Made by a program: the position numbers and the translations under genes. Below, in pieces: positions 1-51,178 of a DNA stretch of 51,178 bases. How positions within the stretch are numbered: position 1 is the stretch's first letter; each line of letters begins with the position of its first letter. Origin of the DNA: a virus; IMG/VR virus record IMGVR_UViG_3300033182_000624, positions 1 to 51,178 of that record; one strand, given 5' to 3'. Below the pieces are notes generated by a model. That model did no database searches, was not told the origin of the DNA, and worked only from the letters and a program-made list of their open reading frames with translations.

Positions 1-403
1 AAAATATACCATCACCTTGCTCTAAATTTGTAATCTTGTTATTCATTAAAAATTCGCCGCCAACATAGTCCTTAGGATTGTTAAGTTGAATGGTCATACC
101 GCAGTCGCTCAGGCCGTCAATTGGATGCCAACTATCTTTGTGTTCGCCTATTGATGCACCTGTAGGATAATGCATAATTCTGAAACTCACAATATCAAAT
201 GGTAATTTAGATTCGATAGTTAATATATAATCTTCTACTTCTGTTTTTCCTAACCTATAAAAATTATAATGCCATTCCGGTGATACATGTAATCTATCAA
301 CTATTTCGCCTGTAAAGGTTTCTACTTTTTCAGGTAATGTTTGCAACATGTCTATTAGATTTTTACATTCGCTACTATTTAAAATGTTTCTAAAATATTT
401 CAT
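1..403 (-). CDS. 2OG-Fe(II) oxygenase, C-terminus beyond left edge
   Basis: This open frame starts at the ATG at 403 and runs off the left edge, so the C-terminus is not seen. The visible 134 residues contain an H-x-D iron-binding pair (GEHKDSWHP) followed by MTIQLNNPKDYVGGEF, the usual core of phage prolyl-4-hydroxylase-type 2-oxoglutarate/Fe(II) dioxygenases. The distal His and the 2OG-binding Arg would lie outside the window. The start overlaps the stop of the upstream oxygenase gene (ATGA), so the two are translationally coupled. The substrate is unknown; phage members of this family are proposed to hydroxylate proteins or nucleotides, which is inference here. Confidence 0.8.
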   Translation of the reverse strand, partial: MKYFRNILNSSECKNLIDMLQTLPEKVETFTGEIVDRLHVSPEWHYNFYRLGKTEVEDYILTIESKLPFDIVSFRIMHYPTGASIGEHKDSWHPIDGLSDCGMTIQLNNPKDYVGGEFLMNNKITNLEQGDGIF

Positions 404-1011
404 ATCTTATACCTAATTGTGAGACCCAATTTTGCTTCGCAGTGCATTCTACTAGTTGCATGTAATCGCTTCGAATCAAATTGTATGGTGTTGCCCGGTT
501 TGAATTCGTATGGATCACCAGATAATCCAAACCAGTAATCTTTGGGATAGTGTGATAGATATCTGTATAATGCTTTTGTTATTTCTTTATTAGTAGATTT
601 TTTAATGTTGTAGTCACAAGGTCTTCCTGATATTCCTGTGTTATGAGAAAAAGTTGTGTTGCTTTCAAAAGTCCATGTTTTACCATCATCATCTAACCAC
701 TGATCAAAAACAACCAAGTAAGGATTTGCTCCGTTAAACACTTGCAATGGCATTACTATATTTTCTTTTTCTAAAAAATGGTAATCGGTGTGGGGATAGT
801 AAGGTGTAGAATGTTTGTAAAAATGACAAATTTGTATTCTGTCAATATCTATAGTAGGAACACCTTTCAAAACTTCTAATACTTCGTTAGTTTGCCCGCT
901 AACTTTTTTCATAGACTTAGTTTGATAATTTTTACTGTTATTGTAAATATCTATCAAAGTAGAAATAACAGTGTCCGATACTGCATTTTTTGTGTATATA
1001 ACTGGAGCCAT
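400..1011 (-). CDS. 2OG-Fe(II) oxygenase-like protein
   Basis: This 203-residue protein has a probable iron triad: H-T-D in the segment YYPHTDYHFL, then a distal His in RLHATSR, with an Arg in LGLTIRYKI positioned like a 2-oxoglutarate-binding residue. The segment KPGNTIQFDSKRLHATSR matches the second half of the double-stranded beta-helix of 2OG dioxygenases. It is a different subfamily from the next gene. It is coupled to both neighbours: its ATG overlaps the ferredoxin stop by one base and its stop overlaps the next start. An adjacent ferredoxin gene suggests redox supply to the iron enzymes, but that link is inference. The substrate is unknown. Confidence 0.68.
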   Translation of the reverse strand: MAPVIYTKNAVSDTVISTLIDIYNNSKNYQTKSMKKVSGQTNEVLEVLKGVPTIDIDRIQICHFYKHSTPYYPHTDYHFLEKENIVMPLQVFNGANPYLVVFDQWLDDDGKTWTFESNTTFSHNTGISGRPCDYNIKKSTNKEITKALYRYLSHYPKDYWFGLSGDPYEFKPGNTIQFDSKRLHATSRMHCEAKLGLTIRYKI

Positions 1012-1334
1012 TAATCTAGTTGAACTACTTTAATTGCTTCTCCTACACTGTACGGAGAAGCATCGGCCATGGGTTCTTTTGTTTCGGTTATGTTTGGCCA
1101 TTCCTCTGACTTTCTCGCATTTATTTCGATAAAATCTATTTGGTCGCTGGGCAGTTCATCCTCTGAGTATATTGCTTCTACTGGACATTCAGGTTCACAT
1201 AGGGCACAATCTATGCATTCATCTGGATTGATTACTAACATGTTTGGGCCTTCGTAGAAACAGTCCACTGGACAAACTTCCACACATTTTGTGTCTTTAC
1301 AGCCGACACAGGCACTTGATACTACATACGCCAT
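1011..1334 (-). CDS. Seven-iron ferredoxin ([3Fe-4S][4Fe-4S], FdxA-like)
   Basis: This 107-residue soluble electron carrier has cysteines at 9, 12, 17, 21, 25, 40, 43, 46 and 50. The spacing is that of Azotobacter ferredoxin I and FdxA, including [17 protein letters not shown] and [12 protein letters not shown]. The family binds one [3Fe-4S] and one [4Fe-4S] cluster and carries low-potential electrons. The usual C-terminal tail is present, so the protein looks complete. It lies between four micro membrane proteins and two oxygenases. A late-type box TATAAATA sits exactly five bases before the ATG and there is no Shine-Dalgarno at normal spacing, so a leaderless message is possible. Phage ferredoxins known from cyanophages are usually the plant [2Fe-2S] type. 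Confidence 0.92.
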
Positions 1335-1339
1335 ACTAG

Positions 1340-1347
1340 TATTTATA
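1340..1347 (-). promoter_or_regulatory. Late-type promoter box, 5 nt before ferredoxin ATG
   Basis: TATAAATA on the minus strand is an exact T4 late consensus. The gap to the ATG at 1334 is CTAGT. With T4 geometry (box at -13 to -6), transcription would start on the A of the ATG. Confidence 0.55.
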
Positions 1348-1351
1348 TTCC

Positions 1352-1504
1352 TTATATTAAAGATGTTAAAAAAAGTAGTAGTGACACTATGGTTAAGAAT
1401 AATCCGCCCACTGCTAAAGCAAATAATAATATTTTCAAAGGTGTGGGATGAAACGACTCGAAGTTTCCAATACCAGCCACAGCCTTAAAAATTGCTTTTA
1501 TCAA
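1352..1504 (-). CDS. Micro membrane protein (50 aa, TTG start)
   Basis: The frame reads [20 protein letters not shown] and continues into one strongly hydrophobic helix (about residues 24-49, rich in Leu, Ala, Val and Ile). The TTG start overlaps the stop of the upstream micro gene (TTGA); an alternative GTG start lies 8 codons in. One transmembrane helix is the only visible feature and no family is recognised. It is the last of four consecutive tiny membrane-protein frames leading into the ferredoxin. The non-ATG start lowers confidence, but the coupled overlap and clean hydrophobic frame support it. Confidence 0.5.
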
Positions 1505-1686
1505 AATATTTTACTGTTCAGCCAAAACACACCAAACATCATGCAAATGGTCAAAAATTGTATAACAGCAGGAATAACTACAAACAGTTGCATAACATCA
1601 AAATCTCCTTTGCGGGGGAAATCTGTTTGCTCCCACTCTGCAACTTGTTCAGGTGTTGCTTCTGTGTAGTTTTTAGTCTCTACCAT
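1501..1686 (-). CDS. Small single-span membrane protein (61 aa)
   Basis: The start chosen is the ATG at 1686 (MVETKNYTEATPEQVAEWEQ), not the longer frame, because the upstream part is occupied by the preceding small gene. The first half is polar and acidic; residues about 31-57 form one hydrophobic helix (MQLFVVIPAVIQFLTICMMF). It overlaps the upstream micro gene by 14 bases and the downstream one by 4. A soluble N-terminal domain with a C-terminal anchor recalls small accessory subunits of membrane redox complexes, but I do not recognise a family. Confidence 0.65.
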   Translation of the reverse strand: MVETKNYTEATPEQVAEWEQTDFPRKGDFDVMQLFVVIPAVIQFLTICMMFGVFWLNSKIF

Positions 1687-1813
1687 TTTTATGCTTTTGA
1701 TTTGCAACATGCTCTGCATAAAAAATTGCAGTTTGTAAATCATGCATTGGTGCATGTTTAAGATACAGATAACTTATACCTATACCTAATGTTAAAAAAA
1801 TTAAAAATTCCAT
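1673..1813 (-). CDS. Micro membrane protein (46 aa)
   Basis: The frame begins MEFLIFLTLGIGISYLYLKH, an N-terminal hydrophobic helix of about 18 residues, followed by a polar tail rich in His and Lys that ends HKNGRD. An AGAGAAAG stretch precedes the ATG as a weak ribosome binding site. It overlaps the next gene by 14 bases. No known family is recognised. The tight packing with the other three membrane micro genes is the main support. Confidence 0.58.
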   Translation of the reverse strand: MEFLIFLTLGIGISYLYLKHAPMHDLQTAIFYAEHVANQKHKNGRD

Positions 1814-1824
1814 CTTTCTCTAGG

Positions 1825-1926
1825 TTAAACAGCAGGCGTGATTGCCATTACTGTAAAAATAAAAATTGTACAAAGAGTTACTACTTCAAGTTTATCTTTG
1901 AACTCGTCAAAATCAAAATTATTCAT
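1825..1926 (-). CDS. Micro membrane protein (33 aa)
   Basis: The frame begins MNNFDFDEFKDKLEVVTLCT and ends in a hydrophobic stretch (IFIFTVMAITPAV). It is the first gene of the four-member membrane cluster and lies 11 bases before the next. It is very short, so coding status rests on its position, the ATG and the amphipathic-then-hydrophobic pattern repeated in its neighbours. Function is unknown. Confidence 0.45.
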   Translation of the reverse strand: MNNFDFDEFKDKLEVVTLCTIFIFTVMAITPAV

Positions 1927-1977
1927 GTTTCTCGCGGAGGTAACTTATAACTTAAAATTATAATAAATTATAAATTG

Positions 1978-1985
1978 TATTTATT
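1978..1985 (-). promoter_or_regulatory. Possible late promoter for the micro-membrane/ferredoxin cluster
   Basis: AATAAATA on the minus strand, in an extremely AT-rich 98-base gap, lies about 50 bases upstream of the first micro gene. AT-richness makes chance matches likely. Confidence 0.3.
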
Positions 1986-2024
1986 ATGATTATAAGAATA
2001 GTTAATTAAAACATGGTATTTTGA

Positions 2025-3035
2025 CTAGAAATCAAAAAGGTATTCCTGAATAGGGGTGCTATTGTATTTTGCTATAGCATTACCGAATTTCTTTTTATAG
2101 TTATCTAAGATTTCTTTATTTCTAAATACTATACGCATATCACTTTTTTTACTAGGCATACCGGGATCATTAGTCATATATTGTTGTAATGGTAACCGAT
2201 AATCTATGTCGAATTGATTGTAAACACCACTTTTCATTGCTAGATATTTTTTAAGTCTCTCAAATCCCCCTACCTTGATTAGTGTGTTAACTGTTCCTGG
2301 TAGAATACTTTCCCAAATGTAAGATTTTACTCCTAACCTCTCTGCCGGCAATGATGATGCGTTAGGATTTCTTTCTAAATGTTTTTTATGCTCTTTTATA
2401 AATTGTAAATTATAATCCAACAATATCGATGGCATTTTTTTGTCGATGTATGCTACATCTTTAATAAATTTTACATTGTTTGATTTAAAAAAGTTATAGT
2501 AAGGAATGCCAGTTGTTATCACATCATAGTTAAGTATTGTTAAGTCAGGGTTGTTATTTTTAACTTCCAGATACATCGCATCTCCACCCAACAAAAAAGT
2601 ACTTTTTTCATTTATTATTTTCTTTAAGTAATGTAGATGTAAACATATTTGTTGACTGTCTGTTTTATATTGCTTTGCAACGGATCTTAATTCATCGGAT
2701 TTTAGAAATTTTTCTATGTCAATCTCAATTACATTCCAGTCACTATTAAATTTTTTTGCTGTCATTTCGGCGCAAGTAAAATCATCTGTGTTTATCGGTG
2801 CACCTTGCCAGGTTGTTAAATATGTTGATGCAGTATAAGGAATATTAAAATGTTCACATACTCTGACCCAAAACTGACTGTCAACTCCACCACTCAAGGA
2901 AATGTGTGCATGTTTTATATCTTTAACATTTTCGTAAATAATATCGAGTGCATTATCGTCGGCAGTTCTCTGTTCCATATTGATTTGACATATCATTAGG
3001 TCTTGATCGAGTGTAAAAAGATTGTTTTTAATCAT
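2025..3035 (-). CDS. PP-loop ATPase, asparagine-synthase/QueC-like
   Basis: A 336-residue protein with the PP-loop motif SLSGGVDSQFW at about residue 47, the ATP-pyrophosphate binding signature of N-type ATP pyrophosphatases (asparagine synthetase B, QueC, lasso peptide cyclases). A second motif, TFLLGGDAM near residue 150, resembles the GEGGDE region of the asparagine synthase domain. There is no N-terminal glutamine amidotransferase domain, so it cannot use glutamine by itself in the usual way. It is transcribed divergently from a subtilase, with 69 bases between them. No clear Shine-Dalgarno is seen. The reaction is probably adenylation of a carboxylate or amide; the substrate is unknown. 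Confidence 0.72.
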   Translation of the reverse strand: MIKNNLFTLDQDLMICQINMEQRTADDNALDIIYENVKDIKHAHISLSGGVDSQFWVRVCEHFNIPYTASTYLTTWQGAPINTDDFTCAEMTAKKFNSDWNVIEIDIEKFLKSDELRSVAKQYKTDSQQICLHLHYLKKIINEKSTFLLGGDAMYLEVKNNNPDLTILNYDVITTGIPYYNFFKSNNVKFIKDVAYIDKKMPSILLDYNLQFIKEHKKHLERNPNASSLPAERLGVKSYIWESILPGTVNTLIKVGGFERLKKYLAMKSGVYNQFDIDYRLPLQQYMTNDPGMPSKKSDMRIVFRNKEILDNYKKKFGNAIAKYNSTPIQEYLFDF

Positions 3036-3061
3036 AATATTTTTTTAATATCCCATAAAGT

Positions 3062-3069
3062 GATAAATA
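3062..3069 (+). promoter_or_regulatory. Late-type promoter for the subtilase
   Basis: GATAAATA on the plus strand, 35 bases upstream of the ATG at 3105, matches the box seen before many other genes here. Confidence 0.5.
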
Positions 3070-3104
3070 TACTTAGTAAATCACTATTGACAATTGGAGT
3101 TAAA

Positions 3105-4727
3105 ATGGCATCATACATATTATCAATGGATAGCTCTGTACATGCTGATAATACAGCGGCAACATCTGCTATTACAAGTGCCGGTGGCACAGTGAGCAAA
3201 ACATACTCACTTCCGCTGACTTTTAAAGTAGACATAACTGCTGAACAATTAGCAACATTAACGGGTGTATCCTATTCAGAATTAGAAGGAGAATCATTAA
3301 CTGCCACCCACGCAGGTTCGTTGTATAATGTACAACATTTAACATATTCTTCTAGAAACCTTCAAACAGGGGGTAACGCACCCCACTGGAATCCAGCACA
3401 TACAGGTGCAGGTGCAACAATTTATTTGTTAGATACAGGTATTGTTACAGATCACGTAGAGTTTGCTAACGCATCAGTAAGCAATCTTTATAATGTTGCA
3501 AGTGCAACAGGTTTTGTTGACACTGACGGTCACGGAACTGGTGTAGCAAGTGTTATTGTTGGAGAAAACATTGGTGTAGCACCAGATGCAACACTTAAAA
3601 ATGTTAAACTGTTTAATACAGCAAACGGCACAATCACTGTAGGTGAAGTTGTAGATGCGTTAGAAGAGGTTCTTGTTGACCATAATGCAAATACACCAAG
3701 TACACCTAAAGTGCTTTGTATGCCATGGACCGCTACCAAGAATCAACTTATCGATGAAAAATTAAGTCAACTTCAAGATAACAATTTACTTTTAGTCGCC
3801 GCGGCAGGCAACAACGGTGATGAAGTAGATAATTATTCACCAGGTGGTTTAGACTCTATTACAACTGTTGGTGCATTAGATATTACAAATTTCCAAAGTC
3901 CTGTGGTTGCTCCATTTACTAACATGCCTTTGATCGACTATATTGACGAAACCGCAACTCCATTACTTACAAATCCAGTCAATGGTGCTAAACTTGATGT
4001 GTTTGCAGTAGGTGTCGATGTAAGTGTTAGTGACTTTGCTAATACTACAAACTATTTAGAATTTACCGGTACTAGCCCTGCAAGTGGTATTGTTGCAGGT
4101 GCGTATGCTCACTGGATTGAAAATAATCCAAGTCTCAGTGCTAGAGAGCAAAGAAGTATTTTAGTTATGGAGGGCTCTCAATCTGCAAAAGGACTAGTAG
4201 GCGGCAATACTAGATTATCATATAATAACATCAATGCCAATGGTGATTATGTGGCTGGTAAAATTGTCGACTTTGCTAATGTAAGTTATTCAATTGCTTA
4301 CGTTCCGCATGCGAGTGATGTATCATTAGCAAGCAGACCATCTGGTATTGTTGCAACAGTTCCATATGGTAATAGCACAACTGTTGATTTAGGATTACAT
4401 GCAGATGTAGCAAATGTTGCTGTGTTAGACTTTAGTCCATTAAGCCCATGGATGTCACTTGATACAGCCTCTGGTGTATTAACAATCGATACTTCAAATG
4501 TAGAGCTTGCTCCAGCAAACATTGCTCCGGGGTTATATAATTTTGCAATAAGAGGTGATATTAATGGTGGTACTTACATCGAAGAGTACCAAGTAGGTGT
4601 TTTCACTAGTGATGCTAGTGAACTAGATGGTGCAGACGAGTACTATTTTGATACAAGTTCAAACTCATACGATGCAGTTATTTCGTATGCTGTAGCACCA
4701 ACTAATACAAACGCACAGAAGCCGTAA
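3105..4727 (+). CDS. Subtilisin-like serine protease (S8), no signal peptide
   Basis: A 540-residue protein starting at ATG 3105, after TTGGAG at good spacing; a longer upstream frame lacks a ribosome site. The catalytic triad is Asp110 (YLLDTGI), His143 (DGHGTGVAS) and Ser324 (FTGTSPAS), with Asn236 (AAAGNNG) for the oxyanion hole. Residues about 1-85 look like an I9-type propeptide. The C-terminal 150 residues resemble a beta-sandwich. There is no signal peptide, so it acts inside the cell or in the virion. It is one of few plus-strand genes, has its own late promoter and is followed by a strong terminator, which suggests late, high expression. Virion processing is possible but unproven. 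Confidence 0.9.
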   Translation: MASYILSMDSSVHADNTAATSAITSAGGTVSKTYSLPLTFKVDITAEQLATLTGVSYSELEGESLTATHAGSLYNVQHLTYSSRNLQTGGNAPHWNPAHTGAGATIYLLDTGIVTDHVEFANASVSNLYNVASATGFVDTDGHGTGVASVIVGENIGVAPDATLKNVKLFNTANGTITVGEVVDALEEVLVDHNANTPSTPKVLCMPWTATKNQLIDEKLSQLQDNNLLLVAAAGNNGDEVDNYSPGGLDSITTVGALDITNFQSPVVAPFTNMPLIDYIDETATPLLTNPVNGAKLDVFAVGVDVSVSDFANTTNYLEFTGTSPASGIVAGAYAHWIENNPSLSAREQRSILVMEGSQSAKGLVGGNTRLSYNNINANGDYVAGKIVDFANVSYSIAYVPHASDVSLASRPSGIVATVPYGNSTTVDLGLHADVANVAVLDFSPLSPWMSLDTASGVLTIDTSNVELAPANIAPGLYNFAIRGDINGGTYIEEYQVGVFTSDASELDGADEYYFDTSSNSYDAVISYAVAPTNTNAQKP

Positions 4728-4750
4728 CCAAAACATTTACGTTTTAGATA

Positions 4751-4780
4751 AAAAAGCACTAAATAATTTTAGTGCTTTTT
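4751..4780 (+). terminator. Rho-independent terminator after the subtilase
   Basis: A perfect 13-bp stem (left arm 4751-4763, right arm 4768-4780) with a TAAT loop is followed by further T residues. The next plus-strand ATG (4783) begins just two bases after the right arm. Confidence 0.85.
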
Positions 4781-4782
4781 TT

Positions 4783-5715
4783 ATGAATATACATTTAGAT
4801 CTCACAACTAATACTTCAGTTTTTAATCCGCTTTCTGCAAAGGGGCAGTGGATACATCACCGATTTGGTGCAAGAAATTTAAATTTAGAGTTAGATTTTG
4901 ATATAGTAAAACATATAATAGATCAAAAAAATGTTAACAATATTACTCTTAATTGTACTTATGGTGATTCGTTATCTTACAGTCATATATATGATTTATT
5001 GGACTATTGTCATACAAAACAAAAATATTGTACTATTATTACATATGGCAGTAATATAGAAAAGTATATAGAAAAGATTTCTGAATACAACTTTATGCTG
5101 TTTTTAAAAATATCAGATAAAGTATTTCTTCATGCTGATGTAGATCACATATTAGATGTTTGTAAAAAATATAAAAACGTTATGGTCGAAAACACAATAT
5201 TTAAACATAATAATAACGATAAAATAAAACAAATTTGCGAAGATAATCAATGGATCTACTTAGAACAAAAAGGATATGATCTCAGCGGATTCTGCACAAG
5301 TATCATCGATGAACATTCCAATTGGTTGTACGATGTGCATTCAATTGATTCTAACGAACCCAGGACATTGATCAAAAGCACCAAAGCATGGCACCGACTT
5401 AAAATGTTTGTTAAACCAATGAGCGGAGAGTCTATTTTAAATAATCCTTATATTCCGCATACACATTACGCAGATGACTGGCTTCCTGCAAATGAAGATG
5501 TCATTGTAAGTTTAAGTGGGCATGTAATTAAAAATCTAGAACGTGCAAGTATATTTGCCAATGCTTTGTGTTCTGATTGGGATGGCAAAAATATTGATCT
5601 AGACAGTGACTACAATTTAAAAATTTGTGGGGTTTTAAACAAATTTAAAAAGAAAAATTTAGACGACTACAGTTTACATCATCAAAAATTTAATCAAATT
5701 ACACCGTTTTGCTAA
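4783..5715 (+). CDS. Radical-SAM-like protein lacking the cluster cysteines
   Basis: A 310-residue protein. The segment ITLNCTYGDSLSYSHIYDLL and the following IITYGSN resemble the first strands and the TNGS turn of radical SAM TIM barrels, but the C-x3-C-x2-C motif is absent. It may be a degenerate paralogue or partner of the radical SAM enzyme encoded convergently next door, with which it overlaps by 17 bases. The ATG lies directly after the subtilase terminator and has no visible Shine-Dalgarno, so how it is expressed is unclear; read-through or a weak promoter in 4741-4770 are options. I regard the coding frame as real from its length and composition. Confidence 0.6.
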   Translation: MNIHLDLTTNTSVFNPLSAKGQWIHHRFGARNLNLELDFDIVKHIIDQKNVNNITLNCTYGDSLSYSHIYDLLDYCHTKQKYCTIITYGSNIEKYIEKISEYNFMLFLKISDKVFLHADVDHILDVCKKYKNVMVENTIFKHNNNDKIKQICEDNQWIYLEQKGYDLSGFCTSIIDEHSNWLYDVHSIDSNEPRTLIKSTKAWHRLKMFVKPMSGESILNNPYIPHTHYADDWLPANEDVIVSLSGHVIKNLERASIFANALCSDWDGKNIDLDSDYNLKICGVLNKFKKKNLDDYSLHHQKFNQITPFC

Positions 5716-6733
5716 TAGCAATATCTGATATATTATTGCAATACTCAAACGGACAAACAGTATAACCTTTCGGTAGTTCCCAACTGTTTATTTGAGTAAT
5801 ATTTCCAAAGTTTTTTGCACCACACCAACTGCTGTAAATATCACCGGTTGCATCTATATTAAGAGATTCATATCCTATGTGGCATTTCATACCTTTAAAT
5901 GCGTTTAGGCCTTCGTTTATAATTTGATGGTTTTGAACATAAATTGTTTTACCGTTATCATATACAAATTCAGTCATGTTGCTGGTATCGATTACTGGCT
6001 CCACATTTTCTTGCGGCAATTCTTCCTTTTCTTCTACAGTTTTCTGCGGCATAGGCCGAGGTTTTATACCTGGTCTACTTAGTACTTCTAACTCGCTATC
6101 AGAATAATCGTAAAACGTTTCCTGCTTACTATGACGCCCTAAGAACTTCTTATACATGGTTTTAACACATATACTGATGTTGTAATATCTATTTTTATCA
6201 CAGTCTTTAAAATGTTCTCGAAGTTGCTCTACCCATTCGCCTAGTTCATCTACCTGGCCTCCAATTCCTGCAATATTAATGCTTAGATAAACATGATCTT
6301 TTATATCATTGATTACTTGTTCGAAATGTTCTTTATCTTGAGATTCAGGGTGAAAAGTGAGTATTACATTATCCATATAATGCTTGGTTTTAGACCACCA
6401 ATTAATGGTTCTACTTGCATTAGTATACACTGTGCTAGTTGCATTATACTCGCTTATTTTGCGTATAATATCTTCAAATCCAGGTATTACAGTGACTTCT
6501 CCCCCTATTAATTCATAGTCTGTGCGTTGTTGTAATGCGTTGTAGTGCGTTGATATCTTTTCGATGGTGTCAATGTATACCTGTGTATTTAACCATGGTT
6601 TAGAACCGTCGTGTAATACAGTAGGGCAGTAATTACATTCGTAATTGCACGAATTACCCATGTTCCATTGTATTCTAATGTTATTGTCAAGGCCTCTAGC
6701 ATGTGGCCCTTTTACTGATATTAAAGTTGACAT
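5699..6733 (-). CDS. Radical SAM enzyme with SPASM-like C-terminus
   Basis: A 344-residue protein. Cys29, Cys33 and Cys36 (CNYECNYC) form the C-x3-C-x2-C motif that binds the AdoMet [4Fe-4S] cluster. The LIGGEVT segment is the GGE AdoMet-binding motif, followed by the VYTNAS turn. The C-terminal part has further cysteines (MKCHIGYE, SSWCGAK, TVCPFEYC), like the auxiliary-cluster SPASM/twitch region used by peptide-modifying enzymes. Its start overlaps the PAAR gene stop by one base. Known relatives modify peptides, proteins or cofactors; the substrate here is unknown. The phage metK gene in the same window could supply AdoMet. Confidence 0.88.
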   Translation of the reverse strand: MSTLISVKGPHARGLDNNIRIQWNMGNSCNYECNYCPTVLHDGSKPWLNTQVYIDTIEKISTHYNALQQRTDYELIGGEVTVIPGFEDIIRKISEYNATSTVYTNASRTINWWSKTKHYMDNVILTFHPESQDKEHFEQVINDIKDHVYLSINIAGIGGQVDELGEWVEQLREHFKDCDKNRYYNISICVKTMYKKFLGRHSKQETFYDYSDSELEVLSRPGIKPRPMPQKTVEEKEELPQENVEPVIDTSNMTEFVYDNGKTIYVQNHQIINEGLNAFKGMKCHIGYESLNIDATGDIYSSWCGAKNFGNITQINSWELPKGYTVCPFEYCNNISDIAISKTV

Positions 6734-7002
6734 TATGGCACTATAACTGTGCTAGATCCAGGAGTTACAGAATGTCCGCAAGATGCTTGTGTACCTTTTT
6801 TAGCAGGAATTTTACCGTCTACTAATACTTTTTGAGCACCGTTACTTACTAATTTTGGGTTACTGTGCGGTGCTTTGCCGTGTCCAGCAACTATGTCGCC
6901 TAGCAAGGCAACTGGCTTTCCATCTGCATAGACAGTAGAAGAGCTAGGTCCCGTAATTGTACCCCTAGCATTATCTGATCCTTTTCTTGCTATTCCTGGC
7001 AT
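6733..7002 (-). CDS. PAAR-motif tail spike tip protein
   Basis: An 89-residue PAAR-repeat protein, beginning MPGIARKGSDNARGTITGPS, with typical segments such as SSTVYADGKPVALLGDIVAGH and ending PGSSTVIVP. PAAR proteins form the sharp cone that tips the VgrG/gp5-like spike of contractile tails and pierces the host envelope. Length and glycine pattern fit the stand-alone phage form. Its ATG lies exactly five bases after a GATAAATA box, and its stop overlaps the radical SAM start by one base. Confidence 0.85.
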   Translation of the reverse strand: MPGIARKGSDNARGTITGPSSSTVYADGKPVALLGDIVAGHGKAPHSNPKLVSNGAQKVLVDGKIPAKKGTQASCGHSVTPGSSTVIVP

Positions 7003-7006
7003 ATAA

Positions 7007-7351
7007 TTATTTATCTGGCTTTTCTTCTACTACATGTTCAGATACAATTACTTCGTCGGCATCGCCATCTTTTTCTACTAAATTGAGATAGTCCTCTTTG
7101 CTTTCTTCTGCAGTTCGTGATACTGATAATATTTCGCCAGTGTTCATTACAATTTCATCTGCAGAACTAGTAAAAACATATGGCACTAGTGCAAGTTCGC
7201 CTGATTCGCTGTTTATAACTAGGTTTCTTGGATGCGTAACAGTTAAGTATCTAAACTCTTCATCAACACCTATTAATGTTGCTAAGATTTCGATGCCGCT
7301 GGATACTTTGATAGTGACTACGTCACCGATTAAATTTTCTGTATTATACAT
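7007..7351 (-). CDS. Small Sm-like/baseplate-associated protein
   Basis: A 114-residue protein. The N-terminal 75 residues (MYNTENLIGDVVTIKVSSGI, then EILATLIGVDEEFRYLTVTHP) show the alternating short strands of an Sm-like beta barrel. The C-terminus is acidic and probably disordered (EKDGDADEVIV). Similar small proteins occur in marine T4-like phages, but I cannot assign a function. AGGAG precedes the ATG at good spacing. It lies 5 bases upstream of the PAAR gene, hinting at a virion or baseplate role. Confidence 0.55.
   Translation of the reverse strand: MYNTENLIGDVVTIKVSSGIEILATLIGVDEEFRYLTVTHPRNLVINSESGELALVPYVFTSSADEIVMNTGEILSVSRTAEESKEDYLNLVEKDGDADEVIVSEHVVEEKPDK
7008..7015 (-). promoter_or_regulatory. 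Late-type promoter box, 5 nt before PAAR ATG
   Basis: GATAAATA, gap ATTAT, then ATG. It overlaps the last codons of the upstream gene (Asp-Lys-stop), so some of the match is coding. Confidence 0.45.
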
Positions 7352-7359
7352 TGTGTCTC

Positions 7360-8457
7360 CTAAAGGCTTAGGCCTTTAAATGTGTCGTTTGTTACATCTT
7401 GTTTTGTACCACCAATTACATAAGAACTAATTTCTGTTTCTTGTGGTGCTACTTGTACTTCTCCTCCACCGATCCATTTTTGTGTCCACGGTAAAGGATT
7501 CGTACCCATATTATATACCTTTTCTACGCCCACAGCATGCATTCTTTTGGCCGCAATAAACTCTACATATTGCTTGAGTAAGTCTGCATTTAATCCAATA
7601 ATACTACCGTCTTTAAACAAATAGTCGGCCCATGCTTTTTCTTGTTCAACAGCATCTATAAACATTTGCTTACATTCCTCTGCTGTTTCTTCTTTAATTT
7701 TAGCAAAGTCTTTGTCTTCTTGGGGTAAAAATTTTAGCATTTGTTGTGTACTTGCTAAATGTACATTTTCATCACGTGCAATTAGTTTGATAATTTTTGC
7801 ATTACCTTCCATTCTTTTGAGCTCTGCAAATGCCCAACTACATGCAAAACTTACATAGAAACGCACACCTTCGAGTATGTTTACACTCATTATGCATTTC
7901 CATAGTCTCTTTTTGTGTTCGTATAGGTCGTAACTGGCTAATCCTCGCTCTCTAACTTGATTGTATTCGATTAATTTATCGTAATTTTCTGTAATGCTGT
8001 CAGCACAGTCTACAATTTCTTTGATATCTAGCATTTCATCGAATACTTTACTAGGATTTGCATACACATTTCTAATAATGTGTGTATAACTTCTGCTGTG
8101 AATTGTTTCACTAAATGCCCAAGTTTCAATCCATGTTTCTAATTCTGGAATACTAACAATAGGCAGGAAAGCCAAATTAGGCGATCTTCCTTGAACACTA
8201 TCTAGCAATATTTGCCTTTTTAAATTACTAGTGAAAATATGTTGCTCGTGAGCAGATAGATCTTTAAAGTCTTTTGCATCTCTTAAAATATCTACTTCTT
8301 CTGGACGCCAAAAGAACCCTAACTGCTTGTCAGTTATTTTATCAAATTGTTTATACTTTAGAGTATCAAATCTTTGCATTCCCATGCCGCCATTATTATC
8401 CAAAAACATCTTTGCTTTTGTATGATCGGATTTATTTTTGATATCTAATACACTCAT
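7360..8457 (-). CDS. nrdB: Ribonucleotide reductase class Ia, small subunit
   Basis: Houses the di-iron tyrosyl radical used by NrdA to reduce ribonucleoside diphosphates. The metal and radical residues of E. coli NrdB are conserved: Asp in LLDSVQGRSPN, Glu, His and Tyr in FSETIHSRSYTH, Glu in ILEGVRFY, and Glu and His in RDENVHL. I chose ATG 8457, 8 bases after the nrdA stop and just after AGAAG; an in-frame TTG sits 12 bases earlier. At about 365 residues it is full length. Phage nrdB boosts dNTP supply during infection. Confidence 0.96.
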   Translation of the reverse strand: MSVLDIKNKSDHTKAKMFLDNNGGMGMQRFDTLKYKQFDKITDKQLGFFWRPEEVDILRDAKDFKDLSAHEQHIFTSNLKRQILLDSVQGRSPNLAFLPIVSIPELETWIETWAFSETIHSRSYTHIIRNVYANPSKVFDEMLDIKEIVDCADSITENYDKLIEYNQVRERGLASYDLYEHKKRLWKCIMSVNILEGVRFYVSFACSWAFAELKRMEGNAKIIKLIARDENVHLASTQQMLKFLPQEDKDFAKIKEETAEECKQMFIDAVEQEKAWADYLFKDGSIIGLNADLLKQYVEFIAAKRMHAVGVEKVYNMGTNPLPWTQKWIGGGEVQVAPQETEISSYVIGGTKQDVTNDTFKGLSL

Positions 8458-8465
8458 TTTCTTCT

Positions 8466-10754
8466 TCAAATCTTACAGCTCTCGCATTCTTCGTCGTCTT
8501 CAACAAATTCTGTTGTTACTTCAACTGGTTGGTCTTTGTTAATGTCTATTTCTCCCTGACCATCAAAAGTATTGTTGTAGTATAGTTGCTTGCCACCATA
8601 TTTATAAAACATGATCAGATGTTGTAAAAGTATACTCATCGGTACTTTTTCATCTTCGAAATGCTCAGGATTGTAAGATGTATTTACTGAAATGCCTTGA
8701 TCAATGTACTTTTGTAATACAGCACAAATTTTTAAGTAGCCTTCTGGCAACTTTTGATCCCACAGCAAGTCATACTTGTTTTTGAGTTTAGCATACTGCG
8801 GTACAACCTGCTTGAGCACACCATGCTTGCTTTGCTTGATACTCACATAACTGCGTGGTGGCTCAATACCATTAGTACTATTTGAAATTTGTGCAGAAGT
8901 TTCTGCTGGCATAAGTGCCATCAGTGTGCTGTTTCTAATACCTGTTTCTTTTAATTGTTTACGCAGTTCCTTCCAATCCATACGTTCTTTATGCTTGACT
9001 AGTTCATCAACATCTTTTTTGTATGTTTGGTTAGGAGTAATGCCGCGGCCATACTTGGTTTCCATAACTTTTGGTATAGCACCCTTTTCAATTGCTAAGT
9101 CAGCCGATGCTTTAATCAAGTAGTAACTCCACGCTTCTGCCCACTCGTCAACCAATTCTAAATTAGGATCTTGATAATTAGTATCATTTTTTGCTAACCA
9201 AAATGCAAAGTTAATGATACCGATGCCCAACGGACGCCTATTCATTGTGCTGAGTTCTGCCGCTAAAACAGGGTAACTTTGATAATCTAATAGTTCATCT
9301 AGTGCCCTTACTGCTAAGTCACAAACATTTTCAAACTCTGCAGGATTTTTGATTACACCCCAATTGATTGCACTTAAGGTACATAGGCTTATTTCGCCCT
9401 CAAGGTCATCAACATTTGTCAAAGGTTTAGTTGGTAAGTCGATCTCACAGCACAAATTACTTTGTCTAATTGGTGCTACTTCTTCGATGAATGCACCATG
9501 TGTGTTAGCATGGTCAACATTCATTAAATAAATTCTACCTGTGTCTTTACGTTCTTGTACAAACGCAGAAAACAATTCAATAGCAGGAATAGACTTCTTC
9601 CTAATACTGGTTTTACGTTCTGCCGCTTCGTATAATTCTTTAAACTTTTCCTGGTTATTAAAAAATGATTCGTATAAACCAGGAACATCATTTGGAGAAA
9701 ATAAAGTAATATTTCCTCCTTGTATTAATCTTTCATACATCAGTTTGTTAAATTGTACACCATAGTCCATGTGTCTGACACGATTATCTTCTGTACCTTT
9801 GTTGTTCTTTAGTACCAGCATGTCTTCGATTTCTAAATGCCAGATAGGATAGTACAGTGTAGCCGCTCCGCCTCTTACACCACCTTGACTGCAACTCTTT
9901 ACGGCACTTTGAAATAATTTATAGAAGGGAATAACCCCTGTGTGAGTTGCATCTCCATTCCTAATAGGTGAGCCAATCGCTCTAATACTGCCTGCACCGA
10001 TGCCAATGCCTGCTTTCTGACTTACATATTTTACAACTGCACTCGACGTTGCATTTATGCTGTCTAAACTATCGCCAGTTTCAATTAGTACACAACTACT
10101 AAACTGTCGTTGTGGTGTACGCACACCTGCCATTACAGGAGTAGGCAAACTGATTTTAAATGTACTGATTGCATCATAGTATGCTTTAACATACTTCATT
10201 CTTGTTTCTGCAGGATACTTGCCAAATAGTGTTGCCGCAATCATCATATATGCAACTTGCGGTGTTTCGAATATTTCTCCTGTTGCTCTATTTTGCACAA
10301 GATATTTCCCACGCATTTGCTCCATAGCCGCATAAGTCAAATATTCATCTCTGCTATGATCGATAAATTCTTGTAACTGGTTAATTTGTTCCTTACTATA
10401 TAATTCTAAGAACTCAGGATCATAAAAACCTTTGTCGACATTAACTTTGATTATGTCACAAAGACATGGAGGCTCAAATTGATTGTACACCATCTTACGC
10501 AAATGATAGTTAATCAATCTACCAGCAACAAACTGATAATTTGGAGTTTCTTCTGTGATTAAATCAGCGGCACTCTTAATAAGTGTTTCTTGTATATCAC
10601 ATGTGGATATGCCGTTTGAAAATTGAATTTGACTGTGAATTTCTACTTCACTAGCACTTACGCCAGTGATGTTTTCACAAGCATACATGACGACTTTATG
10701 CAACTTATCAATGTTAATATCTTCTTGTCTGCCGTCTCTTTTTGTAACCTGCAT
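8466..10754 (-). CDS. nrdA: Ribonucleotide reductase class Ia, large subunit
   Basis: The catalytic subunit reducing NDPs to dNDPs. It has an N-terminal ATP-cone (MQVTKRDGRQEDINIDKLHK), the active-site region around SNLCCEIDLPTKPL, finger-loop residues in LCTLSAINWG, the segment LMALMPAETSAQISNSTNG, and the C-terminal redox tail ending CESCKI. About 762 residues, which is full length. ATG 10754 was chosen because it follows GAGG; the longer frame would need a TTG. It forms an operon with nrdB and is driven by a sigma-70 promoter at 10799-10827, so it is early-expressed. Confidence 0.97.
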   Translation of the reverse strand: MQVTKRDGRQEDINIDKLHKVVMYACENITGVSASEVEIHSQIQFSNGISTCDIQETLIKSAADLITEETPNYQFVAGRLINYHLRKMVYNQFEPPCLCDIIKVNVDKGFYDPEFLELYSKEQINQLQEFIDHSRDEYLTYAAMEQMRGKYLVQNRATGEIFETPQVAYMMIAATLFGKYPAETRMKYVKAYYDAISTFKISLPTPVMAGVRTPQRQFSSCVLIETGDSLDSINATSSAVVKYVSQKAGIGIGAGSIRAIGSPIRNGDATHTGVIPFYKLFQSAVKSCSQGGVRGGAATLYYPIWHLEIEDMLVLKNNKGTEDNRVRHMDYGVQFNKLMYERLIQGGNITLFSPNDVPGLYESFFNNQEKFKELYEAAERKTSIRKKSIPAIELFSAFVQERKDTGRIYLMNVDHANTHGAFIEEVAPIRQSNLCCEIDLPTKPLTNVDDLEGEISLCTLSAINWGVIKNPAEFENVCDLAVRALDELLDYQSYPVLAAELSTMNRRPLGIGIINFAFWLAKNDTNYQDPNLELVDEWAEAWSYYLIKASADLAIEKGAIPKVMETKYGRGITPNQTYKKDVDELVKHKERMDWKELRKQLKETGIRNSTLMALMPAETSAQISNSTNGIEPPRSYVSIKQSKHGVLKQVVPQYAKLKNKYDLLWDQKLPEGYLKICAVLQKYIDQGISVNTSYNPEHFEDEKVPMSILLQHLIMFYKYGGKQLYYNNTFDGQGEIDINKDQPVEVTTEFVEDDEECESCKI

Positions 10755-10798
10755 GTGTGTCCTCAAATGTTGATTGTAGTAATATTTACCTAGATTTT

Positions 10799-10827
10799 AT
10801 TATAGTATAAAACAGTATTAAAGTCAA
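10799..10827 (-). promoter_or_regulatory. Sigma-70 promoter for nrdAB
   Basis: -35 TTGACT (10822-10827), 17-bp spacer, -10 TATAAT (10799-10804), about 45 bases upstream of nrdA. Confidence 0.85.
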
Positions 10828-11252
10828 GAACAGATTTGATTTTTTGGTACAACGTGCTTGGTAAAAACAACTGAATTGTCTATTGCAAATTGTTCTGTTA
10901 CTACTGTATCAGAAAAATTATAAACCAGTCCGTTGTCTAATAACACTAGTCCATCGGACCCATCTAGTGTATTACTTATCACTAAGAACGTTAAATTTTC
11001 GCTAGTAATGAAACCTTTATTAATTAATGTTGCAGTTAAAACTAATGTGATTCCGGACTTACAAAAATATCCTTCGCTTACTATTTCAAATGGATTAGGC
11101 CAACTACTAGGAGTATAGTAATCTAAGTAACGTTGCAATACTTTGATAGTGCTAAATTCTTTGTGTAAATCATTTACAGATTCGAATTCGCGATGGCGTA
11201 ACTCCCGCCAAATTTTTAATCTTTCTTCTGAGGATTGAAAATCAAAAAACAT
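10824..11252 (-). CDS. Hypothetical protein downstream of fibre-like gene
   Basis: A 142-residue protein starting MFFDFQSSEERLKIWRELRH at ATG 11252, coupled to the preceding structural gene by a TAATG overlap. The N-terminal third is charged and helical; the rest is beta-rich and hydrophobic. No family is recognised. Co-transcription with the large fibre-like gene suggests a structural or chaperone role. The nrdA -35 element lies inside its 3' end. Confidence 0.6.
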   Translation of the reverse strand: MFFDFQSSEERLKIWRELRHREFESVNDLHKEFSTIKVLQRYLDYYTPSSWPNPFEIVSEGYFCKSGITLVLTATLINKGFITSENLTFLVISNTLDGSDGLVLLDNGLVYNFSDTVVTEQFAIDNSVVFTKHVVPKNQICS

Positions 11253-13792
11253 TAGCCAGCGGAATCCCAACTACGTTTAATATAAGTCATTTGCAATTCA
11301 GTACTAGGAACTAATGTATTTCTGAATTGTAATTGTAGTTGGTAATTGCCTGAGCCGTCGGGTATAACAGATCCAGTTATGTTAACATTGCCTGCTGTAT
11401 TAGAAGTAAAATCTGTATAGGTATCGTTAACCAGTACTCCGTTGTTTCTAATATCTGCAGATGCCAGCAAAGAACCAATTCTTTTGTAAGTGGTGTTTGG
11501 ATCTGCATCTGAGTCAGCATCGATAAGTGCATACTCTATAAAAATTGTATCGTATCTTGTTACATCAAATGTTAAATTAGAAACTGTACCCGGATACGGT
11601 CCGCCTGGTAAAATTGTAAATGCCTCTGGCGAACTGTAAATTGTATCAGCAGTACCTGCTTCTTGTGTTTCTAATGTTAATATTTCAATGTTTGTTTTTA
11701 CATTAAGTAAACCTTTAACTTCTGGGCTTTCGCTATCAAAATATATATTATTCAAAACTTTGGTAAAGTTTCTTGCTTCTTCACTACTGTCAAACGATAC
11801 TTCTTTTAGGGTACTATCTATGCCGCTAAATTGCCAACCGCCTGACTTATATTTAGGCGATGTCCTAGCAGTGTCGTTATAGAATTCATTTACAGCAAGT
11901 TCTGTGAACAAATTAGTGTTTGCATTTTGTACATCAATGAGCCAATTTTCTAACTTTGATTTAATTGTACTATTATCTCTGGTATAATTTTCTGGAATAA
12001 CTTTTAAGTAGTTAGAAAAAGTTAGATTAGCATCATCATATACTCTAAAACCAGATGATAATTTACTTTCGCTTTCTGTTTCTGTGATATAAATTTTGTT
12101 AGTTGTGCCTGGAACATAATTCATTTTAAATCTATTAACATTCTCATTGAAATGTGTAACTACTGTATCTAGAGACACATTACCACTAACATCTAAACTA
12201 TCAACAGGCGTAACATACACATTAGCCGCCGATACATTGGGCGTTAATGTTACATTTCCTGGAGATGTAACTGTTACACCAGATGATATTACATTACAAC
12301 TAAAAGCATTTTCAGTAATTTTATGTGTTGCAAATGTGCCTTGTAATTGGTTTGGCCCGGACAATGTAACATCTGATCCATTATAACCGTGACTAGTTTC
12401 ATCGATTAAAATATTTGCAGAACTTCCACCTTTATAAACGATCACAAAAACATCAGTGTTGATGCTGGAATTTGCTGTTAGTGTAGTTCCGACAAGGATT
12501 TTGTCACCTTCAACTGAACTAATAGTTAATGTATTTGTATGTTGTCCTGTGGCACCATTAGGATCGTAAATATAAACAGTATCCGATGTTGTTATTCCGC
12601 TTGATGTATTTACAAATAAACCGGTAGTATCAGTTGACGATACACGTCTACCTATAAATCCAACATTACCGTTTGTGTTTACAGTTAAAACATTACCAGT
12701 TTTTGTATATGGTAAAACCTTACCGTCCAACCACCCAGTTGTGCTCTCTAGATTAGAGTTTAAAAATCCTCCTGAAGAGCTAAAATTAGATTCATCGATT
12801 GCATTTAATGATATATCGTAGTATCCACTAGAAGCATTTGCAGTCATAGGAGACGAACTACTAATAGTTCTATTTCTACTTAAATAAAGTGTGCCCAGAG
12901 GAACATTTACTTGATCCCATTGCATTACTTCTGCTGGTGTATTCAGTACTTCAGTAGCCACAATGATATGCTTTGGACTAAGTCCAATAAAGCCTACTCC
13001 GGTACTAGATGATAGGACAACATTTTTTTGATCTAAAAATCTATGTTGTAATCTAGATGTAGTTCCATCACTGGTATTCCATTCGCTGTCTAATCTGACA
13101 TGAAATGGTGGGACACCGGTTGGTTGTGAAGGTGAAGGATTAATATCATTAAGGTTACTATCTATAGCACTCCATACATCAGCGTTACTATAATATGTAA
13201 TACCAATCTCATCTTTATTTGTTGGTCTGGTTCTAAAAGATAATTTATGAACATCGGAATTTGTTGTTCCTGCGGCACTAAAGAAATAATCTGCACCGCT
13301 TGAAATATTATTGTGAGATCCATTACCTGTTGTATCGGCACTTATAACAGTGCCGTTTTTAACAACACGCATACTTTCGTTACCGAATGCAACGTTTGTG
13401 CTAATATCTGTAAAAACTGTTTCACCTGTAGCAAACACAGGGCCAATTGAACTGTCGCCTTGTATTGCATTACTTGTAGGTGTCCAAGTTACACTGTCTA
13501 CAGTACCGTCAAATGTATTTCTCGGAAATCTTTTGTGTGGGACACGAAATTGAACCATCTGCACATTAGACAGAGATCTAGTAACACTTTCAGCACTAAT
13601 TGATAGCCCCGATTCAAATTTTGCAACTTTATTGTAAGAATCGCTTACAACTGATGTATCTGCACCAATATAAATTTGTCTAGTGTCTGTTGCAAATCCA
13701 ATTTCACCTGGACGTAAAGGCTTAGGGAGATCTTGTTTTAAACCCCTTCTATTTTGTATTCGTGTTATGATTTTTTTATTTTCAGTTGCCAC
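11252..13792 (-). CDS. Large structural protein, Mtd-type N-terminus (tail fibre/baseplate)
   Basis: About 846 residues. I chose the GTG at 13792, eight bases after an AGGAG site; the upstream in-frame codons overlap the late promoter. The N-terminal RIQNRRGLKQDLPKPLRPGE followed by IGFATDTRQIYIG matches the N-terminal domain of major tropism determinant-like proteins, where a short beta-prism attaches receptor-binding or fibre proteins. The rest is Ser/Thr/Asn-rich beta repeats (many SSG, NTNGNVG stretches) typical of fibres. It has no enzyme motif. A GATAAATA late promoter precedes it. Confidence 0.75.
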   Translation of the reverse strand: MATENKKIITRIQNRRGLKQDLPKPLRPGEIGFATDTRQIYIGADTSVVSDSYNKVAKFESGLSISAESVTRSLSNVQMVQFRVPHKRFPRNTFDGTVDSVTWTPTSNAIQGDSSIGPVFATGETVFTDISTNVAFGNESMRVVKNGTVISADTTGNGSHNNISSGADYFFSAAGTTNSDVHKLSFRTRPTNKDEIGITYYSNADVWSAIDSNLNDINPSPSQPTGVPPFHVRLDSEWNTSDGTTSRLQHRFLDQKNVVLSSSTGVGFIGLSPKHIIVATEVLNTPAEVMQWDQVNVPLGTLYLSRNRTISSSSPMTANASSGYYDISLNAIDESNFSSSGGFLNSNLESTTGWLDGKVLPYTKTGNVLTVNTNGNVGFIGRRVSSTDTTGLFVNTSSGITTSDTVYIYDPNGATGQHTNTLTISSVEGDKILVGTTLTANSSINTDVFVIVYKGGSSANILIDETSHGYNGSDVTLSGPNQLQGTFATHKITENAFSCNVISSGVTVTSPGNVTLTPNVSAANVYVTPVDSLDVSGNVSLDTVVTHFNENVNRFKMNYVPGTTNKIYITETESESKLSSGFRVYDDANLTFSNYLKVIPENYTRDNSTIKSKLENWLIDVQNANTNLFTELAVNEFYNDTARTSPKYKSGGWQFSGIDSTLKEVSFDSSEEARNFTKVLNNIYFDSESPEVKGLLNVKTNIEILTLETQEAGTADTIYSSPEAFTILPGGPYPGTVSNLTFDVTRYDTIFIEYALIDADSDADPNTTYKRIGSLLASADIRNNGVLVNDTYTDFTSNTAGNVNITGSVIPDGSGNYQLQLQFRNTLVPSTELQMTYIKRSWDSAG

Positions 13793-13815
13793 TACATAGT
13801 CTCCTAACTTAGTAG

Positions 13816-13823
13816 TATTTATC
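13816..13823 (-). promoter_or_regulatory. Late promoter for fibre-like gene
   Basis: GATAAATA, 23 bases upstream of the GTG start, with AGGAG between. Confidence 0.65.
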
Positions 13824-13836
13824 ACTTTTATCTATC

Positions 13837-14278
13837 TTACCATACCAGCACTAACACTTTCCTGTAACCTTTGGTGATTTTTGTTACTCCATGGAGCCTA
13901 CCTTTAGGATGAAATATATGATCTCCTGGTTGCATAGTTACAATTTCGAATTTATTTGTTCGTATGCAAGTTTCTCCTCCCTGTAAATCCTTAGATGATT
14001 CTATTAATATAATACTAGTACCGTAATTGCAAGCATCTAAATGTAAGTTTGCTACTGAACCTACATTATATTTTAAAAGTTTTATTACTGGTTGATGATC
14101 AGAGGGTATGTCATCTATTGGTTTTTTCTACTAACGATAGTATTTTATTGTATAAAGGATCTGTATTATCTATGTAAGTTTTATAAACATCATCTAGATA
14201 TTCATTTTTAGATCTTACAAGTTTGTGAAAATTAGCAGTTTCGAATAATGGTGTACACAATGAAAGTAATTTTTTCAT
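13837..14278 (-). pseudogene. 2OG-Fe(II) oxygenase with a frameshift at an A6 run
   Basis: The ATG at 14278 opens a frame (MKKLLSLCTPLFETANFHKL) that stops after 55 codons. A second frame continues with the rest of an oxygenase to the TAA at 13837: IDDIPSDHQPVIKLLKYNVG, then the iron motif HLDA, QGGETCI, and FHPKGRLHGVTKITKGYRKV. Removing one A from the six-A run (T6 at 14122-14127 on the plus strand) fuses them into one protein of about 147 residues with both iron histidines and the distal Arg. It could be a true mutation, an assembly indel or a programmed +1 shift. It follows the nuclease gene by two bases. Confidence 0.75.
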
Positions 14279-14280
14279 TA

Positions 14281-14949
14281 CTATCTCTTTGCGTAATAAT
14301 CTGCTAACCTATTTGCCCATTTATCACAATATCTATCAAACTCTTCGCCTTCTATAATAAACTCAGCAAAGTTTGATTCTCTATCTACCATTAGTATTAC
14401 AACTTTCTTAATATTACTTTCAAACATTTCGTTATGTGCTAGTGCATACGCACAACCTTGTAGAAAATAATCTTCAATCCATTCACGTTTTTTAATTTTT
14501 TTAGCAGTTTTGAAATCGATAATTGCTTCTTCGCCTTCATACATACCTATAGCATCCGATGTTCCTGCGTATAAGCCTTGTGCAATTAAACCAACTTCTA
14601 CACCGTAAAGTTCATCGACTTTATTAAGACCGTTGTTTAGCATTTGATTAGTCATGCTTTCTGCCATTATACTAATATGATTGTTTCCAAATGAAACATC
14701 CTCACCTAGTATATGTTTTTCTAATGCATTGTGTACTTTTGTACCTAGTCCTGCACTTTCTTGACTAATTCTATTTGCTTCTTGCTCGCCTACACGTTTA
14801 CGCCAAGCAATTAATGCTGTTTTATCACCAGTATCACTTAAGATAGTTGTTACACTAGGCACAGGATCGCCAGTATCGTCTGTGTATTGTCTGCCTTGTT
14901 TTGTTTGAATTCTTTTGAGCTTGGGGTATTCGTATTTAGATTTTAACAT
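14281..14949 (-). CDS. PD-(D/E)XK nuclease, RecB/Cas4-like
   Basis: A 222-residue protein. Order of motifs: LGTKVHNALEKH (the His motif), AGTSDAIGMYEGE (metal Asp), AIIDFKTAKK (the D-x-K catalytic pair) and YFLQGCAYALAHNE (the Q-x3-Y motif). This is the arrangement of RecB-family exonucleases and Cas4. There is no Cys cluster, so no iron-sulfur centre. Comparable nucleases in marine T4-like phages are annotated as exonucleases and probably act in DNA processing or host DNA breakdown. It stands alone between structural genes. Confidence 0.82.
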   Translation of the reverse strand: MLKSKYEYPKLKRIQTKQGRQYTDDTGDPVPSVTTILSDTGDKTALIAWRKRVGEQEANRISQESAGLGTKVHNALEKHILGEDVSFGNNHISIMAESMTNQMLNNGLNKVDELYGVEVGLIAQGLYAGTSDAIGMYEGEEAIIDFKTAKKIKKREWIEDYFLQGCAYALAHNEMFESNIKKVVILMVDRESNFAEFIIEGEEFDRYCDKWANRLADYYAKR

Positions 14950-14970
14950 GTAAAATATACTTCATAGTTG

Positions 14971-15288
14971 TTACCAACTAATGTTCCATTGTAAGTGGTT
15001 AGTCTGACCCGGGTCGCTAACTATACTTACCCCGTAACCTAAATCTGTGAAGTATTTTTTGACATAATTTAATTGATCTATTTTGGTAGGATCTGATGTA
15101 ATGCCGTTCCAAACATTATAGTATACATTACTGTTTGTCATTGCAGTATTATTAACATTTGCATAAAGTATACCAGCATCAACATTTACAAAAACAGCAC
15201 TTTCAATTGCTGTAATTTCATTGTGTATAACAGTATTATTTCTGCTATCCTTTCTTGCTGTTGTTGCGTTTATGAATATACCTGGCAT
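14971..15288 (-). CDS. Hypothetical structural-region protein
   Basis: A 105-residue protein beginning MPGIFINATTARKDSRNNTV. Predicted content is beta-rich, with Asn/Val/Tyr-rich stretches (NVYYNVWNGI) like small neck or head proteins. The start overlaps the stop of the upstream gene. No family is recognised. Position within a structural block is the only hint to function. Confidence 0.6.
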   Translation of the reverse strand: MPGIFINATTARKDSRNNTVIHNEITAIESAVFVNVDAGILYANVNNTAMTNSNVYYNVWNGITSDPTKIDQLNYVKKYFTDLGYGVSIVSDPGQTNHLQWNISW

Positions 15289-15626
15289 TATTGTGGTAAC
15301 TCCGAATTAATATCGCTCATTGCTTGATTTCCAGCCATTGCACCTACATCAACACTTGGTTCTGCATCAGTATCTACTGTTGCAGGTAACTCGTCCATCG
15401 GTACAATTTTTTCTTTGTCAACACTACTAGCAAAACCACTTTGATCAACTGCTTGTATTACTTCTGCTGTAGTAGTAATAAATCCTTCGTTTGCTAGTGC
15501 TTGTCTAAATGTTTCTGTGGGAATTTCTTTTACATCTGTTGCCGCAATTTGTACCAAAAGATCTTGTACCGCAACAATTAAGTCGCTAAAGTAACTTTCC
15601 TTAACAACGATTTCGCTAATGAGCAT
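15288..15626 (-). CDS. Hypothetical protein with tag-like N-terminus
   Basis: A 112-residue protein beginning MLISEIVVKESYFSDLIVAV, with a helical first half and an acidic, Pro/Asp-rich tail. The first ten residues resemble the tag shared by the 17-30 kb block, with VKE as a possible cleavage site. It lies two bases after the next gene upstream. Function unknown. Confidence 0.6.
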   Translation of the reverse strand: MLISEIVVKESYFSDLIVAVQDLLVQIAATDVKEIPTETFRQALANEGFITTTAEVIQAVDQSGFASSVDKEKIVPMDELPATVDTDAEPSVDVGAMAGNQAMSDINSELPQ

Positions 15627-15628
15627 GT

Positions 15629-16936
15629 TTACACCTCTACTGGTGCTCTACCCATTGGCTCTTCCTCTGGACCGGCGGCAGCAGGTTCGTTAACATCCAT
15701 AGCAGGATCAACCTCGGGCATATCATCTATAACTGTATCTGCTGGACTAGGTTCTGCTAATTCGCCAGTGTCGCCTAAACCCATTTCAGCACCTGCTACA
15801 GGTTCGCCTGTAATTTCGCCAACTAATGTATTAATGCCTTCTTTACCTGCTTTAGCACCTTCGAGTGCCGCTTGTAAAACTTGGTCTGCTGAATCTTTAA
15901 ACTGTTGAGCCCTTTGTGCGCCAAACTCGTGAATCATTTGGTCTGCAATAGCAGGAATATCTTCGTTAACCATTCTACCTAATCTTTCAACTTGGTCTTG
16001 AATATCGTCTGCTAATGCCCTAACAGCCATTACAACTTCTGCTTCTTCTACAGAAGTGCCTTCGAGTTCTTCAGCCAACATGTTGTCGATGATGTCATCG
16101 AACATACTTTCGTTTTTCTTTTCATCTTCTGTATCGCCAGTGACTTTGTACGTCTTGCCGTCTACTTCAAACTCATCTTCATCTGCGGCGATTGCTTTTC
16201 TTCTTGCATCAACAAATTTGTTTGCTTCTTTGATTTTAGCACCAAAAAACTTGATACCGTTTGCAACTGCATCTTCTTCTAAACCGTTAAGGAAACCTAC
16301 AACGGCGTCTCTGCTCTTACCGGATACTTGTGCAAACATACCTAATTTTTCTTCAATTGCTTCTAAACTTGCTGAGTCAGATAATTCGACACCGCACTCT
16401 TTTGCAAGTTCTCTCAATAAAAACTCATTCAAATCTGTTTGTGGTTCTTCGACAATTTCTTCTAGGGATTCATTAGAACTGCAATTTGATTCAAAATAAT
16501 CTTTTGCCGCTTTAAGAACTATAGGAAGAACATGTTCATCATCATAGGCAAATCTATTATCCATTCTGTATCTATTCATACACTCTTTACTTGCTTCATC
16601 AACTGTGTAACCACTATCCATAAGTTGCTGAACACTTGCCATAAGTGCATCTTTCATTTCCATGTATGCAGGTGATTCTGCGTACATGCCTTCGTTAAGC
16701 ATAGTAGTTGCTACATCTCTGATGCCTAAATATTTTGCATATTCGGGTTGTAAATGAAACTGCTTTCCATAGCCTTTAATTTTAACTAGAGCCATGTCTG
16801 CTTTTTCTTTAACTCTAACTAATTTATCTCTCGCCGGAAAGCCCATTAGAACAGCCATATTAAATTCTTCTTTGAGGAATTTATTTACTTTGGCTATCTT
16901 TTCTCTGCCGTTTTGATTAAATTCTTTTAAAAACAT
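15629..16936 (-). CDS. Acidic helical protein, possible head-assembly protein
   Basis: A 435-residue protein starting MFLKEFNQNGREKIAKVNKF. Residues 30-160 contain a conserved-looking domain (VLMGFPARDKLVRV, SPAYMEMKDALMASVQQLMD). The middle has charged helices (VDARRKAIAADEDEFEVDG) and the last 70 residues are acidic, Ala/Pro-rich and probably disordered. Length, acidity and helicity recall scaffold or prohead core proteins, but no homologue is recognised. A late promoter lies 34 bases upstream. Confidence 0.6.
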   Translation of the reverse strand: MFLKEFNQNGREKIAKVNKFLKEEFNMAVLMGFPARDKLVRVKEKADMALVKIKGYGKQFHLQPEYAKYLGIRDVATTMLNEGMYAESPAYMEMKDALMASVQQLMDSGYTVDEASKECMNRYRMDNRFAYDDEHVLPIVLKAAKDYFESNCSSNESLEEIVEEPQTDLNEFLLRELAKECGVELSDSASLEAIEEKLGMFAQVSGKSRDAVVGFLNGLEEDAVANGIKFFGAKIKEANKFVDARRKAIAADEDEFEVDGKTYKVTGDTEDEKKNESMFDDIIDNMLAEELEGTSVEEAEVVMAVRALADDIQDQVERLGRMVNEDIPAIADQMIHEFGAQRAQQFKDSADQVLQAALEGAKAGKEGINTLVGEITGEPVAGAEMGLGDTGELAEPSPADTVIDDMPEVDPAMDVNEPAAAGPEEEPMGRAPVEV

Positions 16937-16970
16937 GATATTCTTCCCAATATTAAATTGTCTATACTCT

Positions 16971-16978
16971 TATTTATC
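16971..16978 (-). promoter_or_regulatory. Late promoter for 435-aa acidic protein
   Basis: GATAAATA upstream of the ATG at 16936 (34-base leader). Confidence 0.6.
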
Positions 16979-16993
16979 ATCTAGATGAAAGTT

Positions 16994-17395
16994 TTAAAAA
17001 TTTATCAGTCGCTGTTTTGCTTCTTTGAGGTATGCTATAGTTTCTTTAAGTCTTGCTTCGGTGGCAAAAAACTTAAAACTATCTTTTGTTGTTGCCATTG
17101 TATGCCTATAAAACATTGCATCATTATAATGTTTATAAAAATATTCTATTTTTGACTTAAATTTTCTAACAACAAGCGGGTCAATTGTTTTGCTTTTATG
17201 AATTTTATTAGCAAAACTTTTTGCTGTATTTGCAAAAGGAATGTCATTGACTAAAACTTTTTTTGAAAAGTAATGGACTAGTGCATAGGAACTTCCTTGT
17301 TTCTGTACAACATAAACTGGACGTTTGCTTACATTAGAAGAAATTTTCTCTAATCCTTTGACAAGTCCGTGTTTTTTGCTATTTGGAATGTTCAT
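16994..17395 (-). CDS. Hypothetical basic protein
   Basis: A 133-residue Lys-rich protein beginning MNIPNSKKHGLVKGLEKISS, with helical C-terminal half ending YLKEAKQRLINF. There is no recognisable domain and no visible Shine-Dalgarno; instead TATAAATA ends exactly five bases before the ATG, suggesting a leaderless late message. It lies next to the tagged-protein block, and its basic character would fit an internal head protein, though it lacks the tag. Confidence 0.6.
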   Translation of the reverse strand: MNIPNSKKHGLVKGLEKISSNVSKRPVYVVQKQGSSYALVHYFSKKVLVNDIPFANTAKSFANKIHKSKTIDPLVVRKFKSKIEYFYKHYNDAMFYRHTMATTKDSFKFFATEARLKETIAYLKEAKQRLINF

Positions 17396-17400
17396 ATAAC

Positions 17401-17408
17401 TATTTATA
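17401..17408 (-). promoter_or_regulatory. Late promoter box, 5 nt before ATG 17395
   Basis: Exact TATAAATA, gap GTTAT, then ATG. Confidence 0.6.
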
Positions 17409-17419
17409 ATTTAACAGAG

Positions 17420-17635
17420 TTAAATTACTACTGAATAGGTTTTATAACCTACACAGTTGTCTTTGCGAACTTTTTTAAGGAGATTTTTTTGATATAATTC
17501 TTCGGCAATATATAAATCTCTTTCGCTTAAAGATGTGCAAGGAACAAATCCTGCGGCTTCTATAGTAGAAAAAATTTGTGCTTCTGGTCTGCTGATCAGA
17601 CTTAATTGATTGTTTTTTCCTTTAACTGCTCTCAT
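17420..17635 (-). CDS. Hypothetical small protein
   Basis: A 71-residue protein beginning MRAVKGKNNQLSLISRPEAQ. The start at 17635 was chosen because the longer frame would run 80 bases into the upstream gene; this ATG sits one base after that gene's stop. The sequence looks like a compact helical fold (EAAGFVPCTSLSERDLYIAE), perhaps winged-helix-like, but no family is recognised. Confidence 0.55.
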   Translation of the reverse strand: MRAVKGKNNQLSLISRPEAQIFSTIEAAGFVPCTSLSERDLYIAEELYQKNLLKKVRKDNCVGYKTYSVVI

Positions 17636-17636
17636 A

Positions 17637-18122
17637 TTAACCACCAGTATGCATTGCGGCCATATGAGCTTTGTATTTTTTAGTGCCTTTCTTGTGTGGG
17701 CTTTTACCTTCATCAATATCTAATCTAGATATAACATCATCGATGATACTACCGCCATCAACAACATCTATAACTCTACCACTAGCAAAGTCGCCCATAC
17801 GTTGTCCGCTATGTTCCATATCTGGGTCTACGATATCTTCTACATTTATGTTTGATAATTCTGTATAGATTGATTGTTCTAATGCTTCTCTATCCATTAA
17901 ATCTGTATTTGCACTGAACACATCTACTAAATGATCTACTGCGGCACTAGCGATAATACTTCTTTCTTCACCTTCGTATATGCCTTTGCCAACATTAATT
18001 TTTGCATCTTTCTTTTTAGCACCTACACCTGGTCTTTTGATAGGCTTTTTAGTCATCGGAGCCGCGACTGTAGCAATGGCTCCTGCAGATGTCATTTCAT
18101 TTATAATATCATTTATACGCAT
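17637..18122 (-). CDS. Tagged putative internal head protein (161 aa)
   Basis: Begins MRINDIINEM, matching the block's N-terminal tag with a candidate I-N-E processing site. A Lys-rich segment (KKPIKRPGVGAKKK) is followed by GKGIYE ending at residue 50, a motif also present in the next protein and itself an I-Y-E site. The central part is acidic and helical (LVDVFSANTDLMDREALEQS); the C-terminus (SPHKKGTKKYKAHMAAMHTGG) is basic. No enzyme motif. AATAAATA lies five bases before the ATG. Confidence 0.65.
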   Translation of the reverse strand: MRINDIINEMTSAGAIATVAAPMTKKPIKRPGVGAKKKDAKINVGKGIYEGEERSIIASAAVDHLVDVFSANTDLMDREALEQSIYTELSNINVEDIVDPDMEHSGQRMGDFASGRVIDVVDGGSIIDDVISRLDIDEGKSPHKKGTKKYKAHMAAMHTGG

Positions 18123-18126
18123 ATTA

Positions 18127-19110
18127 CTATTTATTCCTTCCTGCTTTCATATTCGCACACCAGTGATACATTTTACCACGTTCACCTGAATACTTCTTGG
18201 CCTTTGCTCTTAAACTACTTACCGAACCTTTGCAACTAGCACCAGCCTTTTTTACTCTACCCGGTCTACTCTTGCCTTTAACTTTGCCGTCAGCAAAGTT
18301 TTCGTCATATATGCTTTTTTTAGGTAATTTTTTTAAATCTTTTTCTCTCTGCTTTAAGTCTGAGTCTATACCTAGAAGTAATGAATCAAGGTCTTGCATT
18401 GCTTCGATAGTTTCATAAATTCCCTTACCAAAACCATAATTTTTCTTTTTCTTTTTCTTTCTTTTTGCACCAGGCATGTATGTGCCAATACCAGAAAAAC
18501 CTCGACTTACCGGTGCATCACTTGTAGGAGCAGAGTCGGAGGAACCAGTGTCGCCACTGTCTGCAGACCCCCCGTCTCCGCTTGAACCTGTTGAACCGCC
18601 ATCGCCACCAGCACTTGTACCAGAACCTCCACCAGCACTTGCACCAGAGCCACCTGCTCCAGCACCGCCACCAGCACCGGATTCAGCGTCTAATCTCTGC
18701 TTGATTTTGTCTTGTAGTTTTGCGGCCATAACTTCTTTGTCACTTGCAGTATGACTAAAATGCTTCATTACATCTTCTATGTCAGCATTAATTTTTATCA
18801 CTTTAACTTTTGTAATTCCTAATTCGTGTGCCGCATCATATCGATGGTGTCCGTTAATTAAATAATTATTTTTGTCTATAATAAGAGGTCTATCTTCTTT
18901 GTTTTTAAATACATCATGGGATTTTTTGCTGAGTCCTTGTACACGCTGGCTTTGCACTGGTTTGATTTTATCTAAACTAATAGTGCCTTCTTTAAAATCA
19001 AACGGCGAATCTTCAATATGATTTCTACGAATTTGAGGCAATTGGTTGCGATCAAAATGTTTATCTGATTGAGGTCTTTTATATTCTTCAAAAAGTTCTT
19101 TAAATCGCAC
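18127..19110 (-). CDS. ParB/Srx-like protein with Gly/Ser linker, tagged
   Basis: A 327-residue protein beginning MRFKELFEEY (tag with L-F-E). Residues 45-120 form a ParB/sulfiredoxin-like domain with the signature YLINGHHRYDAAHELG, which in ParB-type proteins binds nucleotide. Residues about 143-200 are a Gly/Ser/Ala/Asp low-complexity linker. Then comes a Lys cluster (GAKRKKKKKKNYGFGKGIYE) and a C-terminal basic module with two Cys (GASCKGSVSSLRAKAKKYSG, YHWCANMKAGRNK), seen in other marine phage proteins. The start is a GTG after GAGAAGT. Likely a packaged, DNA-associated multidomain protein; the activity is unknown. Confidence 0.68.
   Translation of the reverse strand: MRFKELFEEYKRPQSDKHFDRNQLPQIRRNHIEDSPFDFKEGTISLDKIKPVQSQRVQGLSKKSHDVFKNKEDRPLIIDKNNYLINGHHRYDAAHELGITKVKVIKINADIEDVMKHFSHTASDKEVMAAKLQDKIKQRLDAESGAGGGAGAGGSGASAGGGSGTSAGGDGGSTGSSGDGGSADSGDTGSSDSAPTSDAPVSRGFSGIGTYMPGAKRKKKKKKNYGFGKGIYETIEAMQDLDSLLLGIDSDLKQREKDLKKLPKKSIYDENFADGKVKGKSRPGRVKKAGASCKGSVSSLRAKAKKYSGERGKMYHWCANMKAGRNK
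18128..18135 (-). promoter_or_regulatory. Late-type promoter box, 5 nt before ATG 18122
   Basis: AATAAATA, gap GTAAT, then ATG; same spacing as at 1340, 7008 and 17401. Confidence 0.5.
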
Positions 19111-19112
19111 TT

Positions 19113-22100
19113 TTACTTCTCATTTAAATTTATTTTTTTCAATTCATTAGCATTCAAATGTCGTTCTGCAAATGCTCTTAAAATAGGACGTAAACATGTG
19201 TCGTCTCCGCCTTGTGCTCTAGCGTCTCTGAATGCATCTAACATTGCAGGAACTGGTATAGCCCAATATGCATGAAATTGTTTTTGTAAATCGCTTGCTG
19301 GTAAATGGTCTGCTAATAAAGTATTTAGAAGGCTAACTCTGTCGTTGTTTGGTACACCATCTTCTGTGATACTTTCTTTAGCCATTTTGGTTGCTGTGGC
19401 ATACATAACTGCCTTAGCATCTTTACCGTAACGCTTCTTAAAGTCTTTAGAGTTTTTCTTCATGCCTTTGACGTATTTTTCTTTGTCTGATTTTTCGTCT
19501 TTCGTTAGTGGGCGTTCAGACAATTTTTTCTTCTTACCAGCACAATGAGCTTTTTGGCTGAAGCCTTTTGGATTTGAACAGTTGATACTGCTCTTGTACT
19601 TTTTACTCCATGCTTCGTCAATTTTCTTTTTGTCCACTTTGGCAATTATACGCAACTGCTCTTCAAGTGGTAGTCTATCAAATTTATCAAATGTATTCGT
19701 ACTTTCTCTCTGAGGTCTTGCTCTCACAAGTGCTTGACTGATTCCCATTGGTTCTCTTAAATGCTGATCAACATTGTCTATCATGAGTTTTAGCATAGCC
19801 TTTTTAGTTGCTGTGTCCACTTGACTGTAATCGTTTAAGAATGCAACTAGCTCTTGTTTTTCGCTGTCTTTGACATACTGATTTATGCCGTTATTCATCA
19901 TGTAATCAAACTCTCTGAAGTTTACTCTGGCTTTGCCGAAATCGTTAAGTCCTTGTAGATGGGCTGGTGTATTTTCGTCACCTATACTTCCATCAGCATT
20001 CTTTTTAAAATAGTTTCCGCCGCTGAATTCATAATTCTTTTCTATGTATTCTTTAGCGGCTTTTACAGCAGAAACATACCTTGGCATACAACATGCATCT
20101 GGATCTGGTTCTGGACGCCAGTTGTGGTCATTGTCATATTGGTTATAAACTTTCTTAAGTAGATTCGCTCCTTGGTCGTTTACACCGGTTTCTATTTTCA
20201 AATACTTTGCTAAACTTACCCAGTTTGTTGCATCTGCAATACTGCTGGAAGACCACCCTTCCTTACCATTGACACCTGCCTGTATTGGTATTTGAACATC
20301 TATGCTGTTAAGTCTTTTCTTTTCTTCAGCATCTGCTTTTTTAGCCAGTTCTGGATTGTTCACTCTCCATGCTGTTGCGGCACTTAGTGAGAATGGCTCA
20401 CCGTGTGGCCCTTCCAGATGTTCTTGGGGTAATAATGGTGCAAACTGTCCCATGCCTATTCTGCCATCACCTAACTTGTCTGTGAACTCTACATTTCTCC
20501 TTTTTAATTTTTGTTTGATGTTACGATCGTTGATATCTACATAGTAATTGTCAATGTCTTTAAATTCATAACCGTACAAAGTTTTAAATTTTTTCAACAA
20601 AAATTCTGCTATAGTTTCGCGCCATGTGCCTTTATATCTACTGTTATCTAAAACTTTTTGAGCATCAAGTGCAGTAAAGTAATGAGCATTTGGTATTACC
20701 AACATATCACCATAATCACTCCTGTGCATACTGCTGGTGAATCTAAGTGCTCGTGCTAGGTCTCTGTCTTCCACGTTATCTAATCTATCTGCCATTCCTT
20801 TGGTAACAAAAATATTGCCGCCAAAATCAAAGCCATCTACCTTAGCAATATGGGTTGGGCCATGCTTTTTCTTGAAGTCTGCTTGTTTTTGATCTAACTG
20901 TTTCTTGTTGGCAATTTCGCTACTTTGACTGTCAAAGCCTAATTTTTGTGCTACCTTATCAAAGCCTGTTAAGAATTCTTTAATGGCATCTGTTCTCTGC
21001 TTGATGATTTCTGGAATAGGACCTAAACGATAAAAACCATCACCTTCTCGAGATTTCATTTCGTAGTATCTGTCATAACAAGAACGAAGATAATTCTGCA
21101 TACTGTCACGCAATTGATATGCTATAGGGTCGTCCCACACCATTATGGTATTAGGTTGTTCAATGCCTTTAACCATGTCCATTAGTTTTTCTGCGGTGCG
21201 TTCGCTCATTCCAAAATACTGATAGTTATCGCGATGATGAGCATGAGCAGTGCCTCTGAGATCTTTGTGCTTATCTCCCATCTCATCATCATCGGTTTTA
21301 ACAGCATCAACAAGATCAGTGAGTAACTTACCAATCTCTCTCATACTGTCAATATACAAACCTGGATTGTCTTGGCGAATGTCTTCCAAATGTTCCCAAC
21401 GACTACGCATTTTGATTATCATTTTGCTGAGAGCATTGTCTATATAACTGTCATCGCCTGTGATTTTAGGATTATGGCCCTTGGCAACAGGATGATTCCA
21501 TTCTGGATATTGTTTGAGGTAGTCTGTCAATGCTTTTAATTTTTTAGAGTCTACAGGCTCACCTGCACTAAACAAAGCACCTTCTCCATAACTGCCTCGT
21601 TGAACTTTGGAATGAAACTCTTTGAATTCTCTGTTAGCACTTTGATGTCTTACTTCATCTACCCAACGTGCTGTAAAGTCTGGACCTCTACCACTGGCGC
21701 CTGCTAACAGGTTTGCAAACTTTATTGCTTCGTGGCTGTCTTTTATGTCATCACTTTGAATAGCATTCCACATGCCTTGTGTAATTTTTTCTACTTGGTT
21801 AGCACTTAGGTATTCTGGTTCTTGTACAACTGATTTTTTAAACAGTTTGTCTACACCGTTTTTAATTCTGCCCAATATTATTTTAGGTGTTAAATTACTA
21901 CTTATAGGGTCACCTGTGTCTATGCGGTTTTGATGAGCATTTATTAGTTCACTTAACTTGTCATAATCTAATTCAAAGTCTTTGAGTGCTGATCTCAATA
22001 CGCCGATACTTTTTGCATTTGGTGTTGCACGATTATGCCCTTGATTGTAATCGTACCCTGCTTGTGCAACTGCACCTGCAAAGTTTGTTTGAGCTCTTGT

Positions 22101-24266
22101 TAAAAGATTTTGTAGCCTATCAGCATGTGGGCCATCTGTTTCAACATCTTCGTTTTGTTGATTTTTTAATTGCTTGTATTCAGCAAGTGTGTTGTATGCC
22201 GAGGCAAGATATCTCAAATGTTCTACATAGTTGTCTTTGCTGAAATAATCTTTAAGCACATCTATTGCTGGCGCTTCAACATCTGGATTAATTCTGTCTT
22301 TTACTCGCTCTTCTGCGTCTGCACTGATTTTACCTATATTGGTGATCAATCTATACAGTGCTTTTGCATAATCCTGATTGTATAATTTATTGCTGTATGC
22401 CGCTTGTATAGTTGTAGCATAACGAATAACTGCTTTTACAACTTTAGGATAATCTCTATGATAATCGCTACCACCGCCAATTCTAAATTCTATCAGTTGA
22501 TTGCCCGTGTCGCCATCTTTTTGATCTTTAAAATTAATACTGCTAAATTTATCTTGGCTGATACCATCACTTAAAATATTTTCAATTTGTTCAATGGTTT
22601 TGGCATCAGGGTTGGCTTTTAGTTTGTTGCCTAACTTTTCTAAATTTTTATATTGGCTTTTGGCGTAACTGTTGTTTTCTCTGCCAAATGTGCTGAGCAA
22701 ATATTTGTCACCTAACAGCACTGCTAACTTGACTGGATTTATTTTAAGATCATTAGTAAATCCTTTGAAGCCTGGACCTTCGCCTTGTGTACCAGCATAA
22801 CTCATAGTCACATGCAAACCAGTTGAACTGTTGGTATCAACATCTTGCTCTTCTAACCAAGCAAACAGACTTTTCATTTCTTCCAGCATCTTTCTGGGTG
22901 TGCTGTACACTGGTGAAATAATTTCTGATCCAGTACCGCTAGTTTGAATACTGCTGTCTGACTCTACACGCCAGTAGTCCTGATCAGTATCACCATAGCC
23001 GCTATGGTAGTCTCCTGCCCGCACACTTGTTGCTTTAGAATTTTCTTCTGCCCAATCTCTGAGATAACCTGCTACTTCTTCTTGTCCGCCGCCTTCGCCG
23101 TAATCCGGATTACTCAAATAGATTTCATGTTCACTTAAACAACTGTACCAACTACCATACTCATACTCTGCCCAACGGTCTATATCGTAATCATCTCGAG
23201 CATTATCAATTGCTTGATCTATTGCTTCGCCGTTGTCGCGGATATCTTCCTCTAACCAATCTCTATAAGAGTCTAATAATTCTTCTTCCACATACTGACG
23301 TCCCCAATTCATAAAATCCCAATCTTCGTATTCTTCTTGGTCTTCTTCTGGCAAGTCGTCTAAAATTCTTTCTTTGTATTCTTCGATATCTGATTCAGAT
23401 AGTTCATCTTCTATATACTTGTTGAGATAGTATTCATCCTCTTCACGATCAGAAACAAGGTCTTCGATGATTTCGCCTTCATAATCGTATGCTTTTTCAG
23501 ATATCCATTCACTGTAACTTTCTTCAATCGCACTCGCTGATCTACTGCCTTCTTGGTCTCTGACCATGTCCTCAATATCGTACCAGCCGTAATCTTCTAA
23601 CCAGTCGCTGTCATCGTCTTCACTGTCGCCATATACACTGTCCCAAGAAGTTTCTGCTTCGAAACCGCATTTGATGGGGAGATCTAATGCTTGTTGTGCA
23701 ATTTCTTTACTGTTAAAATTGATTTCAAATATTAATTCTTCGCCTTGTTCTCTTAATCTAAATTTACGTGAAAGTTTCTTTATTTTTCTGCCAAGTTTAT
23801 AAAGTTTTCTATCTTTATTTAACTTTGCTCCTAGTTTGCTCTCTTCCATGTTTACATATTCTGGATTTTGTACAAACATTTCTTCGTCAGGGTCAACAAT
23901 TCTGTATTGATTCTTGGGATCTTTAATTACTACTGCTTCTGGATTAGGTTTGTCGCCGACTTTGCTTACAACTGTTCCTATATCTTTTCCATCTTTGTCT
24001 TTTAAAATAGAATCTACTTCTTGCTCTCCTGCTTTTGTAGAAATAATAGGTTCTTGCTCCAATTGATCTTGCCTTGCAATTTTTGCAGTAGTAGGACTTA
24101 CATTTTTTGCCATTGTAGGGCTTTGAGGCTTTTCTTGACTTGGAGATTTTTGATTTGATTTAGCAACACTGCCCATAGACTGCTGTCCTACCGGTGTGCT
24201 TACACCAGGCTTCATGCCGTATTCTTTCAAAATAGATTGAAATGTTCTTATATCTTTAAACTTCAT
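19113..24266 (-). CDS. Giant tagged protein (1717 aa) with amidoligase-like domain
   Basis: The largest gene in the window. It begins MKFKDIRTFQSILKEYG, tag-like with an L-K-E site. After a disordered Ser/Pro/Gln-rich region, residues about 196-640 carry the landmarks of the Amidoligase_2 family: CGFEAE (200-205), WRVESDSSI (432-440), GSEIISPVY (446-454), NSSTGLHVTMSY (479-490) and later IEFRIGGG. These correspond to E-x-E, D-S, E-I-V-S-P and G-x-H motifs of carboxylate-amine ligases. An acidic insert occupies 210-360. The remaining 1000 residues are helical with no recognised domain, ending in a basic Cys-containing module (INCSNPKGFSQKAHCAGKKK). It is inferred to be an ejected internal protein. 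Confidence 0.72.
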   Translation of the reverse strand: MKFKDIRTFQSILKEYGMKPGVSTPVGQQSMGSVAKSNQKSPSQEKPQSPTMAKNVSPTTAKIARQDQLEQEPIISTKAGEQEVDSILKDKDGKDIGTVVSKVGDKPNPEAVVIKDPKNQYRIVDPDEEMFVQNPEYVNMEESKLGAKLNKDRKLYKLGRKIKKLSRKFRLREQGEELIFEINFNSKEIAQQALDLPIKCGFEAETSWDSVYGDSEDDDSDWLEDYGWYDIEDMVRDQEGSRSASAIEESYSEWISEKAYDYEGEIIEDLVSDREEDEYYLNKYIEDELSESDIEEYKERILDDLPEEDQEEYEDWDFMNWGRQYVEEELLDSYRDWLEEDIRDNGEAIDQAIDNARDDYDIDRWAEYEYGSWYSCLSEHEIYLSNPDYGEGGGQEEVAGYLRDWAEENSKATSVRAGDYHSGYGDTDQDYWRVESDSSIQTSGTGSEIISPVYSTPRKMLEEMKSLFAWLEEQDVDTNSSTGLHVTMSYAGTQGEGPGFKGFTNDLKINPVKLAVLLGDKYLLSTFGRENNSYAKSQYKNLEKLGNKLKANPDAKTIEQIENILSDGISQDKFSSINFKDQKDGDTGNQLIEFRIGGGSDYHRDYPKVVKAVIRYATTIQAAYSNKLYNQDYAKALYRLITNIGKISADAEERVKDRINPDVEAPAIDVLKDYFSKDNYVEHLRYLASAYNTLAEYKQLKNQQNEDVETDGPHADRLQNLLTRAQTNFAGAVAQAGYDYNQGHNRATPNAKSIGVLRSALKDFELDYDKLSELINAHQNRIDTGDPISSNLTPKIILGRIKNGVDKLFKKSVVQEPEYLSANQVEKITQGMWNAIQSDDIKDSHEAIKFANLLAGASGRGPDFTARWVDEVRHQSANREFKEFHSKVQRGSYGEGALFSAGEPVDSKKLKALTDYLKQYPEWNHPVAKGHNPKITGDDSYIDNALSKMIIKMRSRWEHLEDIRQDNPGLYIDSMREIGKLLTDLVDAVKTDDDEMGDKHKDLRGTAHAHHRDNYQYFGMSERTAEKLMDMVKGIEQPNTIMVWDDPIAYQLRDSMQNYLRSCYDRYYEMKSREGDGFYRLGPIPEIIKQRTDAIKEFLTGFDKVAQKLGFDSQSSEIANKKQLDQKQADFKKKHGPTHIAKVDGFDFGGNIFVTKGMADRLDNVEDRDLARALRFTSSMHRSDYGDMLVIPNAHYFTALDAQKVLDNSRYKGTWRETIAEFLLKKFKTLYGYEFKDIDNYYVDINDRNIKQKLKRRNVEFTDKLGDGRIGMGQFAPLLPQEHLEGPHGEPFSLSAATAWRVNNPELAKKADAEEKKRLNSIDVQIPIQAGVNGKEGWSSSSIADATNWVSLAKYLKIETGVNDQGANLLKKVYNQYDNDHNWRPEPDPDACCMPRYVSAVKAAKEYIEKNYEFSGGNYFKKNADGSIGDENTPAHLQGLNDFGKARVNFREFDYMMNNGINQYVKDSEKQELVAFLNDYSQVDTATKKAMLKLMIDNVDQHLREPMGISQALVRARPQRESTNTFDKFDRLPLEEQLRIIAKVDKKKIDEAWSKKYKSSINCSNPKGFSQKAHCAGKKKKLSERPLTKDEKSDKEKYVKGMKKNSKDFKKRYGKDAKAVMYATATKMAKESITEDGVPNNDRVSLLNTLLADHLPASDLQKQFHAYWAIPVPAMLDAFRDARAQGGDDTCLRPILRAFAERHLNANELKKINLNEK

Positions 24267-24550
24267 TATCTGCGCCTATTCATAGTTTTTAATCTTCTAG
24301 AGGCAGGATTCATTCTTCTAGTTCTCTGAGATTTTCTAGCGAGTCTACTGCCCATTCTAGCCTTTGTCCTTTTAAGTGTAATACGCTTTTTCATATCAAT
24401 AGGCTTTGAGCATTGTCCAATATTAGATACAACTCTGCCTGCACGTCTTCCTGACGTACATCTAACAGCACGTTTAATGGTGTTGCCCATTCTACGCCAA
24501 ACCATTCTTGCTTCAACAATAGGCTCTTCTGTAAATTCGTCTATTCTCAT
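24266..24550 (-). CDS. Tagged, highly basic protein (94 aa)
   Basis: Begins MRIDEFTEEPIVEARMVWRR: the tag plus I-V-E-A, very like the T4 internal-protein cleavage region. The other 80 residues are extremely rich in Arg and Lys (SGRRAGRVVSNIGQCSKPID, NPASRRLKTMNRRR), expected to bind DNA. T4 internal proteins are likewise small, basic and tagged. Its start overlaps the giant gene's context: ATG of the giant gene is at this gene's stop. The best simple match in the window to a DNA-bound internal head protein. Confidence 0.68.
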   Translation of the reverse strand: MRIDEFTEEPIVEARMVWRRMGNTIKRAVRCTSGRRAGRVVSNIGQCSKPIDMKKRITLKRTKARMGSRLARKSQRTRRMNPASRRLKTMNRRR

Positions 24551-24795
24551 GATCCGCTTAACACCCTGAAAACTAAGCCGCCGACTGTTGCAATTAGTGT
24601 AGTTACAGTAACACCAACAATAGCAACAATCCAGTTTTCTAATTTGTTTAATCTATCTCTAGTGACTTCTTTGAATTCTCTCAATTCACTGGTTATACTT
24701 TCAATACGCAACATGTCAGCAATTATGTGTGCTTCTAAATTACCGTTTTGTGCATATATTTCTGGTTTGTTTTCTGGTTCTGTTTTTTTTGGCAT
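24547..24795 (-). CDS. Small coiled-coil plus TM protein, XhlA/holin-like
   Basis: An 82-residue protein: polar N-terminus (MPKKTEPENKPEIYAQNG), a charged helix (residues 30-55, SELREFKEVTRDRLNKLENW) and one transmembrane helix at 55-75 (IVAIVGVTVTTLIATVGGLV). This layout is that of XhlA-type haemolysin/holin accessory proteins. It overlaps the basic tagged gene by four bases. A lysis or membrane-anchoring role is plausible but not shown; no endolysin or second holin is seen next to it. Confidence 0.6.
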   Translation of the reverse strand: MPKKTEPENKPEIYAQNGNLEAHIIADMLRIESITSELREFKEVTRDRLNKLENWIVAIVGVTVTTLIATVGGLVFRVLSGS

Positions 24796-24809
24796 GTTTT
24801 TTCTCTAAT

Positions 24810-25214
24810 TTATAATAAATCTTGTTTACTAAATTCCATGTTTATCGAATTTTTAGTATCTACAGTACCGCCATTTAAAACAATACCGTCTAATTCGTCT
24901 TTTAATAAATCTACACTGTGAGCACCTTCCCGCTCAAATGCAAATTTAAATATCCATCCTGCACCTGTTAATGTTTGAGCACCATAATTTTCTAATAAAT
25001 TTGCCCCTACACCACTAAGTCGTACAGGATTATTCATTACTACTGGTTGTGCTCTCAAACCAATCACTTGTACAACACTTTCAAAATCTTTTTGTGTACT
25101 GTCGTTAAAGTCACCTGTTCGAGTAATATCAATAGTAGTAAACAATGTGTAGAATTCTATATTACTTGATAGAACTTCTGAGCTACCCATTGCTCCGCTT
25201 CTAATTAAACTCAT
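24810..25214 (-). CDS. Hypothetical structural protein (134 aa)
   Basis: Begins MSLIRSGAMGSSEVLSSNIE. Beta-rich with segments such as FYTLFTTIDITRTGDFND and GAGWIFKFAFEREGAHSV. A conventional SD (GGAG) precedes the ATG and a late promoter lies 21 bases upstream, so it is expressed late. No family is recognised; a head or tail component is the most likely role. Confidence 0.6.
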   Translation of the reverse strand: MSLIRSGAMGSSEVLSSNIEFYTLFTTIDITRTGDFNDSTQKDFESVVQVIGLRAQPVVMNNPVRLSGVGANLLENYGAQTLTGAGWIFKFAFEREGAHSVDLLKDELDGIVLNGGTVDTKNSINMEFSKQDLL

Positions 25215-25235
25215 GTGTGTCTCCGTATATTACAC

Positions 25236-25243
25236 TATTTATC
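25236..25243 (-). promoter_or_regulatory. Late promoter for 134-aa protein
   Basis: GATAAATA, 21 bases upstream of the ATG at 25214. Confidence 0.65.
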
Positions 25244-25267
25244 AAGTTTTTAAATTGCGGAGCCAAA

Positions 25268-25295
25268 AAAAATCCCCACCGTAGTGAGGATTTTT
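25268..25295 (-). terminator. Rho-independent terminator after 81-aa protein
   Basis: Twelve-base arms with one C-A mismatch and loop at 25280-25283; the minus strand continues into a run of eight T. Two more short hairpins (25301-25314 and 25319-25333) lie between it and the stop codon. Confidence 0.8.
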
Positions 25296-25335
25296 AATTT
25301 GTGACTGTTGTCACGGTCCCTAAGGTAGTTAGGAA

Positions 25336-25581
25336 TTAGTCAGTAAATGTTGCGATTAATGTAGTACCTGTGATTGAAGGTGTTGCTGCCGCGCCTTGTA
25401 CTGCAATGTGCGAACCTGATGTTAAGCCTTCAACTGCTACAACCACAAAACCTTCGTTTTGTGCTTCTAAACATGCCGCTTCAACTGTTACTACTGATAC
25501 ATCATCAACTTCTAAGATGTGAGTTGTACCTACGAAACCGTTTGCCGCTCTTACTGCCGCGTTTGGATTTGCTTGTGCCAT
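25336..25581 (-). CDS. Small abundant virion-like protein (81 aa)
   Basis: Begins MAQANPNAAVRAANGFVGTT; Ala/Val/Thr/Gly-rich beta protein without charged clusters, ending TGTTLIATFTD. The first 20 residues resemble those of the next gene upstream (MAQADRRAAAAGEFIG), suggesting related proteins. It has its own late promoter, a 5' stem-loop, an AGGAGA ribosome site and its own terminator: the layout of a highly expressed single-gene unit. A capsid decoration, head-fibre or tail component is likely; no homologue is recognised. Confidence 0.7.
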   Translation of the reverse strand: MAQANPNAAVRAANGFVGTTHILEVDDVSVVTVEAACLEAQNEGFVVVAVEGLTSGSHIAVQGAAATPSITGTTLIATFTD

Positions 25582-25603
25582 TATATTTCTCCTAAATGTA
25601 TTC

Positions 25604-25619
25604 GGACTTTTTTAAGTCC
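25604..25619 (-). other. 5'-leader stem-loop before 81-aa protein
   Basis: Perfect 6-bp stem (GGACTT/AAGTCC) with a four-A loop, starting about three bases after the predicted late start site. Confidence 0.65.
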
Positions 25620-25627
25620 TATGCAAT

Positions 25628-25635
25628 TATTTATC
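25628..25635 (-). promoter_or_regulatory. Late promoter for 81-aa protein
   Basis: GATAAATA, 46 bases upstream of the ATG at 25581. Confidence 0.7.
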
Positions 25636-25648
25636 TTTTTTAGTCAAA

Positions 25649-25674
25649 AAAATACCCGCATAAGCGGGTATTTT
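25649..25674 (-). terminator. Rho-independent terminator after 86-aa protein
   Basis: Perfect 11-bp stem containing TACCCGC/GCGGGTA with a TTAT loop (minus strand), followed by a T-run. Confidence 0.9.
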
Positions 25675-25690
25675 ATAAAGTTTTTTAAAC

Positions 25691-25951
25691 TTAGAAACTT
25701 ACGTCACCGATTACATAACCTGAAACGTCACCGTTTGCTAAATTGTCGGCACCTTCAACGATCATGTTAACTGTGTCGCCACTAACTTCACCGATTTTTA
25801 ATGTTGAAAGGTTTAAATTTTGTACTGAGCTAACTAATGCTGTTAAGTCTGTTGCACTGATGTTTCCTGATTGCTGTTGGAAGCTCTTAAGGAATACGTC
25901 CTTACCAATAAACTCCCCTGCTGCCGCCGCTCTTCTATCTGCTTGTGCCAT
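25691..25951 (-). CDS. Small abundant virion-like protein (86 aa)
   Basis: Begins MAQADRRAAAAGEFIGKDVF and continues with a Ser/Gly/Asn/Val-rich beta segment (LNLSTLKIGEVSGDTVNMIV). The N-terminus resembles the neighbouring 81-residue protein. Like that gene it has a private late promoter, a 5' stem-loop, AGGAGA before the ATG, and a strong terminator. Likely an abundant structural protein. Exact role unknown. Confidence 0.7.
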   Translation of the reverse strand: MAQADRRAAAAGEFIGKDVFLKSFQQQSGNISATDLTALVSSVQNLNLSTLKIGEVSGDTVNMIVEGADNLANGDVSGYVIGDVSF

Positions 25952-25971
25952 TTTATTCTCCTAATATTTAC

Positions 25972-25987
25972 GAACGTTTATACGTTC
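25972..25987 (-). other. 5'-leader stem-loop before 86-aa protein
   Basis: Perfect 6-bp stem (GAACGT/ACGTTC) with an ATAA loop, about three bases after the predicted late start site. Confidence 0.65.
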
Positions 25988-25995
25988 TATACATT

Positions 25996-26003
25996 TATTT
26001 ATC
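25996..26003 (-). promoter_or_regulatory. Late promoter for 86-aa protein
   Basis: GATAAATA; its first bases overlap the TGA stop of the upstream gene. Confidence 0.7.
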
Positions 26004-26547
26004 ATCTAGTGCGATTAGATTTGCCTTTTAAACTCGGCATACTAGAACTTTGCCCTTTTTTGAACCCTCTTTTTAACTTATCAGCAAAACCACTAAGTTC
26101 ACTTGCACCTGGTATAGTGCTTTTAGCAACATCGCCTGCTTTTTTAAGAGCGGTTTTAATACCTATAGGGTCGTCTGCAGGATCAGTAGTTCTCAAATGG
26201 CCATGAGAAGTATCATTCCAACCAGCGGAACGTGTAACCATCACAGTGTCAGCACCTTTATTAAATTTTGTTACGTCTGATTGTCCTGTGTTACGTTTAG
26301 TATTTCTGCTATTGTTGTCTTTAGGACCATTTTCTAATTCAGGATAAAGTTCTTGCATGGCAAGATGAACTGCCCTTCCTTTTGTAACTTTAGTTTTATT
26401 GTAATAAGGCTTTGCTCGCTGTACTACAAGATTTACATCAACTGATCTATAATAAGGATCGCGATTAGGATGGCCAATAGTATCAAGAACTTCTTGACGA
26501 AGATCTTCGTCTGCACTTTCTACTAAAATTATTTCGTTAATTTTCAT
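26002..26547 (-). CDS. Tagged putative internal head protein (181 aa)
   Basis: The start at 26547 gives MKINEIILVESADEDLRQEV: the tag with an L-V-E site. ATG overlaps the stop of the upstream gene (ATGA). The body is basic and probably partly disordered, with repeated Lys/Asn/Thr stretches (KDNNSRNTKRNTGQSDVTKF) and a basic tail (KLKRGFKKGQSSSMPSLKGK). There is no recognised domain. Composition and tag fit a DNA-associated, head-packaged protein. Confidence 0.65.
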   Translation of the reverse strand: MKINEIILVESADEDLRQEVLDTIGHPNRDPYYRSVDVNLVVQRAKPYYNKTKVTKGRAVHLAMQELYPELENGPKDNNSRNTKRNTGQSDVTKFNKGADTVMVTRSAGWNDTSHGHLRTTDPADDPIGIKTALKKAGDVAKSTIPGASELSGFADKLKRGFKKGQSSSMPSLKGKSNRTR

Positions 26548-27347
26548 GCTTGTTTTTTCCTGCCGCTGGCCCAATATCCTGCTACTGCACCAATGCCAGT
26601 GCCTGCTTTTTTATATTTATTGACATTTCCGCCGGTTTTTTGTGCAATCTTTTTACCAGCATATCTACCTGCAACTGCGCCTGCCGCAGTGCCTACTGCT
26701 CTTTTTGTGAAACTTGTTCTTGGTTCTTTGTAATCAGATTTTGTAACATGTCCTCGATACTTCACCATGGTGTTTAAAGGACTCATTAGTTCGCTACCTT
26801 TGGCAATTCTTCTAATTTCCTGAACAATTTTTGTAATTACTGTTTGTTTGCTAGCAAATCGCAAGTTGCCCCAATCAGTAATGTATCTTCTCCAACGTAA
26901 ATATCTACCATCTTTAATTTTTAGTTGTCGTTCTAACCGCATATAGTAAGTTAATGCTTCATTTTTTGCATCATTTGCACTTGCTAACTTTCTCATCCAA
27001 AGTATATGCTGTTGAGTATTAAAATTTAATGATTCTAAAAATCTTTTGCTTGCGCCGTGGTTCTGATATCTTAAATGTTTGTTGCTAGGATTGTTTATAG
27101 CATAACAAAGTACATAAAGATCAGTTGCATGTGTTCTAAACAGTGTATACGAGCCATATCCCATGGTTCTCTTTGCGTATGCACTTGCATAATCGTGTTG
27201 TTTATCATCTTGCAACATTAAATACAGAACTAAAGTATTGAGATATGCTAAATCTGCAATGTCTCTGCCATTTATATTTCTAAATTGTGCTGAAGTTCTG
27301 TATAATCTAGATTCGCAAAGGTCTTGATTAATAAGTTGCAGTTCCAT
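26544..27347 (-). CDS. Putative internal protein with glycine-zipper C-terminus
   Basis: About 267 residues. Start at 27347 (MELQLINQDLCESRLYR) follows GGAG; the longer frame overlaps the upstream gene. The N-terminus is tag-like (D-L-C-E), comparable to the MEL... start of T4 Alt. The centre is a basic, aromatic helical domain (YYMRLERQLKIKDGRYLRWR). The last 60 residues contain two glycine-zipper segments (RAVGTAAGAVAGRYAG, AGTGIGAVAGYWASG) flanked by Lys/Arg, a pattern of membrane-inserting helices. A role in membrane passage during DNA delivery is inference. Confidence 0.62.
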   Translation of the reverse strand: MELQLINQDLCESRLYRTSAQFRNINGRDIADLAYLNTLVLYLMLQDDKQHDYASAYAKRTMGYGSYTLFRTHATDLYVLCYAINNPSNKHLRYQNHGASKRFLESLNFNTQQHILWMRKLASANDAKNEALTYYMRLERQLKIKDGRYLRWRRYITDWGNLRFASKQTVITKIVQEIRRIAKGSELMSPLNTMVKYRGHVTKSDYKEPRTSFTKRAVGTAAGAVAGRYAGKKIAQKTGGNVNKYKKAGTGIGAVAGYWASGRKKQA

Positions 27348-27348
27348 G

Positions 27349-28653
27349 TTATGCTCCTGGGTTGCCCTTGCCAAAATTATGCTTGCTAAAATCTAATCTA
27401 TCGACCAATTTAATAGCATTGCCCATTCTGTCTACAGCAACAAAACCTTCTTCGCCGGTTACTTCGTAATCTCCGTTGTCGCCTACTACAAATGTAGGTA
27501 TTTTTTGTAATGCTCCTAATTTTCTCAGCAAAACAAGTTTAGATTCTATAATTTTTAAGTATAAATCATACACAGCAACAATACTCGGAATGTGTTCTTT
27601 GATGAATTTTACACCTTGAACCATTGCTTCTGTTTTACGATCTTTTGTTGCTTGTGTTTTTACTTTGTCAATTTCTTTTTGCATATAATTGATATATTTT
27701 TGAACAAACCCTTGTGCAAATTTAGTAGGATTTTGTTCAAACTCGCCTACTGTTTTAATATTTGCATTTACATGTGCTTTGAGTTGTTGTAAAAATTCTT
27801 TACCAATTAATTCGTTGCCTTTTTCTAACCAACTAAAAGTTTTAGAGTCAATGCTTTTTAAATAAGCATCTGCTTGTTTAATTGATTGTAGTACATCATT
27901 GCTTTCTTGTTTTGTTAGTGTTACTGTACCACTAACATCTCTGATAGTTGCATCTGTATGCCACACACCTTTTGCTTGCCCTAATACACTGCTATCGAAT
28001 CCAAACTTTGCTGTGGTATCTGCTAGTGTTTGTCCGCCAGTGTATTCTGTATGAAACACTATTCCTAAGTCAGAACTTAATATTTGTTTCGCTAAATCAC
28101 TTTGTGCAGGAACAGCATAAATAATAGTGTTAGGATTAAATGTTATATATTCTTCACCTGAAATATTAGCAGTTTTAAAATCTTCCTTGCTGGCCCAAAG
28201 CAAATCGCCTTGAGCAACTGTGTTCCAATTTAATTTACTAAGAGCTCTAAGAGCTAATTTTAATTTGTTTCTTAAACTACTAGCATCTTTATCACCTTGA
28301 TCAGCATGATTGATGTCAATGTCTTTTTCAGTAAAATTAAGTTTAGGTTTTTTTGCAAACACACCTTTAGTGCCAACAAAAAATTTGCCGGATTGAGGAT
28401 CACGCCCCGCAATAATAGCAGGTCTGCCGTCCCATTTAGTTGTCATGCTAACTGGTGCTTTTGAGTTACCTTCTAGCATTTGATGTAAACTATACAAATA
28501 GTCTATTGCTTCTTTTGCTCCCGGATAGCCTTTGTTAAAAATGTTATCTTCTAAATGTTCTAAGTGAGTGTTTTTGCCTTCTTTGGCTTCCGATAATACA
28601 CTTTCTGAAAGTAGTTGGGTAATAAGTGGTTTAGAAATTTCTAAAAATTTCAC
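27349..28653 (-). CDS. DUF6267-like covalent nucleotidyltransferase (ligase-like), tagged
   Basis: A 434-residue protein with a GTG start at 28653 after AGGAG. The N-terminus (MKFLEISKPLITQLLSESVL) is tag-like with L-S-E sites. TTKWDGRPAI contains the K-x-D-G motif of DNA/RNA ligases and capping enzymes, with Lys73 as candidate adenylylated residue. TVAQGDLLW resembles motif III; EEGFVAVDRMGNAIKLVDRL near the C-terminus (401-420) gives the E-G-x-V and K-L motifs IV and V. It is more divergent than T4 Rnl1/Rnl2 or gp30. Substrate (DNA, RNA or other) is unknown. It sits among head-tagged proteins, not with replication genes. Confidence 0.75.
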   Translation of the reverse strand: MKFLEISKPLITQLLSESVLSEAKEGKNTHLEHLEDNIFNKGYPGAKEAIDYLYSLHQMLEGNSKAPVSMTTKWDGRPAIIAGRDPQSGKFFVGTKGVFAKKPKLNFTEKDIDINHADQGDKDASSLRNKLKLALRALSKLNWNTVAQGDLLWASKEDFKTANISGEEYITFNPNTIIYAVPAQSDLAKQILSSDLGIVFHTEYTGGQTLADTTAKFGFDSSVLGQAKGVWHTDATIRDVSGTVTLTKQESNDVLQSIKQADAYLKSIDSKTFSWLEKGNELIGKEFLQQLKAHVNANIKTVGEFEQNPTKFAQGFVQKYINYMQKEIDKVKTQATKDRKTEAMVQGVKFIKEHIPSIVAVYDLYLKIIESKLVLLRKLGALQKIPTFVVGDNGDYEVTGEEGFVAVDRMGNAIKLVDRLDFSKHNFGKGNPGA

Positions 28654-28654
28654 A

Positions 28655-29467
28655 TTAAACTCCTGCTAATACTTTGTATTCAAATAACTCTAAATCTTTT
28701 TTAGGAATCAAAACAACATCTGATTGTGATTCTGAAATAAGGACTTTATAACCTAGTTGTTCCCAAGTAATACCAGCATATTCTAATACTCTATTCACAT
28801 GTTCAAATGATTCTCTGCTCATACTTCTTGCCACTTTAAAAAGTTGTTGATAAGCAGGACTTTGTTTGTCCATTTTAGTTCTTTTTAACATAGCAGGCAA
28901 TGTTGCGGCATAAGTGCTAATATCTATATTTTGAGATTTCATTCTAGATAACTCATCTACAAATTTTTGTGCGGCTTGCTCGTCGCCTCCCATAACTGCT
29001 TTTTGTAAATAACCTAAATCTGTTTTTGCAACATTAGATACTGCTTTCTTATCTGTTGGTGTTCTACCTTGCTGATTATCGTATCTAGTGCCTCTAGCAG
29101 AGCTTCTCATGTCTGAAGTATCTAATGCTCGTTCTCTGCCTAAAACATAATCTGCTACTAGGTGTGCAACATTTGCATTTTTAATATCTATTAAAAGTTC
29201 GTCGACATGTGGTAAGCCTAATTGTGCTGTAGCACCACGATCTGCTATCTGTCCGTTATTAGGTGCACCTGGATTGTCAACTATCCATTGTGCCCCCATC
29301 CAAATATAATTTACATTTCCAAGTTTTTTTGATAACCCTGCATTAGTGCCTTTTTTTCTACTAGGATCTACAGGGCCATCTTTGGCAGGATTTGCTCCAA
29401 CTGTTATGCCGTATGGTACTTTAACTTGTTTGGGTTCTGCTTCGTTAAAAAGTTCGTTTAGTTTCAT
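28655..29467 (-). CDS. Tagged putative internal head protein (270 aa)
   Basis: Begins MKLNELFNEAEPKQVKVPYG, close in form to T4 Alt's start (MELITELFDE). The N-terminal third has segments around YIWMGAQWIVDNPG; residues 90-200 are helical (NANVAHLVADYVLGRERALD). The C-terminal part ends with two strands (DVVLIPKKDLELFEYKVLAG). GGAGG precedes the ATG. No known family is recognised. It is grouped with tagged genes on both sides. Confidence 0.65.
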   Translation of the reverse strand: MKLNELFNEAEPKQVKVPYGITVGANPAKDGPVDPSRKKGTNAGLSKKLGNVNYIWMGAQWIVDNPGAPNNGQIADRGATAQLGLPHVDELLIDIKNANVAHLVADYVLGRERALDTSDMRSSARGTRYDNQQGRTPTDKKAVSNVAKTDLGYLQKAVMGGDEQAAQKFVDELSRMKSQNIDISTYAATLPAMLKRTKMDKQSPAYQQLFKVARSMSRESFEHVNRVLEYAGITWEQLGYKVLISESQSDVVLIPKKDLELFEYKVLAGV

Positions 29468-29469
29468 AA

Positions 29470-29979
29470 TTAAGCACCTCCTCTAACTAGTTGTACATTA
29501 TCTGCACCTCGTTTAGAGGTGTCAATTTGACCTAATTTATCAATAAGATAATTTTTTTCTTGTTTAGTTAAATTATCTACTTGTGCTTTGATTTCTATTG
29601 GAAGTTCGGAGTGTTGAGGACCTTGTACTTGTGGTTTACCTCCTGCTAACGCACCGCCTAGTGCGGCGCCTGCAATACCAGCAATTTTTTTACCAATACT
29701 AGCATCTTTATCGCCTCTGGTAGCCTGAGCCATACCTTGTGTTTTACCACTAAAATAATCTTTAGTACGTTGTACTATGCCAGGTTTCTTAGGAGTAGAT
29801 CCATCAACATTATAACCATGCTGTTGTGCTAGTTGTTGTGCCAGTAGTCCGGTAGCAACTTGACCATTTTTATTAGTCCAACTGTTTGTTGCGGCTGTGT
29901 ATGTATACACATTGCCGTTTTTGTCTTTTGCAGTTGCCTTATCTGCTATTTGTTCAACAATAACATCATTAATCTTCAT
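29470..29979 (-). CDS. Tagged protein with Gly/Ala-zipper segment (169 aa)
   Basis: Begins MKINDVIVEQIADKATAKDK (tag with I-V-E). A short WW-like segment (NGNVYTYTAATNSWTNKNG) is followed by a Gln-rich helix (LLAQQLAQQHGYNVDG). A glycine/alanine zipper follows at about 95-115 (GKKIAGIAGAALGGALAGGK), typical of helices that pack in membranes. The tail is a charged helix. No enzyme motif. Likely part of the packaged protein set. Confidence 0.63.
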   Translation of the reverse strand: MKINDVIVEQIADKATAKDKNGNVYTYTAATNSWTNKNGQVATGLLAQQLAQQHGYNVDGSTPKKPGIVQRTKDYFSGKTQGMAQATRGDKDASIGKKIAGIAGAALGGALAGGKPQVQGPQHSELPIEIKAQVDNLTKQEKNYLIDKLGQIDTSKRGADNVQLVRGGA

Positions 29980-30235
29980 CTTGTTCTCTCTGGGCTTCCT
30001 TGATAACTTTCTTAATGCCTCTGGAGAACTTCGATGGGTCTTTTGCTTTAATGCTGTTTACTAACCTATTTGTTAGATCTTTAGCCGTTGCTTCGTTGTA
30101 AGCAGACTCAATACGTTCGATCAAATGAATAGCACTGTTGATAACATGGTCGCCCCTATTCTCAACTAAGTGGTCTCTATCTCTATCTATCGATATTTGA
30201 TTGAGTTCTTCTAATATACTTCTTGTTTTACGCAC
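29969..30235 (-). CDS. Small conserved-type phage protein (88 aa)
   Basis: Starts with a GTG at 30235 after GGAGAG: MRKTRSILEELNQISIDRDR. Helical and strongly charged throughout, ending KEAQREQDED, with an I-L-E site near the N-terminus resembling the block's tag. It overlaps the next gene by 11 bases. It is the first gene of the tagged operon and carries the late promoter at 30257-30264. Function unknown. Confidence 0.6.
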   Translation of the reverse strand: MRKTRSILEELNQISIDRDRDHLVENRGDHVINSAIHLIERIESAYNEATAKDLTNRLVNSIKAKDPSKFSRGIKKVIKEAQREQDED

Positions 30236-30256
30236 AAGCTCTCCGTTGTTTACTAC

Positions 30257-30264
30257 TATTTATC
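30257..30264 (-). promoter_or_regulatory. Late promoter at the head of the tagged-gene operon
   Basis: GATAAATA directly after the helicase stop, 21 bases upstream of the GTG at 30235. It separates the late block from the replication block. Confidence 0.7.
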
Positions 30265-30265
30265 A

Positions 30266-31648
30266 TTACAAGTCGTTCTTTTTCAAGAACTCACGCATGT
30301 TCATTGCTTGAGAGATAGTATCTTGAGCTTCTGGTTGTTCTGCTTTGATACTGCCTGTACGTTTTAATTGATCGACAAGACTGCCAGTTGTAATTGTCAT
30401 TGCGTCTTCGTCTCCTTCTTCTAAATCCACAATACGCAGTGTATCCGGATCAAATTTTAGGTCTACTTTTGTTCCTACACCACTACTGGAACGTGTTTTC
30501 ATAAATTGTATTTGATATCTGCCTTTTTCTCGCATAGCATTACTGGTAAAAATGCCTACAACATTATCTGCTGTTTGTATTTTACTTAAACCACCTGCAA
30601 TGTGATGATGATCAAATTCAATTTCTTCTACTGCCGCTCTGTTTAACTGCGAAGCAGTTACACAAAGTAAATCTCTTTCTACTGCTAGATTACGAATTTC
30701 TTCAGAAACATATTTGTCTTTGATAAACAGATCGCTACCACTAACTTTTGTACTGATTGGCATCATAAGATCTAAGTAGTCAACTAACAATGCATCAACT
30801 TTTTCACCGCTTTGTATTTCATATTCTCGTAAAAATACACGCAAGTCATTCGCATTAATACCATTAGGCATTTGCTTAACACGCAATTTACCTGCACCTT
30901 TTGCTTTCATTCGAACTTTGAGGTCAACATCTTCCATGTTTTTCATAATTTCTTTAGTACCAAAGCCACTTACCATTGCATCTAGACGCATACTGATAAG
31001 TTGTTCACTAAGTTCTAAACTAACATAAACAACATTAAGTCCTGCTAACACCCAATTGACAGCAAAGTTTTGCAAAAACAAACTTTTACCTGCGCCTGAT
31101 CCACCTGCGAAGATTGTGATTTCGCCTCTGTTCAGTCCACCGTAAAGTTTGTGATCTATTGCTTTCCATCCGGTGCTTATTGCTCCTGCTTGGTCTTTTA
31201 TCCATTGTAGTCGTTCTTTGGGATTTTCAAAATAATCTAAGCCTAAGTCCTTTACAAGTCCAACTTGACTTGCATCTTTGATCTTGTTTTCTACTGTACC
31301 ATAGTCTTGTTTTTCTAACAAGTCCGTACTTTCAATAATTGCTTGCTCTAATGCTTTGTGTCTGCAAAATGTTTCAAACTCTGCTAAGAACCAGTTGTGG
31401 TGATCAACTGTTACGTTGGGTATAGGCTCTAATTCTATTCCTGCCGCGGCACTCACTTGTTCTGGTGTAGGTATACTGTTATATTTTTCGCTGTGGCTTT
31501 GAAAAAGTTCTACAGCATTTCTATACTTTGAATTAAAAAATGATGGCTTAACAATACTTTGACATCTAGCAAATAGGTCTTTATCGCTTAATAAAAACCT
31601 TAAAAATAATTCTTGTACTTCTTCTGTATATTGTTTTATATCGCTCAT
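30266..31648 (-). CDS. 41: Replicative DNA helicase, DnaB/T4 gp41-like
   Basis: A 460-residue hexameric-type helicase that unwinds the lagging-strand template ahead of the fork with the primase. The N-terminal DnaB-like helical domain is followed by a RecA-type core with Walker A (FAGGSGAGKSLFL), Walker B (DALLVDYLDLM), and the Gln motif (LCVTASQLNRAAVEE). The C-terminus is acidic then helical (SQAMNMREFLKKNDL). Length matches T4 gp41 (475). GAGA precedes the ATG, and it overlaps the SGNH-like gene by four bases. Primase is encoded two genes upstream. Confidence 0.93.
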   Translation of the reverse strand: MSDIKQYTEEVQELFLRFLLSDKDLFARCQSIVKPSFFNSKYRNAVELFQSHSEKYNSIPTPEQVSAAAGIELEPIPNVTVDHHNWFLAEFETFCRHKALEQAIIESTDLLEKQDYGTVENKIKDASQVGLVKDLGLDYFENPKERLQWIKDQAGAISTGWKAIDHKLYGGLNRGEITIFAGGSGAGKSLFLQNFAVNWVLAGLNVVYVSLELSEQLISMRLDAMVSGFGTKEIMKNMEDVDLKVRMKAKGAGKLRVKQMPNGINANDLRVFLREYEIQSGEKVDALLVDYLDLMMPISTKVSGSDLFIKDKYVSEEIRNLAVERDLLCVTASQLNRAAVEEIEFDHHHIAGGLSKIQTADNVVGIFTSNAMREKGRYQIQFMKTRSSSGVGTKVDLKFDPDTLRIVDLEEGDEDAMTITTGSLVDQLKRTGSIKAEQPEAQDTISQAMNMREFLKKNDL

Positions 31649-32466
31649 AAAATTTCTCTTGATCTTAGCTCATTAATTATATATCTTGCAAATACCTTAT
31701 GACCTTCCACATTTGGGTGTGCATCATCTTTACTTTCTGTTAAATTTTTACACACTACTGACATTGGTTGAAAGCACCGAAACTCTAAATTAGACATACA
31801 ATCTAAAATATTAAAATGTACTTTTGCATCTTTACTAGATAACCCTGCAGGATAATGTTTATTTAAATTTTTATTTTGCAGATACTCTATAGGTTTTTGT
31901 ATGTACTCTTTTAAAAATTTATGTAAAATTTCCGGGTTGTTACTAATTGATAAACTGGTATAAAAAACTTTAGCATTTAACTTTTTCATTGCAATATCAA
32001 ATGCAACCAATCTCATAAAAAATTCTAAATATTTTGTATTTTGTGTTAATTGCAAATATTCTAGTTCTCTTCTACCTTTTGACAGATTGTCATAATATTC
32101 TTTATCGATCGAAGGGTCATTCCATGATTTATCATCGAACATCAATTGTTCAGAAATAACACCAACCCAACACTTGTCATCTTCAGAATACCATTCCGAT
32201 CTATACACATTTGTTAATTGTAAAATAAAAATATGATTATCTAAATTATCCTGCTGAACAGCATACTCAAGTGTTCTACGAAAAATTCTATTATTACTTC
32301 CTCCGCACCAGCCTTCATTGATAACTTTGTCAAAATAATCCTCTAAATTTCTAGGCCATGCCCATGGAGCATCTTTTTTAATATCATGTACTTTATCTTC
32401 TGCTACCTCTAAGGTGTGGTCTTTATGTCCTTGTGTAAAACTACATCCGTTAGTATACAATATCAT
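31645..32466 (-). CDS. SGNH-hydrolase-like protein
   Basis: A 273-residue protein. The block I motif is in LYTNGCSFTQG, where Ser is the candidate nucleophile (G-C-S rather than G-D-S); the C-terminal block V is DDAHPNVEGHKVFA, giving the D-x-x-H dyad. The middle resembles block III (GGSNNRIFRR). SGNH enzymes hydrolyse esters on lipids or glycans. It overlaps both the helicase and primase genes by four bases, an odd place for a lipid or glycan enzyme. No signal peptide, so it acts in the cytoplasm. Similar orphan SGNH-like proteins are common in marine T4-like phages. Confidence 0.72.
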   Translation of the reverse strand: MILYTNGCSFTQGHKDHTLEVAEDKVHDIKKDAPWAWPRNLEDYFDKVINEGWCGGSNNRIFRRTLEYAVQQDNLDNHIFILQLTNVYRSEWYSEDDKCWVGVISEQLMFDDKSWNDPSIDKEYYDNLSKGRRELEYLQLTQNTKYLEFFMRLVAFDIAMKKLNAKVFYTSLSISNNPEILHKFLKEYIQKPIEYLQNKNLNKHYPAGLSSKDAKVHFNILDCMSNLEFRCFQPMSVVCKNLTESKDDAHPNVEGHKVFARYIINELRSREIL

Positions 32467-33443
32467 AGCATTCTCATTTTAACTTCAGTTTTAATTTTGT
32501 TGTTTGTTGCATTTGTAATAATACTAAACACTGTTGCTAACCTGCCATAACGTTTTACAGCATCTGCGGCATCCTTAATTTCAGGCGACCAATTAGGAAA
32601 ACTAACTTCCCACCCTAACTCTATTGCTTGTAGTATAAGTTCCTTACCTGCTTTATCCCTGTCAGGACAAAGAATAACACGTTTGCCTAGTTTTTCTATA
32701 AGATGTGCTTGCTCAGCACTTACACTATTTCCTTGTACAGCAATACCATCTATTAATATTGCATCAAATACACCTTCAGTGACTATTACAATATCTCTTT
32801 CAGTATCTGTAAATTTATCAACATTAAATACAAAACCTTTTTGCATATTGTGCAAATATTTTGGTGTTGCTTTATCCGGAGGATTTATATGTCGACCTGT
32901 CCAACCGACTAATTCACCGTTGAAAGTAAAAGGGACTACTAGTCTTTGCTTGTATAATTTATCGTCAAAATAAAGCAATGGATATAGACCTAATAATCCC
33001 CTTTCTACTGCATAATTTTTTACAGGATGACTGTCTGGTAGTTCTTCTACATTAAAAACATTTGCAGGTAAATCTACCGTTTTAAATTTTGCTAAATTAT
33101 AAACATAATCTATATTAGCATCATTGGACTCTAATATTTCTGCATTTTTAAGTAGTTCCATCTGTACTGTGTGTATATCAGATGTACTTGCACCAAGTTT
33201 TTTAACTAGGTCTTTATATTTTTTTCCTAATCCAGGACTCAATGACCAACCAGTTGTAAAGTTACAATTAAAACAATGGTAACTGATTTTTGCTCCGTCT
33301 GTAATTACACCACCTCTTTTTCTTTTATCGCTACACATAGGACAGTCCATTGTTGTCCAGCCGCTAGGAGTTTTGCTTGTTTTTACAGGCAAATTTCCGA
33401 GAAGGAGATGATGTACACTTTCAACAAGGTTGTCTATATCCAT
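32463..33443 (-). CDS. 61: DNA primase, T4 gp61/DnaG-type
   Basis: About 326 residues. Zinc-binding motif CPMCSDKRKRGG ... CFNC in the first 60 residues, then a Toprim catalytic region: VIVTEGVFDAILIDG (Glu) and ILCPDRDKAGKEL (D-x-D). Makes RNA primers for the lagging strand with the gp41 helicase. I chose ATG 33443 (MDIDNLVESV): the longer frame begins with a TTG inside the promoter. The -10 hexamer ends seven bases before the ATG and there is no ribosome site, so the early message may be leaderless. Confidence 0.9.
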   Translation of the reverse strand: MDIDNLVESVHHLLLGNLPVKTSKTPSGWTTMDCPMCSDKRKRGGVITDGAKISYHCFNCNFTTGWSLSPGLGKKYKDLVKKLGASTSDIHTVQMELLKNAEILESNDANIDYVYNLAKFKTVDLPANVFNVEELPDSHPVKNYAVERGLLGLYPLLYFDDKLYKQRLVVPFTFNGELVGWTGRHINPPDKATPKYLHNMQKGFVFNVDKFTDTERDIVIVTEGVFDAILIDGIAVQGNSVSAEQAHLIEKLGKRVILCPDRDKAGKELILQAIELGWEVSFPNWSPEIKDAADAVKRYGRLATVFSIITNATNNKIKTEVKMRML

Positions 33444-33449
33444 GTTGTT

Positions 33450-33478
33450 ATTATACGACAAAAATAAAGGATTGTCAA
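33450..33478 (-). promoter_or_regulatory. Consensus sigma-70 promoter for primase
   Basis: -35 TTGACA (33473-33478), 17-bp spacer, -10 TATAAT (33450-33455): both hexamers perfect. The ATG is six bases after the -10. Confidence 0.9.
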
Positions 33479-34285
33479 CTAGTTTCTTAAGACTACTTTA
33501 TCTAAACTGCTGTCTGTATCTGCTGGATAACTTAGTACTCTTACCCAATTTGCATTTACAATAAATGTGCTGTGAATAATATTACTTGCACTGGTGGTTG
33601 ATATGTTTGATACATCAAACCAGTCATGACTGTTAGGATCAGTATCTGGTACTCCAGAAAGACAACTTGCTTGTATTTTTAAATTTCCTGTAAATGTAGA
33701 AACATACATACCAATGCTGTGTTGTGCGTTATGAAAATTTCTATCTAAGTTACCGTACATTGCATCGCTAACAAAAATATTTGCACTTGCGCCTAATGCG
33801 GTGTTAGCCATCTGTGTTATCACTGTAGTTTCTTGTGTTGGCGCTGGCTCTACAAATGCTTCGTCTGTGATTTCTATATCAAAGTTTACATCATTATTTT
33901 GACTAGAAAATAACGGTAAATCTTCGTTTTCTTGGGTTGTTCTAGTAATATAAACTTTGTGTAACCCTGAACTGATATTTTGTAAATCGCCTTTTGCTAA
34001 GGTTAATTTTACCATGCCTACTTCGGACGTGTTTTCTAACCTTTTAGTAAGCAAACGTTTTCTTGTATAAGGATTTACAAGATATGCTACTAGAGAATCA
34101 CTAAAAACATTTTGCAGTTTTCTATCTCTATTTCTGATATTAAAAATAATTTCGTTGTTAAGTCCTTTATGGGCTACTAATTTTTTATTGTTCATAGGTC
34201 TGTTATCCACATAGATTGCGTCAGTGGTAACCACAAGTTCCACTTGATTTTCGTATAAGTATAATCTGTGATCGCCATTACTCAT
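33479..34285 (-). CDS. Structural protein, beta-rich (268 aa)
   Basis: Begins MSNGDHRLYLYENQVELVVT. The N-terminal 150 residues resemble an immunoglobulin-like domain of fibre/baseplate proteins (EIIFNIRNRDRKLQNVFSDS, GLHKVYITRTTQENEDLP). The C-terminal half is a second beta domain (GMYVSTFTGNLKIQASCLSG). It has a late promoter and lies between early replication genes. No signal peptide or catalytic motif. Likely a tail or head accessory protein. Confidence 0.6.
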   Translation of the reverse strand: MSNGDHRLYLYENQVELVVTTDAIYVDNRPMNNKKLVAHKGLNNEIIFNIRNRDRKLQNVFSDSLVAYLVNPYTRKRLLTKRLENTSEVGMVKLTLAKGDLQNISSGLHKVYITRTTQENEDLPLFSSQNNDVNFDIEITDEAFVEPAPTQETTVITQMANTALGASANIFVSDAMYGNLDRNFHNAQHSIGMYVSTFTGNLKIQASCLSGVPDTDPNSHDWFDVSNISTTSASNIIHSTFIVNANWVRVLSYPADTDSSLDKVVLRN

Positions 34286-34308
34286 ATATTTAACTCTTTC
34301 TGTACATG

Positions 34309-34316
34309 TATTTATC
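34309..34316 (-). promoter_or_regulatory. Late promoter for 268-aa structural protein
   Basis: GATAAATA, 23 bases upstream of the ATG at 34285. Confidence 0.65.
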
Positions 34317-34325
34317 TGTCTATGT

Positions 34326-34333
34326 GGTAAATA
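34326..34333 (+). promoter_or_regulatory. Late-type box 5 nt before plus-strand ATG 34339
   Basis: GGTAAATA, gap ACTTT, then ATG. Same spacing as the four minus-strand examples, on the other strand. Confidence 0.45.
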
Positions 34334-34338
34334 ACTTT

Positions 34339-34704
34339 ATGCTTGAGGACTATAAAGATAAATTTCCATTCTTAACAGGGCTCACCTATTCAGATAATGA
34401 ATACATTGGAATAGTTGTGAACTACGATAACCAAATCATAACCTTTTATGATTTAGAAAAAATACCAACAACTGAACTAAGAAAAGAATTTGTTAAGTTA
34501 GGTGAAACATGGTGGTGGGAATCTAATAGACAAATACCAATAGATGTATTCTTGCATCATGAAATGAAAAGGTATGCACCTTTCTTAAGAACATTTATTT
34601 TTAAAGATGTAGAACATTTATTCGGTCCGATGACCACTTTACAAAATTTGCTTAAAAAGAGAATTAAACGTAAAGGAATACAGTTAGTTAAAAAAGTAGA
34701 TTAA
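34339..34704 (+). CDS. Conserved-type hypothetical phage protein (121 aa)
   Basis: Start taken at ATG 34339 (MLEDYKDKFPFLTGLTYSDN); the earlier in-frame ATG at 34306 would overlap a minus-strand late promoter. Notable segments: GETWWWESNRQIPIDVFLHH and a C-terminal basic helix (NLLKKRIKRKGIQLVKKV). A protein of this form occurs in many T4-like cyanophages, from memory of those genomes, with no known function. One of three plus-strand genes, converging on the next gene with a 4-base overlap. Confidence 0.65.
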   Translation: MLEDYKDKFPFLTGLTYSDNEYIGIVVNYDNQIITFYDLEKIPTTELRKEFVKLGETWWWESNRQIPIDVFLHHEMKRYAPFLRTFIFKDVEHLFGPMTTLQNLLKKRIKRKGIQLVKKVD

Positions 34705-35270
34705 ACAGTTTTTTCTACAATTAGATTAAGTTGTACCACAATGGTTAATGCATAAGCAATAGCATGGCTTTTCTTAAAAAAGTAATCGTCAGTTTTTACC
34801 CAAACATCGTTTTCAATATCCTTCCAATCCCTTCCAACCAAATGCCGTTTACCAGGTCTTATCATTGCAAGTATCATTGCTAACTGTTCTACTGTTTTAG
34901 GTTTGTGTTTCTGCACAATATCAAAATGATTGTTGATGTGAAATAATTGCTCCACTACTTCTTTGTGTTCAAGTAATTCCCACATTGGTTCTGTTTCCAG
35001 CAATTTATTTAAATGAGTTTCGTTCTTGATATCTGCATAAACACTGTTATTAAGTACATCAACTTTAAACCAGCCCTCATCTTCTGCTTGTTTGTGATCT
35101 ATTGTGCTGTAACCTTCAAGTGGAAACTTTGGAATGTTTTGAAAATAGACACCAGTATTGTGTTTGGTAAACTTACCATCCTTTTCAATACTTGCAGGTG
35201 TGACATTTACTAACTTGAGAAAGTCATCTCTATTAGCCATATCAATGTCTACATCAAAATCAATCTTCAT
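34701..35270 (-). CDS. Hypothetical protein with DnaE-like C-terminal motifs
   Basis: A 189-residue protein. The segments VEQLAMILAMIRPGKRHLVG and DDYFFKKSHAIAYALTIVVQ resemble two motifs of bacterial DNA polymerase III alpha: the 'lYRPG' region and the 'FNKSHAvAYA' region. The polymerase catalytic aspartates are not seen, so this is not a polymerase. It may be a relic or a DNA-binding module. It overlaps the MazG gene by 11 bases, next to dNTP genes. Homology to DnaE is my reading of two short motifs and needs profile comparison. Confidence 0.55.
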   Translation of the reverse strand: MKIDFDVDIDMANRDDFLKLVNVTPASIEKDGKFTKHNTGVYFQNIPKFPLEGYSTIDHKQAEDEGWFKVDVLNNSVYADIKNETHLNKLLETEPMWELLEHKEVVEQLFHINNHFDIVQKHKPKTVEQLAMILAMIRPGKRHLVGRDWKDIENDVWVKTDDYFFKKSHAIAYALTIVVQLNLIVEKTV

Positions 35271-35517
35271 CGCTAAACAACATACTCCACTTTATTAATT
35301 TTTCTTTTTTCTCGACCATCCTGTCTGCTATTTGTTCATCGGTGACTAAACCGCTCATTTTCATTATCTCGATCATGGTCATAACGTCACCGATTTCATC
35401 TTGTAAATTACGCAAATACTTTGTTTTTCCCTTACTACGGATCATTTTACTACAAGCCTGAATGAGCTCTCCACATTCTTCCATAGTAATGACTAACATT
35501 TCTTCACGTTTTTTCAT
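35260..35517 (-). CDS. MazG-like nucleotide pyrophosphohydrolase
   Basis: An 85-residue all-alpha protein with the MazG/dUTPase-like metal motif: Glu cluster ITMEECGELIQ and LQDEIGDVMTM (E-x-x-E ... E-x-x-D). Hydrolyses NTPs or dNTPs (or (p)ppGpp-type nucleotides) to monophosphates. The size fits the compact phage MazG form. It overlaps thyX by four bases and the DnaE-like gene by 11, so it is in a nucleotide-metabolism operon. Confidence 0.83.
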   Translation of the reverse strand: MKKREEMLVITMEECGELIQACSKMIRSKGKTKYLRNLQDEIGDVMTMIEIMKMSGLVTDEQIADRMVEKKEKLIKWSMLFSDED

Positions 35518-36218
35518 ATCTCTTTTCCTTTAAACTCCTCTGCTAATGGAAAAATATTCGCAATTATGTCTGCTACAGCATGAGCAATTTTAATGTGCTC
35601 TTTTTGTGTACCATTAGCGCCGCGTAATTCAATATAATGAATCCAACTACGCAGTGTACCGTTCACGTACATGCGGCTTACAGTATTTCCTTCTGGTAGC
35701 ACTGCTCTGGCTTGTTCTTTGGCAATACCGTTGTTTACAGCCCACTTGTATGCTTCAGTGGCGGCATCTATAACTGCTCGTTGTTTGTCGTGCCATTTCT
35801 CTGCCAACAATTCGTGTTGTGTTTTATTACCGCCTTTACCCATATCAGACAGATCTAACTCAATACTGTTTTGTCTATTTTTAGGATCTTGCAATCTTGC
35901 TTCTCTGAATTCAAAACTTAAATCATGTGTAGGGTCTGCGTAACGTTGGCTAAACTCTTGAAAACTAAAACTTCTATGTCTTAGAATCTGTCTTGCAATA
36001 TCTCTGGTTGTTTCAATCTCTAAACATGCACTCACCATTTCAAGTGGACTCCAGTGCTTGTGTTTCATCAAATACTTAACAAGTTTCTCACTAGTTTCTT
36101 TGTTGTTTTGATTGTTTGGGTTACTTACTCTAGCACAATATGCTACCAGGTCCAATGCCGATTCACTTCGACCAGGAAACTGTGGTGATTGACTATAACT
36201 GATAATTTTTACGTTCAT
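35514..36218 (-). CDS. thyX: Flavin-dependent thymidylate synthase
   Basis: Methylates dUMP to dTMP using methylene-tetrahydrofolate and FAD. It contains the ThyX signature R-H-R-x7-S, seen as QILRHRSFSFQEFSQRYAD, and the N-terminal KHKHWSPLEMVS segment. About 234 residues, normal length. ATG 36218 (MNVKIISYSQSP) is chosen because it overlaps the upstream stop (TAATG-type). It works with NrdAB and MazG in dNTP supply. Confidence 0.95.
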   Translation of the reverse strand: MNVKIISYSQSPQFPGRSESALDLVAYCARVSNPNNQNNKETSEKLVKYLMKHKHWSPLEMVSACLEIETTRDIARQILRHRSFSFQEFSQRYADPTHDLSFEFREARLQDPKNRQNSIELDLSDMGKGGNKTQHELLAEKWHDKQRAVIDAATEAYKWAVNNGIAKEQARAVLPEGNTVSRMYVNGTLRSWIHYIELRGANGTQKEHIKIAHAVADIIANIFPLAEEFKGKEI

Positions 36219-36919
36219 AAATTTGCTACCTTGCATGTATTTTTAATTTCTTTAACTTCTTCCTTGTTTTGAGCAAACACTTTCATCCAAAATGTTGCAT
36301 CAATAATTTGTTGAATCATTTTTACTTGTTCATCGCTAAATTTTTCCAGTAATTGATCTCCTGTTTCGCTTAGATATAATAACCAAGGACTTATTTTAGC
36401 ACTCCTTAAATCATGAACTGCTCTCGGTGCTGTTACTTTAGTAAAGTATTCATTCCAATTATTATCAGTTTCTTCTGACCACGAATTCAAATAAATTATG
36501 CTACGTTCTAATGCTCTCATGCCAGGCTCTTTTTTCACATATTCTAAAAGATACTCGTCGTATAATTTATCCTTGCTCCAATCTGCTAGTTTTTTGCCGT
36601 TCTTTATTAACCATTCTGCAAATTGTTCTGGCTTCAGATATTCGTTTACTAAGCAACTTCTACCAAATTTAGTAAAGCCCTCATAGTACTGACTTCTAAT
36701 AAAGTCTTCAATAGTCTTAGGTTTACTTGCAGTTGTGTTTAACTCGTAAAACATTTGAAATACCCTAAAACCTAATCTTATGTGCGTTAAATCTTTATCT
36801 GCCCATCTACGTTTTTTAACACACATATGAGCCGCAAGAGTACGCTCACTTGCAAAAGTTTTTTCACACCATTTGCAAGTGTTATTTTCCAAAGATATCT
36901 TTGATTGATTTGTCGTCAT
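36215..36919 (-). CDS. Zinc-finger-like hypothetical protein (234 aa)
   Basis: The N-terminus contains C-x2-C ... H-x-C (CKWCEKTFASERTLAAHMCV), a C2H2/C2HC-type finger, followed by a helical domain with aromatic repeats (LTHIRLGFRVFQMFYELNTT). T4-like marine phages carry similar proteins of unknown function. It overlaps the preceding gene by 38 bases. A DNA- or RNA-binding role is likely from the finger only. Confidence 0.65.
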   Translation of the reverse strand: MTTNQSKISLENNTCKWCEKTFASERTLAAHMCVKKRRWADKDLTHIRLGFRVFQMFYELNTTASKPKTIEDFIRSQYYEGFTKFGRSCLVNEYLKPEQFAEWLIKNGKKLADWSKDKLYDEYLLEYVKKEPGMRALERSIIYLNSWSEETDNNWNEYFTKVTAPRAVHDLRSAKISPWLLYLSETGDQLLEKFSDEQVKMIQQIIDATFWMKVFAQNKEEVKEIKNTCKVANL

Positions 36920-37349
36920 ATCCGTGTGCTTTTGCTAATTCTTTCAATTCTTCAGTGGTATTAATATTAATGAGTTCGTTAATATCTCCACTTTTCATAT
37001 GCGGGAAAATACTATATATGAACTCGAAAACTTTATTCTTTTTCTTCCTTGAATTTGGCGGTTTTAAGTAAGGATGAAACTGTACTTTTCCTACACCACA
37101 TGCACTAAGTAAAAGCCACTGTAATTCTGGATGTTTACTAACTTCCATAAATTGATGATTAACAAGTTCGTTAGTCATATAGATATAATTTGCGGCATCT
37201 CTACCTTGTACACTACTACAATAACGCATCATTATCCACACACTAAATGCTTTTTTCTGCTCATCATTAAGGCGACTGTAAAACAATCTATCTTTTTTAT
37301 CGATAGCCGCCATCACATCTTTTAATGGTATCTGTGGCTGTTTAGCCAT
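36882..37349 (-). CDS. Possible clamp-loader small subunit (gp62-like)
   Basis: A 155-residue helical protein beginning MAKQPQIPLKDVMAAIDKKD. The segments DRLFYSRLNDEQKKAFSVWI, MMRYCSSVQG and KHPELQWLLLSACG match my recollection of cyanophage proteins annotated gp62 (sliding clamp loader subunit). T4 gp62 itself is not obviously similar, and no gp44 or gp45 gene is seen in this window. Starts directly after the apt stop. The assignment is tentative. Confidence 0.5.
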   Translation of the reverse strand: MAKQPQIPLKDVMAAIDKKDRLFYSRLNDEQKKAFSVWIMMRYCSSVQGRDAANYIYMTNELVNHQFMEVSKHPELQWLLLSACGVGKVQFHPYLKPPNSRKKKNKVFEFIYSIFPHMKSGDINELININTTEELKELAKAHGYDDKSIKDIFGK

Positions 37350-37882
37350 TATTCACCCTCAAATTCAATTAAAGTTTTAACGTTATATCCGCTGTTCTTT
37401 ATTATAGCACTTCCTCCTAAATCGGGCAAGTCTATTACTGCCAAAATTTGAATATTTTCTTTAGGGATATCCCAGTGTTCGTGAATTAGATCTGCACATG
37501 CTAGTGCTGTTCCGCCAGTAGCAATAAGATCATCTACAATAGTAATATTACCTTGTATGGGCGATATTTTTTGTATGTGTAATTCTGTTGATCCGTATTC
37601 CAAATCAAAACTTTTGCTGACTGTTTCATTAGGTAACTTGCCTGGTTTTCTTGCAGGCACAAATGGCAAATAAAACTTTTCTGCTAAAGGGGCACCAAAA
37701 ATAAAACCTCTACTTTCAATGCCAACAATTACATCTGGATTAAATCTGTGTGCTTCAAAACACATAGATAGCATTACACTTTTAAAAGAGTTCGGATCTT
37801 CTAATATGCTGGTTATATCTCTATACTGAACTCCTGCTATAGGGAAATCCGGTATTGTTCTAATTTTATCTTTAAAGTCCAT
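37349..37882 (-). CDS. apt: Adenine phosphoribosyltransferase
   Basis: Converts adenine and PRPP to AMP. The PRPP-binding loop is IVDDLIATGGTALAC; FVPARKPGKLP is the flexible loop segment; VIVGIESRGFIFGAPLA is the family signature. About 177 residues, normal length. Start at 37882 (MDFKDKIRTIPDFP) overlaps the metK stop in TAATG, so it is translationally coupled to metK. Adenine is released when MTA, SAH or 5'-deoxyadenosine is cleaved, which makes the pairing with AdoMet synthesis sensible. Confidence 0.93.
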   Translation of the reverse strand: MDFKDKIRTIPDFPIAGVQYRDITSILEDPNSFKSVMLSMCFEAHRFNPDVIVGIESRGFIFGAPLAEKFYLPFVPARKPGKLPNETVSKSFDLEYGSTELHIQKISPIQGNITIVDDLIATGGTALACADLIHEHWDIPKENIQILAVIDLPDLGGSAIIKNSGYNVKTLIEFEGE

Positions 37883-38973
37883 TAAAATAAATCCACTGTT
37901 TCCCACGGTAAATTTTCTTTACCAAAGTGACCATAATTTGTAGTTTTTGTTAAATCTAAACTAAACAAATCAAATTTATCAATTATACCCTGAGGCGTTA
38001 AGTCAACTTTATCTCTGAAATAGTCTGCAAATTCGTTTCTAACCAACCCATCAGCATAAACATATACACTGGTTGGTTCTTTTACACCAATAGCATAACT
38101 TAATTGTACTGTGGCATTTTTAGCCTTGCCACTTGCTACTATGTTTTTAGCCAAGTACCTTGCCATGTATGCCGCACTTCTATCAACCTTAGTAGGATCT
38201 TTACCACTAAATGCACCCCCACCGTGTGGAGCATATCCGCCATAAGTATCAACAATAATCTTTCTACCTGTTAATCCTGTGTCACCATCTGGCCCGCCAA
38301 TAACAAATCTGCCTGTTGGATTAATTAAAAATCTAGTTTTATTTAGATTAACTTCTTTAAGTTCATCTCTGATAATTTCTTCTATTGCAGATCTTATAAC
38401 ATTAATACTCATTTCGTCGCTGTGTTGTGTACTACAAACAATAGTATCAATGCCTAATGGCTTGTTAATTGTTTCGTAGTTCATTGTTACCTGGCTTTTG
38501 CTATCTGGCTTAATCCAGTGTTCTGTGTCAAAACCTCTTTCTTTCTCAAGTCTTCTCAATATTCTATGACTGTAATGAATAGCACTTGGCATAAAGTTTG
38601 AAGTCTCGTTACATGCATAACCAAACATAAGGCCCTGATCACCTGCGCCAAAATCATCTGTGCCTAATGCTATGTCTGCACTTTGCCCATGCAATTCGTT
38701 ATAAACCTTAACATTCTTCCAATGGAAACCGTCTTGCTCGTACCCAATTCTTTTGATGGTATCTCGAACAATATGTTCAATTTCTTTTTTGTTAAATTTA
38801 TCACTTTTATATTCGCCTGCTAGTGTAACCATATTAGTTGTTACCAATGTTTCTACTGCGGCTCTGTGATGTTTTTTACCATCTAGTAAGTAAGTTGCTA
38901 CAGCATCAGAAATTAAATCTGCTACTTTATCCGGATGCCCCGAACTTACACTTTCACTTGTAAATTGATACAT
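37882..38973 (-). CDS. metK: S-adenosylmethionine synthetase
   Basis: Makes AdoMet from ATP and methionine. Signatures: SESVSSGHPDKVADL (N-terminal), GAGDQGLMFGYA (ATP-binding hexapeptide) and GGGAFSGKDPTKVDRSAAY (the P-loop-like motif). At 363 residues it is only slightly shorter than bacterial MetK (about 384) and all catalytic motifs are intact. A phage-encoded MetK is uncommon. Coupled to apt. It could support DNA or RNA methylation and the radical SAM enzyme of this window. Confidence 0.96.
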   Translation of the reverse strand: MYQFTSESVSSGHPDKVADLISDAVATYLLDGKKHHRAAVETLVTTNMVTLAGEYKSDKFNKKEIEHIVRDTIKRIGYEQDGFHWKNVKVYNELHGQSADIALGTDDFGAGDQGLMFGYACNETSNFMPSAIHYSHRILRRLEKERGFDTEHWIKPDSKSQVTMNYETINKPLGIDTIVCSTQHSDEMSINVIRSAIEEIIRDELKEVNLNKTRFLINPTGRFVIGGPDGDTGLTGRKIIVDTYGGYAPHGGGAFSGKDPTKVDRSAAYMARYLAKNIVASGKAKNATVQLSYAIGVKEPTSVYVYADGLVRNEFADYFRDKVDLTPQGIIDKFDLFSLDLTKTTNYGHFGKENLPWETVDLF

Positions 38974-38974
38974 A

Positions 38975-39364
38975 TTAGTTCCTCGTTAATTCACTTTCTG
39001 CTATTTGATCCCATGTGGCATATTGTGTTGTGTCAAATGCATTAGGTGGAAATTGTGGCGGTGTCCATTTTACTGTTCTTTGCCTTTTATAAATTGTTTT
39101 TAACCAGACCTTTTCACCACTTAGTGTTGTGATTGGTTTCCAAGCAAACCATTTTGTCCATGGTGTATATGTTGCGTCTGTTGGTTGCGGTTTCATATGT
39201 TTTCCGTACCTCGTATATGCTGGGTGTCCGTCTGGTGCCGCTGATATCCCGTACTTGGTGATATTTTTAGTAGGATTTATTAAATATTTTTTTCCATTAA
39301 TCGTTGTGTACGGGTTACCATGCTTATCTGTTTTACCTAAAAGATAGTTAAGATAATTTACCAT
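38975..39364 (-). CDS. Hypothetical protein (129 aa)
   Basis: Begins MVNYLNYLLGKTDKHGNPYT. Rich in Thr/Lys/Trp/Pro, with the segments YGKHMKPQPTDATYTPWTKW and VKWTPPQFPPNAFDTTQYAT. Two bases from metK and overlapping the kinase-nucleotidyltransferase gene by 17 bases. No family recognised. Confidence 0.55.
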   Translation of the reverse strand: MVNYLNYLLGKTDKHGNPYTTINGKKYLINPTKNITKYGISAAPDGHPAYTRYGKHMKPQPTDATYTPWTKWFAWKPITTLSGEKVWLKTIYKRQRTVKWTPPQFPPNAFDTTQYATWDQIAESELTRN

Positions 39365-40151
39365 CCTTCCTCAGTTGCTCTCTAATTTTTGTTGCACTTA
39401 TATTGTGCGTAGCATCATCAAATGTTTCCTGCTCAATTTTATAACCAACATCTCTACCGTATGTGATATTCATAATATTTGGCACAGGATAACATCTAAA
39501 TTTGCCTGCATATTCTGCTAATTCTAACTCTAAATTTTCACAAATCTCTTCTACTGACCAAGGATTGCTTTCGCTTCTTGGCATGTCTCTGACCAGTAAT
39601 GCTACTTGGCCGTGCTTTGCTAACGCCCGTTCGAATAATGCTTTGTGTCCTGGATGGAAGGGTTGAAATCTACCTAACATTTGAGTAGTTGGTTGTTTTG
39701 GCTGAAATTCACTGTCTTTGATATCTACAGCAATTAATCTTGCCCACTTTTCTATTGCTTCTTCAGTCCACCAATCGTCTGCTGTTATTTCAATATCAAC
39801 ATTGATTGTGTCATCTGGTTTTTCAAAAACTTTATTTGTATCTTCGAAACGTCCTTCTTCGATAGTGTTCATCCAAATAACATATTCAGGCATAAAATCA
39901 TTTCTCAACTGATTTGTTGGACACACAAAATCAGCCAATCCGTATCTTCCCTTAGCAACACTTTTGCGTACATAATCTTGCATACGCTTCATTTGTCTTG
40001 CTCTGCCTTCAGGGCTAAAATCCCAATCGTTAAATTTTTCTCTTATCTCATCAGCATTATACCAATCAGCGTTATTTAATACCTCAACTAATCTTTTAGC
40101 AAGTGTGGTCTTACCTGATCCTGGTAATCCACATAAAAGTATTCTTTTCAT
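39348..40151 (-). CDS. P-loop kinase / nucleotidyltransferase fusion
   Basis: A 267-residue two-domain protein. N-terminal: APS-kinase-like P-loop (LLCGLPGSGKTTLAKRLVEV) with a following NADEIREKFNDWDFSPEGR. C-terminal (from about 158): nucleotidyltransferase fold with MLGRFQPFHPGHKALFERAL (H-x-G-H) and HNISATKIREQL (the ISSTxIR-type motif), as in NMN or cytidylyl-transferases. Cyanophages carry similar fused proteins. Probably activates a small metabolite, maybe NAD salvage or a sulfur/phosphate adenylate. The substrate cannot be told. Confidence 0.78.
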   Translation of the reverse strand: MKRILLCGLPGSGKTTLAKRLVEVLNNADWYNADEIREKFNDWDFSPEGRARQMKRMQDYVRKSVAKGRYGLADFVCPTNQLRNDFMPEYVIWMNTIEEGRFEDTNKVFEKPDDTINVDIEITADDWWTEEAIEKWARLIAVDIKDSEFQPKQPTTQMLGRFQPFHPGHKALFERALAKHGQVALLVRDMPRSESNPWSVEEICENLELELAEYAGKFRCYPVPNIMNITYGRDVGYKIEQETFDDATHNISATKIREQLRKDGKLS

Positions 40152-40186
40152 TAAATTGTTCCTTCATGTAGTTATTAGTCTACTAT

Positions 40187-40882
40187 TTAATCAAAGTAAC
40201 CGTCCTCTTCTAATTGTTCTGGAGTGTAGTAACTTTGTGGGTCATGCCATTTTCTATTTACATAACCAACTTGGGCATAGTAACCCTTGCCATTGGTATC
40301 ATTATAATCGTAATTTTCTTCTAATTGCTCTTTGTTGTAATAAACAGCATCTACTAATTCTGCTAAGTCAGTTTCGCAACTACCAAATGCTAATTTTTCT
40401 GCATCAAACTCTTCATCAGTATCTAAGAACCAACATGCAAAACTGCCTTTTTCTGCACTGTGAAACACTAGTACAGGAACAGTTTGATCTTCATATTCTT
40501 CATCAATTTCATTTGAGCTATAACACTCTCTACCGTATAGATGGGTTGGCTCGCATTCAAATGAATCTTCGTATGCCCAATCATCAGAGCCGTCTGCCGG
40601 TACCGGAGTAATAGTCCAATGTCCATCTGCATAGGCACTATTTAAATGCTCAAGATCATCGAAGTCGTGCCAGTAGTTGTCTAATTTAGGCGGACCATCT
40701 GGATCTTGCAATGCATCTTCTGGTTCTGGTTCTTCTTCAAAATCATCAAAAGACAAAACCTCATCAATAAGGTCTTCTTGCTCCTCATGTTTCCAGTACT
40801 CCACAAATGCCTCTGGTATTTCACCGATGGTAAGTTCACCACCATAATTACCTGCTTCAATTCTATATCTATATTTTGCCAT
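40187..40882 (-). CDS. Acidic hypothetical protein (231 aa)
   Basis: Begins MAKYRYRIEAGNYGGELTIG. Very acidic throughout (WKHEEQEDLIDEVLSFDDFE, EPEPEDALQDPD), with a terminal aromatic-rich part (GYYAQVGYVNRKWHDPQSYY). No motif of a known family. The acidity could indicate a DNA mimic or a chaperone-like role; that is inference only. It stands between the kinase fusion and the 165-residue gene. Confidence 0.6.
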   Translation of the reverse strand: MAKYRYRIEAGNYGGELTIGEIPEAFVEYWKHEEQEDLIDEVLSFDDFEEEPEPEDALQDPDGPPKLDNYWHDFDDLEHLNSAYADGHWTITPVPADGSDDWAYEDSFECEPTHLYGRECYSSNEIDEEYEDQTVPVLVFHSAEKGSFACWFLDTDEEFDAEKLAFGSCETDLAELVDAVYYNKEQLEENYDYNDTNGKGYYAQVGYVNRKWHDPQSYYTPEQLEEDGYFD

Positions 40883-40901
40883 TTTTTCTCCTTATATAAT
40901 G

Positions 40902-41399
40902 TTATAGCATATCTGCTATATCCATGTCCTTAACTTTGTTTGCTTCTTTTACAAATAATGCACACTTAGGCTCTGGTTTGTCTTCTAGAGGAACAACTAA
41001 AAGGTGTCCGTTTTTTAATTTAGGAAAGAACCATTTCACATCTTGATACACATTTGTAATTTGTATTTCTTCTGCCTTAGGCATCCAACTTTTCATTGGA
41101 TTAAAAATTGGTGTAACAAATCCTCTATTGTTTAAACTTGCCAGAGGTATTACTTCAATACCACCAAAATCATCGTCACTAGTAACAATGCTCCAATCCA
41201 TTGGCATCTGTAAATTATATTCGCCGATACTTAAACAGATTGCTGGAGCATGAAAACTTTCCAAAAAGATTAAAGGTAACCAATAATAATCTTGAAACTC
41301 TGCATCTCCTGCGTCAAAAACGCAATATCTTAATTCTTCTACTTCGTCTGGCACACGATCTAGATCATATGCTGTATTCTCTAAGGTTAAAATTTTCAT
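40902..41399 (-). CDS. Conserved-type hypothetical protein (165 aa)
   Basis: Begins MKILTLENTAYDLDRVPDEV. Compact alpha/beta protein with the segments YYWLPLIFLESFHAPAICLS and VKWFFPKLKNGHLLVVPLED. Resembles a conserved cyanophage protein of unknown function, from memory. It overlaps uvsW by four bases and so is probably co-expressed with it. Confidence 0.62.
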   Translation of the reverse strand: MKILTLENTAYDLDRVPDEVEELRYCVFDAGDAEFQDYYWLPLIFLESFHAPAICLSIGEYNLQMPMDWSIVTSDDDFGGIEVIPLASLNNRGFVTPIFNPMKSWMPKAEEIQITNVYQDVKWFFPKLKNGHLLVVPLEDKPEPKCALFVKEANKVKDMDIADML

Positions 41400-42853
41400 T
41401 TATACTCCAATTTTGTAACTTGAAATGGAAATCCTTGCTCTTTATAAAAGGCTTTTCTTTTAGTCAAGTGTCGTTTGCTGTACTTCAAATTACTTGTTAT
41501 ATCAACAACATTAACATAATCCTTGTCCTGTGCTTTACGAATACCTCTACCGATACTCTGTATCACACGAACAAAACTTTTACCAGGTTCCAACAGCACC
41601 AAATTAAATATTCTCGGTATGTTGATACCAACTGCCGCCACACCGTATGTTGCAACAATGACTTTGTTATCCATTTCTGAAACTTCTTCGTATTCTTTTT
41701 GCCTATCTTTTGTTTTCATAGAACCGCTCACAAATACCCAGTCGTCGTTTCTATCTGCCAACATTTCACCTGTAGCGATTCTATCAATTAATACTAATGT
41801 GTTGCCTGTAGTAGAAAGACCGTTTATAATTTCGCTTATATGATCTATTCTTTTAGGGTCTGTTACTAGCCACTTTAATTCCTGTGCATAACTGCTAAAT
41901 CCTAATGCACCATCTTGTAACTGCAATACACTAATATCTAAGTCAGCCAGTACACCCATATCTTGCAATTCTTTACTGCTAAGATTACCAACTACCGGAC
42001 CTAAACAACAAGTACATGCAACTGCTTCGTGTTCGTCTTTGGGCACTGTACCAGTTAGTCCCCAACGTATAGGAACATTAGCAAATGGGCCACTTAAAAG
42101 ATTTCTTAGAACATCTGCTTTTGCTTTGTGTACTTCATCAACCATTATACAAACAACATTGTCTAAAAACACATCTAAGTCAATTGATGCTTCATTAGCC
42201 TTTGTTTTCTTTTCTAACACTGCTAAACTTTGCCATGTACAAATAGTATGTGTCTTATCGTATTCTTTTCTGTCGCCATATAATACACCTACATCGAGAC
42301 CTAAATTTTTATAATCTTTTTCTGTCTGCACTACTAAATCTTTATTAGGTACAATAACAATAGTCCTACCATATTGTTGTGCTTTATGACTCAGTACAGC
42401 AGTAACAAGAGTTTTTCCTGCTCCTGTTGCAACTTCTTGTAGGCATTGTGTGTTTTCTAAAAATTTATTAATTACATCGACTTGATAATCTCTTAGCAGT
42501 ATAGGTTCTCCTTCTGCAGGGTGCCCTTTAGGCCAAGCAATGTCTTCGTAATCTGTTTGCTCAACTTTAGAAAATTCAAATTGCCAACTCTGTCGCATGT
42601 CTTTTACATCGATACTATAGCCGGCTTCCTGAACTATAGGCAGTAGTTTGTCTAATAAATTAAGATATGTTCTACCACCTATATCGCAAAATCTTACACA
42701 ACCATCCCATCTGCCCAATTTGTAGGCAGGCATATGATATGCGTATGGTAAAAAGTATTTTGCTTCATCAGAAATTCGTCTTCTAGTTTTTACATCTAAA
42801 TCTAAAAACTTTACATTTACTTCGTCTCTGATTTCTAACGTTGTTTTAGGCAT
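41396..42853 (-). CDS. uvsW: UvsW-type superfamily 2 helicase
   Basis: A 485-residue SF2 helicase. Walker A EVATGAGKTLVTA, DExH box IMVDEVHKAKAD, motif III GLTGTVP, and motif VI VIQSIGRGIRKA, with an N-terminal DNA-binding domain (LRDYQVDVINKFLENTQCLQ Q-motif region). T4 UvsW branch-migrates recombination intermediates and unwinds R-loops, switching replication mode. Length is close to T4's 503. A sigma-70 promoter lies immediately upstream, with its -10 ending five bases before the ATG. Confidence 0.93.
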   Translation of the reverse strand: MPKTTLEIRDEVNVKFLDLDVKTRRRISDEAKYFLPYAYHMPAYKLGRWDGCVRFCDIGGRTYLNLLDKLLPIVQEAGYSIDVKDMRQSWQFEFSKVEQTDYEDIAWPKGHPAEGEPILLRDYQVDVINKFLENTQCLQEVATGAGKTLVTAVLSHKAQQYGRTIVIVPNKDLVVQTEKDYKNLGLDVGVLYGDRKEYDKTHTICTWQSLAVLEKKTKANEASIDLDVFLDNVVCIMVDEVHKAKADVLRNLLSGPFANVPIRWGLTGTVPKDEHEAVACTCCLGPVVGNLSSKELQDMGVLADLDISVLQLQDGALGFSSYAQELKWLVTDPKRIDHISEIINGLSTTGNTLVLIDRIATGEMLADRNDDWVFVSGSMKTKDRQKEYEEVSEMDNKVIVATYGVAAVGINIPRIFNLVLLEPGKSFVRVIQSIGRGIRKAQDKDYVNVVDITSNLKYSKRHLTKRKAFYKEQGFPFQVTKLEYK

Positions 42854-42858
42854 AGTTT

Positions 42859-42888
42859 ATTATACTACCATACATATTGAAAAGTCAA
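42859..42888 (-). promoter_or_regulatory. Sigma-70 promoter for uvsW
   Basis: -35 TTGACT (42883-42888), 18-bp spacer, -10 TATAAT (42859-42864). It overlaps the last codons of the TonB-receptor gene. The ATG is only five bases after the -10. Confidence 0.85.
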
Positions 42889-44505
42889 GTAATATTCTCG
42901 ACCTTTGTTGTTATAAAAAGGCAAAATTTCTACTTCTTGGTTTAACACATTCTCAACTTTTAAACTGAGAGTGTAGTTAGGCCATCTTTTGGTTAGGTAG
43001 AAATTTAGTTTTTCTAAATCTTCAAGTTCATCACCGTCATATGGGCCTGGTATTCTATCTCTATTAAATGTGTATTTTGCTCTAAATTCTGTGTTAGCAA
43101 ATTCAGTGGTGTATTGTATCATGCCCATGTACTTGGCTACTCTTGGTTGCTCTGTGTCGTTGTATCTAAACTGTACATCAACAGGCCCAAAACTTTGAGC
43201 ATACTTGGCACCTTGTGTGGTATATCCACCTGCGTTGTAATACACATTGTCTGTGTAATTGTAATCTATTGATTCATCAAAAATGTATTTAAAGAAACTA
43301 AGTACACCATATCCAAATTCATAACCTTTGCCCTTCTCAGGTGTTAGATCAGGATTTGCTGTTACCCAGCCATCACCGTATCGCTCATATAAGTTGGGTT
43401 TTCTAAAACTGGTACCAACACTGGCATAAAAAAATCCGCTTTCGAATCCAAAACGATAAGCATTCTGATTGTCGTTGCCTTGTCTAATACCTATGTTATA
43501 CTTGTTGCCTAACACTTCAGCATTAACACTCACAAAGCCAGCAAAGTTTTCTTCTGATATTGTGTTGTACTGTTCTCTGTTATAATCTAAACCGTATGTT
43601 ATATCAAGCAGTGTAGACAGTTGTGATTGGTTTATAAAGCGGAAGTAATCTCTGCTACTTTCATTTACATAAGTTGAAGCAGTATCAGTGAAATACTCTG
43701 CGTTGTTTTCACTTCTACCTAAGGTGAAGTTTTCGTTTTGTATGGTTATAACATATCTGTCGCCTATTTGCTCACAGTTGTTGCTCACTGAAAAGTCTGC
43801 GGCATAACAGTTGTCGTAATCATACTCATAGTCTGTGTATTTGCCTGTGACAGTAAAGTCGCCTATATCAAAGTTAAACTTACCGCTGACATTTTTATAA
43901 GCATCTTCTTCTGTGTTGTCGTTCCTAGCACTTTGTTGTTGTGTGTCAAACAGTGTAAACTGTAAATTGTCAGTTGGGGCAACACTCACATAAGTGTTAT
44001 CACTGCTGTATCTGCCCATAGCATGATGTTTGATAGTGTCGTCTATTAACACTGTACCAGCAATACTACCTGAACCATACAGCACACCGTTAGGACCTGT
44101 AATAACTTTTACAGTTTGTCCAGTGGCTATATCGTGCCCAAAATCATACCAACCGCTACCAGGCTCATTAGCAGGCACATCGTTAACAAAAACTGCGGTG
44201 TGAACCAATTGAGCACCCGACGGATTATATCCAACAAAGCCACCATAACCTCCTGCGTTATATGTGAAAGCAGGTATAATACTGCTTATGATTCGTGAAC
44301 TTGTGACCGGGTCCACTTTGATTGTTTCTTCCTGTTGTGCCACTACAACAATTTCTTCCACAAACTCGTCAACTGTATGACCATGCCATGTTACATTATG
44401 ATTGTCAGCATTGGCTTCACTTGCCCATAACATGAACAGCATGAATGCTACTACAAAGTAAAAGGGTGAAAAGTTTAGGTGGAAGTTTTTATCTAATTTA
44501 TTCAT
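42865..44505 (-). CDS. TonB-dependent outer-membrane receptor
   Basis: A 546-residue secreted protein. Signal peptide: FYFVVAFMLFMLWASEANA with cleavage probably after ANA (about residue 33). Residues 50-56 (EEIVVVA) fit a TonB box. Plug-domain motifs follow (VHTAVFVNDVPANEPGSGWY; KVITGPNGVLYGSGSIAGTV). The rest alternates Tyr/Asn-rich strands of a beta barrel, ending in a C-terminal aromatic strand (YYLTFQYVW). It is shorter than most receptors (650-800), but plug and barrel ends are present. It follows a consensus sigma-70 promoter and CTGGAG. Phage role could be nutrient uptake or blocking superinfection. Confidence 0.9.
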   Translation of the reverse strand: MNKLDKNFHLNFSPFYFVVAFMLFMLWASEANADNHNVTWHGHTVDEFVEEIVVVAQQEETIKVDPVTSSRIISSIIPAFTYNAGGYGGFVGYNPSGAQLVHTAVFVNDVPANEPGSGWYDFGHDIATGQTVKVITGPNGVLYGSGSIAGTVLIDDTIKHHAMGRYSSDNTYVSVAPTDNLQFTLFDTQQQSARNDNTEEDAYKNVSGKFNFDIGDFTVTGKYTDYEYDYDNCYAADFSVSNNCEQIGDRYVITIQNENFTLGRSENNAEYFTDTASTYVNESSRDYFRFINQSQLSTLLDITYGLDYNREQYNTISEENFAGFVSVNAEVLGNKYNIGIRQGNDNQNAYRFGFESGFFYASVGTSFRKPNLYERYGDGWVTANPDLTPEKGKGYEFGYGVLSFFKYIFDESIDYNYTDNVYYNAGGYTTQGAKYAQSFGPVDVQFRYNDTEQPRVAKYMGMIQYTTEFANTEFRAKYTFNRDRIPGPYDGDELEDLEKLNFYLTKRWPNYTLSLKVENVLNQEVEILPFYNNKGREYYLTFQYVW

Positions 44506-44542
44506 AATTCTCCAGGTTAAAATAGTTAAAATATAAAACTTA

Positions 44543-44570
44543 ATTATACACGATTACTGTGAAATGTCAA
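44543..44570 (-). promoter_or_regulatory. Consensus sigma-70 promoter for the TonB receptor
   Basis: -35 TTGACA (44565-44570), 16-bp spacer, -10 TATAAT (44543-44548); both hexamers perfect. Leader of about 30 bases with CTGGAG. Confidence 0.9.
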
Positions 44571-44599
44571 GTATTTTCTTAAGAATAAAGTATAAAAGA

Positions 44600-44624
44600 G
44601 AAGCCCCCGAGAACCGGGGGCTTC
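44600..44624 (-). terminator. Terminator after the AAA+ ATPase gene
   Basis: Perfect 10-bp GC-rich stem (44600-44609/44615-44624); the minus strand continues TCTCTTTTATAC. Confidence 0.85.
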
Positions 44625-44626
44625 AA

Positions 44627-44727
44627 AGTGTTCGATTGTGGGAGGACTAGTTATCGAACACTAGGGGGGAACCCATAATAATATTTATTATTGGGTCCAT
44701 GCAAGGATCACTGAAAAGTGACCCTTG
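44627..44727 (-). ncRNA. Structured 3' region with further hairpins
   Basis: Between the ATPase stop and the terminator lie a perfect 10-bp inverted repeat (44627-44636 with 44653-44662), a CCCAATAATA-type hairpin with a bulge (44671-44696), and a hairpin over the gene end (44702-44727). This could be a 3' UTR or a small stable RNA processed from the transcript. Its status as a separate RNA is inference. Confidence 0.4.
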
Positions 44728-45742
44728 TCATACAAGTTGACTCAGCAAGTTCTTTCCAAGTCTTAGGGCTCATCTGACGCAAGTCAGCAATCTTAAGAAC
44801 CATACGCAATGATATCTCACGGAGCCTATTAGCCTTCAATACCATAAAGTCAACAATTTCTTTGTTACCTTCTTCACCAAAGTTATACTCGTTCAACATA
44901 CCGTCTCGCACAATTTGGTTGATTCGAAGGAACCTATCACTAACACTGTCCATCTCAAGGTCAATATAGTGACACCTTGACATAAGTGCTTCTAAGTGAT
45001 CTTTGATCTTTTTGCTCTTAACACCTTCAAAGTTCACATTGGTAATAAAGATACAGCCACCTTTGAATTCGAACCTATCAGGAATACCTTCCCTACGCAA
45101 TGCGTTGGATTCTGACTTCCAAGAAATATATCGCTTCTTACCTGAGTCCAAAACAGCCTTGAGCATGTTCAGACATACTTCATCAAACAAGATGCTGTCA
45201 CAGTCATCAAACACTAGGATGTCACCTGGGTTTGAGTTGTTAAAAAGAGTTTGATACAAACCAATCGGTGTCATAGAACCTTTTACAACTTCGGTCCTAG
45301 GTGGCTTACCAGCCAGTTTAGTCATTGCATCATATTCATCAAGAATAGTTTCGACGCCAAATGACTTACCAACACCCGGAGGGCCTGACACAATCAAACC
45401 ACGGACTACACCGTTAGCAACTGCATCAGTCATTTGATCTAGAATTTCGAAGCGACCTTTGATTCTATCCATTGCTTGCTCTGGAGTTTCTGCTTTTTTC
45501 TCTTCTTGCTGAGCAACTGGATTAGACACTTTAAATTCCTCTTTGTTAGATGGTTCAACATCTGCTGGTGTTTTAAGCAACACACGAATTTTGGTAGCCT
45601 GAGGACCCATAACAGCACTGCCATCAACAGTAATGAACGGTCCTTTTTTGCCAAATGAAATTGGCTTTACTACCGGAAAAACCGTATCTTTGATAGGGGC
45701 GTTACGGTAAGTACCCTTTTTGATTTTAACAAAGTTTGTCAT
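44708..45742 (-). CDS. AAA+ ATPase
   Basis: About 344 residues. Walker A LIVSGPPGVGKSFGVE, Walker B DILVFDDCDSIL, sensor-1 CIFITNVNF and an arginine-containing stretch SRCHYIDLEMDSVSDRFLRI. A C-terminal helical lid ends LRQMSPKTWKELAESTC. It is a stand-alone AAA+ protein conserved in T4-like marine phages; a clamp-loader or MoxR-like chaperone function is possible. The start at 45742 (MTNFVKIKKG) follows GGGAGG; the longer frame lacks that. It has its own sigma-70 promoter, so early expression. Confidence 0.82.
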   Translation of the reverse strand: MTNFVKIKKGTYRNAPIKDTVFPVVKPISFGKKGPFITVDGSAVMGPQATKIRVLLKTPADVEPSNKEEFKVSNPVAQQEEKKAETPEQAMDRIKGRFEILDQMTDAVANGVVRGLIVSGPPGVGKSFGVETILDEYDAMTKLAGKPPRTEVVKGSMTPIGLYQTLFNNSNPGDILVFDDCDSILFDEVCLNMLKAVLDSGKKRYISWKSESNALRREGIPDRFEFKGGCIFITNVNFEGVKSKKIKDHLEALMSRCHYIDLEMDSVSDRFLRINQIVRDGMLNEYNFGEEGNKEIVDFMVLKANRLREISLRMVLKIADLRQMSPKTWKELAESTCMTRVTFQ

Positions 45743-45777
45743 TTTAGCCTCCCACAGCATTAATTAACAATATAACT

Positions 45778-45805
45778 ATTATAGCAAATATTAAGGATTT
45801 GTCAA
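45778..45805 (-). promoter_or_regulatory. Consensus sigma-70 promoter for the AAA+ ATPase
   Basis: -35 TTGACA (45800-45805), 16-bp spacer, -10 TATAAT (45778-45783). Confidence 0.88.
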
Positions 45806-45957
45806 CCGAAAATTGTGGTAAAAACCGCAAAAATCACAAAATATCCTAACAATTTACCTAAGAAAGTATCAAGATCACCACTGAAAATACCAATAATTTG
45901 CCCAGCAAACCACCAAAACATGATGCCTATTGCTGTTAAAATTAGTAATGTAAACAT
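45802..45957 (-). CDS. Small membrane protein (51 aa)
   Basis: Begins MFTLLILTAIGIMFWWFAGQ, has two hydrophobic segments (residues 1-24 and about 36-51) separated by GDLDTFLGKLL. TAAGGAG precedes the ATG at good spacing. Driven by its own consensus sigma-70 promoter (45983-46010). Its stop overlaps the ATPase promoter -35. The early small membrane protein class in phages often modifies the host envelope, but no family is recognised. Confidence 0.7.
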   Translation of the reverse strand: MFTLLILTAIGIMFWWFAGQIIGIFSGDLDTFLGKLLGYFVIFAVFTTIFG

Positions 45958-45982
45958 GGTTTTCTCCTTACCTTATGCATAT

Positions 45983-46010
45983 ATTATAGCAAAAGATAAG
46001 AATTTGTCAA
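45983..46010 (-). promoter_or_regulatory. Consensus sigma-70 promoter for 51-aa membrane protein
   Basis: -35 TTGACA (46005-46010), 16-bp spacer, -10 TATAAT (45983-45988). Nearly identical to the ATPase promoter at 45778-45805. Confidence 0.88.
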
Positions 46011-46147
46011 CCAGAAATCGTGGATTTTTTTTGGGCTTCTTGTTGTTTTTTGTGGACTTTTGCAATGATTCTATCTGCTCGCCACAGTATGTATTTGATT
46101 CGTAAAGATCTAAACCAAGCAGTAATTTTGTTCCATGGCTTTTCCAT
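46007..46147 (-). CDS. Small basic protein (46 aa)
   Basis: Starts at ATG 46147 (MEKPWNKITAWFRSLRIKYI) after GGGAG, overlapping the Smr gene stop (TAATG). An amphipathic, Trp/Arg/Lys-rich helix, ending KKQQEAQKKSTISG. Could bind membranes or nucleic acid. Its 3' end overlaps the promoter of the next gene. No family. Confidence 0.58.
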   Translation of the reverse strand: MEKPWNKITAWFRSLRIKYILWRADRIIAKVHKKQQEAQKKSTISG

Positions 46148-46359
46148 TATATCTCCCGAATAACAATTATACCGTATTGATCCATTGCAACTGTTTTGCA
46201 ACTTATTCTATTTATTACATCATATGCTAAATCAATCATTTTTTGACTATTTCCACAGATAATGGTCAGCGGTATGCTGTCTTGATTCATCAATATGAAG
46301 TTTTCTACTAAATGATCAACTTCGTGATGTCTTATACCATGGAGATCTAATGAAGTCAT
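46147..46359 (-). CDS. Smr-domain-like small protein
   Basis: A 70-residue protein beginning MTSLDLHGIRHHEVDHLVEN. The LDLHG motif followed by a helix and PLTIICGNSQKMIDLAYDV matches the Smr (small MutS-related) domain, which in other proteins nicks or cleaves nucleic acid, though the usual G-x-G-x-G-x-L stretch is incomplete (CGNSQKM). It overlaps the glycosyltransferase-like gene by 44 bases and has no clear ribosome site. Confidence 0.65.
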   Translation of the reverse strand: MTSLDLHGIRHHEVDHLVENFILMNQDSIPLTIICGNSQKMIDLAYDVINRISCKTVAMDQYGIIVIREI

Positions 46360-47458
46360 GATTCAATAATAAGTTTCTGTTGTGTTCTAGTATTGGCATC
46401 ATATCCCAATACATTTCGTGTAATTCTTCTAACGATTTGTTGTTAAGTTTTTTAACTTCACTAACAATCATTTGTGTTCTACGTTCTCCGTTTGGTTCAT
46501 TATCGTAATCCTCATTCCAATAATTACTAAACGTTTTGAAACCTAACTGTTTTAAATAGTCTAATGTTCCTGTTGAGCATTGAACCAGTTGAGGATGCCA
46601 ATATAATATAGGTCTAAATATTTTTTCTGTGAGAAACATTTCTTCGTGGAACTCTTTCATATATTCGTTTATATGATCGTCTCTGTGATAGTTTGCTAGA
46701 GTATAACATTCACTACTTTCAGTTGTCACAGTAAAATATGTGTCATCGTATATGTATGAAAAATTTCCTGTTTTATTCCAATCAGTATTATGCATATCTT
46801 TTTCAAAAATTTTACTGTATACTGCTTCCCAGTCCCCTACTAAATCAAACTGTATAGGACACATGTCTTTTAATTCTTGTGGTGCATCAACATGACGACT
46901 AAGATTTTTAAACCAATGGAAACTAATTAGATTATTTTCTAAATCTAAAACGTTTTGATTATACATTTCTTTTAGAAACAGTATTCTGTGTTCTAACATA
47001 TTTGCATTTAGACAATTAAATTTTTTAGAGCGTAAATTTTTATTAATTTTGTTCGGAATGTATAATACTTCGTTTTCTCTATAGTATCTACCTTGATACA
47101 ATGTTAAACCAAAAGAAAAGAATTGTAGATTTATTTTGTCTTGCTCTGGCACGTGAATAGAGTGCCATTTGTTATATACAGTATCTAATTTTGCATTAGT
47201 GCCAGTATAAGTAATATTTTTTAATGGTATATTCAGAGAATTTGCAAAATCATGTATAGCATGCATAAACCATTTACCATTTATGAACCACATGGTTCCT
47301 TCAGAGGTATACTTAAATTCAATGTATACATCTTGAGATTTTACATTGTTGTTTTTTATATGTGTTACAATATCTGTTGTGTTAGTTTTAGTGAAATCTT
47401 GGAAATGATCCCAACTTCTATCTTCTACTTCGTCGATATCTATAATGTAATTTTTCAT
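46316..47458 (-). CDS. Glycosyltransferase-like protein
   Basis: A 380-residue protein. The C-terminal third has FLTEKIFRPILYWHPQLVQC followed by LKQLGFKTFSNYWNEDYDNE, a motif pattern (E-K-x-[FW]-[KR]-P-I ... G-F-K-T-F ... D-x-x-Y-D) found in many cyanophage proteins and similar to GT10/exostosin-type sugar-nucleotide binding regions. Its N-terminal half has no recognised motif. Cytoplasmic (no signal peptide). The sugar and acceptor are unknown. It begins right after the 153-residue gene. Confidence 0.62.
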   Translation of the reverse strand: MKNYIIDIDEVEDRSWDHFQDFTKTNTTDIVTHIKNNNVKSQDVYIEFKYTSEGTMWFINGKWFMHAIHDFANSLNIPLKNITYTGTNAKLDTVYNKWHSIHVPEQDKINLQFFSFGLTLYQGRYYRENEVLYIPNKINKNLRSKKFNCLNANMLEHRILFLKEMYNQNVLDLENNLISFHWFKNLSRHVDAPQELKDMCPIQFDLVGDWEAVYSKIFEKDMHNTDWNKTGNFSYIYDDTYFTVTTESSECYTLANYHRDDHINEYMKEFHEEMFLTEKIFRPILYWHPQLVQCSTGTLDYLKQLGFKTFSNYWNEDYDNEPNGERRTQMIVSEVKKLNNKSLEELHEMYWDMMPILEHNRNLLLNHDFIRSPWYKTSRS

Positions 47459-47919
47459 TAGTCTATTACAATGTCTTCCATGCCAGCAGTTCTTAATCTA
47501 GTAATATGTCCTATCTGCCATTGTTTGGTATCTAATCCTTTCATTATACCTAAAAATTGATTTCGTAATAGTGCAAATTGATTTGCTAAATGTGTTAATG
47601 TAATAACACTATCTTCACTGTCAACAAACTTTTCAGCATCTCTACTGCTGAGTTGTCTGTTGTAAGATTCTAAATATTTCCTAAATGTCTTACTGCGTTC
47701 TTTACGCAATTCGATATTTATATGTTCTAGAATTGCTTCAATTTCTTGAAGTTGATTAAAACGGTGTTCAGTGATGCCGGGTAAGGCAGAACTGGATTTC
47801 TCCAGACTGCCTTTTATTTTAACTTCATACTTAGCACTTTGTATTTCTGACTCGAAGTAATCTATAGCACCTATAATATTACCCAAATCTTCTACTACTT
47901 TATTATACCAAGTACTCAT
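47458..47919 (-). CDS. Hypothetical helical protein near uvsX
   Basis: A 153-residue, almost wholly alpha-helical protein beginning MSTWYNKVVEDLGNIIGAID, with charged heptad-like stretches (LEHINIELRKERSKTFRKYL) and a C-terminal GIMKGLDTKQWQIGHITRL. Size, helicity and position two genes from uvsX suggest a UvsY-like mediator or recombination partner, but T4 UvsY sequence similarity is not evident. The function is therefore unassigned. Confidence 0.6.
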   Translation of the reverse strand: MSTWYNKVVEDLGNIIGAIDYFESEIQSAKYEVKIKGSLEKSSSALPGITEHRFNQLQEIEAILEHINIELRKERSKTFRKYLESYNRQLSSRDAEKFVDSEDSVITLTHLANQFALLRNQFLGIMKGLDTKQWQIGHITRLRTAGMEDIVID

Positions 47920-47922
47920 TTA

Positions 47923-48159
47923 TTAATCCCAGTATTCATCTTCTTCGTCATCTTCCTCGTAACCGAGATCTAAATGACTCATCAATGCCGCTTTTATAAC
48001 ACTATCAAAAGAGTTAAGTTCCGATTCAATTTCATCGAGACCGACAGTGTTGTCAAATACTCTTACTAATTCCTCAGCAATATGTATTTTATCTTTTTTT
48101 GGAACATAGGCTTTCACCTTATCCCAAACTTCATAAAGAAGTTCAATTTCAGGACTCAT
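47923..48159 (-). CDS. Small acidic protein (78 aa)
   Basis: Start taken at ATG 48159 (MSPEIELLYEVWDKVKAYVP) because earlier in-frame codons lie within uvsX. Helical with a very acidic tail (GYEEDDEEDEYWD), like some single-strand-binding protein tails. It overlaps the uvsX end by 11 bases. Unknown function; likely co-translated with uvsX. Confidence 0.6.
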   Translation of the reverse strand: MSPEIELLYEVWDKVKAYVPKKDKIHIAEELVRVFDNTVGLDEIESELNSFDSVIKAALMSHLDLGYEEDDEEDEYWD

Positions 48160-49255
48160 CAATGTACTCCTCTGGTTCTGGATTAAAGTCTTCAGGTTCT
48201 GGGTCATCAATAATGTCGTTTTGTGCGACAGGATTTTGGCCCCATTCATCGATAATTACCTGAAGTTTATCTCCAGTCCAGCCTTTTCTGAACTCTTTGA
48301 TTTCTTCACCAGTTACAGGAGATGTATAAGAAAGTTTGTTGCCAACTTTTTCTACAATACCTTTTGATTCAAGCATTTCCAATAGGCCACTATACGGATC
48401 CATGCCTGTCTCATAAGGAATCTTAATTTGTACACCTTCAAACGGTTTTGCATAACGTGATTTCATCACTTTACAAGCCGCTCTAATACCCTGTACTGTG
48501 GATGTTTTGTTGCCATCTTCATCTTCTTTTAGTTTTAGTTTTTTCATTGCTACAACAATTGAAGATGCATAGATAAAGCCTTGACCACCTGAGATCTTAT
48601 CATCTGGGTCAAACATGTCTTGTGATGCATAAGTATGATTAGTTGCAATCAGTGCAATCGGAAAAGGAGCGATCTGATTTACTGTATTTCTAACTAATGC
48701 GGTTAAAGCCTTAGGCTTTCTACCCATATCACCTTTCATGTCACCTTTTTGGAACTGATCTACATCAGTGGGTGTTAGCAACATGCCTAAACTATCAACA
48801 ACAAATACTAACTTAGGCATTTCTTCGTATGGAAGATCGCTGTAGTTTGCTTTGTAGTCTTTCATGAACTCTGAGATTGCTTTTGCAACATCGTCGATCA
48901 TTGAAACACTAATTTTTAATAGTTTTTCTGGACTTGTATCAACATCAAGTGCTTGGAGCCATTCTTCGTCAAGTGCGTTTTCTGAGTCGAACAATACTAC
49001 TTGACAGCCCATTTCTTGTGCTGACTTTACAAGGTTACCTGAACATATAAACGATTTACCAGAGCCGGATTCACCTGCAAAAACACTAACTTTACCTAAA
49101 GGAATTCCTTTGTTAAAATCGCTACTAATTAAGTAGTTTAGTGTGTAGTTGCCTGTGCTAATCCAATCTTGTGGATCGTGGAATCCTGCACTGATACCAC
49201 TAATAGATTTAGTGATGCCAGTACGGAACTTAGTTAAGTCAAATGGTTTCTGCAT
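48149..49255 (-). CDS. uvsX: UvsX/RecA recombinase
   Basis: A 368-residue strand-exchange protein. Walker A VFAGESGSGKSFICSG, Walker B KLVFVVDSLGMLL, and the L2/Gln region PIALIATNHTYASQD. The C-terminus is acidic (DDPEPEDFNPEPEEYIDES), as in other T4-like UvsX proteins. Together with gp32 it drives recombination-dependent replication. AGGAGAAG precedes the ATG, 11 bases after the gp32 stop. Confidence 0.94.
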   Translation of the reverse strand: MQKPFDLTKFRTGITKSISGISAGFHDPQDWISTGNYTLNYLISSDFNKGIPLGKVSVFAGESGSGKSFICSGNLVKSAQEMGCQVVLFDSENALDEEWLQALDVDTSPEKLLKISVSMIDDVAKAISEFMKDYKANYSDLPYEEMPKLVFVVDSLGMLLTPTDVDQFQKGDMKGDMGRKPKALTALVRNTVNQIAPFPIALIATNHTYASQDMFDPDDKISGGQGFIYASSIVVAMKKLKLKEDEDGNKTSTVQGIRAACKVMKSRYAKPFEGVQIKIPYETGMDPYSGLLEMLESKGIVEKVGNKLSYTSPVTGEEIKEFRKGWTGDKLQVIIDEWGQNPVAQNDIIDDPEPEDFNPEPEEYIDES

Positions 49256-49266
49256 GATTCTTCTCC

Positions 49267-50235
49267 TTAAGACTGACGGTTACGAATCATTGCAAGAATG
49301 TCATCTGCTGATTTCTTTCCTTGGTGTGCTGACTCAGCAACTGGTGCTGGAGTAGGTGCTGGTGTTTCCACCACTGTTTCTGCTACAGGAGCCACACTCG
49401 GTTCCGCAGTTGCCTGTACAGGAGCAACTGTTGCTTGAGTTTGCGTCCCTGTATCAAGTCCGTAGGGCTTATAATAGTTAGCCCACCTTGCTGGGTCATA
49501 TTGATCACCGTTTACACTGGCTTCGAACATTTCTGAAATTGCTTGTACGCCTTCTGCTGTAGGTTTAGCAGGAAGAAAATCATTCAAGTCAAACAAACCA
49601 TGAGTGTCAATTGATGCTAACTGTTCTTCAGTAAGAGCACTTTCTTTTCTTGCCCACTTACTAGTTGAATAGTCTGCATACTGGCCTTTCGGAGTCTTAG
49701 TTAAACGGAAGTCGGTACCATTAACGTAATCAGTTGGAATATTTTCCATATCAGGATCCATCAATGCGCCTTTGATAATATTAAAAATCTGAGGACCAAT
49801 TACAAAACGTCTAATTGGATTCTCAGGTGCAGTTTCATTTAAAGGATTTTCGTTTACAAATCCTTGGAAAATGTAACTTCTCTTTTTTTTTTTTTTTCTG
49901 CCCATGTCTTCGAGACTTGGATCTTTGAACCAAGGACGTACCTCAGTTAGTACTGGACATGTTTCGCCATACATTTCCATGCAAGGTACTTGTACAGTTA
50001 CAGGCTTGCTGTCTCCGCCAACTACTCCAGGGAATGTCAAACGAATCATTTGTCGTTCTACCCAAAAGAAATCTGCGTTTGGATTACCATCAGGAAGGAA
50101 ACGAAGTGTACAACTAGTACCTTCATCAATATTCCAAAATGGGTAAATTGCGTTATCGCTTTGGGTGGGTGAGTTCGAAGAACCTTTGTTCTCCATTGCC
50201 GCGAGCTTTGCTCGTATTTCTGCTAAAGATGCCAT
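49267..50235 (-). CDS. 32: Single-stranded DNA-binding protein, gp32-like
   Basis: About 322 residues, coats single-stranded DNA and coordinates replication and recombination. A basic N-terminal helix (MASLAEIRAKLAAMENKG) is followed by an OB-fold core with DADFFWVERQMIRLTF-like aromatic strands (NADFFWVERQMIRLTFPG), possible zinc cysteines (VPCMEMYGETCPV), and YIFQGFVNENPLN. A Pro/Ala/Gln/Val-rich linker leads to a C-terminal helix (SADDILAMIRNRQS) that binds partners. An unusual run of 15 A encodes five Lys (GRKKKKKRSY). It has early and late promoters upstream. Confidence 0.92.
   Translation of the reverse strand: MASLAEIRAKLAAMENKGSSNSPTQSDNAIYPFWNIDEGTSCTLRFLPDGNPNADFFWVERQMIRLTFPGVVGGDSKPVTVQVPCMEMYGETCPVLTEVRPWFKDPSLEDMGRKKKKKRSYIFQGFVNENPLNETAPENPIRRFVIGPQIFNIIKGALMDPDMENIPTDYVNGTDFRLTKTPKGQYADYSTSKWARKESALTEEQLASIDTHGLFDLNDFLPAKPTAEGVQAISEMFEASVNGDQYDPARWANYYKPYGLDTGTQTQATVAPVQATAEPSVAPVAETVVETPAPTPAPVAESAHQGKKSADDILAMIRNRQS
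49883..49897 (-). repeat. 15-base poly-A (sense strand) tract in gp32
   Basis: T15 on the plus strand, encoding five lysines within the gp32 core. Homopolymers this long are prone to slippage by polymerases. Confidence 0.9.
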
Positions 50236-50292
50236 AATGTTTTCTCCTTATATGTGCCATGTTCGAAATACTTTCATATTTCATGTGCCTTA

Positions 50293-50321
50293 ATTATATT
50301 GCCTTGATGCAAAAAAGTCAA
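50293..50321 (-). promoter_or_regulatory. Sigma-70 promoter for gp32
   Basis: -35 TTGACT (50316-50321), 17-bp spacer, -10 TATAAT (50293-50298), about 58 bases upstream of the ATG. Confidence 0.88.
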
Positions 50322-50338
50322 GTACTTTTTTACAACTA

Positions 50339-50358
50339 TTGGAAATTTATTTTTCCAA
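50339..50358 (-). other. 5' stem-loop after gp32 late promoter
   Basis: A 7-bp stem (TTGGAAA/TTTCCAA) with a 6-base loop starting right after the predicted late start site. Confidence 0.55.
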
Positions 50359-50364
50359 CAAAAT

Positions 50365-50372
50365 TATTTATC
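50365..50372 (-). promoter_or_regulatory. Late promoter for gp32
   Basis: GATAAATA, 130 bases upstream of gp32, giving a second, late transcript. Confidence 0.6.
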
Positions 50373-50392
50373 TTTTTAGTAGTATTTTACGC

Positions 50393-50408
50393 AAAAAACC
50401 GGTTTTTT
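50393..50408. terminator. AT-rich palindrome after the right-edge gene
   Basis: A 16-base perfect palindrome A6-CCGG-T6. As a hairpin the stem is weak, so terminator status is uncertain. Confidence 0.35.
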
Positions 50409-50417
50409 ATCTAAGTT

Positions 50418-51178
50418 TTATTTTATGTGGAGCATGCTTTGCATATTTGCAGGTGACTCTTCAATAAACGAGTCCATGGACTCTTCAATAAACGAGTCCA
50501 TAAATGCTTCATATGATTCTTCAACACTTGTTGGAGCACTCTGTGTAACCTTTTGATTTGCTGAAAGCAAACAACTCTTAATAGTACCGTATTCAAATTG
50601 GCTTAATCCGCCACCCGAATTAAGTTTTCTACTAAGACCTTGTAAATAATTTCCTAGTTTTTGATCTTTTGCCGCAAATCCTAATTGACTAACCTGATAC
50701 CCAAGTTTAGCATTAGGTGTTGCAAAATCCATTACATCGCTTTCGCTTAATAGATTTTTAAGATCTGCAAATGATTCTTTTGCTATTGCTTTTGTTAAAT
50801 AGCATTCGAATGCTTTTCTTTTTACTGATAAAGTTTTTAAGTTGTCCATTACGTTAGCAACTTTATCATCAAAATGTGTTTCAGTGAACAATGATTCGAT
50901 ATCTGTGTTATCTTCATCTAATTCGATAACATCTTCTGCTTCGTTAAAACTTTGAATGGCAGTTTCATAAGTTTTAGCACCAGCAAGTCTTTTGAATGTG
51001 TTTTTAATATTTTGTACATTTTCTATAGCAAGATCGACATACATTTGATTGTCTTCATTTACAAGTTTTGACTTTCTAACATAGTTTACAAATTGCCCTA
51101 GCGACTTATAGTCAGCGGCCATTTCGACTATCTTAGTGCCAATTTCATCAAAAGTTTCACCACCTTTTTGTAAATGGC
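50418..51178 (-). CDS. Hypothetical protein, N-terminus beyond right edge
   Basis: The frame is open to the right edge: before the first in-window Met (51122) it reads LQKGGETFDEIGTKIVE without a stop, so the gene starts outside the window. At least 253 codons. The sequence is helical and charged (DYKSLGQFVNYVRKSKLVNE; NVQNIKNTFKRLAGAKTYET), with no recognised family. Near the C-terminus a 24-bp tandem duplication encodes MDSFIEES twice. It ends 183 bases before gp32. Confidence 0.68.
   Translation of the reverse strand, partial: HLQKGGETFDEIGTKIVEMAADYKSLGQFVNYVRKSKLVNEDNQMYVDLAIENVQNIKNTFKRLAGAKTYETAIQSFNEAEDVIELDEDNTDIESLFTETHFDDKVANVMDNLKTLSVKRKAFECYLTKAIAKESFADLKNLLSESDVMDFATPNAKLGYQVSQLGFAAKDQKLGNYLQGLSRKLNSGGGLSQFEYGTIKSCLLSANQKVTQSAPTSVEESYEAFMDSFIEESMDSFIEESPANMQSMLHIK
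50455..50502. repeat. 24-bp tandem duplication
   Basis: Two adjacent 24-base copies (50455-50478 and 50479-50502) that differ only in the last base. In the minus-strand protein they encode D-S-F-I-E-E-S twice. Each copy also contains a GACTC...GAGTC inverted pair. Confidence 0.95.

Follow-up and report, generated by a model that had tools for sequence, protein, structure and literature searches.

A large-phage genome encodes a TonB-dependent transporter (TBDT) that descends from BtuB, the bacterial outer-membrane transporter of cobalamin (B12). We interpret the gene as a phage-adapted BtuB, a TonB-energised outer-membrane importer of cobalamin or a related corrinoid that would act during infection, and assign this reading a probability of roughly 70%. 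The TBDT fold, the descent from BtuB, the purifying selection on the gene, its placement between phage genes, the absence of a riboswitch and the pairing with a B12-radical-SAM gene in one lineage were computed; ligand, timing, host and benefit are inferred. The gene lies in a virus record of 51,178 bases (the window), which also carries T4-type replication and recombination genes: UvsX, UvsY, gp32, UvsW, a helicase and a primase. The features of the locus are listed in Table 1.

Table 1. Features of the transporter locus in the window (aa, amino acids; nt, nucleotides).
Feature	Position	Strand	Basis
TBDT gene, BtuB-like, 546 aa	42865..44505	-	Intact open reading frame with ATG start; Plug domain; AlphaFold2 plug and 22 strands; nearest solved structures BtuB
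Predicted signal peptide, residues 1-33 (MNKLDKN...ASEANA)	44407..44505	-	Judged by eye
TonB box EEIVVVA, residues 50-56	44338..44358	-	Alignment of 40 members
Plug domain, residues 59-151	44053..44331	-	PF07715 match; aligns with BtuB plug
Predicted 22-strand beta barrel, residues 161-545	42871..44025	-	DSSP on AlphaFold2 model
Extracellular loop L2 (residues 194-201), whose E199 and D201 align with BtuB calcium ligands D193 and D195	43903..43926	-
Extracellular loop L3 (residues 228-244, YDYDNC...NNC), whose D231 aligns with BtuB calcium ligand D230; two invariant Cys	43774..43824	-
Sigma-70-type promoter TTGACA-16-TATAAT	44543..44570	-	12/12 positions match
Ribosome-binding site GGAG, 4 nt 5' of ATG	44510..44513	-	Sequence reading
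Intrinsic terminator between AAA gene and transporter	44600..44624	-	Strong hairpin of 11 pairs, 8 G-C, then T-rich tail
AAA ATPase (phrog_1250), upstream conserved neighbour	44708..45760	-
UvsW-like helicase, downstream conserved neighbour	41396..42853	-	
metK, S-adenosylmethionine synthetase, possible metabolic partner in same cluster	37882..38973	-	Pfam E 1e-30 to 1e-54

Architecture of the transporter and its relation to BtuB

The TonB box, the plug and a predicted 22-strand barrel place the product in the TBDT superfamily. All receptor signals named in the original prediction (a leader, EEIVVVA, plug motifs and a C-terminal Trp strand) were present, and the reading frame was intact. In 40 aligned members of the family, E50 and V54 of the TonB box were invariant and E51 nearly so, and a hydrophobic leader preceded the box in most. 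The Pfam Plug model (PF07715) scored 29.5 bits on the window transporter (cut-off 23.9), the plug motif GPNGVLYGSGSIAG occupies residues 137-150, and the protein ends in ...LTFQYVW. As the original prediction had suggested, we modelled the structure; AlphaFold2, given a 40-member alignment of the transporter's own relatives, returned a plug and exactly 22 barrel strands (pLDDT 85, pTM 0.82), and the top Foldseek matches were all TBDTs.

Two further observations concern the extent of the family. Residues 359-401 of the window transporter weakly matched (E 7e-6) the PHROG phrog_5687 (760 positions, no assigned function), possibly a further family of phage TBDTs. The transporters of four loci (L053, L066, L067 and L026) were 659-676 aa long and had sizeable additional loops in alignment columns 401-450 and 554-625, which may have arisen locally under pressure from the ligand or at the surface.

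By profile, fold and tree, BtuB was the closest family to the phage transporter. Searched against the PDB, the family profile matched BtuB with an E value of 5e-19, and the next molecule, the colicin I receptor, reached 2e-3. The same profile found BtuB alone in a whole E. coli genome, and hhalign aligned it with E. coli BtuB over 455 columns at 99% probability. In the Foldseek search, the first 11 PDB places were all E. coli BtuB (E 1e-21, TM 0.76/0.70), above siderophore and haem receptors. Siderophore receptors gave no more than weak CirA-type matches in the profile search, far below BtuB, which disfavours both a siderophore receptor and iron, the nutrient that had originally been offered beside cobalamin. 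The sole match in NCBIfam was TonB-B12 (TIGR01779), at 29.3 bits against an equivalog cut-off of 599.7; we therefore assign the protein to a clade derived from BtuB and do not call it a BtuB ortholog. A score so far under the cut-off also means that specificity may have shifted.

Like E. coli BtuB (PDB 1NQH, 2GSK), the phage protein has a TonB box, a plug, a 22-strand barrel in its predicted structure and acidic residues at three calcium-cage positions. It differs in being ~70 residues shorter, with 18-20% identity in the best structural alignments, in lacking two of the calcium aspartates and in having an extra invariant Cys pair in L3. Its gene, moreover, is phage-borne, lacks a riboswitch and has a sigma-70-type promoter.

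A virus-specific clade maintained at a phage locus

In viral contigs, relatives of the transporter numbered 85 with a protein query and at least 234 with an alignment query, counts whose loci overlap in their source contigs and come mostly from fragmentary records; records of 339, 250 and 217 kb were among the carriers. At loci with both the AAA gene and uvsW, a sample seeded from the AAA gene so that the presence of the transporter was not presupposed, the transporter lay between the two in 43 of 54 cases. The 11 sites without it had gaps of 86-110 bp, exemplified by an empty site of ~108 bp in L128. The outcome that would have refuted the original prediction, absence of the gene from this locus in related phages, was therefore not observed. 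To call such receptors rare in phage genomes goes too far for this clade, in which the transporter gene is common. For the neighbouring AAA gene, Pfam and NCBIfam gave no support for a link to CobS.

TBDTs are plentiful in marine metagenomes, and a chimeric assembly, or a passenger bacterial gene with no phage role, could in principle produce such a record. Recurrence of the junctions across many contigs ruled out the former. Occurrence in three different phage contexts, dN/dS values of 0.08-0.25 in ten pairs (purifying selection) and the single virus-only clade with no close cellular copy argue against either form of this explanation, which we consider extremely improbable. With phage genes on both sides, purifying selection and a position nested within bacterial BtuBs, the transporter is a host-derived metabolic gene maintained in viral genomes.

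The carriers are a widespread, uncultured group of large phages. UvsX of the window was 57-67% identical to that of jumbo phages such as Phosso, Atu_ph07, CBB and GAP32, and these distant relatives were the only cultured phages available as a guide to the host. A search of 84,980 bacterial and archaeal species gave no close relative of the transporter. The 50,697 annotated phage records contained no family member, only 23-28% matches to bacterial-type BtuBs, and in a library of predicted viral structures the sole strong match, 11% identical, was a SusC-type receptor from an uncultured marine phage. The family is therefore virus-specific and does not duplicate a gene that any host carries today.

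Maximum-likelihood analysis grouped the 40 viral proteins in one clade (support 100/100). This clade was nested among BtuBs, its long stem measuring 1.96 changes per column, and the branch separating E. coli-type BtuB had support of 95/95. The best cellular homologue found was L331, a BtuB of a Pseudomonadota genome, and the sampled genomes of its order and class held no closer copy. The phylogeny that had been suggested for finding a donor clade thus placed the family among BtuBs, but its nearest cellular relative sits beyond a long branch. Several of the riboswitch-controlled BtuBs of Pseudomonadota share with the phage family the YDFGH plug motif and the E/D and D residues at the calcium positions, and L331 additionally has the EYDN-C...NDC loop. 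These proteins differ from the phage family in being cellular and under riboswitch regulation, and a long branch lies between them and the phage clade.

Ligand side, regulation and competing readings

We take the calcium-binding aspartates of BtuB to be D179, D193, D195, D230 and D241, following the numbering of the BtuB structure papers, and verified the residue letters at these positions in the sequence. The three phage residues aligned to D193, D195 and D230 (E199, D201 and D231) were each invariant, and acidic, in 40/40 members. In the phage family D179 is mostly replaced by S or A and D241 by Q; several cellular BtuB relatives lack them as well, these two positions being variable among cellular proteins. 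In BtuB, the five-aspartate cage holds calcium near the B12 pocket, calcium increases the affinity for B12 about a thousandfold, and loops L2-L5 are key for B12 binding (PMC7360065).

Loops L2 and L3 had the highest conservation in the family (0.79 and 0.78, versus 0.58 for the strands), and together with the plug apices they were kept across members of 34-93% identity. The L3 signature of the family, YDYDNC...SNDC, occurs in L331 in a shorter form (EYDNC...TNDC). That the outer loops are conserved fits a ligand that has stayed the same and speaks against a decoy shaped by an arms race.

BtuB-like proteins serve as phage and colicin receptors, and phages modify host surfaces, so that the protein could be imagined as a decoy or substitute receptor at the surface, keeping out rival phages or colicin-like toxins or preventing re-adsorption of progeny. 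Exclusion of rivals had been part of the original prediction; it is neither shown nor needed here. Of all loops, L2 and L3 on the ligand side are the best conserved, the opposite of what a decoy would lead one to expect. The retained TonB box also counts against a decoy, which leaves the pairing with a B12-radical-SAM gene and a nucleosidase unexplained. A pelagiphage TBDT has been taken as adsorption-related by its authors (PMC10504331); even so, we regard a decoy as improbable here.

The best cellular homologues provide evidence of an independent kind. In a sample of 398 genomes from the larger group Pseudomonadota, all ten of those studied had a cobalamin riboswitch directly upstream (nine RF00174, one AdoCbl-II), which indicates that the nearest cellular kin of the phage protein are B12 transporters. 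Through this element cobalamin represses the cellular genes. No cobalamin riboswitch was found in the window or in 30 phage records; riboswitch control of the phage transporter was accordingly rejected, and its expression probably escapes repression by B12.

Alternatively, the transporter may derive from BtuB but now import some other scarce molecule, such as a different tetrapyrrole, haem, a siderophore or a further kind of metal complex; this reading the same data make unlikely without making it negligible. Several features would suit it: the length of the stem branch, the replacements at D179 and D241, the missed equivalog cut-off, the family-specific L3 with its two invariant Cys, and the use of iron enzymes such as class I ribonucleotide reductase (RNR) by these phages. 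However, conservation of pocket-side L2, L3 and plug apices over so wide a range of identity speaks against it, as does the fact that L331, which has both the EYDN-C...NDC and YDFGH motifs, lies under a cobalamin riboswitch, and siderophore receptors score far lower. Import of cobalamin or a related corrinoid by a phage-adapted BtuB is the reading we prefer.

The promoter of the gene is of a type that recurs in the module. The window contains three exact TTGACA-16-TATAAT sequences, where 0.05 would be expected. All lie on the minus strand: ahead of the transporter, ahead of the AAA gene (45805-45778) and at 46010-45983. Near-perfect copies precede uvsW and gp32, so the exact promoter is the module's standard type and not peculiar to the transporter. 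Near-identical consensus promoters (TTGACA/T-16..18-TATAAT) were also noted on the minus strand of the replication module at 42888-42859 and 50321-50293; consensus promoters before several genes of the module suggest separate strong sigma-70-type units. Among 39 non-redundant relatives, 22 had a promoter matching 11 or 12 of 12 positions, 37-88 nt 5' of the chosen start. The perfect promoter and ribosome-binding site of the original prediction are therefore real, whereas "early" was read from the promoter type alone.

Cobalamin and SAM genes in the carrier phages

In the main context, metK recurred in the cluster of the transporter among relatives. At 14 loci, in which some contigs are counted twice (L020 5441-5989, L025 5388-5936 and 12 others), an MTA/SAH-type nucleosidase (PF01048) lies immediately before the transporter, with the surrounding genes on the opposite strand. 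Its best match was a generic nucleosidase model, and it missed all equivalog cut-offs. The different genome location of this pair indicates that the transporter moved or was acquired at more than one site. A third lineage (L072, L353 and L355) is more divergent; there, the transporter gene is followed immediately by one for a 482-aa protein that combines B12-binding and radical-SAM domains, the former scoring under its Pfam cut-off.

B12-binding radical-SAM proteins were encoded in 9 of 30 records of the phage group, including all three above 200 kb. Four were examined, and their best models were either the KedN5 family, which depends on methylcobalamin, or the two Pfam domains. Such proteins were almost absent from cultured phages, with one 25% match. 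One of the 11 transporter-free records also has such a gene; transporter and enzyme are thus not strictly tied. The KedN5-like proteins of L236, L238, L239 and L240 are ~616-629 aa long, and in L238-L240 the gene adjoins one for a 318-aa protein that by eye resembles an NAD-dependent epimerase, hinting at sugar or surface modification.

No B12 enzyme was found in the 51-kb window itself. Its RNR subunits are class I, which rules out a need of the phage RNR for B12 there, and its radical-SAM protein (5699-6733, minus strand; best models STM4011, with a weaker viperin-family match) has no B12 domain. Six RNR matches were found in relatives. The window also encodes a protein (39348-40151, minus strand) that joins a P-loop kinase to a nucleotidyltransferase resembling NMN adenylyltransferase, NadR-like with the order reversed and possibly serving NAD salvage, and a subtilisin-like protease (PF00082; 3003-4727, plus strand) on the strand opposite to most genes.

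Of the roles first put forward for the transporter, nutrient import with cobalamin as a candidate is thus the one the analysis favours, in view of the proximity to BtuB in sequence, fold and tree, the riboswitch-controlled kin, and the B12 enzymes encoded in relatives and adjoining the transporter in one lineage. Iron is disfavoured, and the exclusion of rivals is not needed as an explanation.

According to the mechanism we propose, a phage ancestor would have taken up a bacterial btuB once, long ago, after which riboswitch control was lost and a strong host-type promoter gained. The transporter would be made early in infection and exported to the host outer membrane, where it would work with host TonB-ExbBD and the inner-membrane BtuCDF, whose presence in the host we assume. 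B12 uptake could thereby be raised when the riboswitch would shut off the host's own btuB. The imported B12 may feed the phage's B12-dependent radical-SAM methyltransferases, the host methionine synthase or both, and through phage MetK it may support the SAM pool.

TBDTs as such are not new to phages. The marine megaphage Mar_Mega_1 encodes one that was proposed to raise nutrient uptake in infection (PMC9723777); it is likewise a TBDT of a large phage, in that case a marine one, but it is of the SusC type, with carbohydrates suggested as its substrates. The pelagiphage Skadi also has a TBDT in its genome, annotated between tail and capsid genes and read by its authors as adsorption-related (PMC10504331); no Skadi sequence was among the matches to the window transporter in annotated phage records. 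Cyanophage cobS and other cobalamin-linked auxiliary genes touch cobalamin metabolism as well, but cobS acts in biosynthesis, whereas the step here would be uptake across the outer membrane. In the literature searched, one phage TBDT had been proposed to import nutrients (SusC type, carbohydrates), another was read as adsorption-related, and no phage BtuB or phage vitamin-import gene was described.

More broadly, a widespread lineage of large phages might run its own cobalamin acquisition, with a riboswitch-free, virus-evolved BtuB supplying B12-radical-SAM methyltransferases and a SAM cycle (MetK, nucleosidase), so that vitamin import would come under phage control; the chances for and against this wider proposal seem to us evenly balanced. 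The phage protein would then be a compact BtuB with a virus-specific pocket. A B12 importer would offer a testable reason for the B12-radical-SAM enzymes of these phages. In aquatic communities, B12 is a vitamin that is shared and in short supply. If our reading is true, infected cells would be B12 sinks beyond the limit set by the host riboswitch, and infection would be tied to competition for the vitamin.
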